From assembly GCA_030678995.1 (NCBI GenBank), contig JAUXTQ010000004.1, positions 1 to 64,000 of the forward strand: a DNA stretch of 64,000 bases. Direction: 5' to 3'. The notes under the pieces are model-generated. The model saw only the letters and a list, made by a program, of their open reading frames with translations. It did no database searches and was not told the origin of the DNA. Position 1 is the first letter of the stretch; each line of letters starts with the position of its first letter. The position numbers and the translations under genes are program-made. Positions 1-64,000 of the stretch are shown piece after piece. Source of the stretch: Caulobacter sp. Lineage in GTDB: Bacteria > Pseudomonadota > Alphaproteobacteria > Caulobacterales > Caulobacteraceae.

Positions 1-473
1 ACCGGCGCGTGGTCGATGGTGCCGCGGTTCATCACCTCGTCGGCGATCAGCTGGTTCTTGTTGTCGAGGAACAGCACCCGGAACTGCTCGCGCGGTTCAT
101 TGGCCAAGGCGACCTTCACATAGGCCAGCAGGGCGCTCCAGGAGCCGATCACCGTGCGCCTGCGGATGGTCTCGCGGCTGACCCGGAGGGTGGTCTCGTT
201 GAGGAGCCTGAGATCGAGCGCCGCCGCCGCGCCAACCCCCGGCACCGTCCTGAGCTCCTCCACCGAGGCCGCCAGCACTCCGCCCAGGGTCCCGAACCGC
301 GCCAGCAGCGCCTTGGCCAGCGGCTTGACCTCGCCGCGCGGGAAGGTGCGGAACAGGAACAGCTCCAGCAGCTCGTAGTCCGGCAGGGCGTCGAGGCTCT
401 TCAGCGCCCGCTCGCGCAGCCGCTCACGATGGCCGAGGTGGTGCGCCTGAAACGTTGATCCGGTCTGTGACAA
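1..473 (-). CDS. radC: DNA repair protein RadC, JAB/MPN-domain family (3' end cut by window edge)
   Basis: Reading leftward, the frame gives an N-terminal UPF0758 helical region (HHLGHRERLRERALKSLD, then a helix-hairpin-helix-like VPGVGAAAAL) followed by the start of the RadC JAB domain (VLFLDNKNQLIADEVMNRGT). The metal-binding HxHPSG motif would lie beyond base 1. No ATG is available in frame. The TTG at 473 is the most economical start, with another TTG about 35 bases further upstream, so the N-terminus is uncertain. RadC proteins are widespread, often carried on mobile elements, and their biochemical role is unsettled despite the name. Here it appears to be a core gene on the same strand as map. 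Confidence 0.85.
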   Translation of the reverse strand, partial: MSQTGSTFQAHHLGHRERLRERALKSLDALPDYELLELFLFRTFPRGEVKPLAKALLARFGTLGGVLAASVEELRTVPGVGAAAALDLRLLNETTLRVSRETIRRRTVIGSWSALLAYVKVALANEPREQFRVLFLDNKNQLIADEVMNRGTIDHAP

Positions 474-554
474 GTGGCCCCGCGCCCCAAAGTCCCGCCT
501 TTTGCGATCATGCAATGCGCGGGTGGGTTGTGCAAACGCATTGATCGCGCAGCA

Positions 555-580
555 TTGACTTTGGAGTTATTGTAGCTACA
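555..580 (+). promoter_or_regulatory. Putative autoregulated brnTA promoter/operator
   Basis: A -35-like TTGACT (555-560) is followed by the perfect 10-bp palindrome TGTAGCTACA (571-580), five bases before the brnT ATG. BrnA antitoxins of the ribbon-helix-helix type are known to repress their own promoters, so the palindrome is a natural operator candidate. This placement leaves almost no room for a leader, so either the transcript is nearly leaderless or the true start lies slightly downstream. Confidence 0.45.
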
Positions 581-584
581 TTAA

Positions 585-878
585 ATGGCGATCACCTACG
601 ATCCGAACAAGCGGCTGGCCACGCTTCGCGACCGGGGTCTGGACTTCGAGCGCGCGGCGGAGGTGTTCGACGGTGATGTGCTCGATTGGCCGGATGAGCG
701 GTTCGACTACGGCGAGCCGCGGGTCGTGACCATCGGGTTCCTCGACCGTCGGATGGTTGTTGTTGTGTGGACGGCTCGTGGCGATGCTCGCCACATCATT
801 TCGATGAGGAAAGCCAGAGCCCGTGAGCAAACCCACCTTGGGCAGCGATTTGCGGAAGATCGACGAAACCGAACCTGA
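585..878 (+). CDS. brnT: BrnT family ribonuclease toxin
   Basis: A 97-residue protein with the BrnT signature: ITYDPNKR near the N-terminus, a central FDYGEPR, and the C-terminal block VVVVWTARGDARHIISMRKA. BrnT folds like RelE-type RNases and inhibits translation by cleaving RNA. It is neutralised by BrnA, which is encoded immediately downstream and overlaps brnT by 56 bases. The toxin-first order is normal for this family. The last residues after RKARAREQ are probably not part of the conserved fold. Confidence 0.92.
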   Translation: MAITYDPNKRLATLRDRGLDFERAAEVFDGDVLDWPDERFDYGEPRVVTIGFLDRRMVVVVWTARGDARHIISMRKARAREQTHLGQRFAEDRRNRT

Positions 879-1104
879 CGCCGCTGCCTACGCCGAGATC
901 CCGGAACCGACGGACGAGTGGTTCGAACAGGCCGCCCATTACCACGGCGGAGTCCTCGTGCGACGCGGGCGTCCGCCTGCGGTCATTCGAAAGAAGCAGG
1001 TGACGCTCCGCCTTGACGCGGATGTTCTGGATACCTTCCGAAGCGGCGGCCCCGGCTGGCAGAGCCGCATCAACGCGGCCCTTCGAAAGGCTCTGGGAGG
1101 TTAG
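823..1104 (+). CDS. brnA: BrnA family antitoxin
   Basis: A 93-residue protein starting at GTG 823, with a purine-rich GAGGAAAG upstream inside brnT. The C-terminal part (VTLRLDADVLDTFRSGGPGWQSRINAALRKAL) is the classical BrnA ribbon-helix-helix DNA-binding region. The acidic N-terminal half would wrap the toxin. It overlaps the 3' end of brnT, so translation is coupled. The stop codon lies next to the 3' end of convergent map. Confidence 0.92.
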   Translation: MSKPTLGSDLRKIDETEPDAAAYAEIPEPTDEWFEQAAHYHGGVLVRRGRPPAVIRKKQVTLRLDADVLDTFRSGGPGWQSRINAALRKALGG

Positions 1105-1931
1105 CCCTCGCCCTGGATCGCCGGCTTGAACTGATCCGTCGGGGAGGCGGTGAATATCTCCACCCCGTCCTTCGTCACGCCCACCGAATGCTCGCACTGG
1201 GCCGAGAGGGACTTGTCCCGGGTCACGGCGGTCCAGCCGTCGGACAGCACCTTCACCTGCGGGCGGCCCAAGTTTACCATCGGCTCGACGGTGAAGAACA
1301 TCCCCTCGCGCAGCACCGGGCCCTCACCGGAACGGCCGAAGTGCAGGACGTTGGGGCTGTCGTGGAACACCTTGCCCAACCCGTGGCCGCAGAAGTCGCG
1401 CACCACCGAGCAGCGCATGGACTCCACGTACCGCTGGATGGCCGCGCCGATGTCGCCAAAGGTCGCGCCTGGCCTGACCTCGGCCAGACCGCGGGCCAGG
1501 CCCTCATAGGTCACATCCACCAGCCGGCGGGCCCGGGTGGAGACCTCGCCGACGCCGTACATGCGGCTGGTGTCGCCATGCCAGCCATCGACGATGACCG
1601 TGACGTCGATGTTGGCGATGTCGCCCTCGCGCAGCGCCCGGTCGCCGGGGATGCCGTGGCAGACGACGTGGTTGGTCGAGATGCACACGGTGTGCATGTA
1701 ACCCTTGTAGCCGAGGCAGGCGGGCAGGCCGCCATTGTCGAGCACGAACTCGCGGGCCAGCCGGTCAAGTTCCCCGGTCGAGACGCCCGGAACCACGTGC
1801 GGGATCAGCAGGTCGAGACATTCGGCGGCCAGGCGTCCGGCCTTGCGCATGCCCTCGATGCCCTCGGCGCCGTGGATGCGGATCTCGCCGGTGCGGTACT
1901 CCGTGTCGGAAATGGCGTCGGTAGTGGTCAT
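1101..1931 (-). CDS. map: Type I methionine aminopeptidase
   Basis: A 276-residue enzyme that removes the initiator Met from nascent proteins in the cytosol. All five metal ligands can be seen: two Asp in NIDVTVIVDGWHGDTSR, His in FCGHGLGKVFH, Glu in FFTVEPMV and Glu in QCEHSVGV. I place the start at the ATG at 1931 (MTTTDAISDTEYRTGEI). The frame stays open upstream to 2141, but that extension runs through the intergenic region and into the end of the IS element, so it is not part of the ancestral gene. The IS lies 117 bases upstream of the start and may have displaced the native promoter. Confidence 0.95.
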   Translation of the reverse strand: MTTTDAISDTEYRTGEIRIHGAEGIEGMRKAGRLAAECLDLLIPHVVPGVSTGELDRLAREFVLDNGGLPACLGYKGYMHTVCISTNHVVCHGIPGDRALREGDIANIDVTVIVDGWHGDTSRMYGVGEVSTRARRLVDVTYEGLARGLAEVRPGATFGDIGAAIQRYVESMRCSVVRDFCGHGLGKVFHDSPNVLHFGRSGEGPVLREGMFFTVEPMVNLGRPQVKVLSDGWTAVTRDKSLSAQCEHSVGVTKDGVEIFTASPTDQFKPAIQGEG

Positions 1932-2039
1932 CAATCTCAAATCCTCTCGTCCCGCCGGGGCCCCGCGGCGGGCGACGCGAATGCCTGTCGAGCCTATGTC
2001 GCAATCATAGCACAAAACTTCAACGCCGGCCGCCGATCC

Positions 2040-2066
2040 GCCGTCCGGGTAGTGTCTCAGTTTGAA
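2040..2066 (+). repeat. IS left end: target duplication plus 19-bp inverted repeat
   Basis: Target duplication GCCGTCCG at 2040-2047, then GGTAGTGTCTCAGTTTGAA at 2048-2066. The repeat matches the reverse complement of 4755-4773 without mismatch. Confidence 0.95.
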
Positions 2067-2111
2067 ATCTGACGCCGTTGACAAGCATGGCGCGGGTAAC
2101 GGCTGCGCGAT

Positions 2112-2348
2112 ATGCTCGGGGGCATGACCGTAGCAGACCAAATTGTCGAGCTTCTTGCTGGGCTACAGGGGGCGGCCCTGACGCAGAAGCAGATCGCCGT
2201 CGGGCTTTTCGGCGAGGGCGCGAAGCAGTCGCGCGTCAGCAAACCCTGTCGATCATTGGTCGAAGAGGGCTTGCTTCGGCAAATGGGCCGTGGCGGCAAC
2301 GGCGATCCATTCACATACCGGTTTCAAGGGGTGAAGAAGCGTGCCTAA
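2112..2348 (+). CDS. IS passenger: small winged-helix-like protein
   Basis: A 78-residue protein not assignable to a named family. The pattern TQKQIAVGLFGEGAKQSRVSKPCRSLVEEGLLRQMGRGGNG, followed by a beta-like DPFTYRF, resembles a winged helix: recognition helix, then a glycine-rich wing. It could therefore be a DNA-binding regulator of the IS. Starts at 2112 or 2124 are both possible and neither has a convincing Shine-Dalgarno sequence. It overlaps the next ORF by 8 bases. Confidence 0.55.
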   Translation: MLGGMTVADQIVELLAGLQGAALTQKQIAVGLFGEGAKQSRVSKPCRSLVEEGLLRQMGRGGNGDPFTYRFQGVKKRA

Positions 2349-2568
2349 AGGCCCCCAAGGACAGAAGCGCCCCGCCGACGCCATCGGCCTCGCCGTGATG
2401 ATCGGGAAGATCGCCACGGGGGAGATCGAGGATACCGTCGCCGATCCGTCCAAGGCGCATCACAGCGCGGGCGGGAAGAAGGGCGGCGCGGCTAGGGCGG
2501 CGGCTCTGAGTCCTGAGGATCGTCGAGCAATTGCGCAAAAAGCGGCAAAGGCTCGCTGGGAGAAGTAG
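2341..2568 (+). CDS. IS passenger: small basic protein with GG-ARA-LSPE-RW motif
   Basis: A 75-residue protein starting at GTG 2341. The C-terminal half (GGKKGGAARAAALSPEDRRAIA, ending KARW) is strongly basic and matches the N-terminal region of the P63C protein encoded on the opposite strand (GGFARAQALSPERRRQIA, ending KRW). A shared nucleic-acid-binding or partner-binding module is a reasonable inference. Proteins of this type are often annotated as histone-like or RNA-binding without experimental support. Its 3' end overlaps the convergent P63C gene by 77 bases. Confidence 0.6.
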   Translation: MPKGPQGQKRPADAIGLAVMIGKIATGEIEDTVADPSKAHHSAGGKKGGAARAAALSPEDRRAIAQKAAKARWEK

Positions 2569-3598
2569 CCTCCACGGCCTTCTGATCCTTTTCCCGCAGG
2601 GCAATGAGGGTATCCGACCGCTTGGGGTGGGCTCGCTCCAGCAACGCTTTGAAGACGTCCCACGTATCGGACACGCGCATTAGCGTGATGACCGCATGAA
2701 GATGCTGGGATAGCGCCGGGACGCCAACGTCATCGGTAAGCCACTGAGTGTGGCGGGCTCGACGGCGACCACTCTCGACCGGGTTGCGCCGCTCCAGCTC
2801 CTCCAGCAGATCAGGTGCCAGGCGGTGGTAGACGATATCCTTCGTGTAGTGCGCGACAACCTGAGGCGGGTTGACTGAACGTCCGCGCCACTCCCAGCCG
2901 CGCATCCGGTAGATGTGCTCATAGAACTCATCGGGAAACCGCTTTGCCCAAGCGGCCAGCTCCTTGCGCAGATAGCGGTCTAGGACCTCTTGCAGCGCCT
3001 TCTTGTTGCGGACCTCCTGATAGCCCGTCGCCTCATCGACGAGTCCGATGATGCCGACACGGGTCAGGCCGCGACTGAGAATGCGGCAGGCTTCGGCGAT
3101 GTGAAGCTGGTTGTTCCGGAGCGCGCCGCCCCGTTCGGCGTCTTGGAAAATGTCGCAAACGTCTGCGAGTAGCTCGGCCCGATAGCCGATCATTTCGACG
3201 CCGTTGAACGAAAAAATGATGGGTGAAGAATTACCCTCTACATCATTGTTCCAAAAGGCCTTTAGGTTCGCAGCGGTCAAAAACACCGGGGTTTGTAATT
3301 CGGCGTCGTAACGCCTCCCGCCCTTGACCTTGCCCGTCCGGCCGATTGCTCGAACGAAGCTTGCCCGAGACAAGACGCGGGTCTCGTCATCCAAGACGTA
3401 GCAGACCAGTTCCGTCCCGTTGATGTTGACCACCCCCTCCCGGCTGATCACCGTCCGAATCGGAGTGCCCCAACGCTTCGCCGCCGCGTTCTTGGCTATC
3501 TGGCGGCGCCGCTCAGGGGACAGGGCCTGCGCACGAGCAAAACCGCCCTGAGCCTTCGCCGAATCCTTCTCTTTGTTCTCGTCTTCCGCGTCGTCCAT
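2492..3598 (-). CDS. IS passenger: P63C domain-containing protein
   Basis: About 368 residues from the ATG at 3598 (MDDAEDENKEKD), which has AGGA just upstream; an in-frame start at 3643 would add 15 residues. Order of parts: an acidic N-terminus, a basic GGFARAQALSPERRRQIA segment, a middle region, and then the P63C domain (FYEHIYRMRGW, PQVVAHYTKDIVYHRLAP, RARHTQWLTDDVGVPALSQHL). P63C proteins are common in phages and transposable elements and have no established function. It is transcribed divergently from the transposase, so a role in controlling transposition or targeting is possible but unproven. Confidence 0.85.
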   Translation of the reverse strand: MDDAEDENKEKDSAKAQGGFARAQALSPERRRQIAKNAAAKRWGTPIRTVISREGVVNINGTELVCYVLDDETRVLSRASFVRAIGRTGKVKGGRRYDAELQTPVFLTAANLKAFWNNDVEGNSSPIIFSFNGVEMIGYRAELLADVCDIFQDAERGGALRNNQLHIAEACRILSRGLTRVGIIGLVDEATGYQEVRNKKALQEVLDRYLRKELAAWAKRFPDEFYEHIYRMRGWEWRGRSVNPPQVVAHYTKDIVYHRLAPDLLEELERRNPVESGRRRARHTQWLTDDVGVPALSQHLHAVITLMRVSDTWDVFKALLERAHPKRSDTLIALREKDQKAVEATSPSEPLPLFAQLLDDPQDSEPPP

Positions 3599-3717
3599 GG
3601 GGTCCTGCTTGCATCGGTCTATGCAAGCTTCTAATGCTTGCACTGCGATTCTGCAAGCACCCGCTTCAAGGCCCGATCATGCTTGACACTCAAGCAAAAA
3701 GTTCATATCAAATACGT

Positions 3718-4593
3718 ATGAACAAGCTGCCCCTCGCCAAGCGCGTCCAAATCCTCTCGATGCTGGTCGAGGGCTCTTCGATGCGCTCGATCAGCCGGGT
3801 TGCGGACGTGTCGATCAACACCGTGACCAAGCTGCTGGTGGACGCTGGCGAGACCTGCCTGTCGCTGCATGACGAGCTGGTCCGCGACGTGAAGGCGAGC
3901 CGGGTGCAGTGCGACGAAATTTGGAGTTTCGTCGGATCGAAGCAGAAGAACGTCGCCACAGCCAAGGGCGAGCCTGTCGGCGACGTGTGGACGTGGACGG
4001 CTCTGGACGCCGACTCCAAGATGATCGTCTCGTTCTTCGTCGGGGATCGCTCGGGCCAGTCGGCGATCTGCCTCATGGACGATCTTCGCGACCGCCTCGC
4101 CAACCGGGTCCAACTGACCACGGACGGCCACAAGGCCTACCTTGAGGCCGTGGAGGGCGCGTTCGGGGACGACGTGGACTACGCCCAGCTGATCAAGCTC
4201 TACGGCAACCAGCCGGTCGGCCCCCAGACCCGCTACAGCCCGGCGGAATGCACCGGCATCCGCAAGGTCCGCGTCACCGGCAAGCCTGAGACCGCGCACG
4301 TCTCGACCAGCTACGTCGAGCGCCAGAACCTGTCGATCCGCATGGGCAACCGCCGGTTCACCCGCCTGACCAACGCCTTCTCAAAGAAGCTGGACAACCA
4401 CATCCACGCGCTGGCGCTCTACTTCTTCTTCTACAACTTCGCCCGGATGCATAAGATCCTGCGCATGAGCCCGGCGATGGCCGCTGGCGTGGCTAAGACG
4501 CTCTGGACGATGGAAGACATCGCGGATCGGATCGAAGCCAACCGTCCGGCTCCCGCGAAGCGCGGGCCTTACAAGAAGCGCGGGGCGGTCTAG
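3718..4593 (+). CDS. IS1-family DDE transposase
   Basis: About 291 residues from the ATG at 3718 (MNKLPLAKRVQIL); an upstream in-frame ATG at 3679 is possible. The N-terminal helix-turn-helix (SMRSISRVADVSINTVTKLL) precedes the DDE catalytic core: first Asp in CDEIWSFVG, second in TTDGHKAY, and Glu in YVERQNLSIR. The DExWSFVG and ER-NL signatures are IS1-like. It is a single ORF, with no frameshift fusion as in classical IS1. The C-terminus is basic (KRGPYKKRG). Confidence 0.93.
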   Translation: MNKLPLAKRVQILSMLVEGSSMRSISRVADVSINTVTKLLVDAGETCLSLHDELVRDVKASRVQCDEIWSFVGSKQKNVATAKGEPVGDVWTWTALDADSKMIVSFFVGDRSGQSAICLMDDLRDRLANRVQLTTDGHKAYLEAVEGAFGDDVDYAQLIKLYGNQPVGPQTRYSPAECTGIRKVRVTGKPETAHVSTSYVERQNLSIRMGNRRFTRLTNAFSKKLDNHIHALALYFFFYNFARMHKILRMSPAMAAGVAKTLWTMEDIADRIEANRPAPAKRGPYKKRGAV

Positions 4594-4620
4594 GCTCCCG
4601 CTCGAACGGGAGGGCCGACA

Positions 4621-4764
4621 ATGACTGATTGGCAGATTGTAATGGTGTTCGTGGCCGGGGCGTGGGCAATCGGCCTGCTCACCGAGATCAGCAAGAGGTT
4701 GGGGGAAATCGCGCTGCTCCTGCGTCACCCGCCGCAACCGACCTACTTCGACAATTCAAACTGA
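4621..4764 (+). CDS. IS passenger: 47-residue single-pass membrane peptide
   Basis: A 47-codon ORF beginning MTDWQIVMVFVAGAWAIGLL, with a good ribosome site GGGAGG eight bases upstream. The first 20 residues form one hydrophobic helix; the rest is a short amphipathic tail. It starts 27 bases after the transposase stop on the same strand. Its stop codon lies inside the right inverted repeat, so the peptide ends with the element. No family is recognised. Confidence 0.6.
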   Translation: MTDWQIVMVFVAGAWAIGLLTEISKRLGEIALLLRHPPQPTYFDNSN

Positions 4765-4781
4765 GACACTACCGCCGTCCG
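4755..4781 (-). repeat. IS right end: 19-bp inverted repeat plus target duplication
   Basis: The inverted repeat at 4755-4773 is the exact reverse complement of 2048-2066. The adjacent 8-bp duplication GCCGTCCG lies at 4774-4781. Confidence 0.95.
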
Positions 4782-4822
4782 CGGCGGTGGTCCCCCGGCG
4801 GCAGGTCGGCTAGACCCGCCCG

Positions 4823-6037
4823 ATGACCAAGCCCAGGACAGGACTATCGGCCGTTCCCCGCACCGTCTGGGCCCTGGGACTGGTGTCGATGTTCACCGAT
4901 GTCTCGTCCGAGATCATCCACAGCCTGTTGCCGGTGTTCCTCGTGACGGGTCTTGGCGCCAGCGTCGCGCTGGTCGGGCTGATCGAGGGCGTGTCGGAGG
5001 CGACCGCCTCGATCACCAAGCTGTTTTCCGGCTGGATCAGCGACCGCCTGGGCAAGCGAAAGCTGTTGGTCCTGATCGGCTACGGCCTGGCGACGCTGAC
5101 CAAGCCCGTCTTCCCGCTGGCCGTAACGCCGTTCGAGGTCATGGGCGCCCGTTTCGCCGACCGCATCGGCAAGGGCATCCGGGGCGCGCCGCGGGACGCC
5201 CTGATCGCCGACATCACGCCGAGCGGCGGGCGAGGCGCGGCCTACGGCCTGCGCCAGTCGCTCGACACGATCGGCGCCTTCGTCGGACCGCTGGTGGCGA
5301 TGGGGCTGATGATCGCCCTGGCGGGCGATATCCGGGCGGTCTTCGCCTGGGCGGTCGTGCCGGCGATGATCGCCGTGGTGCTGGTCGTCATCGGCGTGGA
5401 GGAACCCCGCGGCGTCATCCCTTCCGCCAGGACCGGCGCGCCCATCCGGTGGGCCGACGTGCGCGATATGGGCCGGCGGTACTGGAGCATCGTCCTGCTC
5501 GGGGTGGTCTTTACCCTGGCGCGGTTCAGCGAGGCGTTTTTGATCCTCAGGGCCCAGGCGGTCGGTCTGCCGATCGCGCTGGTGCCGCTGGTTCTGGTCA
5601 TCATGAACGTCGTCTACGCCATGGTGGCGGCGCCCGTGGGCAGCCTGTCCGACCGGATCGGCCGCCGCCGCCTGCTTGTGGCTGGTCTGGTGGTGCTTCT
5701 GGTGGCGGATGTGGTCCTGACGCTGGCCGGCGGCGTCACGGGAGTGCTGGTGGGGGTGGCGCTCTGGGGGCTCCACCTGGGTCTGACCCAGGGCCTCATG
5801 GCGAGCCTGGTGGCCGACGCCGCGCCGGCGAAGCTCAGAGCCACCGCGTTCGGCCTGTTCAACCTGGCGACAGGGCTGTCCCTGCTGGCCGCCAGCGTGA
5901 TCGCCGGCCTGCTCTGGGCGATGGCCGGCGCGCAGGCGACCTTCCTGGCCGGGGCGGGGTTCACCCTGGTGGCGCTGGTCGGACTGTTGCTGTTCGGACG
6001 CCCGCCCGTCAGCGAACCCAGGCCAGCGGCCGGGTGA
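4823..6037 (+). CDS. MFS transporter
   Basis: A 404-residue protein with about 12 predicted membrane helices. It has the MFS loop motif between helices 2 and 3 ([17 protein letters not shown]), repeated in the second half ([14 protein letters not shown]), and a motif resembling [17 protein letters not shown] that is common in one bacterial MFS subgroup. The substrate cannot be read from sequence. It begins 50 bases after the IS, so its native promoter may have been moved away. Its 3' end overlaps sfsA by 29 bases tail to tail. Confidence 0.9.
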
Positions 6038-6710
6038 TGGTCACTCCGGCGGTGGTGATGTCACAGCCATAAACCAGCACCTCGACCCCGGCGTCAGCCG
6101 CCTGGTCCAGCCCGCGCGCGAAGGCCGGGTCGAGCTCGGCGCAGGCGCTGAACGTCTCGCAGTCCGTCCGCTGGACCACGAACAGGGCCACGGCGCGGTC
6201 CCCTGCGGCCACCATCGCTTCCAGTTCCCGCAGATGTCTGGCCGAGCGCGCCGCGACACAGTCGGGGAACTCGGCCAGCCCCGCCGTCCGCGAGAGGTGG
6301 ACGTTCTTGACCTCCAGCCAGCAGGCGGGGCGGTCCGGATGGGTCAACAGGAAGTCGACCCGGCTCGCCTCGCCGTACTTCACCTCACGACGATGAACCG
6401 CGTAGCCGGTCAGCGCCGGGATGGCGTCCGCCGCCAGGGCTTCGGCCACCAGGCGGTTGGGCAGCATGGTGTTGATGCCCACCAGCCCGCCATCGACCTC
6501 GACCAGCTCCAGGGTCCAGGCCAGCTTGCGCTTGGAATCGTCCGACCGCGATACCCAGGCCCCGAGGTCCGGCGTGTTCAGTCCCAGCATGGCGCCCGGG
6601 TTCGGGCAGTGGGCGGTGATCGCCGTCCCGTCGTCGAGCACGACGTCGGCGAAGAAGCGTTTGTAGCGGCTGACCAGTTGGCCGTGGGCGAGCGGTTGCG
6701 GGAAGTCCAT
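6009..6710 (-). CDS. sfsA: DNA/RNA nuclease SfsA
   Basis: A 233-residue protein, the usual length. It has an OB-fold-like N-terminus ([28 protein letters not shown]) and a PD-(D/E)xK-like C-terminal domain ([19 protein letters not shown]). SfsA was first described as a sugar fermentation stimulation protein and later linked to nuclease activity. Close placement with map and radC is typical of related genomes; here the MFS gene and the IS lie between them. Confidence 0.95.
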
Positions 6711-6757
6711 GCGGCCTCTAATCCGGAAGGGGTCAGATGTAGGGAAGGATCAGGGCG

Positions 6758-7522
6758 ATGGCGAGCCAGCAGCGGGTGACGGCGGCCGTCATGATCATCG
6801 GCGACGAGATACTCTCTGGGCGCACCCAGGACACCAACCTCTCGGCCATCGCCAAATACATCGGGACCTATGGCGTAGACCTGGCCGAGGCCCGGGTGGT
6901 GCCGGACGACGAGGACGAGATCGTCACCGCCCTGAATCATCTGCGGACCAGGTACGACTACGTCATCACCACCGGCGGCATCGGCCCGACCCACGACGAC
7001 ATCACCGCCGACTGCGTGGCCAGGGCCTTCGGCGTGGCGCTCTACGAGCACCCCGAGATCATCGCCATGATGGAGTCGCGCTGGAAGACCGAGCTCAACG
7101 CGGCCCGCCGCCGCATGGCCCGGGTGCCGGAGGGCGGCAGCCTGGTGAAGAACCCCGTCCAGGGGCCGCCCGGCTTCCAGATTGGCAACGTCTTCGTGCT
7201 GGCCGGCGTGCCGTCGATCATGCGCGGCATGCTCGAGGACGTGGGGCCCAGGCTGAAGGGCGGGGCTGTGGTGATTGCGCGCACCCTGCGGGTCGACGGC
7301 TCGGGCGAGGGGGCCATCGCCGCGCCGCTGGAAGCGGTGGCCAAGGCGCATCCGGACCTGTCCCTGGGCAGCTATCCGTTCTTCTCACAGGAAGGCTACG
7401 GGTCGAACCTGGTGATCCGCGGCCGCGATCAGGCCGAGGTCGAGGCCACCCTGGCCGAACTCGCGGCGGCTCTCCGCGCCGAGGGGATCACCGGCCTGAC
7501 CGAACTTGACACCCCGGCCTAG
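6758..7522 (+). CDS. CinA/MoaB-type molybdopterin-binding domain protein
   Basis: A 254-residue protein containing only the N-terminal domain of CinA-type proteins. It has AAVMIIGDEILSGRTQDTN at the start, the nucleotide-binding core YVITTGGIGPTHDDIT, and NPVQGPPGFQIGNVFVLAGVPSIM. The C-terminal NMN deamidase domain of full-length CinA is absent, as in many alphaproteobacteria. The likely ligand is a nucleotide or pterin, but the function remains open. It is divergent from sfsA, 47 bases away. Confidence 0.88.
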   Translation: MASQQRVTAAVMIIGDEILSGRTQDTNLSAIAKYIGTYGVDLAEARVVPDDEDEIVTALNHLRTRYDYVITTGGIGPTHDDITADCVARAFGVALYEHPEIIAMMESRWKTELNAARRRMARVPEGGSLVKNPVQGPPGFQIGNVFVLAGVPSIMRGMLEDVGPRLKGGAVVIARTLRVDGSGEGAIAAPLEAVAKAHPDLSLGSYPFFSQEGYGSNLVIRGRDQAEVEATLAELAAALRAEGITGLTELDTPA

Positions 7523-7572
7523 CGGCGCTCACCTTCCGGCCAGGATCACCTGCTGAGTAAGAGGGCCGCCCC

Positions 7573-7875
7573 ATGCGCCGCTTCGTACTTTCCTTCGCGC
7601 TTGTCGCCGGTCTCGCCGTCGCGCCCGTCGCCCTCGCCGAAGAGCCCGCCGGGGCCGCTGCGCCGGCGAAACCCGCCAAACCGGCCAAACTGGACATGGA
7701 CGACCCCGACCGGATTGTCTGCACGCGCGAGCATGTCGTCGGCTCCAATCGCCCGAAGAAGGTCTGCATGACCGTGGCGCAGCGCGAGGAATTGCGGGAA
7801 ACGGCCCGTCGAAACATGGACAGCGGCCCCGGCTTGCCGACGCCGCCGTCCGGTGTCGCCGGCGCCGGCGGCTGA
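7573..7875 (+). CDS. Small secreted protein, unknown
   Basis: A 100-residue protein with a clear signal peptide (MRRFVLSFALVAGLAVAPVALA, cleavage near residue 22) and an Ala/Pro/Lys repeat (AAPAKPAKPAK). The mature part has two cysteines (IVCTREHVVGSNRPKKVCMT) that could form a disulfide. Similar small periplasmic proteins with an RICKR-VTGSR-KKVC-like motif are common in Sphingomonadales and Caulobacterales and have no known role. It is the last gene before the tRNA attachment site. Confidence 0.75.
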   Translation: MRRFVLSFALVAGLAVAPVALAEEPAGAAAPAKPAKPAKLDMDDPDRIVCTREHVVGSNRPKKVCMTVAQREELRETARRNMDSGPGLPTPPSGVAGAGG

Positions 7876-7941
7876 TCGCTTACCGCGGCCGTGCCGTAGC
7901 GACGCGCCATCAGAAGGGCCGGTCCGCCGGCCGGGCGACAA

Positions 7942-7980
7942 GGGGACGTGGCGGAACCGGTAGACGCAGCGGACTTAAAA
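7942..7980 (+). pseudogene. 5' half of host tRNA-Leu(UAA), truncated at attL
   Basis: The sequence runs from the acceptor strand GGGGACG through the D-arm (GTGGCGGAACCGGTAGACGC) to the anticodon loop, ending in the core GGACTTAAAA (7971-7980). The next bases (GCCAATTAAATC) do not continue the tRNA. The missing 3' half is at 42813-42862. Joined across the core, the two halves make a complete tRNA with a perfect 7-bp acceptor stem (GGGGACG/CGTCCCC) and anticodon UAA. The gene is therefore disrupted, not regenerated, at this end. Confidence 0.93.
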
Positions 7981-8059
7981 GCCAATTAAATCAACGCGTA
8001 TATCCAAAAAACCCTTGCAAAAACAACGAATTCCTGTCAAATTGTCCATAGTCAAACGC

Positions 8060-8077
8060 TAGCACATGTCTAGCACA
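8060..8077 (+). promoter_or_regulatory. Left integrase arm-type sites (two TAGCACA repeats)
   Basis: TAGCACA occurs at 8060-8066 and 8071-8077 in direct orientation, 80 bases inside attL. The same heptamer occurs twice, in the same orientation, at 42725-42731 and 42737-42743, 60 bases inside attR. Paired short repeats on both sides of the core are the expected arm-type binding sites of a tyrosine integrase. Confidence 0.65.
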
Positions 8078-8108
8078 AACAGGCGCTTTTAGCGCACTGG
8101 CGGCTTGG

Positions 8109-9401
8109 ATGGAGACGACACGGCACTCGCTTCTGGACGGTAGGGTCCAGCTCTACATGCGGACGAATAGCCCGCATTGGCAGTGCTCGTGTTCGGTTGC
8201 CGGTAGGCAGCGACGCACCACAACGAAGGAAGAGAGTCTTGCGCGCGCCAAGGATGTGGCGCGCGACTGGTATCTTGGCCTGCTCGGGAAATACCGCGCC
8301 GGCGAGTTGAAGGAAGGCAAGACCTTCAAGGAGGCGGCGGCCCGTTTCGAGGATGAGTTCGAGATCATCACTCAAGGGCAGCGCAGCCCCGTTTACGTCC
8401 AAGGGCACAAGGACCGCCTGAAAAACTACCTGATCCCGTTCTTCGGCGACAAGGTGCTGTCCGATATCACGCCCGGCCTCGTGCAGGACTATCGCGTCCA
8501 TCGCATGAAGACGGGCACCATTCGCAAAAAGGGCAAGGCGAAGGCCGAGGCCGAGGCAGGTTCAACCAACGCTAAGAAGGATGAGGCCCCGCCGAAGCCG
8601 CCCGCGCGCAGCACCCTTCATCAAGAGATTGTCTGCCTTCGGCAGGTGCTCAAGACCGCGAACCGCCATCGGTGGATCGACTATCTCCCCGACCTGTCAG
8701 CCCCCTACAAAACCTCTGGAAAGATCGCGCATCGCGCCTGGTTCTCCCCCGAGGAATACAAACAGCTCTACAAGGCCTCGCGGGACCGCGCGGCCAAACC
8801 CAAAAAGGCCCGGTGGAAGTTGGCGTGCGAGAACTTGCACGACTACATCCTGATCATGGTCAACACCGGGCTGCGGCCGGACGAAGCGTTGCGCCTGGAA
8901 TATCGAGACGTCGCTGTCGTAACCGACCAAGCGATGGGCGAACGCATCCTCGAGATTGCCGTCAGAGGCAAACGCGGCGTCGGCTGGTGTAAAAGTATGC
9001 CGGGTGCCGTGCACCCGTTCCAACGCCTCAAGAAGCGCAATGTCGGTCAGCCGACTGACCGCCTCTTTCCGAAATTCCAGCGGGAGCTGTTCAACACGCT
9101 TCTCGACGAGCTGGGAATGAAGGAGGACCGGGAAGGCCAGAGGCGAACGGCCTATAGCCTGCGCCACACCTACATTTGTATGCGCCTCATGGAAGGCGCT
9201 GACATCTATCAGATCGCCAAGAACTGCCGAACCAGTGTCGAGATGATCGAAAACTTCTACGCATCTCACATCAAGAATACGCTGGATGCTGCCGCTATTA
9301 ACGTCCGCAAGTCTCGGCCCGTATCTCGCAGAGATACTTCGGCCCCTGTGAGTAAACCTGCCCAGACAAAGGTCCGCTCGAAATCTCGCTCGACTGCCTG
9401 A
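8109..9401 (+). CDS. Tyrosine integrase of the element
   Basis: A 430-residue protein. The N-terminal part (residues 1-80) is an arm-binding/core-binding region with a cysteine pair. The catalytic domain has Arg256 (NTGLRPDEALR), the SLRHTY box with Arg352 and the nucleophile Tyr384 (ENFYASH). In the SLRHTY box the usual first His is Tyr, as in many phage integrases. It lies 128 bases from attL and reads inward. Its promoter could be its own or the former host tRNA promoter. It should catalyse recombination between the tRNA anticodon-loop core and the circular form. Confidence 0.95.
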   Translation: METTRHSLLDGRVQLYMRTNSPHWQCSCSVAGRQRRTTTKEESLARAKDVARDWYLGLLGKYRAGELKEGKTFKEAAARFEDEFEIITQGQRSPVYVQGHKDRLKNYLIPFFGDKVLSDITPGLVQDYRVHRMKTGTIRKKGKAKAEAEAGSTNAKKDEAPPKPPARSTLHQEIVCLRQVLKTANRHRWIDYLPDLSAPYKTSGKIAHRAWFSPEEYKQLYKASRDRAAKPKKARWKLACENLHDYILIMVNTGLRPDEALRLEYRDVAVVTDQAMGERILEIAVRGKRGVGWCKSMPGAVHPFQRLKKRNVGQPTDRLFPKFQRELFNTLLDELGMKEDREGQRRTAYSLRHTYICMRLMEGADIYQIAKNCRTSVEMIENFYASHIKNTLDAAAINVRKSRPVSRRDTSAPVSKPAQTKVRSKSRSTA

Positions 9402-9432
9402 TGTCGCCCGACTATACCTCGAAGCGGTTTAA

Positions 9433-9730
9433 GCGGGCGTGGCGGAATTGGTAGACGCAACGGACTTGAGCCATCGTTGAGTGCCCTGGTGGAAACGTCA
9501 GGTGCAGAACCGCTCAAATTCGGGGAACCCTGTCAGATGGCAATCCCGAGCCAAGCCCCGGTCCCACCGGGGAAGGTGTAGAGACTAGACGGGCGGCGCC
9601 TACGGCCTAGCGGCTACGGCGAAGGGATAGTCCAGACCACGAACGCCTCGCGGCGGCGGCGAAAGTCGAAGTGGTACGAAAATCCGTTGGGCGTAAGCCC
9701 GTGCCGGTTCGATTCCGGCCGCCCGCACCA
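9433..9730 (+). tRNA. tRNA-Leu(UAA) interrupted by a group I intron, carried by the element
   Basis: The 5' exon (9433-9467) has acceptor GCGGGCG, a D-arm and half the anticodon loop ending CTT. The 3' exon (9679-9730) begins AAAATCCG, includes a long variable arm and T-arm (GGTTCGATTCC), and ends CGCCCGC plus an encoded ACCA. Spliced, the anticodon loop is CTTAAAA with anticodon UAA, cut between positions 34 and 35 as in cyanobacterial tRNA-Leu(UAA). The acceptor stem differs from the disrupted host gene, so this is not a copy of it. It begins 31 bases after the integrase stop and could be co-transcribed with int. Confidence 0.95.
9468..9678 (+). ncRNA. Group I self-splicing intron in tRNA-Leu(UAA), 211 nt
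   Basis: The intron ends in the obligatory G (9678) and follows a U (9467). The exon end ACUU can pair with an internal guide GAGU near 9480, forming P1 with the U-G wobble at the splice site. Conserved core elements can be seen: CAATCCCGAGCCAAGCC (9541-9557, P/Q region), TGTAGAGACTAGACGGG (R, near 9577) and AAGGGATAGTCC (S, 9622-9633). These match the cyanobacterial tRNA-Leu intron closely. No homing endonuclease ORF is present, so it is probably an immobile autocatalytic intron that travels with the tRNA. Confidence 0.93.
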
Positions 9731-9750
9731 GTCTCGATCATCGTCAATCG

Positions 9751-11166
9751 CTATCGCTGAAGCACTGCGGTCGGCGAGCAGATGACCAGAGCATGAGATC
9801 CTCTCGTCATGGCGACGTAGAGGTTCTTGGCGTCAAGGTCTGCCGCATTCAGGATGACCGCTACTTCTGCTTCCAAACCCTTGAGGAGCAGCGTGCTCCC
9901 TACCGCGCGCTTGGGTAGGGGACGGCCGAGCAGGCGGTTCTGTTCGCGGACTTTTACGGCTGCCTCGTAGAGGGTCGCGGCGTCCGCCCCATCACATGAG
10001 CGCAGGGTCTTGATGCAGGCCTGCAAGACCCCAGGACGATGCGACCGCACACCGCCCTGCTTTCCGATCTCAACCAAGAGATCGACTGCTCCGCGAAGGG
10101 ATGGAGCGGCCGCAAAGGCAAGCGCAGTCGTCTCCGCATCTGTCGCAGGATTGCGAGCAGTTCCGCCTTGGAGCGATTTGACGCGCTGCAGGAACGCGTT
10201 GCTGCCGACATTGGTCATTACACTGCCAGCGAAGTTCACGACGTGGGCGAGAACATCGGCAGACGCCAGGTCCAAGCCTTTGGCGAACGTGACGAGGTCT
10301 TTCAGATCAACGCTTTCAACAGTGATCGCGCCCGGCGTCTGACCGGCGAAGTCTCGTTGCCCCTGCGGCTTGGTGCTGTCGCCAATGATTAGGACACTGC
10401 CTTGAGCAGTAGGTGAGGGCGTTCGGCCAGCGCCAAGTCGACGTTGGTGGTCCTCCGTCCCATCCAAATGCACCCAGGTGACGTGAGGCGGAGCCGCCCG
10501 AAGGTCCACAGGGTCGCCCCGTAGTAAGCGTTGGCGGGCATCCAGAAGCCAGGCACCGAAATCCTCGGTGCCCGCGTTCCGCCACCGCCACGGTGTCGTG
10601 AGTGCCCCTGCAATGGGGAAACGGACACAGACTTCTTGGTCCCAGTCCGGCATCTTGCCGCCGAACGTGAAGATTGCCTGCATCGGATCGCCCAGAACGG
10701 CGGTCGGAAGAACCTTTGCGGCAAACCAAACAATGGCGTGCTGCACGAAGTTGCAGTCCTGATACTCGTCCACAATCAAGCGGGAGAAGCTCGCTGCCAG
10801 CACGTCATTGACGTGTCCGGCTTTCAGCAATTGTGCGGCGGCCGTTCGGATAGACGGATAGTCCGTCTTGGCCTCCAAATTTAGTATGGCCGGGTCGTGT
10901 CCGCTTCGCTCCGGAAACATCGAGATGAGGCGCATTGCCCAGCCATCGATGGTCGAGAGGCGATAGGCTCGGGAGGGAACACCGGCTCGGTCCAGGCGTC
11001 CTCGCAACGCCACGACGCCAGCGTTGGTGTGGGTGAGAATGAGGATGGGTTTCGGCCCATCGTGGCGCACGAGAGCCTGCGCAATCAGATGCGTCTTTCC
11101 ACAGCCAGCCGGGGCGGTAACCGATCCGCGGTCGATCGCCAGTAGATCGACCTCAGTTTCCGCCAT
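9751..11166 (-). CDS. gajB: Gabija protein GajB, UvrD/PcrA-like helicase
   Basis: About 471 residues from the ATG at 11166; a TTG at 11181 would add five. It has Walker A (APAGCGKT, residues 18-25), Walker B (LIVDEYQDCN), GDPMQAIF, and a C-terminal motif VI (LYVAMTRG), in the UvrD-like order. It overlaps the upstream OLD-family gene by 14 bases, the usual gajA-gajB arrangement. In Gabija, GajB senses DNA ends or unwinds DNA and activates GajA. It is short compared with housekeeping UvrD, which is typical of GajB. Confidence 0.88.
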   Translation of the reverse strand: MAETEVDLLAIDRGSVTAPAGCGKTHLIAQALVRHDGPKPILILTHTNAGVVALRGRLDRAGVPSRAYRLSTIDGWAMRLISMFPERSGHDPAILNLEAKTDYPSIRTAAAQLLKAGHVNDVLAASFSRLIVDEYQDCNFVQHAIVWFAAKVLPTAVLGDPMQAIFTFGGKMPDWDQEVCVRFPIAGALTTPWRWRNAGTEDFGAWLLDARQRLLRGDPVDLRAAPPHVTWVHLDGTEDHQRRLGAGRTPSPTAQGSVLIIGDSTKPQGQRDFAGQTPGAITVESVDLKDLVTFAKGLDLASADVLAHVVNFAGSVMTNVGSNAFLQRVKSLQGGTARNPATDAETTALAFAAAPSLRGAVDLLVEIGKQGGVRSHRPGVLQACIKTLRSCDGADAATLYEAAVKVREQNRLLGRPLPKRAVGSTLLLKGLEAEVAVILNAADLDAKNLYVAMTRGSHALVICSPTAVLQR

Positions 11167-12895
11167 TTTCCATCCACTCAAACAGCTCGTAGATGGTGCT
11201 GGAAAATGCCTGATCGCACGTCTTCAGGTCTGGTCCCACGATGTCTCTGGCCACTCGCTCCATCCACGTAACGGATTTGAACCAGCCAGCCTTCTTTGTG
11301 CGTGAAGCCTTTCCGTAGACGGCACGAATGTCAGGTCCGAGGACTGCGGCGCTGGCCACCAGCGTCCACGCGCCACCAGATGCCGACCGAATGTTTGCAT
11401 CAATCAGGTCCTCGCCATGCAGATCGATGGCAACCCCCAGGAGCTGGGCGATTGCGTTGTCCGACAGGCTGAGAAACAGCTCGTCTTCAAGCGTGCGACC
11501 GTCCCGCCAAACCGTGACTTTGCCGCCCTTTTCGATGAAGGTTTGCTCCAGCTCGGGCGTAGGTTTCACATCGTCATCGCGCAGCGCGGCAACGCGATAT
11601 CCGAGCCCCTGAAATACGCCGCCCCGCTTGAATATCTGGTCGGTGCCGTTGCCATCGACCAGAGCCACTCCCATCGCTGAGAGTGACGGCATGGGCAACG
11701 TCCAGCGATACTGGTCCAGTCCGCGAAGAAGGCCGACCTCACTGGCGCCTTCACAGACGACGACGGTCGGAGCAAGGAGAGCTTCTGGATAGAGGCGGAT
11801 CGTTCCCTGGATGTCGTCAGCCGTGGGAACGACTTGAACGCGGTGGCGACCGTCGGCGGATCGAACAACGTGAAGCTGTGAGGCCTTCAATTCGCAAATC
11901 GCGGCTGGGCAATGCGTGGTCACGAATGCCTGTAGGGGCGGCGTCGTGTCCTTCGCTCCAATCGACCCGAGCAGCCGAGTCACACGGTGAGGTTCCAACC
12001 CGTGTTCGAGTTCGTCCACCAGGATGATGGTCGATTCAGCAGCCGCCTTCCGTTGCAGTCCAGCGATTAGCAAGCGTGTGGAGCCGACACCCAAGCTGCG
12101 GAGCGGGACGCCCGCCTCGTCATGCAGTGAGATCGTCCCGCCACTGAAGGAAACCGAGTGAGAATCGAGCATTGCTTTGAGGCTGGCCCCATAAGCGATG
12201 CCTAGCTCGGTTGCCGTCTCCTCGACGATCGAGAGAGTCGCTTCAAGCTGCTCACCTGCTTGCTCGCCAAAGGCGGCACGAGCCTCTCGGGCAGCTTGGA
12301 CCAATGCAGCGGATGCGTCGGCGCGCTCATCGCTAAGAAGGTTCAACACAGACCCCCTGCGCCAACTCAGATTGTAGTCGGCGACAGCGCCTAGTCGCGT
12401 CGGCGCGATTCTTACTCGATCCGCCCAGGCCAGGTTTCGGGAGAGCCCCTGCGCTGCCGCACGCTTCGATACCAAGGTCCAGCTGGGTTCGAGGTCGCTG
12501 GCGACGGTCAGGTTCAGGGTGAGTGCGGTTTCGTTGGTAGTGCTGGGCTCATCTTCCAACATGCCCAGAATATCAATGTAGCCGCACAGATAGAGCCCAT
12601 AGGCGTCCATAGTCTTGAGAGCATCGCTTAGCTCTCCGATGGTCACGGAGATCGATATGGGATTGTTGACATCGAGGTTGTGAAAGTCGGCATCCGTGAA
12701 TTGGGCATTCCTGCGAGCGCCGAGGCATAGATCGATTGCGTCGAGGATCGTCGACTTACCGCTGTCGCCGGGTCCGATGAGACAGTTGATGCCTGGTGCC
12801 GGGTCCCACAGGAGCTCGGCAATTCCACGGAAATTCTTGATCTCAATTTGTCGGATTCTTGCCACGCGCACACCGTGATTAAGGACGCCATTCAA
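11153..12895 (-). CDS. gajA: Gabija protein GajA, OLD-family ATPase/TOPRIM nuclease
   Basis: A 580-residue protein. The ABC-type ATPase domain has Walker A GPGDSGKST (residues 41-49) after the IEIKNFRG start typical of OLD/SMC-like ATPases, and Walker B IILVDELEHGLEPHR. The C-terminal TOPRIM domain has the acidic VVVCEGASEVGLLRGL and ALVDGNGTD motifs. GajA nicks or cuts phage DNA when nucleotide pools fall. Pairing with an overlapping UvrD-like gene identifies Gabija. The start at 12895 is followed by a possible GTG start near ARIRQIEIKNF, so the first ten residues are uncertain. Confidence 0.88.
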   Translation of the reverse strand: MNGVLNHGVRVARIRQIEIKNFRGIAELLWDPAPGINCLIGPGDSGKSTILDAIDLCLGARRNAQFTDADFHNLDVNNPISISVTIGELSDALKTMDAYGLYLCGYIDILGMLEDEPSTTNETALTLNLTVASDLEPSWTLVSKRAAAQGLSRNLAWADRVRIAPTRLGAVADYNLSWRRGSVLNLLSDERADASAALVQAAREARAAFGEQAGEQLEATLSIVEETATELGIAYGASLKAMLDSHSVSFSGGTISLHDEAGVPLRSLGVGSTRLLIAGLQRKAAAESTIILVDELEHGLEPHRVTRLLGSIGAKDTTPPLQAFVTTHCPAAICELKASQLHVVRSADGRHRVQVVPTADDIQGTIRLYPEALLAPTVVVCEGASEVGLLRGLDQYRWTLPMPSLSAMGVALVDGNGTDQIFKRGGVFQGLGYRVAALRDDDVKPTPELEQTFIEKGGKVTVWRDGRTLEDELFLSLSDNAIAQLLGVAIDLHGEDLIDANIRSASGGAWTLVASAAVLGPDIRAVYGKASRTKKAGWFKSVTWMERVARDIVGPDLKTCDQAFSSTIYELFEWMENGGN

Positions 12896-12956
12896 TTACA
12901 CATAGCAAAACACCAGGACTTGTCCCGACAATTCCGACCGTCATTTGCGCCGCTGA

Positions 12957-13052
12957 CTACGGCGGTCTCCGGATTGCCCAAACGAGTTTGGCGAGCGCCG
13001 CGAACAGGGCGGCCAGGGCTCCGATCAGGGTGGTGATGTCCATGCATGTCAT
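12957..13052 (-). CDS. 31-residue small membrane protein
   Basis: A short ORF beginning MTCMDITTLIGALAALFAAL and ending with a basic RRPP, preceded by AGGAGG four bases upstream of the ATG at 13052 (alternative ATG at 13043). One hydrophobic helix fills most of the peptide. It sits upstream of gajA on the same strand with 61 bases between. It may be a toxin-like or accessory membrane peptide; no family is recognised. Confidence 0.5.
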   Translation of the reverse strand: MTCMDITTLIGALAALFAALAKLVWAIRRPP

Positions 13053-13520
13053 AGATCCTCCTCAGTTTGCCGTGCGCCCCATGCGCGACGGATGAAGAGG
13101 AAGGGCCGATCCCTTGGCCGGTCTGGCACAGGTCGCAGAATGCGCCGCATCGCGGGGCGTAGCTGCACAAGCCGTAGGCGCGGAAGCGAGCCGCCTTGCC
13201 TGGCTGGACTGACCGGTAGAGTCCTTCAGCCCGTCCGCATGGGTGCCGCGCACGGAGGGGTTCTGGCATCACGGATATCGCCTGCTGTTCAGTCTGGCCG
13301 CCCTGCGCTCCCCAGCCACACAGCGACCTCGTTTAGCCGCGCAACCTGGAGCCTCTTGCGTCGGGTTCAACGAGAATTGTCCCCTGGCTTCGCCATTCCT
13401 CGCGGGCGCTGCGCTGCAAAATTCACGTTCCGCCTGCGGCTTGAGCCCGCCGCGCCGTCGGCTCCGGACGGTGCGCATACGAGGCCGCGTGGTGCGGCTT
13501 CAGAACCTAAGGAGGCCAAC
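13053..13520 (+). other. Long structured leader upstream of the DUF736 gene
   Basis: There is no convincing gene in this 468-base stretch; open frames here lack conserved content. The last 250 bases are rich in short GC palindromes (for example around 13390-13500). The composition resembles the leaders at 29530-29924 and 41580-41767, which also precede plus-strand element genes. AAGGAGG at 13509-13515 is the ribosome site of the DUF736 gene. Confidence 0.45.
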
Positions 13521-13814
13521 ATGGCGAACATCGGACAATTCACCCGCGACGGCGAAACCTTCACCGGCGTGATCAACACCCTGGCGCTGAAGGCGAAAGC
13601 CACCATCCAGCCCAACGACAAGGCGAACGACCTTGCCCCGGATTTCCGGGTCTATGCCGGCGGCGCTGAGATCGGCGCGGCCTGGGTCAAGACCAGCAAG
13701 GGCGAGCGCGCCTACCTCTCGGTCAAGCTCGACGATCCGAGCTTCGCGGGCGCGATCTACTGCCGCCTGATCGAGCTGAGCAACGGCCAGCACCGGCTGC
13801 TGTGGAGCCGCTAG
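13521..13814 (+). CDS. DUF736 domain-containing protein
   Basis: A 97-residue protein beginning MANIGQFTRDGETFTG, with AAGGAGG placed ideally upstream. The core (IQPNDKANDLAPDFRVYAGGAEIGAAW) and the end (LIELSNGQHRLLWSR) are diagnostic of DUF736, a family found almost only on conjugative and integrative elements of alphaproteobacteria. The function is unknown; it may be an OB-fold-like nucleic-acid binder. The frame continues upstream to 13092, but that extension is unrelated leader sequence. Confidence 0.92.
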   Translation: MANIGQFTRDGETFTGVINTLALKAKATIQPNDKANDLAPDFRVYAGGAEIGAAWVKTSKGERAYLSVKLDDPSFAGAIYCRLIELSNGQHRLLWSR

Positions 13815-13876
13815 GCTGGGTGGGGCGGCTTCGGCCGCCTCAATCCGCTCGATGACCGGTTGAATCCGCCAAACCT

Positions 13877-14659
13877 CTATTTGCCCGTAATCAGCGGCAC
13901 GCAGGCGAGGGCTGAGGAATCAAGGCGGTAGGCGGCCGACAAGTCGGCCGTGGTGGCAGCCGTGGCGCATGTCAGCGGGTAACGGGCACGCCAAATACCA
14001 TAGGCAGGGCGGCCATCATCATACTTGGTATCGAGGTTCCACATTTCTTCTGGTTTCAACAAGGGTGTTTCACTCGTGCTGCCAGCGATGGTGCCGCCCA
14101 TTTCGTAATAATAGGGTTCACGGTAATCACCGTCGAAAATACTAGCAACGCTGGTTATTGTACCGTTCCATGTAAAGGCCACCCACACGCCGCTGCTGAG
14201 TTTTGATTTCGGGGAGTTGGTTGCCGTGGTGGTATAGCCATTACTTGCGCCTGAAAGTCCATCATAGGCCCCTTCGATGAGGCCGGCGTTTGCAAGCTGT
14301 TGCCAGAAGGCGAACAGTTCAGCGCTGGCGCTGCCGCCGCTGCCCAGCTCGATCAAGCCATCGCCGTCGCCATCGCAGACACCTCTGGCGGTATCGACCG
14401 CAGCGGCGGAATTCGTGACGCAATGCACGGCATTTACCGCGCGGCCCCAGAAGCGGGTGGCGTTGGTGATGTCACCCGGCAGGCCAAAATACTTGTCGCG
14501 GAAGCTGTTCACCCCGGTCTGCCAGCGCTGGTATTCCGTGCCTACAGACCGCAGTTCCGCTGCACGGATGAGCGACTGCCCCGCCAGTATCCCGCCCGTC
14601 AAAAGACCAAGGATGACGAGGACGATGGAGAGTTCGACTAAACTAAATCCATTTTTCAT
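13877..14659 (-). CDS. Type IV prepilin-like protein (cassette 1)
   Basis: A 260-residue protein with a perfect type III signal: MKNG, cleavage, then FSLVELSIVLVILGLLTGGI with Glu at +5 and a long hydrophobic helix. The globular part contains LPGDITNATRFWG, a GDGDG turn, FWQQLANAGLIEGAY and several cysteines. It would be processed by a prepilin peptidase, presumably the host's. It is AT-rich compared with its neighbours and read against the transfer genes. A paralogue lies at 20326-21183 with the same N-terminal 35 residues. Possible roles are adhesion, donor-recipient contact or phage decoy; none is shown by the sequence. Confidence 0.88.
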   Translation of the reverse strand: MKNGFSLVELSIVLVILGLLTGGILAGQSLIRAAELRSVGTEYQRWQTGVNSFRDKYFGLPGDITNATRFWGRAVNAVHCVTNSAAAVDTARGVCDGDGDGLIELGSGGSASAELFAFWQQLANAGLIEGAYDGLSGASNGYTTTATNSPKSKLSSGVWVAFTWNGTITSVASIFDGDYREPYYYEMGGTIAGSTSETPLLKPEEMWNLDTKYDDGRPAYGIWRARYPLTCATAATTADLSAAYRLDSSALACVPLITGK

Positions 14660-14794
14660 AAGAACTTACTGTATTTCATAGTTGTGTAGGTGTTCAATCA
14701 AAACAATTCAAGACAATCGCATAGATAACAATATTTCATTGGCAGTGTTGCGGTCTTGTGATGTTTGTTAATTAGATATCGTTAACCAAATATT

Positions 14795-15712
14795 ATGCAT
14801 TTTGATATAGTATTGCCGTATATTGGGGTGTTTATCACTAAATATCATACAGATTCTGGTCCTCCATCGAGTCAGCCGGCATTACCGGCTGACGCGGAGG
14901 CTAGCCTCCGCGCGGAATTAGCGGAGCGGATCAGTGGCGCGCAGGCGGAGATCGAGCATCACCTGACGGAGCTTCGCCGGGCGGCATCGGCCGGTGGCGA
15001 TGCCACGCCGCTGCTGCAGGCCGACGCCCAACGCGAAGGGCTCGGGCGGCTCCAGCATCGCCTTGCCCAGGCGCATGGCGCGGGACTGGTTTCCATCCGC
15101 GCCGAGGTGTCGGCGTTTGTCGCCGCAGCGCAGGCCGTGGCGCAGCAGGTGCGCACGGTGGCCGCGACCGCCCAGGCGGCGGAAGTCGCGCTCCACGCCG
15201 CCAGCGCAGCGGCGCATCGTGAAGTGACGGACTTCGTCCGCGACTTCTATGAGCGCAAGATTTTCGATCCCTATCTCCGCTTCGCGTCCACCGAGGACGA
15301 GGAAGCCTACCGCCGCCGCGAGTCCGAGCGCCAGGAAGCGATCAGAAAGGCGCTGGCCGAGGGCACGCCGGAGGGCGATCTGCGGGCCAACCGGCTCGCT
15401 ATCGCGCAGTTGGAGGATGCCGGTGTCCACGGCGCGGATCGCAGTTCGGCCTACGCGCCGATGCTCGGCGGCCTCAAGGACACGGAACGGACGCTTGCAT
15501 CTCGCGTCGCTCCCGAGCCGGAACAAACGCGCACCAGTTCCGCGACGCCGGCAGCCGATCCGTTGGATCGGGTAAAGGCACCGGTCGCGCTCGATCCTGC
15601 TCTCTTGGCGTCGGTTCGCGCCACCGGCGTGGTCGTCGGGGATCAGGATCAACGCGGTCACGGCCTCGTCCCGCGGGAGACCGTTGCGCCGTCCTCGAAG
15701 GGCCGGACCTGA
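14795..15712 (+). CDS. Coiled-coil transfer-region protein, unknown
   Basis: A 305-residue protein with no recognised domain. After a short AT-rich start (about 23 codons) it becomes Ala/Glu/Arg-rich and helical (roughly residues 38-215, for example AELAERISGAQAEIEHHL). The 5' AT-rich bases belong compositionally to the neighbouring prepilin cassette, so the original N-terminus may have been replaced when that cassette arrived. It is probably an accessory conjugation protein given its neighbours. Confidence 0.65.
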   Translation: MHFDIVLPYIGVFITKYHTDSGPPSSQPALPADAEASLRAELAERISGAQAEIEHHLTELRRAASAGGDATPLLQADAQREGLGRLQHRLAQAHGAGLVSIRAEVSAFVAAAQAVAQQVRTVAATAQAAEVALHAASAAAHREVTDFVRDFYERKIFDPYLRFASTEDEEAYRRRESERQEAIRKALAEGTPEGDLRANRLAIAQLEDAGVHGADRSSAYAPMLGGLKDTERTLASRVAPEPEQTRTSSATPAADPLDRVKAPVALDPALLASVRATGVVVGDQDQRGHGLVPRETVAPSSKGRT

Positions 15713-16102
15713 TTACATCAGCCCCAGCGCTTTGCAGGTCGCAACGGCATCCAGAAAATAGGTCTCATCGGTCACCATCGGCGGCAGCTCGCGCGTCTGA
15801 GCCAAGCGGAAGTCTTGATCAATCCGCGAGCCCGAAAGCCGGAGCACGGCCCCCAGCTTCATGGCGGTGTCGAACGATAGCCGCGCTCTTGTTTCGTAGT
15901 AGGCGGCCTTCACAGTATCGCCTGCGCGCTCACGCAGGCCGATCGCGTGGCCGTTGGCGACGAAGCATTTCATGGCGGCGTCATAGGCCATGCGGTTGGC
16001 GCGCGCCGTCGCGTCCGCGCCGGACTGCGCCGCCGCCGGGCCTGCGCAGAGCGCGCAGGCAACGGCCAGGGCGGCGTTCGCGGTGATCCACGACCGGCCC
16101 AC
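15713..16102 (-). CDS. Small secreted protein of the transfer region
   Basis: A 129-residue protein with a signal peptide (cleavage near AAAQS, residue 26) and a helical mature domain with two cysteines (AAMKCFVANGHA, AVATCKALGLM). Its stop is adjacent to, but does not overlap, the convergent 14795 gene. It is likely periplasmic; similar short proteins accompany mobilization genes in related elements. No function is assigned. Confidence 0.7.
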   Translation of the reverse strand: MGRSWITANAALAVACALCAGPAAAQSGADATARANRMAYDAAMKCFVANGHAIGLRERAGDTVKAAYYETRARLSFDTAMKLGAVLRLSGSRIDQDFRLAQTRELPPMVTDETYFLDAVATCKALGLM

Positions 16103-16106
16103 GGCG

Positions 16107-16295
16107 CTACTTGTGGCCCTTGTGGATGATGCGGAGGATGAGCCCCCCGATCACACCACCTGCCGCACCCTTGATGACGTCGAGCAGGTGGCGCGCGAAG
16201 GTTTCGTCGTCGTGGTCGTCGTGATGATGCGGCGTGCGCACGTCATGCACCGATCCATCATCCAGGTGCACTTCGTAAAGGTGACGCGTATCCAT
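16107..16295 (-). CDS. Small His/Asp-rich protein with glycine-zipper-like C-terminus
   Basis: A 62-residue protein from the ATG at 16295 (MDTRHLYEVHLDDGSVHDVRT), with AAGGGA upstream. A metal-binding-like PHHHDDHDD run is followed by a hydrophobic glycine-rich helix (GAAGGVIGGLILRII). An upstream in-frame ATG at 16376 lacks a ribosome site. It is four bases from the secreted-protein gene, so the two are co-transcribed. Function unknown. Confidence 0.65.
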   Translation of the reverse strand: MDTRHLYEVHLDDGSVHDVRTPHHHDDHDDETFARHLLDVIKGAAGGVIGGLILRIIHKGHK

Positions 16296-16530
16296 CACTT
16301 TTCCCTTCGGCGGCAATAACCGGAAGGAAAAATGTAACATTATGAGGAGTTTTGTTGCCGCGCGCGCGGCTTCCATTCAGTGCTAGACGCATGAACTACT
16401 GCCAGATCAGGACGAATACACGAACCGAAGAAATGTTCGTTTTTCTCAGCGCCAGCGCGGCTTTGCGCCTCGGCCAAGCTTGCACCCTTACTCCTCATAG
16501 TGGTGCAGCCCGCCGGGCATCGGAGCAGCC

Positions 16531-17136
16531 ATGAACCGGCACCCTGACATCGACGGCAGGATGGGGCTGTTCGACGCGGAGGGCTGTCGCAAATACCTGT
16601 GTGCCAGCGAGCGTCGGCGATTCCTCGCGGCGGCGGCGACGGCCGACCTGACGACGCGCCTGTTCTGCCAGCTCCTGGCCATCACCGGCTGCCGTCTCAG
16701 CGAGGCACTGGCGCTTACCCCCAAGCGTCTGGACCCGGAAACTGGCCGCGTGATCTTCCGCACCTTGAAGCGCCGTCGGCGCATCTTCCGCGCCGTGCCG
16801 GTCCCGCCGGATCTCATGCGCGCGCTGCAATTGATGGCAGCTGCGAAGGAGCCGGACGCGCCCCTGTGGGGCTGGTGCCGCCAGACGGGCTGGCGGCATG
16901 TGACGGCAGTGATGGCGCGGGCCGGGATCGCCGGTCCGCAGGCCAGCCCCAAGGGGCTCCGGCACGCGTTCGGCGTGGCGAATGCGGAGAACAATATCCC
17001 CGCATCGCTGACCCAGCGCTGGCTTGGCCATGCCCGTGCCGAGACGACGGCGATTTACCAACAGGCGGTCGGCGGCGAGGAGCGCGCCTTCGCCGAGCGG
17101 CTATGGCGTTTCGGCCGATCCATCGCTGGAGGCTAG
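16531..17136 (+). CDS. Second tyrosine recombinase, short form
   Basis: A 201-residue protein consisting almost only of a catalytic domain: Arg in GCRLSEALAL, Lys-rich beta-hairpin (TLKRRRRIFRAV), LRHAFG, LGHARAETT and Tyr in IYQQ. The arm-binding domain is missing. Such small recombinases often sit within the transfer region of alphaproteobacterial elements, away from the att ends, and may resolve dimers or act on an internal site. It overlaps the next convergent gene by 36 bases. Confidence 0.85.
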   Translation: MNRHPDIDGRMGLFDAEGCRKYLCASERRRFLAAAATADLTTRLFCQLLAITGCRLSEALALTPKRLDPETGRVIFRTLKRRRRIFRAVPVPPDLMRALQLMAAAKEPDAPLWGWCRQTGWRHVTAVMARAGIAGPQASPKGLRHAFGVANAENNIPASLTQRWLGHARAETTAIYQQAVGGEERAFAERLWRFGRSIAGG

Positions 17137-17403
17137 TCGGGCAGCGCTACGCAGCCGCTCTTCCTCATAGCCTTCCCGGTATCCTTCCACGAAGGATTGG
17201 GTGGTGTAGCCGATGAAGTAGCCGATGCAGCGCGACAGCCATTTGGTGACGGCGTAGAGCGCGACGCCGAGGCTGAGGAACACCGCGCCGATGGCGATGA
17301 ACGGCACGATGCCGCCGAAGGCTTCGCTCGCCAGCAGCAGTGAACAGACCGCCAGCAACAGCCAGGTGGCAAATGACGGCGGCTTGAGGAAATTGCCTTC
17401 CAT
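17101..17403 (-). CDS. Membrane protein of the transfer region
   Basis: A 100-residue protein with two or three hydrophobic helices (WLLLAVCSLLLA, IVPFIAIGAVFLSLGVALYAV) and a charged cytosolic tail (SFVEGYREGYEEERLRSAARL). It is the last gene of a three-gene leftward set (17689, 17413, 17101) divergent from the coupling protein gene. Unknown function; a DNA-transfer accessory by context. Confidence 0.7.
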   Translation of the reverse strand: MEGNFLKPPSFATWLLLAVCSLLLASEAFGGIVPFIAIGAVFLSLGVALYAVTKWLSRCIGYFIGYTTQSFVEGYREGYEEERLRSAARLASSDGSAETP

Positions 17404-17412
17404 GCCGCGCCC

Positions 17413-17673
17413 CTATTTCCGGCTCGCGGCGATGGAGATCAGCGTGTTCGTTGGCACGAACCCGTCAAGCTGTTCGGTGGGATCGAGCACTTCCCACAGG
17501 GCGAACAGGCCCTTCGGTCCCCACAGCGCGTACATGATCGCCGCGCTGGCCACGTCGCTGAAGAGGCTGACGCCCAGCAGCAGCCGGCCGACCGTGAAGT
17601 CGAACAGGTCGAACCCGATACAGACCGCGAACTTCATCCATACCGGCACCGGCATTCCTTCGTAGCTCATCAT
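17413..17673 (-). CDS. Small membrane protein of the transfer region
   Basis: An 86-residue protein with two hydrophobic helices (FAVCIGFDLFDFTVGRLLLG and an Ala-rich second segment). A start at residue 2 or 7 is also possible. It lies 9 bases from the following gene and 15 from the preceding one, so all three are probably one operon. No family recognised. Confidence 0.7.
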   Translation of the reverse strand: MMSYEGMPVPVWMKFAVCIGFDLFDFTVGRLLLGVSLFSDVASAAIMYALWGPKGLFALWEVLDPTEQLDGFVPTNTLISIAASRK

Positions 17674-17688
17674 CGGCCTGGGCCCCCT

Positions 17689-18054
17689 CTATCGGTCGAT
17701 ATCGTGGCCGTCCGGCTCACGGGATTGCTGGGCATCGCCGGGCTCGCGTGGAGCCCAGGCATCCTCGAAGCTCTGGCGCTGGAGGTCTGGTCCACCGAAC
17801 GCGTCCGAACGCTCGCCGGGCGCGCCGTATTGGGCGTGCCCCGGCGAACCTGGAGCCCAGACGAAATGTTCCGGGCCGATGAACCGTGAAGGCATGTCGT
17901 CACGGCTGTAGCCGAGCTGGTGCCACTGGTGCTGGACGCGCGCCTCGTGTCCGAACCAGCCACGCTCGACGAGTTGAACGCGTGCGTCTTCGACGGCCTG
18001 GAAGACTGCGCCGAATAGGAAACCGACCAGGTTGAACGGTTCGCGCGTCGCCAT
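17689..18054 (-). CDS. Transfer-region hypothetical protein
   Basis: A 121-residue protein: a short N-terminal amphipathic segment (FNLVGFLFGAVFQAVEDARVQLVERGWFG) followed by a polar Gln/Pro/Gly-rich tail. This frame was chosen over an overlapping 147-residue frame in the same stretch because its N-terminus has a plausible domain and fits the operon spacing. It is the first gene of the leftward set, about 90 bases from the divergent coupling protein gene. Confidence 0.65.
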   Translation of the reverse strand: MATREPFNLVGFLFGAVFQAVEDARVQLVERGWFGHEARVQHQWHQLGYSRDDMPSRFIGPEHFVWAPGSPGHAQYGAPGERSDAFGGPDLQRQSFEDAWAPREPGDAQQSREPDGHDIDR

Positions 18055-18146
18055 CTGCCGCCCCCAGCGAAGACTCTCATAGGTAGTATGGCGTTGGAGG
18101 TTCGCGCCGCCACGGCTTTAACTCAGGAGTTGAAAGCCGGTCGCGC

Positions 18147-19733
18147 ATGGGGGTGTCCGTGAACTACGTGAGCAATCTGGACACCAAGCTCCTTCAGCTA
18201 TCGGCGACCGACGCCTTCACCCTGCGCGACGCCTGCCAGGGCGTGCACATTTTCGGCGGCATCGGGTCGGGCAAGACCACCGGCAGCGGCAGGGCGCTGG
18301 CCAGCGCCTATCTGCGCGCGGGCATGGGCGGTTTGGTCCTCGCGGCCAAGCCCGACGAGGTAGACCAGTGGGTGCGCTACGCGCACGAGAACGGCCGCGC
18401 CAACTCGGTCATCGTGTTCGGTGAGCGCGGTGGCGGCGGGTTCAACTTCATCACCTACGAACTGGCCCGGCAGGGCGTCGCCGGCCTCGGCAGCGTCGTC
18501 GAATGCCTGATGCGCATTCTCGACGCTTCCCGCCTCGCCAACGCGAACGGCGGGCGCTCCGGCGATACCTTTTGGGAGGATGCGATGCGCCAGGTGCTGC
18601 GCAACTCCATCCCGATCCTGTTTGCGGCGACGGGCACGGTGTCGATTCCCGACATCATCCGCTTTGTCGCCTCGGCGCCGATCAATCAGGACCAGCTGCA
18701 CGATGCAGGCTGGCAGCAGACCTCCTTCATGTTCCAGGCGCTGGCGGCGGCGCGTCGCCAGCCGGTGCACGGCTTGCCTGACGCCGACTTCTCCAAAACC
18801 GCCGACTACTGGCGGCTGGAATACGGCCAGCTCGACAACAAGACCCGCAGCAACATCGCCATCTCGCTTTCCACGGCGCTCGACCGTTTCAATCGCGGTC
18901 GGCTCTACGACGCGTTTTGCACCGGCACGTCGCTCGTTCCCGAGCTGACGTTCCACGGCGCGATCATCATCATGGATATGCCCGCCCTCACCTGGAACGA
19001 GGACGGCATCATCGCGCAGCAGCTCTTCAAATACATGTGGCAGCGCGCGGTGCTGGCGCGAAACAGTCTTGAGCCGCGCCACCGCGACCGGCCGGTGTTC
19101 CTGTGGGCCGACGAGAGCCAATACATGGTCAACGCGTTCGACGCGGAGTTCCTGTCCACCTGCCGTTCGTCGCGTGCCTGCGCCGTCTATCTCACGCAGT
19201 CGTTGCCGACCTACTACGCCAAACTCGGCGGCGAGCAGGCGAAGCACCGTGCCGATATGCTGCTGGCGAACTTCCTGACCAAGGTCTGGCACAACAACTC
19301 GTGCCCGGAGACGAACCGCTGGGCGGCCGACACGATCGGCCGCTCGATCCAACGGCGCGGCACCTACAACGAGGGCAGCTCGTCGAGCCGCACGATGGGC
19401 CTCAACGAAGGCGAGAACAAAAATCGCGGTTTCAGTTCCGGCTACGGCGGATCGGCCGACAACCGCGGCGGATCCACCTCGTCCTGGAACTCCGGCAGCA
19501 GCAGCGGCTCCGGCGAGAACTGGGGCCGCAATCGCGGCATGAACAGCAGCGAGAGCTACAGCGGCGGCTTCTCAGAGACGATGGACTATGAAATCGAGCC
19601 GGCCGCCTTCGCGCGTCATCTGCGTACCGGCGGCACCGCCAACCGGGGCCGCGTCACCGGCGTCTGGTTCAGCGCCGGGCGCACCTTCGCCGATAGCGGC
19701 AGGAACTACCTGCATGTGGAGTTCAAGCAGTGA
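18147..19733 (+). CDS. Type IV coupling protein, VirD4/TraD-like ATPase
   Basis: A 528-residue protein. Walker A is GGIGSGKT (residues 37-44). Walker B is in AIIIMDMPAL, and FLWADESQ is the TraG/TraD-type signature. The usual N-terminal membrane anchor is absent; anchoring may come from the small membrane proteins alongside. The C-terminal third is a Gly/Ser/Asn-rich low-complexity stretch (roughly residues 410-475). Coupling proteins bring the relaxase-DNA complex to a secretion channel. Without a T4SS in the element it would need a helper. Confidence 0.88.
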   Translation: MGVSVNYVSNLDTKLLQLSATDAFTLRDACQGVHIFGGIGSGKTTGSGRALASAYLRAGMGGLVLAAKPDEVDQWVRYAHENGRANSVIVFGERGGGGFNFITYELARQGVAGLGSVVECLMRILDASRLANANGGRSGDTFWEDAMRQVLRNSIPILFAATGTVSIPDIIRFVASAPINQDQLHDAGWQQTSFMFQALAAARRQPVHGLPDADFSKTADYWRLEYGQLDNKTRSNIAISLSTALDRFNRGRLYDAFCTGTSLVPELTFHGAIIIMDMPALTWNEDGIIAQQLFKYMWQRAVLARNSLEPRHRDRPVFLWADESQYMVNAFDAEFLSTCRSSRACAVYLTQSLPTYYAKLGGEQAKHRADMLLANFLTKVWHNNSCPETNRWAADTIGRSIQRRGTYNEGSSSSRTMGLNEGENKNRGFSSGYGGSADNRGGSTSSWNSGSSSGSGENWGRNRGMNSSESYSGGFSETMDYEIEPAAFARHLRTGGTANRGRVTGVWFSAGRTFADSGRNYLHVEFKQ

Positions 19734-20275
19734 ACCCGCCGAGCCTCTGGACCTGGCTGGTCGGCAACGCCGTCAGCTTCATTGCCGTCTGCATGGGCTT
19801 CCTATTCGTCGGATACCTGTTCCTCACGACCGGCCAGTACGGCTTCCAGCTTCTCGTCCTCTCGGGCATCTCCTGGCACTCCTACCGCGCCAATGATCGC
19901 GTCCGCGCCTTCCAGGCCTGGCAGCGCGAATGGAAGGCGATGAACGGCGAGACGCCCACGCGCCTTACGCTGCCGCGCCTTGGTCCGCTTCGCATCCTCG
20001 GCGGAATCGCCGTGTGGCTCCTCGGCGCATGGTTCGCGCTGGAAGAAGCAAACACGCCCGGCCTGCAAATACCCCTCGGGATGTTCTGGCTGGGGTCGAT
20101 CTTGATGGTCGGTTACGGCCTCTATCGCCTGGTGGTGCGCCTTCGTGGAGCACGCTCTCGGAGCGACGGAGCGGCTAGGGTCGCGCTTTCCCGACCGTTC
20201 CAGTCACCGGCGTTGCAGGATGCCTACAGCGCACTTCCGGAGTATTGCTGGCCGCTGTTTCAACGATCCGCTTAG
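19730..20275 (+). CDS. Membrane protein next to the coupling protein
   Basis: A 181-residue protein starting at a GTG that overlaps the coupling protein stop (GTGA), so the two are translationally coupled. Helices can be seen near residues 10-35 and 85-135. The last 40 residues look unlike the rest and end in the AT-rich zone of prepilin cassette 2, so the original C-terminus may have been replaced. It could supply the membrane anchor missing from the coupling protein, by inference from position. Confidence 0.72.
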   Translation: MNPPSLWTWLVGNAVSFIAVCMGFLFVGYLFLTTGQYGFQLLVLSGISWHSYRANDRVRAFQAWQREWKAMNGETPTRLTLPRLGPLRILGGIAVWLLGAWFALEEANTPGLQIPLGMFWLGSILMVGYGLYRLVVRLRGARSRSDGAARVALSRPFQSPALQDAYSALPEYCWPLFQRSA

Positions 20276-20325
20276 ATTCGACTATGTTCTACTAAAACAA
20301 ACGTAGAAATAACGGGCATACCATC

Positions 20326-21183
20326 TTAAAATGCTCTAAGAAAAAAGAGTAAACAGTCTCTGTTCGAATCGGGGAGATTATAGGCGGCACCACTATCGGC
20401 ACCAGCGGCTACGCCGGCCATGGTGGTGCAGGGATTGTTGGTGGTGTCACCCTTATTACTCGCAACTTTTCCAGTGCCGGGCAGGCCATCGTCCATCTTA
20501 AGGTCGATATTCCATGCTTCTTCCGGCCGTAGCGGCAGGGTATCCGGAGCTGCTGGGCTAGCGGTTCTTGTCAACAGCAGCATATTTTTTCCGGTATCGA
20601 GGGCAAAAATTGATGTCGTCCCGGCGAAACCTCCACAGCAGGATGTCGCGCCGGTTCCGTTATATTGGGCGGCATGAAAAAATGCACTATTGCCCATTTT
20701 GGCGGCGGGGACATTGATGCCTGCAGTAAGTCCACTAACAGCCAGCCCGCAAACGGTTGAATTGCATCCGGCATATTGCCCCTCGATCAAACCAGAGTTG
20801 GCAAGATGTTGCCAAAATCTAAATCGTTCATAAACATAGCCAGTTGTGCCTACAATGTATAACGTACTTCCGTCGCCATCACCGTTGCAGGTTAGTGGCT
20901 GGCTAATGGTAGTTGGAGCAAGTCCACACGTATAGCTATAATTATCGCTACTGTTACCCCCTAAAGTCCCCCAGAAGGACGTAGCGTTGGGGAGGTCGCC
21001 GGGAATATAAAAATATTTGTCCCGGAAAGCCTGGGTAGCGGTGATGTAACGCTGAACATCCGTACTGACGCTCCGCAACTCGCTTGCCCGAATCAGCGAC
21101 TTCCCCGCCAGTATCCCACCGGTCAGCAGGCCGAGGATCACGAGGACTATCGATAGTTCAACTAAGCTAAAGCCATTTTTCAT
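20326..21183 (-). CDS. Type IV prepilin-like protein (cassette 2)
   Basis: A 285-residue protein with MKNG, cleavage, then FSLVELSIVLVILGLLTGGI. The leader and helix are almost the same as in the protein at 13877-14659. The globular domain shares LPGDLPNATSFWG, GDGDG, FWQHLANSGLIEGQY and AEAWNID-type motifs, but the remainder diverges and has more cysteines. It is AT-rich against a GC-rich surround. The two paralogues look like independently acquired copies of one pilin-like cassette. Confidence 0.88.
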   Translation of the reverse strand: MKNGFSLVELSIVLVILGLLTGGILAGKSLIRASELRSVSTDVQRYITATQAFRDKYFYIPGDLPNATSFWGTLGGNSSDNYSYTCGLAPTTISQPLTCNGDGDGSTLYIVGTTGYVYERFRFWQHLANSGLIEGQYAGCNSTVCGLAVSGLTAGINVPAAKMGNSAFFHAAQYNGTGATSCCGGFAGTTSIFALDTGKNMLLLTRTASPAAPDTLPLRPEEAWNIDLKMDDGLPGTGKVASNKGDTTNNPCTTMAGVAAGADSGAAYNLPDSNRDCLLFFLRAF

Positions 21184-21259
21184 ACAGCTTCAATGTATTG
21201 TATTGATATCGTATATTCAATCGGAACATCCGATTTCGTACGTATTTTCCGAATGAATA

Positions 21260-21733
21260 TTAGTAAGTGCGGCCATTCAGTGCTTCCGGCCGCACCACCT
21301 CGATGCGCTCGATGATCGGCTCGCCTACCGGCGGAGCCGGCCAGACGCGCGGGTTCCATTGTTGGATGAAGGTCGCCATCCGCCGCACCAGCTTCTTGCG
21401 CAGGTCACGGAGGCGCTTGCCCTCAATGACCACGATGCAGTCCGGCAGGAACAGCCGGAGCTGTTCATCCCCGACGAAGCCGATCTGCATCAGGAAGCGG
21501 TATTGGAACTCAATGCCCTCCTGGACTTCGGTTCCATCGACCCAGCGGGCAACCTCGCAGCCTTCCCCGACATTGCCGGTCGGTAGATACCCATAGGGCT
21601 TGTAGGGGCCCGTTCCGGCGACGCCCTCTTTGGGCGGCTCGTCGGGCAGGCCTTGCTCCCGCGCGATGCGGTCGGTGAAGGTTGGGCGCGGTGTTGGCCG
21701 CGCCCCGAATATCTGGTCGAAATCATCGTTCAT
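21260..21733 (-). CDS. Relaxase-linked hypothetical protein
   Basis: A 157-residue protein from the ATG at 21733 (MNDDFDQIFGARPTPRPTFTDRIARE), overlapping the end of the relaxase gene by 11 bases. It has a Pro-rich N-terminus, a middle YKPYGYLPTGNV region, and a C-terminal segment with alternating hydrophobics (LRLFLPDCIVVIEGKRLRDLRKKLVRRMATFIQQW). Translational coupling suggests an auxiliary mobilization protein. No domain is recognised. An upstream-extended frame to 22048 is only a shadow of the relaxase. Confidence 0.7.
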   Translation of the reverse strand: MNDDFDQIFGARPTPRPTFTDRIAREQGLPDEPPKEGVAGTGPYKPYGYLPTGNVGEGCEVARWVDGTEVQEGIEFQYRFLMQIGFVGDEQLRLFLPDCIVVIEGKRLRDLRKKLVRRMATFIQQWNPRVWPAPPVGEPIIERIEVVRPEALNGRTY

Positions 21734-22706
21734 GAGGCACCTCCGGGATGTCAGTGGGTTTGCGGAATGACGCCGCGAACCCCTCCGCCATGTCGCCGAG
21801 GCGCAGCACGAATTCGGCGAGTTTGACGGGGTCGCGGCGTTTGTAGTGCTCGACCTCGGCAGCGAGGTCGGCGCGTTTCTTGATCGCCACCCATTGGGTG
21901 ACGCGATCCTTGAGATAGCCGTAGGCCTTCTCAATATGCCGGGCGATGCCGAGGCTGATCTGCGGGATGCGGAAGATCCCCTGCTTCTCCAGCGTCCGGT
22001 GATCGATGCGCGCCTCGGAGCCTGCGGCTTCGAGCGCGCCGTTCGCATGGGTCGCCCAGGCCGCCCGCCAGATGTTCACGTTGCGCAGTGCCTCGGCCGC
22101 TTCCAGCGCCGCTTTGTCGGTATCGAGGCCGGTATTGTTGAATTGCTTGCGCGCCTCGGCCACGAGGCGCGCAATGTCCTCGCGCTCATTCCAGTCGCGC
22201 TCCTTGGTAGGGGAGAACCCCGTCTCCGAGCCAGCATCCAGCTGGCGAAGGGTGAGCAGCACATGCGCGTGCGGCTGCTCCTTGCCGTCGGACGCATCCG
22301 GCCGATGGATGGCGATGTCCGCCACCATCCCTTTGCTCACGAAATGCTCGCGGACGAACGACCGGACGAGGCCGATCTGCTGATCCCGAGTCAGCTCCCG
22401 AGGGAGGGTGATTTCGATCTCGCGGGCCAGCTGGGCATCGACCCGTTTCTCGGAGCGCTCGACCAGGTTCCATAGCGTCTGGCGGTCGAACACCCAGGGC
22501 GACGCGCCAGCGGGGGCGATGATCTCGGTATGGACAACGTCCGGCTTGTCGAACTCGAACCATTTACCCTGAGAGGCATCGTAGAGCCTCTCCCCGGAGC
22601 GATAGGCGGCAGCGGCGACCACCGAGCGACGTGTAGCGCCCCCCGGTTTGGCAGCCCTGCCAAGGGAACGAGAATGCACCTTCAAACGGAGGTGGTAGAT
22701 CGCCAA
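21723..22706 (-). CDS. MobA/MobL family relaxase (MOBQ type)
   Basis: A 327-residue protein starting at TTG 22706 with a strong GGGAGGA eight bases upstream. Motif I is near AAAAYRSGERL, and the histidine metal site is IAIHRP plus PHAHVLL (His136 and His138). The family nicks oriT and stays bound to the 5' end through Tyr. The helicase domain of larger TraA-like relaxases is absent. Next to it is a 700-base non-coding region with strong hairpins, the probable oriT. Confidence 0.9.
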   Translation of the reverse strand: MAIYHLRLKVHSRSLGRAAKPGGATRRSVVAAAAYRSGERLYDASQGKWFEFDKPDVVHTEIIAPAGASPWVFDRQTLWNLVERSEKRVDAQLAREIEITLPRELTRDQQIGLVRSFVREHFVSKGMVADIAIHRPDASDGKEQPHAHVLLTLRQLDAGSETGFSPTKERDWNEREDIARLVAEARKQFNNTGLDTDKAALEAAEALRNVNIWRAAWATHANGALEAAGSEARIDHRTLEKQGIFRIPQISLGIARHIEKAYGYLKDRVTQWVAIKKRADLAAEVEHYKRRDPVKLAEFVLRLGDMAEGFAASFRKPTDIPEVPHER

Positions 22707-23320
22707 ACCCGGGTCCTCCCATTCCGCCTGCCGAGGCGAGAAACAAGAGAGCTAAACCGCTAGGTGTGCACTTATACATTGTCCCAATGTGCCCCCAGAG
22801 GTTTCTCGCGTCAGGGTTGAATCGGTCGTCCGCAACTCGCCTGCTGAGTCTTTCCTGCAACAGGCGACCGGGCCTGGCAGGGGGTTCCGCGCCACCCCCA
22901 TTTCACCCCGGCGATCCACTGCTTAGGCAGGGCTACCAGCAGCGGATGTGTCCGCCATAGCCCACCGGGCGACGGCGGAACGGGAACCATCCCGCACCCA
23001 GGTCAGGGGCGTAGGCCGCACCCCCGACACCCGCGTTGTTCACCAGCCATGCCGCTGAAACGGGACCTGTCCCGTGAGCCCTGGCCGGGGCGTTCAGCAC
23101 ACCCCCGGCACCCCTGTGCACCTTGCCCCGTCTGACCTCCCGGCCGAGGGGCGCAGCGAGAGAAGGCACCCACGCCGCCGATCCGGGCTCCATACATTGC
23201 AATGTATGGAGACGTCGGCCGGGCGGCGATTGGAGCCGCTATTCACCGCACATCTTGCGGTGAATAGAAGCGGCATTCGCCGCAATCGCGCTGTCGCGGC
23301 GATGTGGGCAGGCGATAAAC
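22707..23320. other. Probable oriT region with strong inverted repeats
   Basis: No credible gene occupies this non-coding stretch next to the relaxase. It contains a perfect 24-bp palindrome at 23188-23211 (half-site CTCCATACATTG). A second hairpin has perfect 12-bp arms CTATTCACCGCA (23239-23250) and TGCGGTGAATAG (23256-23267) around a 5-base loop, followed by CGCCGC/GCGGCG arms near 23279-23303. None is followed by a T-run, so they are not ordinary terminators. Nested hairpins beside a relaxase gene are the usual appearance of oriT. Confidence 0.55.
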
Positions 23321-23404
23321 AATCAGCTATTTCTAATTATGACCACCGTATATAATCAGATAATTCTGATTGACAAATACATCCATAATCATCTATTTCT
23401 GATA
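23321..23404 (+). promoter_or_regulatory. Three operator copies at exact 33-bp spacing upstream of mobile mystery A
   Basis: Imperfect palindromes of the form AATCAnnTAnTTCTgATt begin at 23321, 23354 and 23387. The middle one is the best (AATCAGA, 4 bases, TCTGATT). The spacing is exactly 33 bases, about three helical turns, so all three face the same side of the DNA. The third ends three bases before the start codon of the HTH gene at 23407. Binding by that protein would block its own transcription. Confidence 0.7.
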
Positions 23405-23406
23405 GT

Positions 23407-23862
23407 ATGATTACGCCCTCGCACCAGCTTGACCGTCGCTTCGCCGAACTTCGCCCAGCCCTTGAGCAGGCGACACGGCCGTCGCGCGGCTGGATACGGG
23501 CGATCCGCGATGCGCTGGGCATGACCAGCGCGCAGCTCGCCAAACGCATCGGCGTCACCCAGCCCCGCATCATCGAAATGGAAAAGGCCGAGATCCACGG
23601 CAACATCTCGCTGCAAAGCCTAGAGCGAGCGGCCGAGGCGATGGGCTGTCGGCTGGTCTACGCGCTGGTGCCCGTGCAGCCGCTCACCGAGACCCTGCAG
23701 GATCGCGCCGAACAGATTGCCGCTCGCCAGCTTGCCTCTGTCGATCAGACCATGCGGCTGGAAGCGCAGGGCGTTAACGACACGGCGCGTTCCAAGGATG
23801 CCCTCGCGCTCCTGGCGACCGAACTGCTCCGCCGCCCGGCGCGGCTATGGGACGCGCCATGA
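23407..23862 (+). CDS. Mobile mystery protein A (HTH antitoxin-like)
   Basis: A 151-residue protein with an XRE-type helix-turn-helix (MTSAQLAKRIGVTQPRIIEMEKAE) after a conserved RGWIRAIRDALGM lead-in and before GCRLVYALVP. This is the TIGR-defined mobile mystery protein A, always found with protein B. It lacks an obvious Shine-Dalgarno sequence because the operator ends at the start codon. It probably represses the operon and restrains the Fic partner. Confidence 0.9.
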   Translation: MITPSHQLDRRFAELRPALEQATRPSRGWIRAIRDALGMTSAQLAKRIGVTQPRIIEMEKAEIHGNISLQSLERAAEAMGCRLVYALVPVQPLTETLQDRAEQIAARQLASVDQTMRLEAQGVNDTARSKDALALLATELLRRPARLWDAP

Positions 23863-24446
23863 GCGGCCTGGACGACGAACCCGACGCCGCCACGCCCCTC
23901 ACGCCCGAGGAGCGCAACGGGCTGATCCCGACGCATGTCGCCCTGCGCCGGGAGCTCAACGAGCTTGAGCAGCAGAACATCCTCGCCGCCAACGCCTGGG
24001 CGCTGACGCGGCGGCGCGACCCGGTCGCCGAAGCCTTCGGCCGCAATCTGCACAGGCGCATGTTCGGCCGGGTCTGGCGGTGGGCGGGCGCCTATCGCAG
24101 CTCCGACAAGAATATCGGCGTCCCCCATTGGGAGGTGCCGGTGCGCCTGCGTGAGGCGCTCGACAACACGCGCTACTGGATCGAGAGCAAGACCTTCCCG
24201 CCCGACGAAATCGCCGTGCGGTTTCACCATGCGCTGGTGTTCATCCACCCATTCCCAAACGGCAACGGCCGCTGGTCGCGCCTGATGGCCGACCTGCTTA
24301 TCATCGCGCTCGGCGGCCAGCGGTTCACCTGGGGGCGCAGCCCGCTACGCGACCGCGATGACGATATCCGCGCCGCCTACATCGCCGCGCTCAAAGCGGC
24401 CGACCGGCACGACTTCGCACCGCTGCTGGGGTTCGCGCGCTCCTAG
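23859..24446 (+). CDS. Mobile mystery protein B (Fic domain)
   Basis: A 195-residue protein whose ATG overlaps the previous stop (ATGA). The Fic motif is HPFPNGNGR (His130 to Arg138). The usual acidic residue before GN is Asn, a feature of this subfamily. Fic enzymes transfer AMP or other nucleotide moieties to target proteins; the acidic residue normally binds Mg, so activity may differ. With protein A it forms a likely toxin-antitoxin-like module stabilising the element. Confidence 0.9.
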   Translation: MSGLDDEPDAATPLTPEERNGLIPTHVALRRELNELEQQNILAANAWALTRRRDPVAEAFGRNLHRRMFGRVWRWAGAYRSSDKNIGVPHWEVPVRLREALDNTRYWIESKTFPPDEIAVRFHHALVFIHPFPNGNGRWSRLMADLLIIALGGQRFTWGRSPLRDRDDDIRAAYIAALKAADRHDFAPLLGFARS

Positions 24447-24923
24447 CGACACATGGACAATGGCCCGACTATTTGCACAGGCACCTCGCTTGCATTCTTG
24501 TACACCTCCACACAACCCCACGTCGCGAGTCCTGTGGGTAAACCCGCTCTGTGGATCGGGGAAGAACGCCCAATTGGTTAGGCGTTACGCTCTCTCGAAC
24601 CTCAACTTGTAGAGCTTCCTCAGCGCGGCCTCGACGACCTCACGAAAACGCGCCAGATCGTCGTTGCTACCGCAGCGCCCCTCCAACGGTTCGATCACCC
24701 GCCGTGAGCGACGGAAAGCAACCTTGAGTGTAGCATTCTTTCGGTGTCTAGTCGAAGTTCTTGGATGGGGACTGGCCTGTGGGCGGGCTGATTTGCCGTC
24801 AAAGTGCTTGCTTGAAACGAGCTGCGCCAACCCGCCCTTTGCCGCTCGCCTTCAGAGTATCGCCGCGAGCCGATATGAACGGCGACCGCAGGAACAGCCG
24901 TCGTCTGATGAGCAGGGATATCG
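24447..24923. other. Intergenic region, possible small ORF on the minus strand
   Basis: About 480 bases between the Fic gene and the TIR-like membrane protein gene. An 81-codon minus-strand frame (24585-24830) ends in a helical, charged stretch (DDLARFREVVEAALRKLYKLRFERA) that could be the remnant of a gene, but its N-terminus looks random and it has no ribosome site. I see no tRNA, terminator or repeat here. Confidence 0.3.
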
Positions 24924-26108
24924 ATGCGAATTCTCCTAATCGCGTGTGTTCAACTCATAGCGTGCGGAACCGCCTTTTGGCTGGAGATCTATTGGCTATT
25001 TGTGCCGCTAGGCGCCCGACTTGATTCACCAGTAGCGGTCGTACCGTGGTGGACCCATCTAGTTACTATCCCGCTCGTATTCCTCTTTCTTGCATGGGGA
25101 GTAGCTAGAATTCAGGCTGCGGCATCGATCGCACCGGCCCGTGCAGTACCCACGATTGTCAATGCGGTCCGGTGGGGAGTCCGCATTTCCGATCTAGTCG
25201 CCGCTATTGGATTCCTGCGGCTTCTATTGCCTGCCATCGGCATCATGTCGCCGCTAAACGCAAACCATACTGCGATCATGTTCTTTATATTTATCGTCAA
25301 TACCTGGTTTCGACTAATGCGCAAAGGACTTGTATCTCTTGACGCGGGTGCCGGTCGCCGGGAGACCTTCGGCCCGGATGCGCGCACACTAATGCAGGAC
25401 GATCCGCGCCCGCCCGTATTGTACCTTCGTTCGTTTGCGCAAGACTTGCGCGGAGCCCGCGTCCTGGATCGTCTCTGGACTTTGAAAAACCCTCGTGGGG
25501 CATATCTATTTGCTCATCCGGACGATCTAGGTACCGAATCCAGACGGGAACATGTGAAACATCTAATCGGCTCCCCGCGATCCAGCTACGATGAGCAGAG
25601 AGTATTTGCCGACTACTTTTCTCGATTCGGTCCCTATATTGCGGCCGGACGACCCGGAGAGCTGTTTGAAAATATGGACATAGGGGCGGCCAAACTCTAT
25701 GTGGCCAACGCTGATTGGCGATCGACCATTGTAGAATTGTTGAACATCAGCGGAATCGTGATTCTAGAAGCAGCCAATTCGGAAGGATTACTTTGGGAAA
25801 TTGAACAGCTTGTGGAAATTGTTTCGCCTTTTCGGGTTCTTCTGGTTACTCCTCGAACTGCGACCGAATATAGAGAGTTCCGCCAATTCGCAGGCGGCTT
25901 GTTTCCAAAGGGGTTGCCGGAGACACCTCCCCAAAGTCGTTTGCTGATGTTCGATGATGATTGGACGGCAATTGAGCTCTCCAATCCGGTCCTGATCCTA
26001 TCGGAGGCTGTGAAACCCTTTAGGGACCGCCTACTCACCCGGCCATTACGAGGTAACTTCACGCGCAATTCGGGCCTAAACGAAGCGTCAGAAGGGTGCC
26101 CGAATTGA
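24924..26108 (+). CDS. Membrane protein with C-terminal TIR-like domain
   Basis: A 394-residue protein. The N-terminal 130 residues hold about four hydrophobic helices (near 3-25, 42-60, 88-108, 112-130). The soluble part starts with the hallmark PVLYLRSFAQD, then GPYIAAGRPGE, IGAAKLYVANADWRSTIVEL and GLLWEIEQLVEI. This YLRSF family is widespread in bacteria without an assigned function. The alternating beta-alpha pattern and the WE pair resemble TIR folds, an inference. It is followed 34 bases later by a DUF4062 gene and is convergent with the TIR-caspase operon, so a role in immunity is likely. Confidence 0.7.
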   Translation: MRILLIACVQLIACGTAFWLEIYWLFVPLGARLDSPVAVVPWWTHLVTIPLVFLFLAWGVARIQAAASIAPARAVPTIVNAVRWGVRISDLVAAIGFLRLLLPAIGIMSPLNANHTAIMFFIFIVNTWFRLMRKGLVSLDAGAGRRETFGPDARTLMQDDPRPPVLYLRSFAQDLRGARVLDRLWTLKNPRGAYLFAHPDDLGTESRREHVKHLIGSPRSSYDEQRVFADYFSRFGPYIAAGRPGELFENMDIGAAKLYVANADWRSTIVELLNISGIVILEAANSEGLLWEIEQLVEIVSPFRVLLVTPRTATEYREFRQFAGGLFPKGLPETPPQSRLLMFDDDWTAIELSNPVLILSEAVKPFRDRLLTRPLRGNFTRNSGLNEASEGCPN

Positions 26109-26142
26109 GACCTCATGAGGCAAGCGAGAAGTCGGCATAGCG

Positions 26143-27636
26143 ATGGACCCAAGCACTAGGCCTACGGTCTTCCTATCGTCCGTCTTTCACGAGGTCATCG
26201 GGGGCACGTCACAACCCACACCTCTGCGAAAGCAAATTCTGGGTATTGCAGACGCCCTACCTGTCGAATTAGTCGCCTATGGCATGCCTCCTGGCGCTGA
26301 GTTGGAATCGCCCGGTGCGGATGAAATTGTTGATCGATGCTTCGCCGCCATTCGGTCGTGCGACTTCTTTGTGTTTTTGCGCGGCCATCGACATGGCACC
26401 GGGGTTCCATACTTCGATGATCCTACTGTCTCCAGCTATCTGGAAATGGAACTCTTTGCGGCCGCTCTGCTACAGAAGCCAATCCTGATCCTTCACGAGC
26501 GCGGCGTGGAGCCTGAACCCCACCTCCGCGACCTACTGCTGCTGTTAAAGGACAGCCTTGGACCGGCGGGATACGTCATCGACGATCAGGCCGGACTGGT
26601 TCGCGAGTTCAAAAAGGCGTGCATCGGGCTGGCGTCAGGCCTCCTCCCAGATGGACCGCAGAGTCTTTCAATGGTTCCCGACGGGCTATCTCATTTGCGA
26701 ACCTGCGGGTCCTTTCGACAAGACCTGAGGGAACCGGCTCTTACCTTTCTGGGAGGTGCCATTGGCCAAGTCGCCAAGCGCCCGAACCTGGATCGCGCCA
26801 GCAGGCTTCTCGACACGGTGGCGTCTGGGCAACGCCAGCACACCCTTGGATTAGCCCCAATGGGTCACGGTGCAGCACTGTTTCGACTTTGGGCAGCCAT
26901 TCGCGAATTGATGTCCGAGGACGCCGACGGACCCTACCAACCGGAAGCCGCACCTTTGTGGGACAAGGCGCTGGGTCTTTGGGCGAGCCGTGCCTCATGG
27001 TTTGGGGTCCACGGACACAACTTCCTTGGCCCGCTCGCTGCAATCAATCAGCAGATGGAACTGCGCAGGCGCGCCAGCTCTATAATAGCGGACATTGATG
27101 TGCGTGAACCGCTCGGTGCGAAAGCCAGCGCGCTCTATTCGATCGCCGGGCGAATGGGTGATCGGCACACGGCGCTTTACCATTACAATCAGACCCTCGT
27201 GCTTGCGAACCAGGCGATCGCAGCCAATCCACAAAGCTCGCAAGGCCTGCTCTCCATTCGGGGGCAAACTTCAATGCAGATGGCCCGCCTGGGCCGACCG
27301 TGGCGCATATGGGACGCTTACTGCGATCACCAAGCCTCGCTGAATCTCAGAACCAAGCTTAGTGCCTCGCCCGCCAGCATCGGAGAAGCCAAGACGGATC
27401 TCGGCTTCTGCATGCTCTTAATGGGTAATACTTTCGGCGGTATGGCGCAGATGAAGGAAGGCATCGCACTTCTCCGGAGCGATCCTTCACCAGTGGGGCA
27501 AGCGTTTCTGGCACGCGGGCTAAGAAAGCTGGAACTTGGTGCCAAGCTAACTCTGAATCGCTCTCTTGCTCGGGCCGTTCACGAGGAACGCATGCTGGTC
27601 GCGAACTCTATCGAGGCGATTGATCAGACTCGCTAA
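26143..27636 (+). CDS. DUF4062 (TIR-like) domain protein with helical-repeat C-terminus
   Basis: A 497-residue protein. Residues 8-120 are DUF4062-like: TVFLSSVFHEV at the start, IRSCDFFVFLRGHRHG, and YLEMELFAAALLQKPILILHE. DUF4062 is a Rossmann-like domain common at the N-terminus of STAND and other conflict proteins. The rest (about 200-497) is all-helical with TPR-like pairs (ALYHYNQTLVLANQAIAANP). This suggests a nucleotide-linked effector or sensor joined to a scaffold. It forms an operon with the upstream membrane protein. Confidence 0.72.
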   Translation: MDPSTRPTVFLSSVFHEVIGGTSQPTPLRKQILGIADALPVELVAYGMPPGAELESPGADEIVDRCFAAIRSCDFFVFLRGHRHGTGVPYFDDPTVSSYLEMELFAAALLQKPILILHERGVEPEPHLRDLLLLLKDSLGPAGYVIDDQAGLVREFKKACIGLASGLLPDGPQSLSMVPDGLSHLRTCGSFRQDLREPALTFLGGAIGQVAKRPNLDRASRLLDTVASGQRQHTLGLAPMGHGAALFRLWAAIRELMSEDADGPYQPEAAPLWDKALGLWASRASWFGVHGHNFLGPLAAINQQMELRRRASSIIADIDVREPLGAKASALYSIAGRMGDRHTALYHYNQTLVLANQAIAANPQSSQGLLSIRGQTSMQMARLGRPWRIWDAYCDHQASLNLRTKLSASPASIGEAKTDLGFCMLLMGNTFGGMAQMKEGIALLRSDPSPVGQAFLARGLRKLELGAKLTLNRSLARAVHEERMLVANSIEAIDQTR

Positions 27637-27662
27637 GTGGCGGCACGCCACTGCGAACGCGC

Positions 27663-27947
27663 TCAGGCCTTCTCGTTGCTAAGGGTGTCCACGATGATCG
27701 GCAGGTACTTTCGCACCTGTTCCCGATCACTCTCCTTCTCCTTCTCTGTGAGCTCTGAGTAAGGCGTGGCGCTCTGAGTTTCCCAATGCCTCACCAGCTC
27801 GGCTGGTATCAACAAGGCACCATCGCCGCCCTGAGGAACGCACTTGCTATGCAGGTAGCGCTGCCAATGAGCCCATCGCTCGTGTTCAAGGGACGCAAGG
27901 GTTTCCAGTAGACTGGCTAGAGCCTCTTCCATGTGCCCCCTGTTCAT
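27663..27947 (-). CDS. RyR-like domain protein, third gene of the TIR-caspase operon
   Basis: A 94-residue protein (alternative ATG at 27932 preceded by AGGGGG). It contains LEHERWAHWQRYLHS and the C-terminal TPYSELTEKEKESDREQVRKYL, which resemble the ryanodine-receptor (RyR) repeat fold as found in bacteria (HExW near the start; PY-L-E-KE-DR-V-P near the end). RyR domains in prokaryotes have been predicted to bind nucleotide-derived ligands. It starts 5 bases after the caspase stop, so it belongs to the operon. It may sense, degrade or buffer the TIR signal. Confidence 0.65.
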   Translation of the reverse strand: MNRGHMEEALASLLETLASLEHERWAHWQRYLHSKCVPQGGDGALLIPAELVRHWETQSATPYSELTEKEKESDREQVRKYLPIIVDTLSNEKA

Positions 27948-27952
27948 CCCGG

Positions 27953-28906
27953 CTAAATCAGGCCCTTGGCCGAAAGCCGGCGGTAGTGTTCGCCGAGCGC
28001 CGTTAGTTTGACCGACTTACTTTCCACGGCTGCATGCCACATGTGCGGCGCGCTTAGCGGGACCAGCAAATTCACCCGATTGTATTTTTGTAGGATCGCG
28101 AAGACCGCGTTCTTGTCCGGATCGGCGGCGGAATCGGTCGGTTCGTAGGCCGGGTCGAGCTGAAATTCAAAGCCCGGATAAGGAAACAATTCTGAGATGC
28201 GTCGAAGGTCTGCCAGTTCGAGCGGTGGCTGCACCTGTCTAAGAGAGACAAATGATTTGACGTTGGTCTTGAAGACCGGTCTCTGGCTCCACGTTCCGAG
28301 CGATTGATCGATGTGGGCGTAAACGCCACCTGGTGTAACTTCCCCGACTAGGTTAGCGGCAGCGCCGCCGAGCGCGTCGATGAGCAAGCCTGTGAACACA
28401 CCGCCTCCATCCACTTCGGCCGCATACTGACCTTTTGTCGAGGCGGTAAGTATCGTGACTCCCTCAGAAATTTCCGAAACGCTCTTGTTGATCGGGTTAT
28501 CGCCCAAGGCACCGCTGTAGCAGCTGTCCAGAATGATGATTTTATTCCGAGCTTTGCTCTCATTGGCGAATGTCATGACATCCGTCAGAGCCAAACCATC
28601 ATCGCCCGATTTGCAGTCGCTGGCGCATAAGTACCCTCCGGTCGCTTCGATGTATCCGTGGCCTGCAAAATAGAGGAGCGCCACTTCGCTGTCGTCGGCG
28701 AAGAGCTCACGTACCCGCTCCTTCAATTCGCTTCGCTCAATGAGATCATGAGGGCCTGACCCGACCACTAGGTGGGCGCCGAAATTCACGGAACCGTCGG
28801 CATGCCGATCGAGCATGGCCTTCACGGCATGGGCGTCGTTCACGCACCCGGCAAGCGGATCGATGTACTCGTAGTGGTCGATACCGACGACAAGGGCCTT
28901 TCGCAT
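27953..28906 (-). CDS. Caspase-like (C14) protease of a TIR-activated defence system
   Basis: A 317-residue protein. The N-terminal caspase-like domain has the catalytic His83 ([11 protein letters not shown]) and Cys129 ([10 protein letters not shown]), with [23 protein letters not shown] at the start. The C-terminal 90 residues ([38 protein letters not shown]) form a small separate domain that could bind a ligand. Good ribosome site GAAGGA. It lies 10 bases after a ThsB-like TIR gene; that pairing matches type IV Thoeris, where a TIR product activates a caspase-like protease that degrades cell proteins. Confidence 0.85.
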
Positions 28907-28916
28907 TGTACTTCCT

Positions 28917-29288
28917 TCAAAGGGAGTCGATGAACGCAGCGATGTTGTCCCAGGCCCAAATGACTGTGTTCACCCCGACCAAATTCGTTCGGTCGGTCGT
29001 GTAGCCCCACACTCCGCGCAAAGGCTTCCGTTCCTCCTTTGCGCACTGAATCTCCCACATTTGCCCGGTGGAACTCAGCGAGTTTTTGCTGACGATCGCG
29101 ATCACTCCGTCCGACCTGAGAATGCGGGTGCGGACCTTTTTCTTCCACTCTTCGTCGTAGGCTTCCTTCACTGACATATCGACGTATTCAAAGGGGGAGC
29201 GAGTGTGGAGCGATTGCCCTTTGATGAGATCGCGTATCCGCACGTCTTCAATCGCGAAAGCGACAAAGATGATCTTCTGTGAGGCCAT
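28917..29288 (-). CDS. ThsB-like TIR domain protein
   Basis: A 123-residue, single-domain protein: [18 protein letters not shown], then [37 protein letters not shown], and the WE pair [10 protein letters not shown] (Trp78, Glu79, the putative catalytic Glu). The F-DMS-KE and W---VR-RI--SD patterns are those of the Thoeris ThsB TIR-like family. Such proteins sense phage and convert NAD to a cyclic ADP-ribose-type messenger. It is the first gene of the operon with the caspase and RyR-like genes. Confidence 0.85.
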
Positions 29289-29290
29289 GA

Positions 29291-29512
29291 TTGAAAGTCC
29301 CAGTTAACGCTGGCCGAGGCGCGCGCGCAGAGTTTGATATCGGTCGCTGGTCGCACGATGAAGGGATCAGCGAGATCAAGAAAGCACTCGATGGAATGTA
29401 CGAAGCGCTGCCCGTAAGCGACCCTCCCAGTCAGCTCGCGGTCGGTTTCTTGATGGGAAAGAAATACCTTCACAACAAGCGCCTCCAGCCGCAGGCGGGC
29501 GACGCCACATGA
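29291..29512 (+). CDS. Possible small protein divergent from the TIR gene
   Basis: A 73-codon frame starting at TTG 29291, directly back to back with the TIR start. Part of it looks protein-like (ISEIKKALDGMYEALPVSDPPSQLAVGFLMGKKYLHN), but there is no ribosome site and the TIR promoter must lie in the same bases. It could be a chance frame. Confidence 0.3.
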   Translation: MKVPVNAGRGARAEFDIGRWSHDEGISEIKKALDGMYEALPVSDPPSQLAVGFLMGKKYLHNKRLQPQAGDAT

Positions 29513-29529
29513 ATCTCCTAGACTGAGCC

Positions 29530-29924
29530 CTTTAGGCCGATTCCTGTTTTGTTCGCGAGTCGAAGTTGGCTGGCTTGGCCGGGGCCGGTTGGTGGACGGA
29601 CTGCTTAATCTGCCCTCCGCGCGCAGCGGATCGCCTTTCGCCCAACCTCCTCGCTGCCTTAGCGGCCACAGGGCGGCGGGCTCGGGCCTTCTCAGCTTCG
29701 CCTGCGGCCCCATCCACAGCTTCATCTGTGGGTGCTGTGTGAAGCAGGCCCGCCGCCGTTCAACCCAGCTCGCTTCCGCGCTTCCGGCTGACGCCTCCGG
29801 CTTGTGCAGCTCCGCTCCCTCCGGGCGCGCTTCGCGCGGGGTGTGATCGGCGGCTCACTGGCCTGCTTCCAAGGGCCCCCATGAAGCCGCGGGATGGTCC
29901 CGCGGCGGAGTGAGGAGAAGCCCA
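29530..29924 (+). repeat. Palindrome-rich leader of the DUF3768 gene (copy A)
   Basis: Non-coding. The segment 29759-29851 (from CAACCCAGCTCGCTTCCG through GTGCAGCTCCGCTCCCT to GCGCGGGGTGTGA) recurs at about 36956-37042 with only small differences. In both copies it is followed by a CCATGAA-G-CCGCG hairpin region. GAGGAGAAG near 29912 is the ribosome site of the next gene. Such long leaders precede several element genes here and may be regulatory RNA. Confidence 0.6.
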
Positions 29925-30272
29925 ATGACCACCCCTTCCATCGCCATCCGTCACCGAGTCCGTGACCTCAACGACAGTTTCCGCACCTCTGGCCCCGGCC
30001 TCGCCGGGCAGTGGCGCTGCACCGCCGGAGTTCAGGAGTTCGGCGTCGATTTCACCCTTCTGGCGATGCGCGCCGTGTGCCACTTCGACAGCTTCACCGG
30101 GGACAACGATCCCTACGGCGAACACGACTTCGGTTCGTTCCATATCGGCGGCCAGCACCTGTTCTGGAAGATCGACTACTACGACCTGACGCTTTGCTGG
30201 CCCTCCGAAAATCCGGCCGACCCGACCGTCACCCGCCGCGTCATCACCATCATGCCGGCCTCGGAATATTGA
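29925..30272 (+). CDS. DUF3768 domain-containing protein
   Basis: A 115-residue protein beginning MTTPSIAIRHRVRDLNDSFR. The core FTLLAMRAVCHFDSFTGDNDPYGEHDFGSF and the end DLTLCWPSENPADPTVTRRVITIM are diagnostic of DUF3768, a family carried by alphaproteobacterial plasmids and integrative elements, unknown function. It is followed 8 bases later by another element gene. Confidence 0.92.
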   Translation: MTTPSIAIRHRVRDLNDSFRTSGPGLAGQWRCTAGVQEFGVDFTLLAMRAVCHFDSFTGDNDPYGEHDFGSFHIGGQHLFWKIDYYDLTLCWPSENPADPTVTRRVITIMPASEY

Positions 30273-30280
30273 GGCCGGCC

Positions 30281-30586
30281 ATGACCAAGGAACGCAAAAT
30301 CCAGACCTTCACCATCGACTGGCAGGGCATCGCTCTGTCGGTCTCCTACGAAACCCGCTGGCTCGACCTGGAGAGCGCCAACGTCGCCCATCTTGAAGTC
30401 AGAAGCGACGGCCGCGTCCGGCTCCCGATCACCGAGACCGGCTATCGCTCCCACTTCCTGTCGCCCGAGGCGGTCACCGCTGCTGGTGGGCCGGTCGCCT
30501 ATGCGCTGGCTTGGCTCGACTACATGGCGCAGTCCAAGGAGTGGAAGGCCCATGCCGAAGCCTCGCGGCAGCTCAACCTCTTCTAG
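30281..30586 (+). CDS. Element-borne hypothetical protein
   Basis: A 101-residue protein from the ATG at 30281 (MTKERKIQTFTIDWQGIALSVSYETRW). It has a beta-rich N-terminus, then AAGGPVAYALAWLDYM and the C-terminal SRQLNLF. It is common next to DUF3768 on alphaproteobacterial elements. A degenerate copy of its 3' end is present at about 36270-36354. Function unknown. Confidence 0.8.
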   Translation: MTKERKIQTFTIDWQGIALSVSYETRWLDLESANVAHLEVRSDGRVRLPITETGYRSHFLSPEAVTAAGGPVAYALAWLDYMAQSKEWKAHAEASRQLNLF

Positions 30587-30656
30587 AAGCCACGCCCGGC
30601 TGCGCCTCGCACGAATTGACCAAGGTGGCCGCGAGCGCAGATCGGCGGCTGCCACT

Positions 30657-31577
30657 CTACGGTTCGGCAGGGGGGTACGCGGGATCGAAGGCAACGTTGA
30701 GCATATGGGCTAATCGCACCGCAGCCTGGGAAAGGCGCTGTTCGACCACTGGTGCGTAGGCGTCTAGGTACTCGTCCGTGACCCTCACGGAGCGCTTCCG
30801 TCCGCCCTGATAGGTCCGACGCTCGTCATCGTACCAGCACTCGCCATTGGTCATGATGCAGTAGGAAACCCCGGGCTGGAGGGCGATCTGATAGGATTCC
30901 TTTGCCCATTGCCACGGATTGTCATCCCCCCAGGCGGCGCGCTCTTCCGGCCTGATGCCCTTTCGCAGATCCCCGGACACGGCGGTGATGCGGTCCAGCA
31001 CCTCGGCAAAAGGCGTTTCCTTGGTGATGACAATCTTGAGAAAGCGAGACACGAAGATGCAAGTGTCCCAAGCCGAGTGCAGGCCGTAGCTGCATCGCGC
31101 ATTGGCGTTGATCAGGTTGCCGCCCTGATCATCGGCAAAGGAGATGTGCAACGGCTGGTGAATGTCCCCGACCCAATGGCCAAGCCCTTTCAGCTTGGCA
31201 GCCTTTGTGGCATCGCTGCTTTGTCCGGATCGAAGCGCAGTCCAGTCTTTCATGATCGCGGAGATCAGACAGGGCGATGCACTGGCCTGCGGACACTCGG
31301 TGCCGTCAATGAAGAGTCGATCACGCGGCAGGTTGAAGAAATGCTCCAGCCGCCGGAGCTTTGGCGGGTTGTCCTCGTCGGTACAGGCCACCTTGAACGT
31401 ACTGTACTCGCCATCTTTCTTGAGAATCCGATCGACCTCTGCGCGCGCTGGCGCGGTCAGCATGTCGTAGGCCATCTCACAGACGGCGATGTGCCCGTAG
31501 TCGCCCCAAGCCTTCGCCTGCGGAGCGCCGAGAAACAGGAACGCCAAGGAGAACAGACAGAACGCTACGGTCCGCAT
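30657..31577 (-). CDS. Secreted S1/P1-type nuclease
   Basis: About 306 residues from the ATG at 31577. The signal peptide ends at KA, making Trp24 the mature N-terminus (WGDYGH). In S1/P1 enzymes the N-terminal Trp and following His bind zinc. Further zinc motifs: LEHFFNLPRD, LGHWVGDIHQPLH and NLINANAR-type with HSAWD. These nucleases cut single-stranded DNA and RNA. It is divergent from the hxs genes with 336 bases between, suggesting shared control. The longer frame to 31709 adds a random N-terminus. Confidence 0.88.
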   Translation of the reverse strand: MRTVAFCLFSLAFLFLGAPQAKAWGDYGHIAVCEMAYDMLTAPARAEVDRILKKDGEYSTFKVACTDEDNPPKLRRLEHFFNLPRDRLFIDGTECPQASASPCLISAIMKDWTALRSGQSSDATKAAKLKGLGHWVGDIHQPLHISFADDQGGNLINANARCSYGLHSAWDTCIFVSRFLKIVITKETPFAEVLDRITAVSGDLRKGIRPEERAAWGDDNPWQWAKESYQIALQPGVSYCIMTNGECWYDDERRTYQGGRKRSVRVTDEYLDAYAPVVEQRLSQAAVRLAHMLNVAFDPAYPPAEP

Positions 31578-31913
31578 GGCCAAGGCCCCCGATGGTCGAG
31601 GCGATATTGCGCGGCACCCGCTCAACTGTAAAGGGAGGGTCGCCCCCAACACGCGCGGTTGGGTGGTTTGTTTGGCCAGCTCAAGCGAACACAGGAGCCA
31701 CGACAGCAACAGCCGAGCTGGTGCCTATCGCCGGGCGGGCCGGGCTCGCGTCAGGGCATGCAGATAGAAGCCTGCTTTCGTTCGCAACTGCTACGCCATT
31801 GTAACCCGGCGTGTCTCGGTGCTGCGCCTCGCCAGATCGAGAATGTCCCGCCACGGGTTGCGCAGTCACCCAAAACTTGCATCACTGTCCCGGCACAACG
31901 CTCGGGGGGAGCA
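31578..31913. other. Divergent intergenic region between the S1/P1 nuclease and hxsB
   Basis: A 336-base non-coding stretch that must carry promoters in both directions. Open frames in it are random in content. I could not find the small hxsD gene here. CGGGGGGAGCA just before 31914 is the hxsB ribosome site. Confidence 0.5.
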
Positions 31914-33359
31914 ATGTGGCGATCACTGACACTCCGTACGCCTGACAACCGGATGCTCGTGACCAGCGGCACCGGGGACTTTGCGTTGGTGGATCGCCTG
32001 ACGGCAGACCTCATCTTGTCGGGCGAGTTGTCGCCGGCCCATACCGACTATGACACCCTCTATGCCCAAGGTTTTGTGCGCCGGCCGGAAGATGCCGGCT
32101 TGCGTCGCTTGGAAGCGGCGATCACCCGCACTCGCAAGTCCTTTCTCCTCGATGGACCGTCGCTGCACATTTTTGTCGTGACGCTTCGCTGCGATCACAG
32201 CTGTCAGTACTGCCAGGTGTCTCGTGCCGCGTTGGATGCCCAAGGCTACGACATGAGCCTGGCCGATGCGGCGGCGGCCGTGGAGCGCGTGTTCGAGTCG
32301 CCTGCCCGGCACCTGACCATTGAGTTCCAGGGCGGCGAGCCGGCGCTGCGCTTTGACCTGGTCCGCGAGGTCGTCGCGTTGGCCGAACTGCGCAATGAGA
32401 TCGAGCAGCGGACGCTCCGCTTCACGATGGCCTCGACTCTGCACCATCTCGGCCCGGCAGAACTGGAATTCTGCCGCGACCACGGCATCCATCTCTCCAC
32501 ATCGATCGACGGCGCGGCAGCGCTCCACAACGCCCAGCGCTCGCACCCGTCGCGCCAAGGCTTCGAGCGGACGTTGGAAGGCCTGGAGCGGGCCCGCGCC
32601 GTCCTTGGGCCTGATGGCGTTGCGGCCTTGCCGACGCTGACGCGGCGGGCGTTGGCTGATCCGGTTGGGCTCGTCGATATCTATCGCAGCCTGGGCTTCA
32701 ATTCCCTGTTCCTGCGCCCGCTCAGCCCCTACGGCTTCGCGCTCAAGACCCGGCGCGCCCTCGGCTACACGATGGACGAGTTCTTGGCCTTCTACGAACG
32801 GGCCTTAGACTACATCCTCGCGCTCAATCGGGCCGGTGAGCATTTCGAGGAAACGAACGCGTCGATCCTGCTGCGCCACATTCTGACGCCGTTTCACTCC
32901 GGTTACACCGACCTGCGCTCACCGGCCGCCGCCGGCGTCGGCGTTCTGGTCTACAACTACGACGGTCTCGTCTATCCTACGGATGAGGCGCGAATGGCGG
33001 CCGAAACCGGCGATAGGCGCTTCGCGCTTGGACCGGTGACCGCCCCCCTGGACGACCTCATGGCGTCCGAGGCCATGCGCTGGTTGGGGACGGGCGCCAT
33101 CGCCGAGGTTCAGCCGGGCTGCGCCGATTGCGCCTTTGTACCGTATTGCGGGGCCGATCCTGTCCACCACGCCACGACTCAGGGGGATCCCGCTGCGCCA
33201 CGCCCGGGCAGCGAGTTCTGCGACAAGCACCTTGGCCTCTTCCACATCCTCTTCCGCCATCTGGCCGAAGGCGACCCCGAGACGATGCGGAGTTTCACAT
33301 CCTGGGCGCTGCGCCGCGGCCGTTCCGAGATCGCCGATCCGCGAGGTTTGCGCCAGTGA
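31914..33359 (+). CDS. hxsB: His-Xaa-Ser system radical SAM maturase HxsB
   Basis: A 481-residue protein. The radical SAM cluster motif is CDHSCQYC (Cys93, 97, 100), followed by the SAM-contact GGEPALRF. The C-terminal SPASM-like region has cysteines in QPGCADCAFVPYCGADP and EFCDKH for extra Fe-S clusters. It is paired with HxsC and an HxS-repeat substrate. HxsB and HxsC are thought to modify the repeats of HxsA, a RiPP-type reaction not yet chemically defined. The start is the ATG with GGGGGGAG upstream; the longer frame to 31659 is spurious. Confidence 0.9.
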   Translation: MWRSLTLRTPDNRMLVTSGTGDFALVDRLTADLILSGELSPAHTDYDTLYAQGFVRRPEDAGLRRLEAAITRTRKSFLLDGPSLHIFVVTLRCDHSCQYCQVSRAALDAQGYDMSLADAAAAVERVFESPARHLTIEFQGGEPALRFDLVREVVALAELRNEIEQRTLRFTMASTLHHLGPAELEFCRDHGIHLSTSIDGAAALHNAQRSHPSRQGFERTLEGLERARAVLGPDGVAALPTLTRRALADPVGLVDIYRSLGFNSLFLRPLSPYGFALKTRRALGYTMDEFLAFYERALDYILALNRAGEHFEETNASILLRHILTPFHSGYTDLRSPAAAGVGVLVYNYDGLVYPTDEARMAAETGDRRFALGPVTAPLDDLMASEAMRWLGTGAIAEVQPGCADCAFVPYCGADPVHHATTQGDPAAPRPGSEFCDKHLGLFHILFRHLAEGDPETMRSFTSWALRRGRSEIADPRGLRQ

Positions 33360-34495
33360 CGCTCGGTCTCGCCAAACATACGCACGCCCATGTCGAAGGC
33401 GTCGAAGGTGTCCGCCTCCTGAAGGTGCTGACGGCCGAGGAGGCCGACGGCAGCGCGTTGCCATCTTCTTCGATCCTGTTGTGGAACGAGCGTGCTCAGT
33501 TCGGCAGCTGCGGCTACGTCCAGGTCGCCGAGCCGCGCGACCATGAGGTCATCAGGCCTGGCGATATTGTGCGGCTTCGCGAGGGCGGCAGCCTCGTCTC
33601 GATTCTCTACCGTCGCGGATCGGCGGCGAACGTTCTGTTCGCGACAGAACGCTGCAACAGCCTCTGCCTTATGTGTTCGCAACCGCCGCGCGACGAGGAC
33701 GATGCCTGGCGCATCGAAGAGCTGCTGCAGATGGTCCCGCTGGTCGATAGGACGGACTCGCAGTTGGGCATCACCGGCGGGGAGCCGACCCTGCTGGGCG
33801 AGGGCCTTGTGCGCATTCTCGATGCCTGCGCCAGGGAGCTCCCGGACACCGAACTACATGTTCTCACCAACGGACGGCGTTTCGCCGATCCGGAGTTTGC
33901 GCGTGATCTGGCAAGGGCTGGCGGCCGGCGCACGATTTGGGCGGTGCCGCTGGCCGGCGACGGGCCGGCACGCCATGACGAGATCATGGGTTCGCCGGGT
34001 GGGTTCAACGAGACCATGCTCGGCCTTGCCGAGCTCGCCGCCCACGGTGCGCGCGTCGAAATCCGTGTTGTCCTGCACGCGATGTCCATCCCGCGCTTGC
34101 CGCAGCTCGCCGAGTTCATCTACCGACGCCTGCCCTTCGTCGAACACGTCGCCCTCATGGGTCTCGAGCCGATGGGGTACGCCAAGGGAAACCGGGAGCG
34201 ACTTTGGATCGATCCGGCCGACTATATCGATCCCCTATTTCGCGCGACGCGGCACCTGGCCGACCGTGGCATGCAGGTGTCCATCTACAATCTGCCGCTC
34301 TGCGTCTTGCCCGAATCTCTCCGGGCATTCGCGCGACAATCGATCTCCGACTGGAAAAACCGCTTCCCGGATGAGTGTGCGCCCTGCGCCGTCAAGGATG
34401 AATGCGCAGGGTTCTTTGCGTCCGCTGGCCCGGCTTGGAGAAGCCGCGCCGTCGCTCCCATCATGAAGGAGGAGAGTGCCCATGAACTGGCGTGA
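33356..34495 (+). CDS. hxsC: His-Xaa-Ser system radical SAM maturase HxsC
   Basis: A 379-residue protein from a GTG that overlaps the hxsB stop (GTGA). The N-terminal 90 residues form a beta-rich domain. The radical SAM motif is CNSLCLMC (Cys100, 104, 107) with GITGGEPTLLG. The C-terminus has auxiliary cysteines (DECAPCAVKDECAGFF). An upstream extension to 33128 is out of register with the true start. It is translationally coupled to both neighbours. Confidence 0.9.
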   Translation: MTLGLAKHTHAHVEGVEGVRLLKVLTAEEADGSALPSSSILLWNERAQFGSCGYVQVAEPRDHEVIRPGDIVRLREGGSLVSILYRRGSAANVLFATERCNSLCLMCSQPPRDEDDAWRIEELLQMVPLVDRTDSQLGITGGEPTLLGEGLVRILDACARELPDTELHVLTNGRRFADPEFARDLARAGGRRTIWAVPLAGDGPARHDEIMGSPGGFNETMLGLAELAAHGARVEIRVVLHAMSIPRLPQLAEFIYRRLPFVEHVALMGLEPMGYAKGNRERLWIDPADYIDPLFRATRHLADRGMQVSIYNLPLCVLPESLRAFARQSISDWKNRFPDECAPCAVKDECAGFFASAGPAWRSRAVAPIMKEESAHELA

Positions 34496-35084
34496 CCGTC
34501 TGGTGATGCTGTTTGGGGCCGCCAGCCCCTTCGCTCTCGTAGGCAACGCCGACGCGCTGCCGCTGCCGATGTCGCCCGTCCAGTTGGACGAGTATCCGAC
34601 GATTGATCGTGACGCCTGGGTCTATACCGATCCCGCCGAGCGGGATCGCCTGACCCTATTGGCGCAGCACCGCAGCCACTCCAGCCATCGCTCCCACAGT
34701 TCGCACCGGTCGCACTATTCGGGTAGTAGCGGGCACTCGTCGCACTATTCCGGCAGCTATGTTGCGCCGTCTCCGCCTCCACCTCCACCCAAGCCGAAGC
34801 CGAAATCCACAGTGCCGGACACCCGCGCCGTACCGCTCGTTGGCGATGGTTCGGATGGGCCACCTGCCGAAGTCGCCAAGCGTCCGACGAAGGCCGAAAT
34901 CGACGATTTCGTGCGGAAGGTCCAGGTTGCCCTGATCGTGAAGGGCTACGATCCAGGCCCCGTTGATGGTCTTCTGGGCGGCAAGACGAAGGAAGCTCTT
35001 CGAAAATTCCAGACGGCAAACGGCCTGCCGGAGACCGGCTTCATGGACGTCGAAACCCTTCGTCGGCTTGGCGTCATCAACTAG
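34482..35084 (+). CDS. hxsA: His-Xaa-Ser repeat protein HxsA with peptidoglycan-binding domain
   Basis: A 200-residue protein from the ATG at 34482, with AAGGAGGAG upstream and a 14-base overlap with hxsC. Eight His-X-Ser units lie at residues 63-90 (HRS, HSS, HRS, HSS, HRS, HYS, HSS, HYS). A Pro/Lys stretch (PPPPPPKPKPK) follows. The C-terminal domain (about 140-200: VQVALIVKGYDPGPVDGLLG, ALRKFQTANGLPETG) is a peptidoglycan-binding fold. It is probably exported (hydrophobic N-terminus) and anchored at the wall. The repeats are the presumed substrate of HxsB/HxsC. Confidence 0.9.
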   Translation: MNWRDRLVMLFGAASPFALVGNADALPLPMSPVQLDEYPTIDRDAWVYTDPAERDRLTLLAQHRSHSSHRSHSSHRSHYSGSSGHSSHYSGSYVAPSPPPPPPKPKPKSTVPDTRAVPLVGDGSDGPPAEVAKRPTKAEIDDFVRKVQVALIVKGYDPGPVDGLLGGKTKEALRKFQTANGLPETGFMDVETLRRLGVIN

Positions 35085-35134
35085 CTACGCCGGTCAACTC
35101 CCTCGGGCCGGACTCTCGTCGAAGGAACGCCGCG

Positions 35135-36163
35135 ATGCGCGAAACCTCGGTGCGTACGCTCTTGCGAAACGTCGCGACAGCGTTCCTGCTTTGCGGCTTC
35201 CTTCTCGCGACCGGCGCGTCCTCAACGGTGGCGGCGGCGTCCAGTTCGGACGCGGTTGCCGCCGCACCTAAGAAGCTCTTGGCTGTTTCCTTCAATGTCC
35301 AGTTCCTCGGCCATTTCACGAACCGGAACGACCAGGCGCTGGCGGAAATGCTCAAGCGCTACGACCTAGTCATCGTGCAGGAGCTGAACGCGCCGCCGGT
35401 CGCCGGTCGCTATCCCGATGGAAGGCGCTATCAGGCCGATCCCGAGGCAGCGAACTTCTTCAAGGCGATGACTGATCGCGGCTTCCTCTATGTGCTTTCC
35501 GAAGAAGACACGAGCAAAGGAGCACGAGCGCACCCGGGCGGAACAGGTGGCGAATGGTGGGTCGCCTTCTACAAGCCGAACGCCATTGCCCCAGCGACGG
35601 ACCTCTACACTTCCACTGGATTTCTCGCCCAGGATCGCACGGCGAATCCCGACTACGACCGGGTGCCCTATGCGTTCGCCTTCCGCGCCGGCTCCGAGGA
35701 CATGGTCTTCATTTCTGTTCATTTTCGAGCCGATCCTGGGCCCGCCAATCGGGCACGGCGAGCGCATGAGCTGGCCACCGTCGCGTCGTGGATCGCCAGC
35801 CGACCCGGCACCGAGCGGGACTACATCGTTCTGGGCGATATGAATTTTGAGAACTGCACGGAGGTCAAACGTGCTCTGCCCCAGCGGATGATCTCGCTCA
35901 ACGCGGCGTGCCTCTCAACGACCACTGGGCCCGGCGGCAAGGAACCCTATGACCATGTGATGTTCGATCCCATCTTCACCAAGGCGGAGATTCCGTCAGA
36001 ATTTGCCGTGATCGATCTGGTCGCTGAGATGCGATCCAGTTGGGCCTCAACCACCGCCCCCTATCCCGGCGATCCTTACATCCACAACGACTTCCGCCCG
36101 ATCTACTCAGACCACAATCCAGTGCTGTTCACCATTTTGGTCGATGGCGTGGATGATGACTGA
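35135..36163 (+). CDS. Secreted endonuclease/exonuclease/phosphatase family protein
   Basis: A 342-residue protein with a signal peptide (cleavage near residue 34) and a DNase I-like fold: LLAVSFNVQFLGHF, Glu in LVIVQELNAP, YIVLGDMNFENC, and the end IYSDHNPVLFTI (Asp-His). The catalytic Asn, Asp and His positions are intact. It follows hxsA by 50 bases on the same strand, with GAAGGA upstream. Together with the S1/P1 gene, the hxs genes are bracketed by two different secreted nucleases. Confidence 0.88.
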   Translation: MRETSVRTLLRNVATAFLLCGFLLATGASSTVAAASSSDAVAAAPKKLLAVSFNVQFLGHFTNRNDQALAEMLKRYDLVIVQELNAPPVAGRYPDGRRYQADPEAANFFKAMTDRGFLYVLSEEDTSKGARAHPGGTGGEWWVAFYKPNAIAPATDLYTSTGFLAQDRTANPDYDRVPYAFAFRAGSEDMVFISVHFRADPGPANRARRAHELATVASWIASRPGTERDYIVLGDMNFENCTEVKRALPQRMISLNAACLSTTTGPGGKEPYDHVMFDPIFTKAEIPSEFAVIDLVAEMRSSWASTTAPYPGDPYIHNDFRPIYSDHNPVLFTILVDGVDDD

Positions 36164-36229
36164 GGGTCTGTTAAACTAGAGCGTCGAACAGCGCTTTGGC
36201 CTCCGGCGATGTGGACAAGCTCATGGTTT

Positions 36230-36354
36230 CATTGGCCCCAACCGCCCGCCGCTGCTTTCTGTGTAGGTGTGTTGGAGAAGATGACGTCTTCGGCGAGCAA
36301 CACCATCGAGTGGCGCGAGTACCGGGCGGCCTCCCAGCAGCTCAACCTCTTTTG
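36230..36354 (+). pseudogene. Remnant of a protein ending in QLNLF, homologous to the 30281 gene
   Basis: The last codons translate to EKMTSSASNTIEWREYRAAS followed by QQLNLF and a stop at 36354. This matches the C-terminal pattern of the intact gene at 30281 (EWKAHAEASRQLNLF). Upstream the frame loses similarity within 90 bases. It is evidence of an older second copy of the DUF3768-linked gene in the element. Confidence 0.5.
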
Positions 36355-36369
36355 AGGCTGGGCGTGTTG

Positions 36370-36783
36370 CTATCCGACGTGTTTGAGTTCGACCGCCTCA
36401 TCTGCATCGGCGGGCATTGCCGCGATGAGGTCGACCAGGGCCTTGCGCACGTTAGGCGTCAGGCGCTTGAAGGCGTGAATGACCTTGTCGCCGCCCGGCG
36501 TGATTGCAAACTGGATAAGGTCAGGCGAGATTGAGGAGCCTGTCGCCTCGACCCGATCCAACCCCTCGAAAAAGGTGGAGATCGAGAGGCCGAGTGTCTG
36601 GGCAATGTCGAATAGCTTCGACGCCGACACCCGGTTGCTGCCGCGCTCGTATTTTTGAACCTGTTGGAACGTCAGGCCGAGCGCGTCGGCGAGTTGAGAC
36701 TGGCTCATGCCCAGGCGCTTCCGGTGGGCGCGGATCATGCCGCCCACATGGACATCAACGGGATGCGGCGACAAAGGGCTCAA
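36370..36783 (-). CDS. XRE-family HTH transcriptional regulator
   Basis: About 137 residues from a TTG at 36783 that has AAGGAG seven bases upstream (LSPLSPHPVDVHVGGMIRAHRKRLGM). The helix-turn-helix is MSQSQLADALGLTFQQVQKYERGSNRVSASKL, followed by a C-terminal helical region. This LTFQQVQKYERG type is abundant in Caulobacterales and Rhizobiales. Extending the frame to 36921 adds unrelated sequence. It could regulate the hxs/nuclease region, which converges on it, or the element as a whole. Confidence 0.85.
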   Translation of the reverse strand: MSPLSPHPVDVHVGGMIRAHRKRLGMSQSQLADALGLTFQQVQKYERGSNRVSASKLFDIAQTLGLSISTFFEGLDRVEATGSSISPDLIQFAITPGGDKVIHAFKRLTPNVRKALVDLIAAMPADADEAVELKHVG

Positions 36784-37461
36784 TCCAGTGCTCCTTCCGA
36801 AGAATGCGCATAACGGCCATGCCGTCGAAGCGGGTTCGCGCTTTCTAGCGCAACCGTTGCTCTTGGTCAGGAATTGTTCGCGTTGCTCAGTTTGGGGTGG
36901 GGATGAAGGTGAGCACACCATCGATCCCTAGGTTGGCCAATCCTCCGGCGTAGCCTCAACCCAGCTCGCTTCCGGCTGCGGATTGCATCCGCGCCCGTGC
37001 AGCTCCGCTCCCTGCGGGCGCGCGTTGCGCGGGGTGTGACCCAACGCCGGAGGGCTTGGCAGTGGGCCTCCATGAAAGCCGCGCGGGAGTCTCGCGGCTT
37101 CAGGGGTGGGCAGCGCGGTAGTCGGCGCAGGCCTAGATCGCCCATCACCCAGCGCCACAGTCAGGTCGGCAAAGTGCCGGACATCCTCTTAGTTGCTGAT
37201 GATCCGCTGGCCATCGGCATAGGAGGTATCACCGCCTTTGCCCCGGCAGTCCTGATCGACGACGGGCGATGAGCCCTCCATGTTCATGGTCATGGCGATG
37301 AATGCTTTGCAGGGCTGGCAACAGTTTCAGCCTTGGGTATCGGCCGCGTTGCCCCCTGTGATGCGCCCGGGGCGTTCCTTAACCGCGTATGGTCGGTATG
37401 CTTGGGGATGATCGATGCCATCGCCAATGAGCGCATTCGTTGATGAAGTGGGGAAATTCCA
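36784..37461. repeat. Non-coding region with leader repeat copy B
   Basis: No intact gene. The segment 36956-37042 repeats the block at 29759-29851, and 37070-37100 carries the following hairpin (GCCGCG, GTCTCGCGGC). After it, where copy A is followed by a DUF3768 gene, only short decayed frames remain, for example a minus-strand C-terminus ending GDTSYADGQRIISN. This looks like a leader that has lost its gene. Confidence 0.55.
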
Positions 37462-38340
37462 ATGGAGGGATCGACAAGCGATTATCCGAAGTATGGGGGA
37501 GTAATTGCTGGCCTCACCGACAAGAAATTTGGGTTCATTAAAAGTGAAGGGAGCAGTCGTGACATCTTTTTCCATGAACGTGACATCTTTTTCCATGAAA
37601 ATGAACTCACGAACGTGCGGTTCGACGATCTACGACAGGGAGATAAAGTAGGATTCGACGCCATTTACGCAAGTAAAGGAGTAGTCGCGACGAATGTTGG
37701 GAAAAATGGGAGCTCCCAACCTTTTCCGTGGGATATCGATCCCGAGATCGAAGACCTGGCAACCACCACGGATGATATTGATCCCGAGATTGAAGACCTG
37801 ACGACCGCCAAGGATGATATTGATCGTCCCGCATACGGTAGCGTAGAATTCGCAGTCGAGAACTTTTCTCAAAATCTGGCGAAGGCTATAGCTACCGACC
37901 CCGACCAAATTGAGTATGTCGAGTGGCGAGACCTAGAAAGGCTCGTAGCTGAAACCTTAAGCGGCCTAGGGTTTGATGTCGAGTTGACTCCTGGAAGCAA
38001 TGATGGAGGAAAAGATATAGTCATTACCCAAAAGGCGGATTTTGGGTCAAAATCATATTATGTTGAAATTAAACACTGGAAAACAGAAGTTGGATTGGGT
38101 CCCGTCGAAGAGTTTCTGCATATTATATACAGAGATGGGCAGGACGGAGGTATATTTCTTTCTACAAATGGATTTAGACCTATCGTGATGGAGAACTATA
38201 TTTCAATAAAACGAAAATTAGTTAAGCTTGGAACAAAGAATAAGATTATTGCACTGTGTAAAAATTACGTTCGCAGGAAGAATGGTGTTTGGGGCGCATC
38301 CAGAAATATTGAAGATATTTTGTTCGAAGATACGATATGA
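37462..38340 (+). CDS. Cold-shock domain fused to an Mrr-type restriction endonuclease
   Basis: A 292-residue protein, AT-rich. Residues 10-80 are a cold-shock domain (GVIAGLTDKKFGFIKSEG, DIFFHENEL). Residues 91-122 are an acidic linker made of two copies of DIDPEIEDL. Residues 141-260 are an Mrr-like nuclease: WRDLERLVAETLSGLGFDVE, Asp185 in DGGKDIVI, and Glu202-x-Lys204 in YYVEIKHW. Mrr nucleases usually cut modified DNA; the cold-shock domain would bind single strands or RNA. A 21-base exact tandem duplication (37558-37599) doubles RDIFFHE inside the cold-shock fold. Confidence 0.85.
   Translation: MEGSTSDYPKYGGVIAGLTDKKFGFIKSEGSSRDIFFHERDIFFHENELTNVRFDDLRQGDKVGFDAIYASKGVVATNVGKNGSSQPFPWDIDPEIEDLATTTDDIDPEIEDLTTAKDDIDRPAYGSVEFAVENFSQNLAKAIATDPDQIEYVEWRDLERLVAETLSGLGFDVELTPGSNDGGKDIVITQKADFGSKSYYVEIKHWKTEVGLGPVEEFLHIIYRDGQDGGIFLSTNGFRPIVMENYISIKRKLVKLGTKNKIIALCKNYVRRKNGVWGASRNIEDILFEDTI
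37558..37599 (+). repeat. 21-base exact tandem duplication in the cold-shock domain
   Basis: Two identical copies (37558-37578 and 37579-37599) encode RDIFFHE twice in frame. A second in-frame tandem repeat of 42-base units lies at 37732-37773 and 37774-37815, with several silent differences, so it is older. Confidence 0.9.
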
Positions 38341-38363
38341 TCGCGAACTACGATGAGACGCCG

Positions 38364-39380
38364 TTACGCTTCTTGGACTGTCACAACCACTTGGGAAACT
38401 TGCATCTGGCGAACAGCGCTTACGGCTGCTTTTTGCGGATCGAATAGCGCGAGATTCACCCCCTCGCTCACCGAACTGCTGTAGAGCACGCCGTCATATC
38501 CGCACTTCTTGATAAACTCACAGAGGTACTGGCTCGGGACGTAATCGATTGCCGCGCCTGAAGGCAGAACGGGTCGCGTCAGCTCTTCACCCAGGCGCTC
38601 CAGAAATCCTATGTCAACTCGCATGGAGCCGATGTCGTCCTCGCCGCCGAGCAGGAACGGTGAGACGAGCTTTCTAGGCTCTCGGAGATCGACCACCTTC
38701 AAATCATCGGGCACGCGGAATTCCGCGACGGAAGCCCTTTCGCCTGTGTGCGGCCTGATTTCCGAGATCGCTGTGTGGGGCGTGGAACCCAGATAAAGAT
38801 AGGGTATCCCCGGCGGATTGGCCCGCCCGTGCGACGCGCGGCGTTCGGGCGGAGCGCCCATCTCTTCCATCGGATAGATCGTATCGCCGTCTTGGATGCG
38901 CGCTCGAAACCATGTGGTCGTGAGCTCCTCTGCCGGCAGGTAGGCGAGCAGGGTCTCGAACCGCTCGAAATCCAAGGTCGCCTCTGGGAAGTAGCGGTTC
39001 TTGTGTTTGAGCTCATTGCGAAGCTCTTCCCAACGAAGAAGGCGGTCGCTCTGGAATCGTGCGGATGGTGAGAAGGTCTCACGGACGATCTCGCCATTAT
39101 CGAGAATTGCCGCCAGCAGATCCTTTGCGCGAGACTCGTCCATCGTTAGATGATCGAAGAGACGCCAATCCTCCTTCAGCCAAGCAACCAAGGGACGCCC
39201 GTCAGCATCAGCCTCGTAGATATGGATTAGCGCTTCGAACGAATCCTGGAGCGCTATCGGCTCGACCAAGGCGATATCGGCCGTTTGGCAGTAGGAACAT
39301 TGTCCGAGTTCCGTCGAAAAGTTCGGAATAATGTTCTTCGTCAGGCCACGGTCACCAAAACACTCGGGACAACATTTCAT
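38364..39380 (-). CDS. RES-domain protein with N-terminal zinc motif
   Basis: A 338-residue protein. The N-terminal CCPECFGD and QCSYCQTAD supply two Cys pairs for zinc. A helical region (about 50-150) resembles HEPN-like segments. The RES domain follows: FRARIQDGD, GRANPPGIPYLYLGSTPHTAISEIRPHTG, and YDGVLYSSSVSEGVNLALFD. RES domains act on NAD, as ADP-ribosyl transferases or NAD phosphorylases, often as toxins. It is the third gene of the sce7726-sce7725-RES operon, 7 bases after sce7725, and probably the effector. Confidence 0.85.
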   Translation of the reverse strand: MKCCPECFGDRGLTKNIIPNFSTELGQCSYCQTADIALVEPIALQDSFEALIHIYEADADGRPLVAWLKEDWRLFDHLTMDESRAKDLLAAILDNGEIVRETFSPSARFQSDRLLRWEELRNELKHKNRYFPEATLDFERFETLLAYLPAEELTTTWFRARIQDGDTIYPMEEMGAPPERRASHGRANPPGIPYLYLGSTPHTAISEIRPHTGERASVAEFRVPDDLKVVDLREPRKLVSPFLLGGEDDIGSMRVDIGFLERLGEELTRPVLPSGAAIDYVPSQYLCEFIKKCGYDGVLYSSSVSEGVNLALFDPQKAAVSAVRQMQVSQVVVTVQEA

Positions 39381-39387
39381 GGCCGGC

Positions 39388-40332
39388 TCACGCCAGATAG
39401 GCGGCCAAGGTCTCGATGTGGTGCTTCATCGATAGCTTCTTGACGTAGCCCAGACCCGGGAAATGTTTCTTGGCATGGAGGTCCCGGAACTCCTTGACCG
39501 CGTCCGTCTCCAGCACCTTCGAGCTCGGCTCGTTGAGCTTGGCGATCATCGCGTCGAGCGCTTCCTGGAACTTGCCGCCGGGGTCGGTCGGCGTGTCCAT
39601 GCGCTTCGATTTGAAATGGTAGATGAACATCTCATCGTACTTGTCAGGGTCGATGAATGTCAGGTGGACCGCGATAGCGTAAGCCGGTCCGCCACTCTCT
39701 TGGTAGTCATCGCCCACGGTCAGGAAATCGCCGAAACCGTCCATGCCTTCATCCTTGAACGTGGCATGCAGATCGGAGAATGGCTCAAGCAGCGGATAGT
39801 CCGCGTTCTTCCGGCGCTCGAAGCCATCGCGCAGCAGGATGCGTTGGCAGCCCGCGAAACTCTTCTGATAGAGTTTGCCGTGGCTGGGGAAGAACACATG
39901 TCGTGTCCCCGCGAGCTTGTCGCCTAAGCCGTCCACGAGCTCTTTGGCGTGCGTGAAACCCCGATGCACAAGCGTAAGACTATGGTCCTCGTGCTCCTTG
40001 CAACAGGCCAACGCTTGCTCCGCCGTGGTGTCTTCCTTGAGCAAGATACCCGCGGCAATGCCCGCTTTGTCCGCGAATGTCTTTTTCAGAAGCGCCGAGA
40101 TGCTAACGCCATCGCTAGAATGATCACCGTGGTGCGGGTTCACAATGACTATCGCCTGACCGTTAGCCTCGCACACTTCCTTGAGGCTGCGTTCAAGACC
40201 GCTCAATGCCTCGCGGACTGGTTCGATGATCGGCACGAATTTCGAGGCCGCCAAAAGCGGGGCGGTCTCACGAATGGTGATCAGCTCGTACTGCTTGCCT
40301 CGAAAATACGGATGGTACATCGCTAAGCCCAT
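39388..40332 (-). CDS. sce7725 family protein (T4 beta-protein-like)
   Basis: A 314-residue protein starting MGLAMYHPYFRGKQYELITIRE, the hallmark of sce7725/Beta-protein families. It includes FVPIIEPVRE, then IVIVNPHHGDH, LVHRGFTHAKEL and YPLLEPFSDLHATF. It overlaps sce7726 by 10 bases. Beta protein of T4 was named for an effect on host function; no mechanism is established. It may be an immunity, adaptor or regulatory unit between the nuclease-like and RES proteins. Confidence 0.88.
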   Translation of the reverse strand: MGLAMYHPYFRGKQYELITIRETAPLLAASKFVPIIEPVREALSGLERSLKEVCEANGQAIVIVNPHHGDHSSDGVSISALLKKTFADKAGIAAGILLKEDTTAEQALACCKEHEDHSLTLVHRGFTHAKELVDGLGDKLAGTRHVFFPSHGKLYQKSFAGCQRILLRDGFERRKNADYPLLEPFSDLHATFKDEGMDGFGDFLTVGDDYQESGGPAYAIAVHLTFIDPDKYDEMFIYHFKSKRMDTPTDPGGKFQEALDAMIAKLNEPSSKVLETDAVKEFRDLHAKKHFPGLGYVKKLSMKHHIETLAAYLA

Positions 40333-41210
40333 CCCATCGCGTCGGCGAACGGTGTGTTCACGGCGTGCACCAAGCGGGGATGATCCGTTTTCTTCACCGA
40401 CACGGTTAGCGCAGCCGCCTGCAATGATGGGGGCAAGTCACTAATGAGCTCCGACAACGGAGCAAGGTTACGGGTCTTCTTGAGAGTCTTCACCATCGAG
40501 CGATGGGTGGCATCGGCATCCAGGCCCGAAAAGATACTTCTCAGTTCGGCATGCAACAGGGTGTTGGGCACCTTCGGCACATCGATCCCGAGGTCGCGAA
40601 GGATACGTATCGCTTCACTGGACCGAATGGATTCGAACACCGTCACCGGGCAAATTCGGTCCGGCCGATCCGTGGCTTCTCTGACTGTCGAAATCCGATG
40701 GCGTTTGGACAGCAGCATGACGCCAATGTCGGGGGCAGTTGATCGCAAGACGGCGTCGACGTGGTTTTCGCCGGCGATGACGAACACCTTCGCGAAGACC
40801 TTCTGATACGCTTCCACTTGGCTGCCCAGGCGAGACAGGGAGTCCCGCTCCGACTTGATCTCGTAGACCGTCGCCGTCCCGTTCAAAATTGCCAGATCGG
40901 CGCGGCACGCTCCGACGCGAAACTCGGTCAGCATGCTTGCCGTGTTGAGCCCGTGTTTGCCGAGCAGAACGTTCCGAGTCAGCGCCGCCTTGTAAATGTA
41001 CTCGTCTCGATGCGCTCCGGTCCGCAAGAGATGGAAGGCCGCCTCAAACGCATCGCCCACCGTCGCAAGCGTCGTCGATAGGTCAAGCAACGGCGACTCT
41101 CTCACCAGTCGGGTGAAGAGCGACGATTTACCTTTGGCGGCCAGTTCGCGGAAAATAGACGAAGAGAAAAGCCGCGAGGTCGCCGAGAGTTGAGTCGAGT
41201 TGAGCGCCAC
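40323..41210 (-). CDS. sce7726 family protein (PD-(D/E)xK-like)
   Basis: A 295-residue protein starting at GTG 41210. The core RVGACRADLAILNGTATVYEIKSERDSLSRLGSQVEAYQKVF has the Asp...Glu-x-Lys arrangement (RADLAIL, YEIKSE) of PD-(D/E)xK nucleases, followed by the conserved SLSRL-Q---Y. The sce7726 family is uncharacterised. It is the first gene of the operon. An operator-like inverted repeat lies in its promoter. Confidence 0.88.
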   Translation of the reverse strand: MALNSTQLSATSRLFSSSIFRELAAKGKSSLFTRLVRESPLLDLSTTLATVGDAFEAAFHLLRTGAHRDEYIYKAALTRNVLLGKHGLNTASMLTEFRVGACRADLAILNGTATVYEIKSERDSLSRLGSQVEAYQKVFAKVFVIAGENHVDAVLRSTAPDIGVMLLSKRHRISTVREATDRPDRICPVTVFESIRSSEAIRILRDLGIDVPKVPNTLLHAELRSIFSGLDADATHRSMVKTLKKTRNLAPLSELISDLPPSLQAAALTVSVKKTDHPRLVHAVNTPFADAMGWA

Positions 41211-41232
41211 TTATTACCTCTGCGCACAATCA

Positions 41233-41267
41233 GATTGCATCGTTGAGCGCTATGCAATCCTAGTATA
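41233..41267 (-). promoter_or_regulatory. Promoter with operator-like inverted repeat upstream of sce7726
   Basis: On the minus strand a -10 hexamer TATACT (41262-41267) is followed by the inverted repeat GATTGCAT (41233-41240) and ATGCAATC (41252-41259) with an 11-base spacer. The repeat covers the expected start of transcription, 23 bases before the GTG start codon, so a repressor bound here would block the operon. Confidence 0.5.
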
Positions 41268-41767
41268 GTTTACTGCGTATTAAAATCGGTATTTTGCATG
41301 CACGGCCCCAGGACGAGATTGAACGATAGCCAGAGTGTCTCGATTCGTAGAAGCCTTGCTCTGACATCCGCCCCCCGCCGGCCCTTTGATCCTCCGTCTC
41401 GGCTCGCGCCCGGAGAAGCCCTAGAAGGGGGTGATCATCCGAAGCTGCTTGACGGACGGGATGTATTCCAAGCCGGCCAGCACACGAAGCGGTCTGCCGT
41501 CTCCTCGCCGGTATCCACAGAGGTCTGTCGTCCTTGTCCCTTGTGACATCATGAAGTTGACGATCCAGGTGGGTGACATCAGCGCCAGCTTAGGGCTCCG
41601 CCCTCGGCGCGCTGCGGATCGCCTTCCGCCCAGCTTCGGTCGCTTCGCGTCCTGCAGCCGGTTCCCCGCGAAGGCACCCACTCCGCTTGCTCACCCGCTG
41701 TTCGCCACGAGGCAGGGGTGCTGGCCGCACCTGTCTTTCAACACCGTGGCGAGGAACGGGAGGATGT
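41268..41767 (+). other. Non-coding leader region upstream of the last element gene
   Basis: There is no convincing gene. The part at about 41580-41670 (CTCCGCCCTCGGCGCGCTGCG followed by GATCGCCTTCCGCCCAGC) resembles bases 29600-29660 in the DUF3768 leader. The segment 41430-41560 is without detectable features. GGGAGG at 41758-41763 is the ribosome site of the gene at 41768. Confidence 0.4.
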
Positions 41768-42532
41768 ATGAGCCAGGCCAGACCCGCTGAAACGCTTCAG
41801 CACCGGATGCTCCAGATAGAGGGCGGCCTCCGTGCCGCATTGGAGGCGAGGGGCCATGAGGTCCACGCAGGGCTGGCCATCGTCGATGGCGAGCAAATCA
41901 AGTTCTGGACGTATGAGGCCAGCCGCCAGCGGCGAGTTCCAATCACGCCCAAGGATTTCGGATACCTATCAAGCGTCGAACAGTGGCGGCATGTTCTCGT
42001 GCCTTCCGGTCAGCCAACCTTGGTGGCGATGCCGATGCCACATGGACGGGAACGGCGCTGGACGGACAGGCCCGGCAAATCCCTCGAAGCTCAGCTGGAC
42101 CAGATCGTCATCCGGTTCGAGGTCATGGCGAAGGACATGATCGAAGGCCGGGCGAAGTCGGAGGAATACCATCGCTGGCTCAAGGTAAGGCAACGGAAGG
42201 CCGCCCGGCGCTGGCATAAGGAATTGGAGCGAGAGGCTCAGCCGGAGCGGCTGCGGACTTGGGTGGAGGAGTGGCACGAGGCCCAGCGCATGCGCGCCTT
42301 TCTCGATGCGCTGGAGGGGCGGCTTGCGGACCGCCCTGTGCCGCCGTCGCTGACGGCTTGGCTGGTTTGCGCGCGCGACTATGCTGCGGAGCTCGACCCT
42401 CTAACGGAGGAGGGGCTGGAGATGCTTCAGGATCATGCGGATGCCGTGGCTCCCGGACCCGAAGACGACGAGGAGCCGGACCCCTACGAAATGGACTGGC
42501 GGCATCTGGGGATGCTCGACGAGTTTATGTGA
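41768..42532 (+). CDS. Element-borne hypothetical protein near attR
   Basis: A 254-residue protein from the ATG at 41768 (MSQARPAETLQHRMLQIEGG). It has a beta-rich N-terminal half (LAIVDGEQIKFWTYEASRQRRVPIT), a long helical Glu/Arg/Trp-rich middle, and an acidic C-terminus (DDEEPDPYEMDW). No known domain. Starts further upstream lack a ribosome site. It is the last gene before the right arm sites. Confidence 0.7.
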   Translation: MSQARPAETLQHRMLQIEGGLRAALEARGHEVHAGLAIVDGEQIKFWTYEASRQRRVPITPKDFGYLSSVEQWRHVLVPSGQPTLVAMPMPHGRERRWTDRPGKSLEAQLDQIVIRFEVMAKDMIEGRAKSEEYHRWLKVRQRKAARRWHKELEREAQPERLRTWVEEWHEAQRMRAFLDALEGRLADRPVPPSLTAWLVCARDYAAELDPLTEEGLEMLQDHADAVAPGPEDDEEPDPYEMDWRHLGMLDEFM

Positions 42533-42724
42533 GCGATGCGCAGTGTTGCGCTATAGCCGCGTTTCGGCAGGCGCGGCAGAAATGAGCGGCTTCGGTTTGC
42601 CGATTTGAGCGTTTCACTGGAAACGCTCAGCCGTTCTGGCTAGTTGAGAGTCGATATGCGGGCATTGCGCCCTGGGCTTCTGACGCCGTGCGAGGTGGTT
42701 TCTTGCCTTCGGCGCAGGAAAAGT

Positions 42725-42743
42725 TAGCACAGGGATTAGCACA
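42725..42743 (+). promoter_or_regulatory. Right integrase arm-type sites (two TAGCACA repeats)
   Basis: TAGCACA at 42725-42731 and 42737-42743, same orientation and heptamer as the left pair at 8060-8077. They lie 60 bases from the attR core. Between them and attR is an AT-rich stretch suitable for bending. Confidence 0.65.
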
Positions 42744-42802
42744 TTAACTCACTAAATGTTAAAAATAGCCAGTTAAAACAACAAGATAGAAATTGTTAAT
42801 TA

Positions 42803-42862
42803 GGACTTAAAATCCGTTGGGCTTCACAGCTCGTGTGGGTTCGACTCCCACCGTCCCCACCA
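42803..42862 (+). pseudogene. attR core and 3' half of host tRNA-Leu(UAA)
   Basis: GGACTTAAAA (42803-42812) continues as TCCGTTGGGCTTCACAGC, a variable arm, the T-arm GGGTTCGACTCCC and CGTCCCC plus ACCA. It completes the 5' half at 7942-7980. With no promoter or 5' half next to it, it cannot be expressed as a tRNA here. Bases 42863-43124 beyond it are non-coding with nothing notable. Confidence 0.93.
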
Positions 42863-43124
42863 GGCGGCAGGTCGGCCGCGCCGGATTCGTGGCGGTCGGT
42901 CAGACTGCCTTGGACCAGCGCGGACGACGACCAGCACAAGGGCGGTGGTTTTCCTGAGAATGGGCGAGGCCATGCGGCGAATCCGGAAGACGGTGCGTCG
43001 AATCATGCCCGGGGTTGTCTACGAGAAACCCGATCTGAGGCGTTCGGACGCAGAGAAGCCGCCGCGGCGAACCGCGACGGCTTCCTGTGGAACCCCGGGG
43101 AGGCGGGGTATTCCGGGCAGGTGG

Positions 43125-43814
43125 CTAGGGCAGGACGGCCTTGAGGCTGACCGCCACGCGTTCGTCGCAGATCGAGCCGCAGCCGGCATCGCTGTCGTGG
43201 AAGCGCAGGTCGGCCGAGACCTTCTCGGTGAAGGCGTAGCCGATGCCGATGTTGTAGGTCGTGTAGTCGAACGACGTGCCGCCGAAGTCGACTTCCTGGT
43301 TGCCGATGGCGGCGCTGATCGTCCACTTGTCGGCGGGCGAAATGGCGGCGTTGGCTTCCAGGTACAAGCTCTCGTCGCTGCCCACGCCGGTGTAGTCGGG
43401 CGAGTAGTAGGCGGCGGCGCCGAGGGTGAACGGACCGGCCGGAACCGAGGCGGCGGCCTTGATTTCCCACTGCGCCCAGTCGGCGCCGGAGGGCTCGTTG
43501 ATGTAGCCGTAGTAGATCGCCCCGAAGTCGAGGGTGACCGCGCCGAGGGTCGGCTTGAACCCGGCGTACAGGTCGAACTCGGCATCAGTGCCGTCGCCGA
43601 AGTCGACGTTCGAGACCCAGGCGCCCGCGTAGAAGATGTCCTGGGTCAGGTCGACCCCGCCGAACACCTGGACGTTTTCGTCGGTCTGGCTGATGCCGCG
43701 GAAGACGTAGTCCGACGCGACGCCCACGTTGAACGACACAGTCTGCGCCGAAGCAGCGCCGGCCATGGCGAACGACGCCGTGGCGGCGCAGAGAGCAAGT
43801 TTAAGAGCTTTCAT
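43125..43814 (-). CDS. TorF family putative porin
   Basis: A 229-residue outer-membrane protein. Signal peptide cleaved near residue 23 (GAASAQ), then VSFNVGVASDYVFRGISQTDE, the TorF signature, followed by amphipathic beta strands (YAGAWVSNVDFGDGTDAEFDLYAGFKP) and a terminal barrel strand. Two cysteines near the end (CGSICDE) could form a disulfide in a loop. It is a core gene and the first intact one after the element. Confidence 0.88.
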   Translation of the reverse strand: MKALKLALCAATASFAMAGAASAQTVSFNVGVASDYVFRGISQTDENVQVFGGVDLTQDIFYAGAWVSNVDFGDGTDAEFDLYAGFKPTLGAVTLDFGAIYYGYINEPSGADWAQWEIKAAASVPAGPFTLGAAAYYSPDYTGVGSDESLYLEANAAISPADKWTISAAIGNQEVDFGGTSFDYTTYNIGIGYAFTEKVSADLRFHDSDAGCGSICDERVAVSLKAVLP

Positions 43815-44068
43815 CGCTATCCCCTTGTTGTTGGCGCCGGCCCCCGCGCTTTTGGCGTGAGACCCGCGTCGCCCCGCCGCACGGCGTCGAGCGACTCCGA
43901 CAGTGGTCGAAGCCTTGCCTGAGCCCTAACGGCGCCGGGCCGGTCGGGCCCAACAGGCGTTTGGCTGTCGCCAAATTGTGCGCTGCAAAATGCAATCGCC
44001 TGAATTTTAGGCGCCAAAGGGCCCCGCGGAGCCGGTTTTTCACCGCAGCGCGAAATAGCGGGCCGGGC

Positions 44069-44878
44069 CTAACGCATCGACAGGGAGGCAAATCCCAGGT
44101 GCGTCCCGGCATCGGCCAGCAGGGTCTCGCCGGTGACATGCCGCGATGCGGGCGAGGCCAGGAAGACCGCCGCCCCGGCGATGTCCTCGGCGGTGGAGGC
44201 GGCTCGCAGGGGCGTGGAGTTGATGACCCCCTGGCGCATCCGCTCGATCCGGTCGTCCGGCATGGCCTTGCCGAACCAGGGCGTGTCGATGAAGCCGGGG
44301 CAGATGGCATTGACACGAATGTTCGGCGCCAACCCCCGCGCCAGGGACAGGGTCATGGTCGTCAGCGCGCCCTTCGACGCGGCGTAGGGCACCGACGAGC
44401 CGATGCCGGTCACCCCGGCGATCGAGGCTGTGTTGACCACCGCGCCGGGCTGCGGCGCCGCTTCCAGCAGGGCGCGGGCGGCGCGGATCATCTGGAAGGC
44501 CCCGACGACGTTGACCTTGTAGAGCCGCAGGAAGTCGTCGGCGTCGACGGCGTCCAGGTCGCCGTGGTTGGGCGCGAACTTGGTCACGCCCGCGTTGTTG
44601 AACAGGGCGTCGATGCGGCCGAATGGCTCGGCGGCCGCCGCGATCCTGCGGCAGTCGGCGTCCTCGCCCACATCGCCCTGGACGACGACGGCCTTTGTCC
44701 CCTGCGCCTCGCACAGGCGGGCGGTCTCCTCGGCCTCGGCCTTGCTGGAGGCGTAGTTGATGATCACCACGGCGGCCCCGCGCGAGGCGGTCTCCACGGC
44801 AATGGCCCGGCCCAGGCCGGACGAACCGCCGGTCACCAGCACCACGAAACCCTCGAAATCCTTGCCGGCCATGCGCAT
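44069..44878 (-). CDS. SDR family oxidoreductase
   Basis: A 269-residue protein. Cofactor motif TGGSSGLGRAIA, NNAGV, catalytic Ser in TASIAG and Tyr-x3-Lys in YAASKGAL. A following PGFIDTPWFGKAM and the C-terminal VTGETLLADAGTHL are typical of classical SDRs. Substrate cannot be read from sequence. The start could be residue 1 or 3. The 254 bases before it (43815-44068) are non-coding. Confidence 0.9.
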   Translation of the reverse strand: MRMAGKDFEGFVVLVTGGSSGLGRAIAVETASRGAAVVIINYASSKAEAEETARLCEAQGTKAVVVQGDVGEDADCRRIAAAAEPFGRIDALFNNAGVTKFAPNHGDLDAVDADDFLRLYKVNVVGAFQMIRAARALLEAAPQPGAVVNTASIAGVTGIGSSVPYAASKGALTTMTLSLARGLAPNIRVNAICPGFIDTPWFGKAMPDDRIERMRQGVINSTPLRAASTAEDIAGAAVFLASPASRHVTGETLLADAGTHLGFASLSMR

Positions 44879-44959
44879 CTCCCCTGATCCACCTTCGGGT
44901 CTGATAGCGCGGTGGCGCAGCCTTGTCCCCTTCCGAACGGGGGTCTAAAGCCGCTGGCC

Positions 44960-45415
44960 ATGAGCGAACCGCACCTCACCCAGTTGGGCCGGGCCGTCGA
45001 CGCCCCCGCGCGTCCCGAGGACGCCGTGCTCGAGCGCGTGCCCAATCCGCAGAGCGACACGCTCTACCTGGCCCGCTTCGTCGCGCCGGAGTTCACCTCG
45101 CTGTGCCCGGTCACCGGCCAGCCGGACTTCGCCCACCTGGTGATCGACTACGCGCCGGGCGACTGGCTGATCGAGTCCAAGTCGCTGAAGCTCTATCTCG
45201 GCGCCTTCCGCAACCACGGCGCCTTTCACGAGGACTGCACCGTCGCCGTCGGTCGCAAGATCGTGGAAGTCGCCGAGCCGAAATGGCTGCGCATCGGCGG
45301 CTACTGGTATCCGCGCGGCGGCATCCCGATCGACGTCTTCTGGCAGAGCGGCCCTGCCCCCGAGGGCCTGTGGATCCCCGACCAGGGCGTGGCGTCCTAT
45401 CGGGGGCGGGGTTAA
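44960..45415 (+). CDS. queF: NADPH-dependent 7-cyano-7-deazaguanine reductase (preQ1 synthase)
   Basis: A 151-residue enzyme of queuosine synthesis, from the ATG at 44960. The catalytic Cys is in [13 protein letters not shown], and the QueF motif is [22 protein letters not shown]. The short single-domain (YkvM-like) form fits this length. The upstream start at 44912 would add unrelated residues. The leader has a CCCC/GGGG hairpin, but no clear preQ1 riboswitch. Confidence 0.95.
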
Positions 45416-46116
45416 GGCGTCATCCCGGTTATGCTGTACTGGAATTTAAAGGCCTGGCCTTCGGGCGAACCACCGTCGGTCGTCCTGACCCGGGCGTCCG
45501 CCATCGCCTCGGCCACCGCCTTGCTGTAACCTTTGGGCGTGCCGTTATCGCCGGTGGGTTCGCATTGCAGGTGTCCGTCGGCGCCGGGCGTGCAGGCCAG
45601 GTCGACGATGAACCACTCGCCCCGTTTGGGCAGCGCGCCGGGCCAGTGATCGCCGAGCGCGGGGAATGTGCGCCAGACCAGGCTGGTTCCCTCCAATCCC
45701 TTTCGGTTCAGTTTGGGCAGGGCCGACGGCGGCCAGTAGCCGAAGCGCAGGGTCACGCTGAACCGGCGCCCTTCCAGAGCCGCCCCGTCCGTCGCCGTGA
45801 CCGTGCTGGTTTTCATGACGTGGAGCGCGGCCTCGCCGAACATCATGTCGGCGGGAGCTTCGAAAGGGATGACGCAGCTGACGTGGCCGTCAGCCAAGGT
45901 CGTGCAGTCCAGCATGGCCATGCCGCGGGTGATCTTCTGGGCCCGGGCGCGCATGGGAAAGAAGCGGGCCATGCGGTCCCCGCGCGGCGCGGCGTCCCAG
46001 TCGAGGCCGACCTTGTCCAGGCTGGGGAAGTTGGTGTCCGGCTCCGCGGCCGGCTGTGCGGCGACGGCCAGCGGCGCCATGGCCACGAAGACCGCCAGTC
46101 CCAATCCAGCACGCAT
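45412..46116 (-). CDS. Secreted protein, possibly TonB C-terminal-like
   Basis: A 234-residue protein with a signal peptide (cleavage near AVAAQ, residue 20). The mature part contains two similar units, each with cysteines ([36 protein letters not shown]) and ending in a motif such as [13 protein letters not shown]. The C-DG--C pattern followed by helix and strand recalls TonB C-terminal-like repeats; I am not certain. Tail overlaps queF by 4 bases. Confidence 0.7.
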
Positions 46117-46210
46117 GATCGACGCCCTCCCCGAGCGGGTTATTTTGCTCAGGGTGGACCATAGGTTGTCAACGCCAACACGCCCGGCCGGAGCTGCGGG
46201 TCATGGGCTG

Positions 46211-46894
46211 TTAGTCCACGCTTTCCGGGGAGACGAGCGGCCCGAGACCGAAGAATTCGTGGATCGCCGGATCAAGGCCGTTGTCCCGGGACGGGTCGGC
46301 GGGAAAGACCAGCACTGGCGCTGGAAAGCGCGACAGCATCTCCCGGCAAAGGTCCTGGTAGGCCGACCAGAAACGGATCAGGCCGTCGATCCCCTGCCAG
46401 GCATTCGCCCGCGCGACCGGCGTGCCCTCAACATAGCGAACCAGCTTGTCGGTCCACTCGGCCCCTCGCAGCGGGATCAGGAAGTCGAGGTAGTGGCGCT
46501 CTGGGTCATCGATATCGAGAAAGACAAGCCGGGGAGCCATCGGTTCGACCAACACCGACCATCGGTCAAAATAGTCGGCAATCTCCTCGACCTCACGCCG
46601 GTTCGCGAACATGAACCTGATCGTGCTCTGCATGGCCGCGCCATCGAGGATCAGCACACCGTCCTCGCGGGTCAGGAAGGCGCGGAACACTTCAAGGCAC
46701 CGGTTCGGGAAATCCGGCTCGGCCGCAGCTCCCCGCAGCGCCGCCGGGACCACCGGATGATCGCGCAACTCCTCGAGCCACCATCGGGCGGCCTGTCGTC
46801 GGGAGGCGCAGTCGTCGTTCAGCCGTTCCGCGGTGATGCTCTTGCCTGAACCCGGAATACCCTCGACCGACCACAGCTGTCGCTTCGGCGCCAT
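46211..46894 (-). CDS. P-loop ATPase/kinase-like protein
   Basis: A 227-residue protein with a P-loop at the N-terminus (VEGIPGSGKSITAERL) and later LVFLDIDDPERHY. It is similar to small AAA/zeta-toxin-like kinases but lacks clear substrate motifs. Followed by a nitroreductase on the same strand, 9 bases away. Function unknown. Confidence 0.75.
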   Translation of the reverse strand: MAPKRQLWSVEGIPGSGKSITAERLNDDCASRRQAARWWLEELRDHPVVPAALRGAAAEPDFPNRCLEVFRAFLTREDGVLILDGAAMQSTIRFMFANRREVEEIADYFDRWSVLVEPMAPRLVFLDIDDPERHYLDFLIPLRGAEWTDKLVRYVEGTPVARANAWQGIDGLIRFWSAYQDLCREMLSRFPAPVLVFPADPSRDNGLDPAIHEFFGLGPLVSPESVD

Positions 46895-46903
46895 GGCGTT
46901 GGG

Positions 46904-47518
46904 TCAGGCGCCCCAGAAGCTGGTCAACGCCGCCGCGTCCGGCCGCACCCGTTCCTGTGGCGGCTCGGCCGTCGTGCCGATGAGCACGAACCCGGCCACC
47001 CGCTCGCCCGTCGCCAGCCCCAGCGCCGCCCGCGCCTCCGCGTCATAGGCGTACCAGTCGGTGATCCAGTTGGCGCCGTAGCCCATGGCCGTGGCCGCAT
47101 AGGTCAGGGTGGTGCAGACCGCCCCGGCGGACATCAGCTGCTCCCACTCGGGGATCTCGCCTTCCACGGTCCGCGAGATCACCGTCACGCCCACCGGCGG
47201 AGCCTTCAGCTTGCCCAGCTTGGCGATCAGTTTGACCGCGTCGGGCCGGCCGGCGGCCAGGCGTTCCAGCCGCGCGGCGAAGGCGGCCTTGGCGTCGCCG
47301 CCAAGGACGATGAAGCGCCAGGGCGCCAGCTTGCCGTGATCGGGAACCCGCGCCGCCAGGGCCAGGAGATCGTTCAGTTCCGCGGCGGAGGGCCCGGGCG
47401 CGCGCAGCGACAGGGCGGAGGCCGAGCGGCGGCGGGCCAGGAAGGCCAGCACCTCGGGCGCCGCCACGATGGGCAGCGGAACGCCGAACGCGGGGGCGGC
47501 GGGGATGTTGTGGCTCAT
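46904..47518 (-). CDS. Nitroreductase family protein
   Basis: A 204-residue protein starting at the ATG at 47518. RRSASALSLRAPGPSAAEL, ARVPDHGKLAPWRFIVL and GYGANWITDWYAYD identify the YdjA-type FMN nitroreductases. The GKLAPWRF segment binds FMN. It reduces quinones or nitro compounds with NAD(P)H. The upstream frame to 47827 is not part of the gene. Confidence 0.9.
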   Translation of the reverse strand: MSHNIPAAPAFGVPLPIVAAPEVLAFLARRRSASALSLRAPGPSAAELNDLLALAARVPDHGKLAPWRFIVLGGDAKAAFAARLERLAAGRPDAVKLIAKLGKLKAPPVGVTVISRTVEGEIPEWEQLMSAGAVCTTLTYAATAMGYGANWITDWYAYDAEARAALGLATGERVAGFVLIGTTAEPPQERVRPDAAALTSFWGA

Positions 47519-47526
47519 GCCCTTAT

Positions 47527-48117
47527 CTAGACGGGGCTGGGCTCTTCCGCATCCTCGAACATCGGCCGCAGCAGGATGCGGGTGTCGGGCCTGATTAGCT
47601 TGTAGATGGAGTCGAACTCCGGCGCGGCCTCGCCGTCGAGGGTCACGCTGGCCTTCAGCTCGCCCGTGGCTTCGTCGCGGACGTAGGCCTCGCAGGCCTT
47701 CTTGCCTTCGAGGTTGGCCATGGACTCGGCGAGGATGGCCAGGATCGGCGCGGACTGCTCGACCGGCGCGGGTTCCTCGTCCACCAGAACGACGATCTCC
47801 AGGGCGTCGAAGTTGAATACCGAGCAAAGAGCGCCGCCCTCAACGTTGATCGTTTCGCGCACGACCATCTGCAGATCCGGGTCGGCGGACATGCGGTAGC
47901 GGCTGACCTGGCGGACCTTGTCGCCCGGCAGCACATCGATGAAGGCCACATCCTCGCAGCTCTGGTCCTTGTCGCGCCAGCCCGAACACCAGACCTGGTC
48001 GGTCTTGAGCATGGCCAGCAGGGCGTCGCGGGTCAGCGGCCTGTCGGCGGCATGGGCGGGTAGGGCGGCCGGCAGGGAGACGGCGGCGGCGACGGCGAGG
48101 GAGGTCCAGAGGCGCAT
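47527..48117 (-). CDS. Secreted protein, unknown
   Basis: A 196-residue protein with a signal peptide (cleavage near AHAAD, residue 24). It has several cysteines (QVWCSGWRDKDQSCEDVAF, ALCSVFN, KKACEAYVR) and a C-terminal YKLIRPDTRILLRPMFED. It is probably periplasmic. No family is recognised. It lies just upstream of nitroreductase on the same strand. Confidence 0.7.
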   Translation of the reverse strand: MRLWTSLAVAAAVSLPAALPAHAADRPLTRDALLAMLKTDQVWCSGWRDKDQSCEDVAFIDVLPGDKVRQVSRYRMSADPDLQMVVRETINVEGGALCSVFNFDALEIVVLVDEEPAPVEQSAPILAILAESMANLEGKKACEAYVRDEATGELKASVTLDGEAAPEFDSIYKLIRPDTRILLRPMFEDAEEPSPV

Positions 48118-48265
48118 GGGCCCACGCTAGGACCTGAAATGATGATGGGCAACAGGTCCCTTGGCGAACGGCGATATCCACCCCATATGCCGCCAGAGGG
48201 CTGTCCCGGCGGCGAAATAGCAGGGTTTGTGCTATAGGTCGGCGGGAGATTGAGGGAGGGCTTTC

Positions 48266-49096
48266 ATGCCCAGGCATTTTGAAGTCGTCGAGCCGTCGGT
48301 CGCGCCGCCCGTCTGGGCTGCGCTGCGCAATGAGGCCGAGCGCGCTGTGCGCGATGAGCCCACCCTGGGCAGCCTGCTCAATGCGGTGATCCTGTCGCAC
48401 GGCTCGATGGCCGAGGCCCTGAGCTACCAGTTCGCCCGCAAGATCGGCGACCAGGAGCTGCGCGCCATGAGCGCCCGGGAAATCGCCGACGAGGCCTATG
48501 AGGCCGATCCGTCTCTGGTCGCCGCCGCCGAGGCCGACCTGAAGGCGGTGTTCGAGCGGGACCCTGCCTGCAAGGGTTATGTCCAGCCCTTCCTGTTCTT
48601 CAAGGGCTTCCAGGCGCTGCAGACGCACCGCGTGGCCCACTGGCTGTGGACCCACAGCCGCGAGACCCTGGCCTTCTACCTGCAAAGCAAGTCCAGCGAG
48701 GTTTTCCAGGTCGACATCCATCCGGCGGCGAAGGTCGGCCGGGGCATCTTCCTCGACCACGGCACCGGGATCGTTATCGGCGAGACCGCGACGGTGGGCG
48801 ACGACGTCTCGATGCTGCACGGGGTCACCCTGGGCGGCACGGGCTCTGACCGCGGCGACCGCCACCCCAAGATCGGCAAGGGCGTCCTGCTGGGCGCGGG
48901 GGCCAAGGTGCTGGGCAATATCCATGTGGGCGACTACGCCAAGGTCGCCTCCGGCTCGGTGGTGCTCAAGGACGTCCCGTCCGGCTGCACGGCGGCCGGC
49001 GTGCCCGCGCGCCTGGTCAACTGCCCGACCTGCGAGGAGCCGGCCCGGACCATGGACCACACCCTCGCCGAAGAGATGTTCGGCGACAGCATCTGA
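48266..49096 (+). CDS. cysE: Serine O-acetyltransferase
   Basis: A 276-residue enzyme making O-acetylserine for cysteine synthesis. The N-terminal SATase domain (VWAALRNEAERAVRDEP) is followed by the left-handed beta helix of hexapeptide repeats, with the catalytic region VDIHPAAKVGRGIFLDHGTGIVIGETA and GVTLGGTGSDRGDRHPKIG. The C-terminal tail ends in DSI, with the terminal Ile expected for docking with cysteine synthase. Confidence 0.95.
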   Translation: MPRHFEVVEPSVAPPVWAALRNEAERAVRDEPTLGSLLNAVILSHGSMAEALSYQFARKIGDQELRAMSAREIADEAYEADPSLVAAAEADLKAVFERDPACKGYVQPFLFFKGFQALQTHRVAHWLWTHSRETLAFYLQSKSSEVFQVDIHPAAKVGRGIFLDHGTGIVIGETATVGDDVSMLHGVTLGGTGSDRGDRHPKIGKGVLLGAGAKVLGNIHVGDYAKVASGSVVLKDVPSGCTAAGVPARLVNCPTCEEPARTMDHTLAEEMFGDSI

Positions 49097-49209
49097 CGGA
49101 CCAGCGGCCCGAACGGTGATAAATCCGCCGGGCCGGGCGCAAATCCCGTTTCACCTTTCGGGCGCGGGGCTTTAGGTTCCGCGGCCAATCCCCATGCCGG
49201 AGCCACCCC

Positions 49210-49413
49210 GTGGACGACAATCATATCAAACAGGTCGAAGCCCACCTGAAGCGCACCTTCGGCAACCCGCATTTCTCGGTGAAGGCCCGCAAGCAGAAGG
49301 ACTCCGCCGAGGTCGAACTGAAGGGCGAATTCATCGGCGTCATCTATGAGGACGAGGACGAGGCCGGCTCGTTCATGTTCGAGATGGCCATCCTCGCCGA
49401 AGACCTGGAATAG
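49210..49413 (+). CDS. DUF3126 family protein
   Basis: A 67-residue protein starting at GTG 49210. KQVEAHLKRTFGNPHFSVKARKQKDSAEV and the end FEMAILAEDLE identify DUF3126, a small alphaproteobacterial family with unknown function. It lies just downstream of cysE, which is its conserved neighbour in related genomes. Confidence 0.9.
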   Translation: MDDNHIKQVEAHLKRTFGNPHFSVKARKQKDSAEVELKGEFIGVIYEDEDEAGSFMFEMAILAEDLE

Positions 49414-49421
49414 CTTTCGTC

Positions 49422-50039
49422 ATGGCCGGATCCGACCCGGTCTCCGGCCGCCCACACACCTGTCCGAGCCTCTACGCCCGCCTGCTCGGCGGAGCCTGGC
49501 CGGACCTGCCCGAGCCGCTCCGCCGTATGCATGCGCTTGAGGACGCCCTGTCCGCGGCCGGCCGGGCGAAGGTGGAGCGCGGCGCGGGCGCCCTGGCCAA
49601 TGTCGTCGCCGCGCTCGTGGGCTTTCCGCCCGCGTCCGACGACGTGGCGGTGCGGGTCGATTTCGAACGGCGGGGCGACCTGGAGATCTGGCGCCGGCGG
49701 TTCGGCGACCAGACCTTCCACAGCCGCCAGCAAATCGGACGCGAGCAGCGGCTCGTGGAAAGCTTCGGCCCGGCGGCCTTCGCCATGACCCTGACCTGGG
49801 ACGGCAGGCGGCTGAACCTGCGGCTGCGGCAGTGGCGCTTCCTCGGCATCCCGATGCCCGACTGGAGCGCGCCGGTCAGCACGGCCTACGAGGAGGTCAT
49901 CGACGGCCGCTTCAGCTTCTTCGTCGAGATCAGCCATCCCTGGACCGGCCTGATCGTCCGCTATAGCGGCTGGCTGGAGCCGATCATCGTCCCGGCGCGC
50001 AACCTCGATCCCCCGCGGCCGACCGGCCGGAGGCGGTAG
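49422..50039 (+). CDS. DUF4166 domain-containing protein
   Basis: A 205-residue protein with SLYARLLGGAWPDLPEPLRRMH, a middle FERRGDLEIWRRRFGDQTFHS, and a conserved FFVEISHPWTGLIVRYSGWLEP. This is DUF4166, often seen fused to short-chain reductases. Here it stands alone. It begins 8 bases after DUF3126, probably the same operon. Confidence 0.88.
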   Translation: MAGSDPVSGRPHTCPSLYARLLGGAWPDLPEPLRRMHALEDALSAAGRAKVERGAGALANVVAALVGFPPASDDVAVRVDFERRGDLEIWRRRFGDQTFHSRQQIGREQRLVESFGPAAFAMTLTWDGRRLNLRLRQWRFLGIPMPDWSAPVSTAYEEVIDGRFSFFVEISHPWTGLIVRYSGWLEPIIVPARNLDPPRPTGRRR

Positions 50040-50074
50040 CGTCGGGCGAGCGCCGCCCGCCCGACGCCCCGATA

Positions 50075-50842
50075 TCAGAGGACGCCCAGCATCTCCGCGA
50101 CGAGTGGGTGGCGGACGATGTCGCAGTCGTTAAGTCGGACCACGGCGATGTTCGGCAGCGCCTCGAAGCGGTCGGCCACGTCGCCCAGGCCCGAGAGTCC
50201 GGTCAGCAGGTCGGACTGATTGGGGTCACCCGTCACCACCATGGTCGAATGCCAGCCCAGGCGGGTCAGCAGCATCTTCAGCTGGCCGTAGGTGCAGTTC
50301 TGGGCCTCGTCGATGACCACGAAGGCGTTGTTCAGCGTCCGGCCGCGCATGTAGCCAACCGGGGCGATCTCGATGGCCCCCTCGGCGATCAGGGCCCGCA
50401 CCCGCTTCATCGACAGCCGGTCCGACAGGGCGTCGTAGAGCGGCCTAAGGTAGGGGGCCAGCTTGTCCTCCATGTCGCCGGGCAGGTAGCCGATGGACTC
50501 GCCGGCCTCCACCGCCGGGCGCGACAGCACGATCTTGGCCACCTTGCCGGCCTCAAGGGCCTCAACGGCCTTGGCGATGGCGATATAGGTCTTGCCGGTG
50601 CCGGCGGGGCCGAGCGCCAACACCAGGCTCTTGGCGTCGATGGCGCTCATCAGGTCGGCCTGGCCGTCGGATTTTGGTTTTATTGTCTTCAGGTACCCCT
50701 GCTCGCGATCCTCATCCCGACCGAGCGGAGACCAGCCATTGCCCACCGGCAGGCGGCGAACCTTGCCGCCGTCGTCGTTGTGGAACTGGGCCTGATCGAA
50801 TGCGCCTTCGCGCACGGTCCGCTTCAGGGCACGCTTGGTCAT
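50075..50842 (-). CDS. phoH: PhoH family ATPase
   Basis: A 255-residue protein. Walker A is ALGPAGTGKTYIA, Walker B is AFVVIDEAQNCT, and VTGDPNQSDL follows, the PhoH core related to helicases. The N-terminus has a short basic region (TKRALKRTVREG). It is linked to RNA metabolism in other bacteria. A terminator-like hairpin lies 24 bases upstream of its start on the same strand. Confidence 0.93.
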   Translation of the reverse strand: MTKRALKRTVREGAFDQAQFHNDDGGKVRRLPVGNGWSPLGRDEDREQGYLKTIKPKSDGQADLMSAIDAKSLVLALGPAGTGKTYIAIAKAVEALEAGKVAKIVLSRPAVEAGESIGYLPGDMEDKLAPYLRPLYDALSDRLSMKRVRALIAEGAIEIAPVGYMRGRTLNNAFVVIDEAQNCTYGQLKMLLTRLGWHSTMVVTGDPNQSDLLTGLSGLGDVADRFEALPNIAVVRLNDCDIVRHPLVAEMLGVL

Positions 50843-50865
50843 TTAGGAGCCTCCACTGGGGCAAG

Positions 50866-50897
50866 AAAAAAGGGCGTAGCCGCAGCGGCTCGCCCTT
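50866..50897 (-). terminator. Hairpin with U-run in the phoH leader (attenuator or sRNA end)
   Basis: On the minus strand, AAGGGCG-AGCCG pairs with CGGCT-A-CGCCCTT and is followed by six T. It ends 24 bases before the phoH ATG and reads in the same direction. It can therefore stop transcription before phoH. Confidence 0.7.
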
Positions 50898-51090
50898 GGT
50901 TCGTGGTGACGGATGAGGTAGCGCGTGCGCGGCCCGGCGGCTCGCTGAAGCATCGCGAAGCTGGCGGCGCCCAATGACGCCGGAACACAATACGCGGCAC
51001 CCGGTTCTCCGTCGTCAGGAGACCACGGACGAATGTCCGCGGCGGGATGCGAAGGGACTGGCGCCCCCTCGAATCGCCCGACTAGGATGA
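50898..51090 (-). ncRNA. Candidate structured leader RNA or small RNA upstream of phoH
   Basis: About 190 bases without a gene, rich in hairpins on the minus strand, for example CCGCGGAC-ATTC-GTCCGTGG and TCTCC-7 bases-GGAGA. They are followed by the U-run terminator at 50866. A TTGATT-like -35 box lies near 51110-51120. It may be an independent small RNA or a long regulated leader. No Rfam family is recognised by eye. Confidence 0.35.
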
Positions 51091-51150
51091 TGCTAACTTG
51101 GTTTCGGACCGGTTAATCAAGCCACTATCTCAAATATACGGGGCCTACGG

Positions 51151-51678
51151 ATGACTGTTTATGCTTTGGGCGCCTTGGCGCCACAGGTGCCTTCTGAAGA
51201 CGAATACTGGATAGCCCCGACCGCGTCCGTGATCGGCGATGTGATTCTCAAGAAAAACGCCAGCATCTGGTGGGGCGCAGTGGCTAGAGGCGACACCGAT
51301 ACGCTGACCATCGGCGAAAACAGCAACGTCCAGGACGGTTCTGTGCTTCACGCCGACCATGGCATGCCGTTGGTCATCGGGGCGAACGTGACCGTTGGTC
51401 ACATGGTGATGCTTCACGGCTGCACCATCGGCGACAACAGTTTGATCGGCATCGGCTCGATCGTGCTCAACGGCGCGAAGATTGGCCGCAACTGTCTTAT
51501 CGGGGCCGGCGCGCTGATTCCCGAGGGCAGGGAGATCCCCGACAACAGCCTGGTCATGGGCGCCCCCGGCAAGGTCATCCGCGAGGTCGGTGAACAGCAG
51601 GCGTTGGTCCTGAAGGCCTCGGCGCTGCACTATGTCGAGAACTGGAAGCGGTTCCGGCGGGATCTGACGGCGCGGTGA
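51151..51678 (+). CDS. Gamma-carbonic anhydrase family protein
   Basis: A 175-residue hexapeptide-repeat protein ([26 protein letters not shown]). The metal-binding His are in [10 protein letters not shown] and [10 protein letters not shown], and the end is the helix [18 protein letters not shown]. Related to YrdA/PaaY proteins with zinc or iron at the trimer interface. Enzyme activity is not certain for these members. Confidence 0.92.
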
Positions 51679-51687
51679 GAGCGAGGG

Positions 51688-51820
51688 GACATGTATCCAG
51701 CCATCGGCCGGTACGTGTCCCCCAATGGCTTGACGGACCATAAGGAAGGCTCGCGAAGGTCGAGCCTCAACATTGGGGGACACGTCCCGGCTTCGCCGGA
51801 TGCATGTCCCCAGGAGGAGC
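51688..51820. repeat. Pair of hyphenated GGGGACA hairpins
   Basis: Two imperfect hairpins with GGGGACA...TGTCCCC ends: about 51684-51721 and 51776-51811. They are of the same class as the palindromes at 52605 and 57675. They are dispersed intergenic repeats. Confidence 0.65.
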
Positions 51821-51825
51821 GCCAA

Positions 51826-52605
51826 ATGGCCTACGAGTTCATCACGGTCGACCGCGAGGGGCCGGTCACCATCTTCACCCTCAACCGGCCGGAGGTGATG
51901 AACGCCCTCCATTCGCCGATGCATTTCGAGCTGGACGAGGCGTTCAACGCCTTCGCCGCCGACCCCGAGCAGTGGGTCGGCATCGTCACCGGCGCGGGCG
52001 AGCGGGCCTTCTCGGCCGGCAATGACCTCAAGCACCAGGCCATGGGCGGCAAGATGGGCAGTCCGCCGTCGGGCTTCGCCGGCCTGACCAGCCGCTTTGA
52101 CCTGGACAAGCCGCTGATCGCGGCGGTCAACGGGGTGGCCATGGGCGGCGGGTTCGAGATCGCCCTGGCCTGCGACCTGATCATCGCCGCCGAGACGGCG
52201 CTGTTCGCCCTGCCCGAGCCGAAGGTCGGCCTGGCGGCCCTGGCCGGCGGCCTGCACCGCCTGCCGCGGCAGATCGGGCTCAAGCGGGCCATGGGCATGA
52301 TCCTGACCGCCCGGCGGGTGCCGGCGGCCGAGGGTCAGGCCCTGGGCTTCGTCAACGCCGTGGTCCCCGCCGCCGACCTGATGGCCGAGGCGCGCAAGTG
52401 GGCGCAGATGATCTGCGAGTGCAGCCCGATGTCGATCCGGGCGAGCAAGCAGGCGGTGATGCAGGGCCTCGAACAGACCCTGCCCGAGGCCATCGGCGGC
52501 CAGTTCAAGTTCCCGGCTGTGGGGGCGTTGTTCCAGTCCGAGGACTTCCGGGAAGGCCCGATGGCCTTCGCGCAGAAACGTCCGCCGGTGTGGAAGGGGC
52601 GTTAG
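51826..52605 (+). CDS. Enoyl-CoA hydratase/isomerase family protein
   Basis: A 259-residue crotonase with AGGAGG upstream of the ATG at 51826. The oxyanion-hole segments are SAGNDLKHQAMG and VAMGGGFEIALACD. Both acidic positions are present (GGGFE and FALPEPKVG). Substrate is not evident. An upstream frame start at 51691 is inside the repeat region and not real. Confidence 0.9.
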   Translation: MAYEFITVDREGPVTIFTLNRPEVMNALHSPMHFELDEAFNAFAADPEQWVGIVTGAGERAFSAGNDLKHQAMGGKMGSPPSGFAGLTSRFDLDKPLIAAVNGVAMGGGFEIALACDLIIAAETALFALPEPKVGLAALAGGLHRLPRQIGLKRAMGMILTARRVPAAEGQALGFVNAVVPAADLMAEARKWAQMICECSPMSIRASKQAVMQGLEQTLPEAIGGQFKFPAVGALFQSEDFREGPMAFAQKRPPVWKGR

Positions 52606-52630
52606 GGACAGACACCGGGGTGTCTGTCCC
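52605..52630. terminator. Perfect 12-bp-arm palindrome between convergent genes
   Basis: GGGACAGACACC, 2 bases, then its exact complement, starting with the last base of the crotonase stop codon. It lies between convergent genes, so it may end transcription from both sides. No T-run follows, so it may instead be a dispersed repeat of the GGGACA class. Confidence 0.55.
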
Positions 52631-52638
52631 GATCGTCG

Positions 52639-54099
52639 CTACGCCCCGACGCCCTGGGTCGCTCCGCCGCCGCCACGATTGCGGTTGCGGTTGCGGGGCT
52701 TCTTGCGCTTGGGGGGAGCATCCCCCGCCGCGCCGACGACCAGCGGCTCATAGCCGGCCGGGCGGTGACGGGCGCGCTGGCCGCGGTCGGGCTGGGCCTT
52801 GCCGGCGGCGTCGAGCGCCTGCGGCTTGCGCTTCTGCTGATTGCCACGGCCGTTGGCCGCACGCGGGTCGCGGAAGGGCTTTTCCGGCTCGATCGAGGCC
52901 ATGGCGGCGTGCGCCTGGGCCAGGCCCCGGTCGTTGCGGCGATCCCAGGCCGGGATCGTCTGGCGGGTGACCTTCTGGATGTCGCGCAGCAGGTTGCGCT
53001 CGTCGTCGGCCACCAGCGAGATGGCCGAACCGCCGGCGCCGGCGCGGGCGGTCCGCCCGATGCGGTGGACATAAGCCTCCGGCACGTTGGGCAGCTCGAA
53101 CTGGATGACGTGGCTGACCCCGTCCACATCGATGCCGCGGGCGGCGATGTCGGTGGCCACGAGGGCGCGCATTTCGCCGGCCTTGAACTGGGCGAGCGCC
53201 TTTTCACGCTGGCCCTGGCTCTTGTCGCCGTGGATCGAGGCGGCCTCGACGCCGATGGCGGCCAGGCCCTTGGCGACGCGGTCGGCGCCGCGCTTGGTGC
53301 GGGTGAACACCAGCACGCGCTTCATCGCGCTGTCGTCGAACAGCTCGGCCAGCAGCACGCGCTTGCGCGCGCTTTCGATGAACAGGACCTTCTGGTCGAT
53401 CTTCTCGACGGTGGTCGCCGAGGGCGTCACCGAGACCTTCGAGGGGTTGGGGTTCAGCAGTTCGGCGGCCAGCTTCTCGATTTCCGAGGGCATGGTGGCC
53501 GAGAAGAACAGGTTCTGGCGCACCCGCGGCAGGGTCTTGGCGATGCGACGGATCGGCATCACGAAGCCCATGTCGAGCATCTGGTCGGCCTCGTCGAGGA
53601 CGAACACCTCGACCTCACTGAGGTTGGCGACCTTCTCCTGGATGTGGTCGATCAGGCGGCCGGGGGTGGCCACCAGCACGTCGACGCCGCCGGCGAGGGC
53701 GCGGACCTGGGGTCCGTACTTCACGCCGCCGAACACGACCTGGACGGTCATGCCCATGCCGGCGCCGTAGGTCTTGAAGCTCTCGGCGATCTGGGTGGCC
53801 AGTTCACGGGTCGGCGACAGGACCAGGCAGCGGCAGCCGCGGCGCGGGGCCGGACGGCGGTTGGCGGCCAGGCGGTGCAGGATGGGCAGGGCGAAGGCGG
53901 CGGTCTTGCCGGTGCCGGTCTGGGCGATGCCCAGCACGTCCTTGCCGTCCATCACCAGCGGAATCGCCTGCGACTGGATCGGGGTGGGGGTGGTGTAGCC
54001 CTCGGCGGCCAGCGCGGAGAGCAGCGGCTTGGCGAGGCCAAGCGAAGCAAAATTGGTCAAGCGTAGTCTTTCGGTATGCGACGCGAACCGCACGGCCAT
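52639..54099 (-). CDS. DEAD-box RNA helicase (RhlE-like)
   Basis: A 486-residue protein with the full DEAD-box motif set: Q motif FASLGLAKPLL with TPTPIQSQAI, AQTGTGKT (I), PTRELATQ (Ia), TPGRL (Ib), VLDEADQML (II), SATMP (III), VFTRTKRG (IV), DIAARGIDVD (V) and HRIGRTARAG (VI). The C-terminal 130 residues are basic and low-complexity (KRKKPRNRNRNRGGGG). A TTG at 54060 (TNFASLGLAK) is a possible alternative start; I keep the ATG at 54099. Confidence 0.93.
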   Translation of the reverse strand: MAVRFASHTERLRLTNFASLGLAKPLLSALAAEGYTTPTPIQSQAIPLVMDGKDVLGIAQTGTGKTAAFALPILHRLAANRRPAPRRGCRCLVLSPTRELATQIAESFKTYGAGMGMTVQVVFGGVKYGPQVRALAGGVDVLVATPGRLIDHIQEKVANLSEVEVFVLDEADQMLDMGFVMPIRRIAKTLPRVRQNLFFSATMPSEIEKLAAELLNPNPSKVSVTPSATTVEKIDQKVLFIESARKRVLLAELFDDSAMKRVLVFTRTKRGADRVAKGLAAIGVEAASIHGDKSQGQREKALAQFKAGEMRALVATDIAARGIDVDGVSHVIQFELPNVPEAYVHRIGRTARAGAGGSAISLVADDERNLLRDIQKVTRQTIPAWDRRNDRGLAQAHAAMASIEPEKPFRDPRAANGRGNQQKRKPQALDAAGKAQPDRGQRARHRPAGYEPLVVGAAGDAPPKRKKPRNRNRNRGGGGATQGVGA

Positions 54100-54302
54100 C
54101 GGGCCTGCGGTCGGAAGCGGGGTCAGTTTGGGAAACGCCCCGCGTATGGCGTCACTATGGGGAGGATCGGTATCAGGGCCCAGGCGGAACGTCTCTGTTC
54201 CATACGCGGCCGGGCCCGACCGATAGCGCGGAATGCTCCGCGACGAGGGTCATGTGGCAGTGCAGCATGGGAAAGTCAAGGAAATAGACTTCTCCGCCGC
54301 GC

Positions 54303-54767
54303 TCAGCTCATTTTCGATTTCCCCTCGGCGAAGCGGCAGGTGAGGGCCTCCAGCCGATAGTTCAGCGTCTGGTCGAGGAAGCTGTAGGTCCAGTAGTAGG
54401 TCTCGGCCTCGACGACCTTGCCGGCGGCGTCGGCAGCGATCCCGCGATCGGTCTTCAGTCGTTCGATTGCCAGATCATGGTAGCGACGGCCCAGCGCCCT
54501 CTGCTCCGCCACGGCCGGCTCTCCACCGTCCTCCAGCCTCAGCTCCTGAACCCCGTGCATGGCCGAGCAGTAGGTCAGCACCTGCCACCAGGCCGAACCG
54601 TTCCAGATAGAGGCAGGCGCGGGCAGGTCGGCGGCCTTCTTGTCCGCCGGCGTAGCCGGAGCACGGACGTAGCCGGTCGCCTTGAAGACATCGATATTGA
54701 CGTTGGCCGGTTCCGCGACGGCGGCAGAGGCGAACAGGCTCAGTGCCAAGGCTGCCGAGAACTTCAT
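54303..54767 (-). CDS. Secreted protein, unknown
   Basis: A 154-residue protein from the ATG at 54767, with GAGGAG upstream and a signal peptide (MKFSAALALSLFASAAVAEP). The mature part has two cysteines (TYCSAMHG, ALTCRFAEG) and a helical region (EQRALGRRYHDLAIERLKTDRG). Probably periplasmic. Earlier starts to 54881 add random sequence. Confidence 0.75.
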   Translation of the reverse strand: MKFSAALALSLFASAAVAEPANVNIDVFKATGYVRAPATPADKKAADLPAPASIWNGSAWWQVLTYCSAMHGVQELRLEDGGEPAVAEQRALGRRYHDLAIERLKTDRGIAADAAGKVVEAETYYWTYSFLDQTLNYRLEALTCRFAEGKSKMS

Positions 54768-55310
54768 CTTGGTTGCTCCTCTAACAGTGGTGATAGAAGC
54801 GGCCCCGGCATATCCGTGCATCCCCGGTTTGGGGGGATGCCCGAAATGGGAATGCGCACTCGCTACCACCCCAAAAACCACCCCTTCATCTCATGCCGAG
54901 ACGATCGCCGGACGGTCCGGGTCACTCAAGGCCGCTTCGCGTCGCGGAGCGATGGGCCGGAGGCCCAGCCTTGACTGACCCGGACCGTCCGGCACGCATG
55001 GCCTGCATGAGATCAAGGGCGCGCTCCCTTCCCCCTTGATGGGGGAAGGGCCGGGGATGGGGGTGCTCCGGCGGCGCCGAGTGGCCGCGGACCACGTGAC
55101 GGCCGTCAACCTGGACCGAGCTTCTTTCCGATACGCCGTGTCACCCCCATCCCAACCCTTCCCCCCTCCAAGGGGAAGGGCTTTGTGAGGTGGCCGAACA
55201 CCGTTCCCTCAACATGAACGATCGGTAACCATCGCTCTCCAAACCGGTTCAGGAACGGCCGCGCAGTCTCAGGCCTGCGAAATCCTTCGCGGGGCTAAAG
55301 GAGACTTACA
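54768..55310. repeat. Non-coding region with a long inverted repeat
   Basis: Perfect 18-bp arms (GCCGGACGGTCCGGGTCA at 54907-54924 and its complement at 54976-54993) enclose a second set of CAAGGC/GCCTTG arms. Further along are CTTCCCCC/GGGGGAAG-type short repeats near 55030-55180 as seen in many Caulobacteraceae. AAGGAG near 55300 is the ribosome site of the next gene. Confidence 0.7.
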
Positions 55311-55889
55311 ATGTTCAGGACCACCGTTTCAGTCGCCAGCGTCATCGCCACGGTTTCCATCGCGGCATCCGCCATGGCCGGGCCGATCACGCCCAGGACC
55401 TACCAGCCGGCGCCGGCGCTTCCCGCCGGGGCGACCTTGCCGGGCTTCACGCTCCCCTGCGTGGTCGATCCGGCAATCGCCAGCGTCACCCTGACCAAGG
55501 GCGCCCGGCGCGGCGAGGTGCGGATCAGCTACGTCATCACCAACGCCGGCTCCTCGGCCTGGCGGTCGGGCGCCAACCAGCAGGGCGTCCACCTGCGGGC
55601 GGTCAACGGCAACACCGGCGGGGTGTTCGCCAGCGACCGCGCCCTCACCGGGGCCGCCGCCGCCGGCGCGGTCATGCAGCGCTTCACCACCCCGATGATC
55701 CGCAATGCCTTCGACGACTTCGAGTTCGGCGGCCATGTGGAGCTGGCGGTGACCTACGATCCCGACATCCTCATCGACGGCAACCGCTGCAACGACGACG
55801 CCAATGCGGGTAACAACATCCTCCGCATCGAGAACGGCGACATTCTCGCCTTCATGAACGGCGCGGCGACGTCCCGGACCTTCCGCTGA
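55311..55889 (+). CDS. Secreted protein, CARDB-like
   Basis: A 192-residue protein with a signal peptide (cleavage near AMAGP, residue 23). The mature part looks like an Ig-like/CARDB fold: IASVTLTKGARRGEVRISYVITNAGSSAWRSG, and DDDANAGNNILRIENG with a D-x-N-x-G-NN pattern common in CARDB domains. It is probably periplasmic or surface. AAGGAG is the ribosome site. Confidence 0.75.
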   Translation: MFRTTVSVASVIATVSIAASAMAGPITPRTYQPAPALPAGATLPGFTLPCVVDPAIASVTLTKGARRGEVRISYVITNAGSSAWRSGANQQGVHLRAVNGNTGGVFASDRALTGAAAAGAVMQRFTTPMIRNAFDDFEFGGHVELAVTYDPDILIDGNRCNDDANAGNNILRIENGDILAFMNGAATSRTFR

Positions 55890-55915
55890 CCTCGCGGCCA
55901 TCGTGACGACGAGAG

Positions 55916-55941
55916 GGGAGGGCTTCACGGCCCTCCCTTTT
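55916..55941 (+). terminator. Intrinsic terminator after the CARDB-like gene
   Basis: GGGAGGGC, six bases, GCCCTCCC, then TTTT. It lies 27 bases after the stop and fits a Rho-independent terminator. Confidence 0.85.
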
Positions 55942-56010
55942 CTCGTTGCCCAAACCTGACGGGGGCGTCACTAATCCTGATCAACGATAACCTGCCCCGG
56001 AGAACGCCAG

Positions 56011-57666
56011 GTGGCCGCACGCTACGACTACATCATCATCGGCGCCGGCTCGGCGGGCTGCGTACTGGCCAATCGCCTGACCGAGGACGGGACGACCAGG
56101 GTCCTGCTGCTGGAAGCCGGCGGCAAGGACAACTCGATCCTGGTCAAGATGCCCGCGGGGGTGGGTCAGCTTATTAAAGACAAGGGCGTATATAACTGGG
56201 GCTTCTGGACCGAGGAGGAGCCCAACCTCAACAACCGCAAGCTCTGGTGGCCGCGCGGCAAGGGCTGGGGCGGGTCGTCCTCGATCAACGGCATGATCTA
56301 CATCCGCGGTCACGCCCGGGACTATGACCAGTGGCGCCAGATGGGCCTGACCGGCTGGGGCTATGCCGACGTGCTGCCCTACTTCAAGCGCTCGGAAGGC
56401 TTCGAGGGCGGCGAGGACGCCTGGCACGGCGGCGACGGCCCGCTGCATGTCCAGAAGGCCCCCACCCCCAACCCGATCTACAAGGCCGCGATCGATGCGG
56501 GGGGCCAGGCCGGCCACCTGACCACCAGGGATTTCAACGGCTTCCAGCAGGAAGGCTGGGGCCCCTACCAGATGACCATCAAGGACGGGGAACGCTGGAG
56601 CGCGGCCAAGGCCTATCTCCATCCCGCCCTCAAGCGCCCGAACCTGACCTGCGAGACCGGCGCGCGGACCAGCCGCATCGTCATCGAGGGCGGCCGGGCG
56701 GTGGGCGTCGACTATATCCAGAACGGCATGTCCGTGACCGCCCGCGCGGACGCCGAGGTGCTGCTGTGCGCCGGCGCCGTGCAGTCGCCGCAGATCCTCC
56801 AGCTGTCGGGCATCGGCGCGCCGGACGACCTGACCCCGCACGGCATCAGGGTGAAGCACGAGCTGAAGGGCGTCGGCCAGAACCTGCAGGATCACCTGGA
56901 TGCCTGCCTGTCCTGGGAATGCCCCCAGCCGATCACCGCCTATTCGATGACCAAGGGCCTCAAGACCCTGGCCACGGGGCTGAACTATCTGCTGTTCAAA
57001 CAGGGCAACGGCCGCCAGCAGATGCTCGAATCGGGCGCCTTCCTGCGTTCGCGACCCGATCTCGACCGGCCCGACCTGCAATTCCACACCGTGCTGGCGA
57101 TCATGCAGGACCACGGCAAGACCGCGATCCAGAAGGACGGCTTCACCTTCCACGTCTGCCAGCTGCGGCCGGAAAGCCGGGGCAAGGTCGGGCTGCGGTC
57201 GGCCGATCCCAATGACGATCCGACCATCTTCGCCAACTACCTGGCCGCGGAGGAAGACCGCCGGGCCATGCGCGAGGGGGTCCGCATCGCCCGCGACGTG
57301 GCCTCCCAGTCGGCCCTGGACCCTTACCGCACCTCGGAATACGCCCCCGGCGCCGAGGTGAAGACCGACGACCAGATCGACGCCTGGCTGCGCCAGAAGG
57401 CCGAGACCATCTACCACCCGGTCGGCACCTGCCGCATGGGCGTGGCGGGCGACGCGTTGGCCGTTGTCGACGGCGACCTGAAGGTCATGGGGATCGACGG
57501 TCTGCGGGTCATCGACGCCTCGGTCATGCCCACCCTGATCGGCGGCAACACCAACGCCCCGACCATGATGATCGCCGAGAAGATCGCCGACCTGCTGCGC
57601 GGCAAGGCCGCCCTGGCCCCGCAGGACGCCCCGGTGTTTGACGGCGAGGCGGCGCGGGCGGCGTAG
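56011..57666 (+). CDS. GMC family FAD-dependent oxidoreductase
   Basis: A 551-residue choline dehydrogenase-like enzyme starting at GTG 56011. FAD site YIIIGAGSAGCVLANRL, then GGSSSINGMIYIRGH (signature 1), GAVQSPQILQLSGIG (signature 2), and the catalytic YHPVGTCRMG with the C-terminal GGNTNAPTMMIAEK. The substrate is an alcohol, probably not choline alone. Confidence 0.93.
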   Translation: MAARYDYIIIGAGSAGCVLANRLTEDGTTRVLLLEAGGKDNSILVKMPAGVGQLIKDKGVYNWGFWTEEEPNLNNRKLWWPRGKGWGGSSSINGMIYIRGHARDYDQWRQMGLTGWGYADVLPYFKRSEGFEGGEDAWHGGDGPLHVQKAPTPNPIYKAAIDAGGQAGHLTTRDFNGFQQEGWGPYQMTIKDGERWSAAKAYLHPALKRPNLTCETGARTSRIVIEGGRAVGVDYIQNGMSVTARADAEVLLCAGAVQSPQILQLSGIGAPDDLTPHGIRVKHELKGVGQNLQDHLDACLSWECPQPITAYSMTKGLKTLATGLNYLLFKQGNGRQQMLESGAFLRSRPDLDRPDLQFHTVLAIMQDHGKTAIQKDGFTFHVCQLRPESRGKVGLRSADPNDDPTIFANYLAAEEDRRAMREGVRIARDVASQSALDPYRTSEYAPGAEVKTDDQIDAWLRQKAETIYHPVGTCRMGVAGDALAVVDGDLKVMGIDGLRVIDASVMPTLIGGNTNAPTMMIAEKIADLLRGKAALAPQDAPVFDGEAARAA

Positions 57667-57674
57667 ACCCCGTA

Positions 57675-57714
57675 GGACAGGTTAAGGTGTCCCGTGGGAC
57701 ACCTTAACCTGTCC
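57675..57714. repeat. Perfect palindrome with 19-bp arms
   Basis: Arms 57675-57693 (GGACAGGTTAAGGTGTCCC) and 57696-57714 are exact complements with a 2-base centre. It is between two plus-strand genes, with no T-run. Likely an intergenic repeat. Confidence 0.85.
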
Positions 57715-57731
57715 CTGCCTGGAGCCCTGAC

Positions 57732-58673
57732 ATGGAACACCGCCCCCTCGGCCGTTCGGGCCTTTCGATCGCGCCCCTGATGCTGGGCGGCAACGTGTTC
57801 GGCTGGACGGCGGACGAGCGGACCTCGCACGCCATCCTCGACGCCTTCCTGGCCGGGGGGTTCAACGCCATCGACACGGCCGACGTCTATTCAGCCTGGG
57901 TTCCGGGCAACACCGGCGGCGACTCCGAGAAGGTCATCGGGACCTGGCTCAAGCGGCGCGGCAAGCGCGATGACGTGATCATCGCCACCAAGGTGGGCAT
58001 GTGGCCGGCCCAGCCGGGGCTGTCGGCGGCGAATATCGTCTCGGCCTGCGAGGCGTCCCTGAAACGGCTGCAGACCGACTACATCGACCTCTACCAGTCG
58101 CACCGCGACGACCCGGCGACCCCGCAGGACGAGTCGCTCGAGGCCTACGGCAAGCTGGTCCAGGCGGGCAAGGTGCGGGCCATCGGCGCCTCGAACTTCG
58201 AGGCCGAGCGCCTCGGCTCGGCCCTGAGGCTCAGCCGCGAGCGCGCGATGCCGCGCTACGACACCCTGCAGCCGGCCTACAACCTGATGGACCGTGGTGT
58301 CGAAGGGCCGCTTCAGCAGCTGTGTCTCGACGAAAATGTCAGCATTATCAGCTACTACGGCCTGGCCAGTGGCTTCCTGACGGGCAAGTACCGGTCGGTC
58401 GAGGATCTGGGCAAAAGCCCGCGCGGCGGCGGCATGAAGAAGCACCTGGAAGGCGAGAAGGGACCCCGGGTCCTGGCCGCGCTCGACGCGGTGGCGGCCG
58501 AACTGGAAGCCACGCCGGCCCAGGTCGCCCTGGCCTGGGTCATGGCCCGCCCGGCGGTGGCGGCGCCGATCGCCAGCGCCACCAGCCTGGAGCAACTGCG
58601 GGAACTCATGGGCGCCGCGCGCCTCAGCCTCGATCCCGCGCACATCGCCAGGCTGGACGCGGCCTCGGCATGA
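57732..58673 (+). CDS. Aldo/keto reductase
   Basis: A 313-residue protein. The catalytic tetrad is Asp and Tyr in IDTADVYSAW, Lys in IIATKVG and His in LYQSHRDDP. The C-terminal IASATSLEQLRELMGAA holds the NADPH-binding region. Similar to the YajO/Tas type. It follows the GMC oxidoreductase with the palindrome between. Confidence 0.92.
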   Translation: MEHRPLGRSGLSIAPLMLGGNVFGWTADERTSHAILDAFLAGGFNAIDTADVYSAWVPGNTGGDSEKVIGTWLKRRGKRDDVIIATKVGMWPAQPGLSAANIVSACEASLKRLQTDYIDLYQSHRDDPATPQDESLEAYGKLVQAGKVRAIGASNFEAERLGSALRLSRERAMPRYDTLQPAYNLMDRGVEGPLQQLCLDENVSIISYYGLASGFLTGKYRSVEDLGKSPRGGGMKKHLEGEKGPRVLAALDAVAAELEATPAQVALAWVMARPAVAAPIASATSLEQLRELMGAARLSLDPAHIARLDAASA

Positions 58674-58678
58674 AGATG

Positions 58679-58800
58679 CTCCCCATCGGGGGAGCTGTCA
58701 GGCCGTAGGCCTGACAGAGGGGGTCACCCGAAAGCGGAGCGGACTCCCTCCGTCACTGCTTCGCCTCCGGCTACGCAGCGGCACCTCCCCCGATGGGGAG
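58679..58800. repeat. REP-like element with 16-bp inverted ends
   Basis: CTCCCCATCGGGGGAG (58679-58694) and its exact complement (58785-58800) flank a 90-base centre that has its own hairpins (GTCAGGCC-GTA-GGCCTGAC). Elements of this kind are scattered through Caulobacteraceae genomes. It may be a small non-autonomous element. Confidence 0.75.
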
Positions 58801-58803
58801 GAT

Positions 58804-59346
58804 CTAGGCGATCCGGCGGCCGTCGACGGCGGCCAGGCGCAGGGACGGGGCGGCTTCGCCGCTGTCGCGGGCGATGGCGGCGATGGCCAGCATCCGGGCC
58901 GGCAGACCCATCAGGCGGGCCACCGGCGCGGTCGGCTGATACAGGCCGATGAAGCGGTCGATGTCGCCCGAAGGCCCGGCCAGCGGCGCGATCAGCACCT
59001 CCATCCCGAGAGAGGGCGCGCCATCAACGATGATGTCGGCGCAGACGACCACCGGTTCGGGCCGGCGACGGGCCATCTCGAGGGTCGACTTGAGCTGCCA
59101 ACGGTCGGCCGGCCGCCACAGGTCGAGCAGGCAGCGTCCGCGCAGGTCGGCGCGGTGCAGGTCGGAGACGAAGCCGCCGGCCAGACGGAAGGGGAAGGTC
59201 CCCTCGGCCGAGCGGCCGACGATGAACACCTGGGGCAGAAGCTGATGGAAGGCCATGGGATCGACATCGGCGCGGCGCGGGGCGGCGTCGCCCCGGCGGT
59301 GGGCCCGCCAATACTCCGTCAATCGTTCCGTGTTGGGATGGACCAT
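58804..59346 (-). CDS. PAS domain-containing protein (PAS_5 type)
   Basis: A 180-residue protein from the ATG at 59346 (MVHPNTERLTEYWRAHRRG). The PAS-like part includes FPFRLAGGFVSDLHRADLRGRCLLDLW, followed by PLAGPSGDIDRFIGLYQP. Alphaproteobacteria have many of these stand-alone PAS_5 proteins, some linked to cell-cycle or membrane polarity control. No signalling output domain. Confidence 0.85.
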   Translation of the reverse strand: MVHPNTERLTEYWRAHRRGDAAPRRADVDPMAFHQLLPQVFIVGRSAEGTFPFRLAGGFVSDLHRADLRGRCLLDLWRPADRWQLKSTLEMARRRPEPVVVCADIIVDGAPSLGMEVLIAPLAGPSGDIDRFIGLYQPTAPVARLMGLPARMLAIAAIARDSGEAAPSLRLAAVDGRRIA

Positions 59347-59503
59347 GGTTCGGCCCTCCGCCCGAACGGCCCAAAGCGGCCGCACGGGGGTTGCAGGGAA
59401 GGTTCGGGCCAGGTCCGCAGTGTTCCGTTTCGGGACAGAATCGCGCAGTTCGGCGCGCTTCTTGCATGTGGGCGCGTGAGAACTTGTGGAGGGGATTCGT
59501 CCC

Positions 59504-60367
59504 ATGGCGCCTCGTAACCTGCTGATCGCCCTGGCCGGCGGATTGATGATGTGGCTGGCGTCGTCGGTCGTGCCCGGAGATGAGGCCGCCGCGCAGTGCT
59601 GCGCGCCGCCGCCGCCGCCCTGCTGCACCCCGCCGGCTCCGCCGCCCTGCTGCACGCCGCCCGCCCCGCCGCCCCGGCCGCCGAGCCCGCCCAACTGCTG
59701 CACCGCCGGCGGCCGCACCAACATCATTGTCAATTCGAACGCGGTTGCGGTGTCGGTCTCCGGCGCGGGCGCCGGCGCCGGCGCGATCGCCTATGGCGGC
59801 GGCGGAGGCGGCGGCTACTACTCCCCGCCCGTGGCCACTGGCGTGATCCAGGGCCTCGACGTCCAGGGCGTGCGCAAGACCCGCCAGGTGGCCTATGAGG
59901 CCACCCGCACCCGCACCCGCCGGGTGGTCGTCCGGGCGTTCTGCCTCGACGACCGCGACGCCCCCCATCCCGCCAGCCAGGTGTTCGCCGAGCGCGAGGT
60001 GGACGACCTGTACGACGGCGAACTCTATCGCTGTATCGCCGGCGCCCGGCTGCAGATCACCACGGCCGAATATGTCGAGCGTATCTCGTTCGACGGCGGC
60101 CAGACGATGATCTGCGCCAAGGGCGAGGCCCTCTACCGCACGCGCGGCTCGGCCGCCCAGGCTGGCCAGCTGATGTGTCGTCCGCAGAAGCCGGCCCGTG
60201 AGTGCAACGAGCGCAGCCTGCTCCGCCGCTTCGGCGCCGGCATCAAGATCCTGACCATCGTCACGGTCGAGACGTACCAGGCCTTCCGCGAGGAGACCTA
60301 CACGGAGACCTCCTCGGCCAGCTACGGCATGAGCCTCGACGGCGGCGTGGGCGGCACGGTCTACTAG
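59504..60367 (+). CDS. Secreted Cys/Pro/Gly-repeat surface protein
   Basis: About 287 residues from the ATG at 59504, with GGAGGGG upstream. Signal peptide, then a CC-PPPPP repeat (QCCAPPPPPCCTPPAPPP, again CCTPPAPPP), then a Gly-rich patch (AYGGGGGGGYY). The C-terminal domain has more cysteines (FCLDD, YRCIAG, MICAKG, MCRPQ). It may be an extracellular, disulfide-linked structural protein. No family recognised. Confidence 0.72.
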   Translation: MAPRNLLIALAGGLMMWLASSVVPGDEAAAQCCAPPPPPCCTPPAPPPCCTPPAPPPRPPSPPNCCTAGGRTNIIVNSNAVAVSVSGAGAGAGAIAYGGGGGGGYYSPPVATGVIQGLDVQGVRKTRQVAYEATRTRTRRVVVRAFCLDDRDAPHPASQVFAEREVDDLYDGELYRCIAGARLQITTAEYVERISFDGGQTMICAKGEALYRTRGSAAQAGQLMCRPQKPARECNERSLLRRFGAGIKILTIVTVETYQAFREETYTETSSASYGMSLDGGVGGTVY

Positions 60368-60374
60368 CGGCCGC

Positions 60375-61139
60375 ATGACCGCCATCCTGGCCATCCACGC
60401 CCACCCCGACGACATCGAGACCCTCGGGGCCGGGACCCTGGCGATTCTGGCGGCGGCGGGCCATGCGGTGACCCTGGTCACTCTGACGGCGGGCGAGGGC
60501 GGTTCGACCGAGACCTCGCCCGACGAGACCGCCCGCATCCGCAAGGCCGAGGCCACGGCCGCCGCGACAATTATCGGCGCCGGCTACCGCTGTGGCGACC
60601 TGCCGGACCTGGGAGTGTTCAGCGACGACGCCTCCCGCCGCCGGGTTACCGAACTGATCCGCTGGGCCCGGCCGGAGGTGGTGATCACCAGCTCACCGGC
60701 CGACTATCACCCCGACCATGAGGCCACGAGCCAACTGGTCCGCGACGCCTGTTTCGCGTCGTCCGTGCCCAACTACCGCACGGGCGAGGCGGCGGCCCTC
60801 GAAGCCATCCCGCACCTCTATTTCATGGACCCCATCGGCGGCCGGGACCGCGAGGGCGCACCGGTTGCGCCGGACTTCGGCGTCGACATCGCGGCGGTGT
60901 TCGAGACCAAGCGCGCTATGCTGGCGGCGCACGAGAGCCAGATCCGCTGGGTCGCGCGGCAGCACGGCGTCCCCGACCAGGTAGCGTCGCTGGAAAAGTG
61001 GGCCAGGCGGCGCGGGCGGGACTTCGGCGTGCCGATGGCCGAGGGCTTCCGGCAGTACCGCCACCACCCCTACCCGGCCTCGCCGCGTCTTCAGGACCTG
61101 GTCGGCGCCGCGCTGCTGGCGCCCCTGGCCGCGTCGTAG
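60375..61139 (+). CDS. PIG-L family deacetylase
   Basis: A 254-residue zinc-dependent N-acetylglucosaminyl deacetylase-like protein. Zinc site HAHPDDIE at the N-terminus and YHPDHEAT. LTAGEGGSTE and FMDPIGG also match the LmbE family. It is followed on the other strand by a sugar-type dehydrogenase that overlaps its end by 49 bases; both suggest amino-sugar chemistry. Confidence 0.9.
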   Translation: MTAILAIHAHPDDIETLGAGTLAILAAAGHAVTLVTLTAGEGGSTETSPDETARIRKAEATAAATIIGAGYRCGDLPDLGVFSDDASRRRVTELIRWARPEVVITSSPADYHPDHEATSQLVRDACFASSVPNYRTGEAAALEAIPHLYFMDPIGGRDREGAPVAPDFGVDIAAVFETKRAMLAAHESQIRWVARQHGVPDQVASLEKWARRRGRDFGVPMAEGFRQYRHHPYPASPRLQDLVGAALLAPLAAS

Positions 61140-62275
61140 CGGGCCCACATCGGCGCGCAGTCGATCATGGTCCCCTGGGCCATGGCCTGGTCGATGGCCA
61201 TGACGGTCAGGCCGGCTTCCATCGAGTCCCAGGGTGTGACGGGAAAGGGGGCGCCGGTCTCCAGCGCGGCCTTGAGGTCGCGGGCCATGGCCTGGTCGGC
61301 GCCGTTGTGGCTGTCGGCGGTGCGGCCGCCGTAGTCGATCCGCTCGGGCTTGGCGCGATCCATCACGCGGCGGACCATCAGCTGGTTGCGGACCAGGTCG
61401 GCGATCAGCGTCCCTTCCGTCCCGGCCACATACCACCGCCGTTCGGCCAGGGAGACCTGGCTGTTGGCGTGGAACGACAGCCGCACCTGATTCTCGTACT
61501 CGACGATGGCCAGCTGGTGGTCGGTTACGTCCATGTCCGACTGGAAACTGTCATTGGCGCCTGACCAGCCGGCGTCCCGCAGGGCGAAGGCCGCCTCGCC
61601 GGTGCTGTAGACCCGGGGGACTTCGGCCCGCTCGGGGGTGAAGATGCGCCGCCCGCCGAAGCTGGCCACCTTCGCCGGCCGCGCGCCGACGAGGCGGCCG
61701 AAGATATCGAAGTCGTGGCAGACCTTGTCGAGCAGATAGGAGCCGCCCCACTCCTGCCGCCGCCGCCAGTTGCGGGCCAGGTAGCCGCCGTGCTCGGGCG
61801 GCAGGTGCTCGGTGGCGTCGATGGAGATGATCTCGCCCAGCTGGCCGGAATCGACCCGGGCGATCACCTCGCGGACGATCGACATCGAGCGCATTACCAG
61901 GCCGATGTAGAGCGGCGGCGATCCCGGGCCGGCCAGGCGTCGGGCCAGGGCCTCGGTCTCAGCCTCGGTCCGCACGATCGGCTTCTCGGCGAAGACCGGC
62001 CAGCCGGCGTCCAGCGCCTGGTTCAGGTGTTCCAGGTGCAGGTGATTGGGTGAGCCGATCATCACCAGGTCGTAGGGGCCCCGGGCCAGCAGGTCCGCCA
62101 CGCTGTCCCGGGCCGGACCGGCGTCGATGCCCGCCTCGGCGAGGATCGGCGCCCCCACGGGAGCGGGATCCACATGACCGGCGACCCGCAGGCTCCAGCC
62201 GACCTCCTTCATCGCCGCCAGGACGTGGGCGATGCGCTGGCCAAGGCCGATAACCCCGATCCGGCAGGTTTTCAT
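61091..62275 (-). CDS. Gfo/Idh/MocA family oxidoreductase
   Basis: A 394-residue protein from the ATG at 62275 (MKTCRIGVIGLGQRIAHVL). Rossmann motif GVIGLGQR, VMIGSPNHLHLEHL, then the EKP-type VFAEKPIVRTE where Lys acts in catalysis. The C-terminal domain is alpha/beta (YLLDKVCHDFDIFGRLVG with the conserved D-FH-like HDFD). The upstream frame to 62326 is not needed. Likely a sugar or inositol dehydrogenase. Confidence 0.9.
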   Translation of the reverse strand: MKTCRIGVIGLGQRIAHVLAAMKEVGWSLRVAGHVDPAPVGAPILAEAGIDAGPARDSVADLLARGPYDLVMIGSPNHLHLEHLNQALDAGWPVFAEKPIVRTEAETEALARRLAGPGSPPLYIGLVMRSMSIVREVIARVDSGQLGEIISIDATEHLPPEHGGYLARNWRRRQEWGGSYLLDKVCHDFDIFGRLVGARPAKVASFGGRRIFTPERAEVPRVYSTGEAAFALRDAGWSGANDSFQSDMDVTDHQLAIVEYENQVRLSFHANSQVSLAERRWYVAGTEGTLIADLVRNQLMVRRVMDRAKPERIDYGGRTADSHNGADQAMARDLKAALETGAPFPVTPWDSMEAGLTVMAIDQAMAQGTMIDCAPMWARYDAARGASSAAPTRS

Positions 62276-62369
62276 GTCCGCCTCCGCATTGACGCCTAAG
62301 CGGCGGGCAGGGCCAACGCCAGACACAGCGCCGACGATTTCATCAGGGTCAAGGGATGCTCCATGTCCG

Positions 62370-64000
62370 CTACTTGCCGGCCGGCCGGATCACCAGCCGC
62401 CAGGCCTTGTCCGCGCCGAGATAGGCCCTGGCGGCGGCCTGCACGTCGGCGGCCGTCACCCGTTCATAGCCGGCCAGCAGTGACCGGGTGGCCGCCAGGC
62501 GGCGCGGATCGGTCTGGGCGCCGCCCAGTTCTTCCAGCCAGTATTCGTTAGTCTCGCGCGCCTTGGCCAGACGCTCCAGCCGCGGCTTCTTGGCCCGCTC
62601 CAGCTCGTCCGCCGTCGGCGGCGTGGCCTGCAGGTCGGCGGCGATCTTCAGGGCGTCGCGGAAGAAGCCGTCGACCAGCGCCGGCGGAACCTCGACCCGC
62701 GCGGAGATGTAGCCCCAGCCGGTCCAGACGTCGCTGGCGCTGGCGCTGACGCTGGGCGAGTAGGTCGCGCCCTGGGCCTCGCGCAGCTCGTCGATCAGCC
62801 GCAACTCGATGATGTCGGCCATGACCGCCGCATTCCGGGCCCGCTGCACGTCACTGTAGAATTCGTCGGTGCGCCAGGCGAGGAAGGCGATGGCCTGGTC
62901 CTCGCGGCCCTTGTGCGTCAGCACCATCGGGTCGGAGACCGCCGCCGGGAAGCCGGTGACGCCGCTGGGCGCGGCCACAGGATCGGGCCGCGAGGGCAGG
63001 GCGCCGAAGGTGGCGGCGACCATCTGGGTCGCCTTTTCCACAGTGATGTCGCCGACGATGATCACCTCCACAGAGCCGCCGGTGAGGGCGCCGCCGAAGG
63101 TGCGCCTGAGGGCGTCGGGGGTGATCCCGGCGATGTCGTCCTTGCCCGGCCAGGTCCAGCGGCGGTCGCCGTTGTGCAGCAGGCCCGCAAGGTCGCGGTT
63201 GAACACGCCGCTGTCGGTGGCCTCGTACTGGTCGCTGAGCGTCGCGGCGTAGGTCCGCATCCGCTGCAGGGCCTCGGGCCGCAGGGCCGGCTCGCTGGCG
63301 TAGGCGGTCAGCACCTGCAGCTGGGTGGTCAGGTCCTCCGGCCGGGTCGACCCCGACAGGGTGAAGGCGTCGTCCTCGATGCCGAACCGGGCGCCGTAGA
63401 CCTTCGACACCAGAACCCGCTCCATGTCCTCGGAGTCGATTCTGGCCAGGCCGCCCTCGATCACCGAGGACCCGGCCCAGGACATCGACTGCTGGTCGGC
63501 GGGCAGGGTGGTCATGCCGCCGCCGATGCGCACCTTCACCAGCACCTGGTCGTCGCGGAATTTGGTCGGCTTGACGGTCAGGCGCACGCCGTTCTCGAAG
63601 CGCACGAAGACCGTGTCCAGGTCGACCACGTCGGTCTGCACGGCCACCTTGCCGGGCGCGCCGAAGGACTCATAGGGCCAGACGACCTGGCGCGGGCCTT
63701 CGGGCGCGGTCACGGCGACCTTGGCCGAGGTGGTCCAGGCCCTGGCCACGGCGGGTTCGTTGCCGTCGATGGCGGTCGGCGTGGCCACGAAGACCAGCGG
63801 GCCGGCCCCCGAGAAGGCGCCGCGGATCGCCTGGGAGGCCGTCTCGGCCGTCAGCCCCTTCACCGCCATCTCGAAGAGCGCCAGGTCCTGGGCCGGGCTG
63901 GTGACCACCTCGTCCTCGCCGATGGCGTTGACGATTTCGTTGGCCAGGGAAGGGGTGCGGCGGGTGGCTGCCGAGGCCGCGCGGCTCTTGAGCCACTGGC
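62370..64000 (-). CDS. M16 family zinc peptidase (N-terminus beyond window)
   Basis: At least 543 residues to the right edge without a stop. The part present is the C-terminal half of a two-unit M16 protein, with FVRFENGVRLTVKPTKFRDDQVLVKVRIGGG, then FGALPSRPDPV and LIDELREAQGATYSPSV (the R/Y pair typical of the second, usually inactive unit). The zinc motif HxxEH is expected beyond the window. Probably exported to the periplasm. Confidence 0.9.
   Translation of the reverse strand, partial: QWLKSRAASAATRRTPSLANEIVNAIGEDEVVTSPAQDLALFEMAVKGLTAETASQAIRGAFSGAGPLVFVATPTAIDGNEPAVARAWTTSAKVAVTAPEGPRQVVWPYESFGAPGKVAVQTDVVDLDTVFVRFENGVRLTVKPTKFRDDQVLVKVRIGGGMTTLPADQQSMSWAGSSVIEGGLARIDSEDMERVLVSKVYGARFGIEDDAFTLSGSTRPEDLTTQLQVLTAYASEPALRPEALQRMRTYAATLSDQYEATDSGVFNRDLAGLLHNGDRRWTWPGKDDIAGITPDALRRTFGGALTGGSVEVIIVGDITVEKATQMVAATFGALPSRPDPVAAPSGVTGFPAAVSDPMVLTHKGREDQAIAFLAWRTDEFYSDVQRARNAAVMADIIELRLIDELREAQGATYSPSVSASASDVWTGWGYISARVEVPPALVDGFFRDALKIAADLQATPPTADELERAKKPRLERLAKARETNEYWLEELGGAQTDPRRLAATRSLLAGYERVTAADVQAAARAYLGADKAWRLVIRPAGK

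Follow-up and report, generated by a model that had tools for sequence, protein, structure and literature searches.

The window, by which we mean the whole 64-kb stretch of DNA analysed here, carries an element of 34.8 kb (7971-42812) that splits the host tRNA-Leu(UAA) gene at its anticodon loop (Table 1). Both ends of the element are marked by a copy of a 10-bp attachment core, GGACTTAAAA, and a search for GGACTTAAAATCC allowing up to one mismatch returned two matches, one per element end, where 0.05 would be expected by chance. When the two host halves were joined by script, ARAGORN called one tRNA-Leu(UAA). Neither junction gave a tRNA call by itself, and Islander-type rebuilding of the target was found at neither. 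The heptamer TAGCACA has six copies in the 64 kb, four of which sit at the two element ends, one pair at each. The tyrosine integrase (P0001) matches the Pfam domains Phage_integrase (27.9 bits) and Phage_int_SAM_3 (24.1 bits), both barely above the cut-off. Its gene is adjoined, inside the element, by a complete tRNA-Leu(UAA) gene, the replacement tRNA. The assembly, approximately 90% complete, yielded no further intact UAA gene; this suggests that the replacement tRNA is needed for viable integration.

Table 1. Features of the element, its attachment sites and its replacement tRNA gene (positions in the window)
Feature	Position	Strand	Evidence
Host tRNA-Leu(UAA) 5' half ending in the core; attL	7942..7980	+	no tRNA call alone; intact once joined to right half
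Attachment core, left copy, GGACTTAAAA	7971..7980	+	sequence match
Two TAGCACA repeats (8060-8066, 8071-8077), putative arm-type integrase sites	8060..8077	+	role inferred
Tyrosine integrase P0001, 430 aa	8109..9401	+	Pfam; alignment of 13 relatives
Replacement tRNA-Leu(UAA) gene with intron	9433..9730	+	ARAGORN with introns allowed
Exon 1, last bases ACGGACTT (base 34)	9433..9467	+	sequence, splice reading
Group I intron, 211 nt, last base G	9468..9678	+	RF00028, 40.4 bits; covariation
Exon 2, first bases AAAATCCGT (base 35)	9679..9730	+	sequence, splice reading
Two TAGCACA repeats (42725-42731, 42737-42743), right arm	42725..42743	+	role inferred
Right core copy (42803-42812) and host tRNA-Leu(UAA) 3' half; attR	42803..42862	+	sequence; joined-halves call

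The element carries a Gabija defence pair beside the tRNA on the minus strand (9751-12895), made of GajB (9751-11181, 630.7 bits) and GajA (11153-12895, 761.1 bits). A second, short tyrosine recombinase of 201 aa is encoded at 16531-17136 (+; Pfam Phage_integrase, 62 bits). Possible further defence or toxin-like cargo lies between 23847 and 41210, with Fic, caspase (Peptidase_C14) and RES domains, an Mrr with a cold-shock domain and a PADLOC 'cll' match. None of the 20 element ORFs scanned with Pfam presented a phage structural domain, and no relative of the integrase was found in the viral contigs or phage records searched. Among plasmid records, 25 matched the integrase; in the three that were examined (H1-H3) no tRNA was called, and two had tRNA 3' pieces upstream of int. 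An empty site in one family member gave no alignment, since the flanks lack shared DNA similarity. The same genome has a second integrase of this family (L027) on contig C63, beside the 3' half of a tRNA-Leu(UAG) gene. The assembly's other place resembling tRNA-Leu(UAA), on contig C52, is in fact the 5' half of a split tRNA-Leu(UAG) gene, at the end of the contig (L002:1503-1548). These two UAG halves are probably the two ends of a second family element, for which no replacement tRNA was seen.

With introns allowed, ARAGORN called a single tRNA in the window, a tRNA-Leu(taa) with a 211-nt intron, and with introns disallowed it called none in the 64 kb. Joining the two exons in silico yielded an intact tRNA-Leu(UAA). 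The intron lies between bases 34 and 35, which we take to be the position of the cyanobacterial tRNA-Leu(UAA) group I intron. The Rfam group I model RF00028 matched positions 9458-9653 over its full length (40.4 bits, E 6e-9); this falls under the gathering score of 50 bits, so that a default Rfam scan returned nothing, and related introns in L155-L159 scored 50.7-56 bits, above that threshold. We aligned 34 of 42 introns picked. In 22 of the 62 predicted pairs both sides had changed with pairing kept, the exon U at the 5' splice site was paired with a guide G in all 34 introns, and the guide pairs with exon bases 31-34; the terminal G of the UAA introns is part of the rule used for splitting and hence provides no independent test. 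The initial annotation had placed a 211-nt group I intron at 34/35 of a tRNA-Leu(UAA), and this reading of the sequence is correct to the base. On this sequence evidence we treat the intron as a working group I intron. Several intron-containing tRNAs elsewhere were tagged Ser or Phe by ARAGORN because it misplaced the splice site, and these were re-read by rule as Leu(UAA); the tRNA-Phe call in L192 was rejected as a false join.

We surveyed the integrase family for introns in the accompanying tRNA. The best 80 of 558 integrase relatives were kept from a scan of the genome collection, whole-genome searches added more, and 109 of the resulting 143 loci with an integrase match were labelled by hand. 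Repeat fetches, integrase fragments (including L031), distant relatives and loci with no readable replacement or rebuilt tRNA (e.g., L063, L067 and L109) were excluded. Relatives inserted at class I tRNAs (Met, Arg, Phe, Gln and Trp) present an intact tRNA upstream of int, which indicates that these members rebuild their target. Members at class II tRNAs (Leu and Tyr) typically have a split half upstream of int and a whole replacement tRNA downstream. A single integrase family thus comprises class I targets rebuilt at attL and class II targets that are split and replaced (loci L007-L148). Two loci with a rebuilt target upstream (L025 and L119) also have, 234-256 bp downstream of int, a further tRNA-Met of initiator type whose anticodon stem is different. 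In six others (L101, L105, L110, L073, L082 and L086), the att core upstream of int has no host tRNA half, and several of them have repeats like those of the right arm; these are possibly circular or tandem forms that show attP.

Among the 84 hand-labelled class II replacements, the intron was found in 52 of the 53 UAA replacements, counting four that stop at a contig edge within the intron (L012, L087, L092 and L093) and one whose intron tRNA lies about 2 kb away (L008), and in only 1 of the 31 other replacements. The UAA elements with introns and the intron-free elements interleave on the integrase tree. The combined label UAA plus intron requires 13 changes on a quick tree, at least 8 of them forced by starred branches, and 10 on a careful tree of 83 rows, which omits L014 and 25 rebuilt rows (9-11 changes across bootstraps, of which 6 or more are forced). 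Among independent pairs with unlike targets, the intron differs in the same direction as the target, with 7 starred pairs on the quick tree (median p 0.016, 0.016-0.063) and 6 on the careful tree (median p 0.031, 0.031-0.125). The association that the initial annotation expected with sister elements is therefore present, and on several integrase branches. The wider possibility that it raised, that all anticodon-loop elements of the integrase clade would carry an intron-containing tRNA, did not hold, and we rejected it: CAA elements are mostly intron-free and the class I members rebuild their target. Chance or an assembly artefact was also rejected, because the arrangement recurs among relatives, including nine UAA elements with introns in records not titled MAG (L041, L055, L062, L068, L078, L089, L099, L112 and L113).

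We consider it likely, from sequence comparison, that the intron at 34/35 shields the replacement tRNA from the element's own integrase. In this proposal, the tyrosine integrase would place the element into the anticodon loop of tRNA-Leu(UAA) through the 10-bp core, splitting the gene with no rebuilding, as the anatomy of the locus indicates, and the element would supply a whole replacement tRNA-Leu(UAA) in place of the host gene. Stripped of its intron, the replacement would share its core, and nearly its stem, with attL and would lie in the same orientation at a distance of 1.5 kb, with int between the two. An integrase recombining attL with such an intron-free replacement would be expected to excise int, and the resulting chimeric tRNA might remain functional; recombination of attP with the replacement would insert circles into it, and an excised circle recombining with its own tRNA would be broken up. 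The intron would hold the anticodon-arm half-sites apart by 211 bp, at the centre of the region where strand exchange is expected; the expectations on strand exchange follow from the general behaviour of tyrosine recombinases and from the anatomy of the locus. With the half-sites separated in the DNA and the intron spliced from the RNA, the tRNA would work and its gene would be no attB. Sister elements at tRNA-Leu(CAA) mostly present base changes in the core, through which they may have been selected to reach the same end.

These CAA elements serve as a natural control. The core GACTTAAAA was found in 47 of the 47 native UAA genes sampled, the split half in the window included. The 84 native CAA genes sampled presented GACTC in 66 cases, GATTC in 15 and other forms in 3, as read by eye and with a search pattern that fixes part of the loop. 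Intron-free CAA replacements have their own target core altered in 22 of 26 rows, and the core is kept in 3 of 16 integrase clades (grouped by hand). The chance that three or fewer of 16 clades keep the core is 6e-7 at the native rate of 66/84 and 0.01 at a rate of one half. The elements without an intron have thus mostly changed their core, as the need to hide the replacement predicts. The single intron-free UAA replacement (L082) has a changed arm that differs at bases 30 and 40. Conversely, the one CAA replacement with an intron (L065:11415-11712) keeps its core; its 234-nt group I intron (51.1 bits) is placed by a seven-pair guide at 33/34, a different point from that of the UAA introns. 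In three UAA elements (L007, L088 and L099) the 5' stem and loop of the replacement are those of the target, and in a fourth (L093), whose contig stops within the intron, the whole 5' half is, so that nothing but the intron was seen to differ in these loci.

The correspondence is not without exceptions. Five of the 28 replacements without an intron retain the core (L049, L100, L101, L105 and L107), and 5 of 45 replacements with an intron differ from the target by one base of the compared core (L060, L085, L089, L094 and L128). Core match against intron gave a Fisher p of 1e-9, a value that counts related elements as independent and is in part built in; independent pairs went in the expected direction and were not significant (median p 0.125 and 0.0625). 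The comparison covers all but 11 of the 84 rows (those absent are three UAG elements and L041, L058, L062, L106, L012, L087, L092 and L093), and for nine rows the target was taken from locus listings, in some cases from attP rather than the host side. One adjacent copy (L080) is degenerate and was scored as a mismatch, with an intact CAA copy 9.9 kb away. The three UAG elements have a core that is inverted relative to int and has 1-2 mismatches to the replacement.

The association of UAA targets with introns is partly expected, since native UAA cores are invariant and the guide pairs with exon bases 31-34, so that the arm of an intron-bearing gene could not easily diverge. This guide pairing alone would preserve the core, which leaves room for the view that the intron has no role in recombination: a UAA element would once have captured a native tRNA-Leu(UAA) with its intron, after which tRNA and integrase modules were shuffled. 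Such genes do exist without an integrase (see below), and the intron tree, on which element introns and other introns are mixed with weak support, does not show separate captures and does not settle their number. We nevertheless find this history unlikely. UAA genes without an intron greatly outnumber those with one, and still L082, with its changed arm, is alone in using an intron-free gene as replacement; the cores of CAA replacements diverge well beyond native frequencies; and the intron of L065 occupies another position in a type of element that usually diverges. Still less credible is that the intron regulates the tRNA through splicing or is a selfish homing intron with a preference for the tRNA-Leu(UAA) gene. 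That group I introns may splice in a condition-dependent manner would suit regulation, but the 65 introns examined measure 201-314 nt, too short for a homing endonuclease gene, and neither regulation nor homing predicts a link to target choice or diverged CAA cores. We regard this as very improbable.

Shielding could also be directed at other elements. In an archaeal proposal, the incoming element supplies an intron that then bars later invaders (Sugahara et al. 2012, PMC3293823, of which part was consulted); carried to bacteria, it would mean that the intron and the changed CAA cores guard a now-essential replacement gene from other members of the family rather than from the element's own integrase. 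Related elements can co-occur, as the second integrase at tRNA-Leu(UAG) in this very genome illustrates. In three cases (L103, L047 and L069), however, the replacement avoids its own core and carries one that other elements of the family target, and this avoidance points to self rather than to rivals. A newcomer would moreover supply its own replacement, and therefore its insertion need not kill. Second insertions do occur, given that one genome (G834) has two split 3' halves. Defence against rivals thus appears to us a rather improbable main function, less so only than regulation or homing, and we retain protection from the element's own integrase as the preferred reading.

We then asked how often such introns are found outside these elements. 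A group I search of 372 genomes of the class gave 32 places in 29 genomes, and the 30 places that came with a locus were read. Fifteen loci, that of the window included, were read as tRNA-Leu(UAA) with an intron, some after re-reading the splice site, and four of the 15 had a family integrase in the fetched stretch. One further locus (L158) is part of the element of L008, and another (L166) has a split tRNA half close upstream. This leaves intron-bearing tRNA-Leu(UAA) with no sign of such an element in about 9 of 372 genomes, a floor because the filters drop some weak matches. One of these (L152) may be foreign DNA, its neighbours resembling, by impression, an organelle or cyanobacterial tRNA cluster. 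The intron is thus rare in other UAA genes (about 9/372) and near-universal in UAA replacements (52/53). The idea that it is confined to elements was rejected, as intron-bearing tRNA-Leu(UAA) genes also occur without a family integrase. In the same class, ARAGORN called introns in tRNA-Arg(CCT) and tRNA-Thr(GGT) at group I matches (L153, L154, L163, L177, L170 and L176), and one CAA gene with an intron (L161) had no family integrase in the fetched stretch. Overall, the initial claim of a shielded tRNA copy gains from the association among sister elements and from the changed cores of intron-free elements, and has to be narrowed in that the intron is neither clade-wide nor restricted to elements.

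Most hosts seem to live on the intron-bearing tRNA-Leu(UAA), as carriers mostly present split halves of the native gene. Eleven UAA carriers were searched with tRNA-Leu(UAA) patterns, which miss unusual intact genes: seven (G000, G009, G100, G384, G403, G592 and G482) gave only the split half beside int, G326 gave that half and one further match, to a split 3' half, and G115 and G369 gave no match. The last, G423, has an intact intron-free tRNA-Leu(UAA) besides the split half beside int, and the statement that carriers never have another intact UAA gene was accordingly rejected. In 12 more carriers, the patterns returned 12 matches in 11 genomes, all of them split 3' halves with no intact gene (two in G834, none in G835). 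If an element decayed in a host with no other UAA gene, the intron-bearing gene would have to stay. Two genomes may represent this situation, with no family integrase found in G140 (L178) and only integrase pieces in G115 (L187). In G140, a split tRNA-Leu(UAA) half is followed 170 bp downstream by an intron-bearing tRNA (L178:3561-4051) with no family integrase between them, and a degenerate right half lies 15 kb away (~18778). A more general view is that group I introns act as attachment-site insulators, repeatedly recruited by elements that destroy leucine tRNA genes (at 34/35 in UAA and at 33/34 in the CAA replacement of L065), and that they thereby also spread intron-bearing tRNA-Leu genes in bacterial chromosomes. 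We put this forward tentatively, as a possibility that we do not favour as a whole.

The general plan of the element has precedents. In the tRNA-dependent lysogeny of actinobacteriophages, a core of about 10 bp does not rebuild the host tRNA and the element carries the cognate tRNA (Guerrero-Bustamante and Hatfull 2024, PMC10865867). Likewise, the element described here has an attB overlapping a host tRNA gene, a 10-bp core too short to rebuild it and a whole cognate tRNA-Leu(UAA). The lysogeny system concerns phages and tRNA-Lys, with no replacement intron mentioned in the consulted part of that paper, whereas our element, known from its integrase, att sites and an ORF scan, has a group I intron in the core. 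The same authors raise the speculation that the tRNA of one plasmid might serve as attB for the integration of a second (PMC10865867, as far as consulted), which is the same hazard as proposed here. The islands catalogued with Islander share anticodon-centred att sites and tyrosine integrases with our family, and its Met, Arg, Phe, Gln and Trp members rebuild the target as those islands do; the members at Leu and Tyr tRNAs leave it split and supply a complete second gene (PMC4383910, consulted in part). The group I intron of tRNA-Leu(UAA) known from cyanobacteria and plastids resides in a chromosomal or plastid gene, in contrast to the intron of the window, which lies on an integrative element that destroys the host copy (PMC4476775, in the sections consulted).

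The barrier idea itself is not new either. Randau and Soll reportedly proposed a tRNA intron as a barrier at an attachment site, a proposal that Sugahara et al. cite. According to the parts consulted of two papers, an archaeal element brought an intron-containing tRNA-Thr (Sugahara et al. 2012, PMC3293823), and introns have been viewed as integration barriers in archaea, from which the element importing the intron would itself profit (PMC3293823; PMC4390854). The likeness is that an intron-bearing tRNA comes from a mobile element and that its intron is proposed as an attachment-site barrier. The archaeal case, as presented there, concerns an archaeal tRNA intron at one locus and acts against other invaders, whereas ours concerns a group I ribozyme, is recurrent and would act against the element's own integrase (PMC3293823). 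We found no earlier report of a group I intron in the replacement tRNA of an element in the literature searched, which covered few subscription papers. The suggestion that shielding of attB is a new job for a tRNA intron is thereby reduced: as far as searched, the new part is the bacterial group I intron in the barrier role, the element plan and the barrier idea being already known.

Group I introns of bacterial tRNAs are usually regarded as neutral passengers. Here, such an intron would benefit a mobile element in a way that can be tested, and sister elements at another leucine tRNA, mostly intron-free and changed in core, provide a natural control. The finding also bears on a question raised by tRNA-dependent lysogeny, namely how the extra copy of the target on an element escapes attack by that element. 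Finally, it offers a route by which tRNA introns may spread via elements. As these elements replace the host gene and would so spread intron-bearing tRNA-Leu, some native intron-bearing tRNA-Leu(UAA) genes may, if the reading is true, be the remains of decayed elements.
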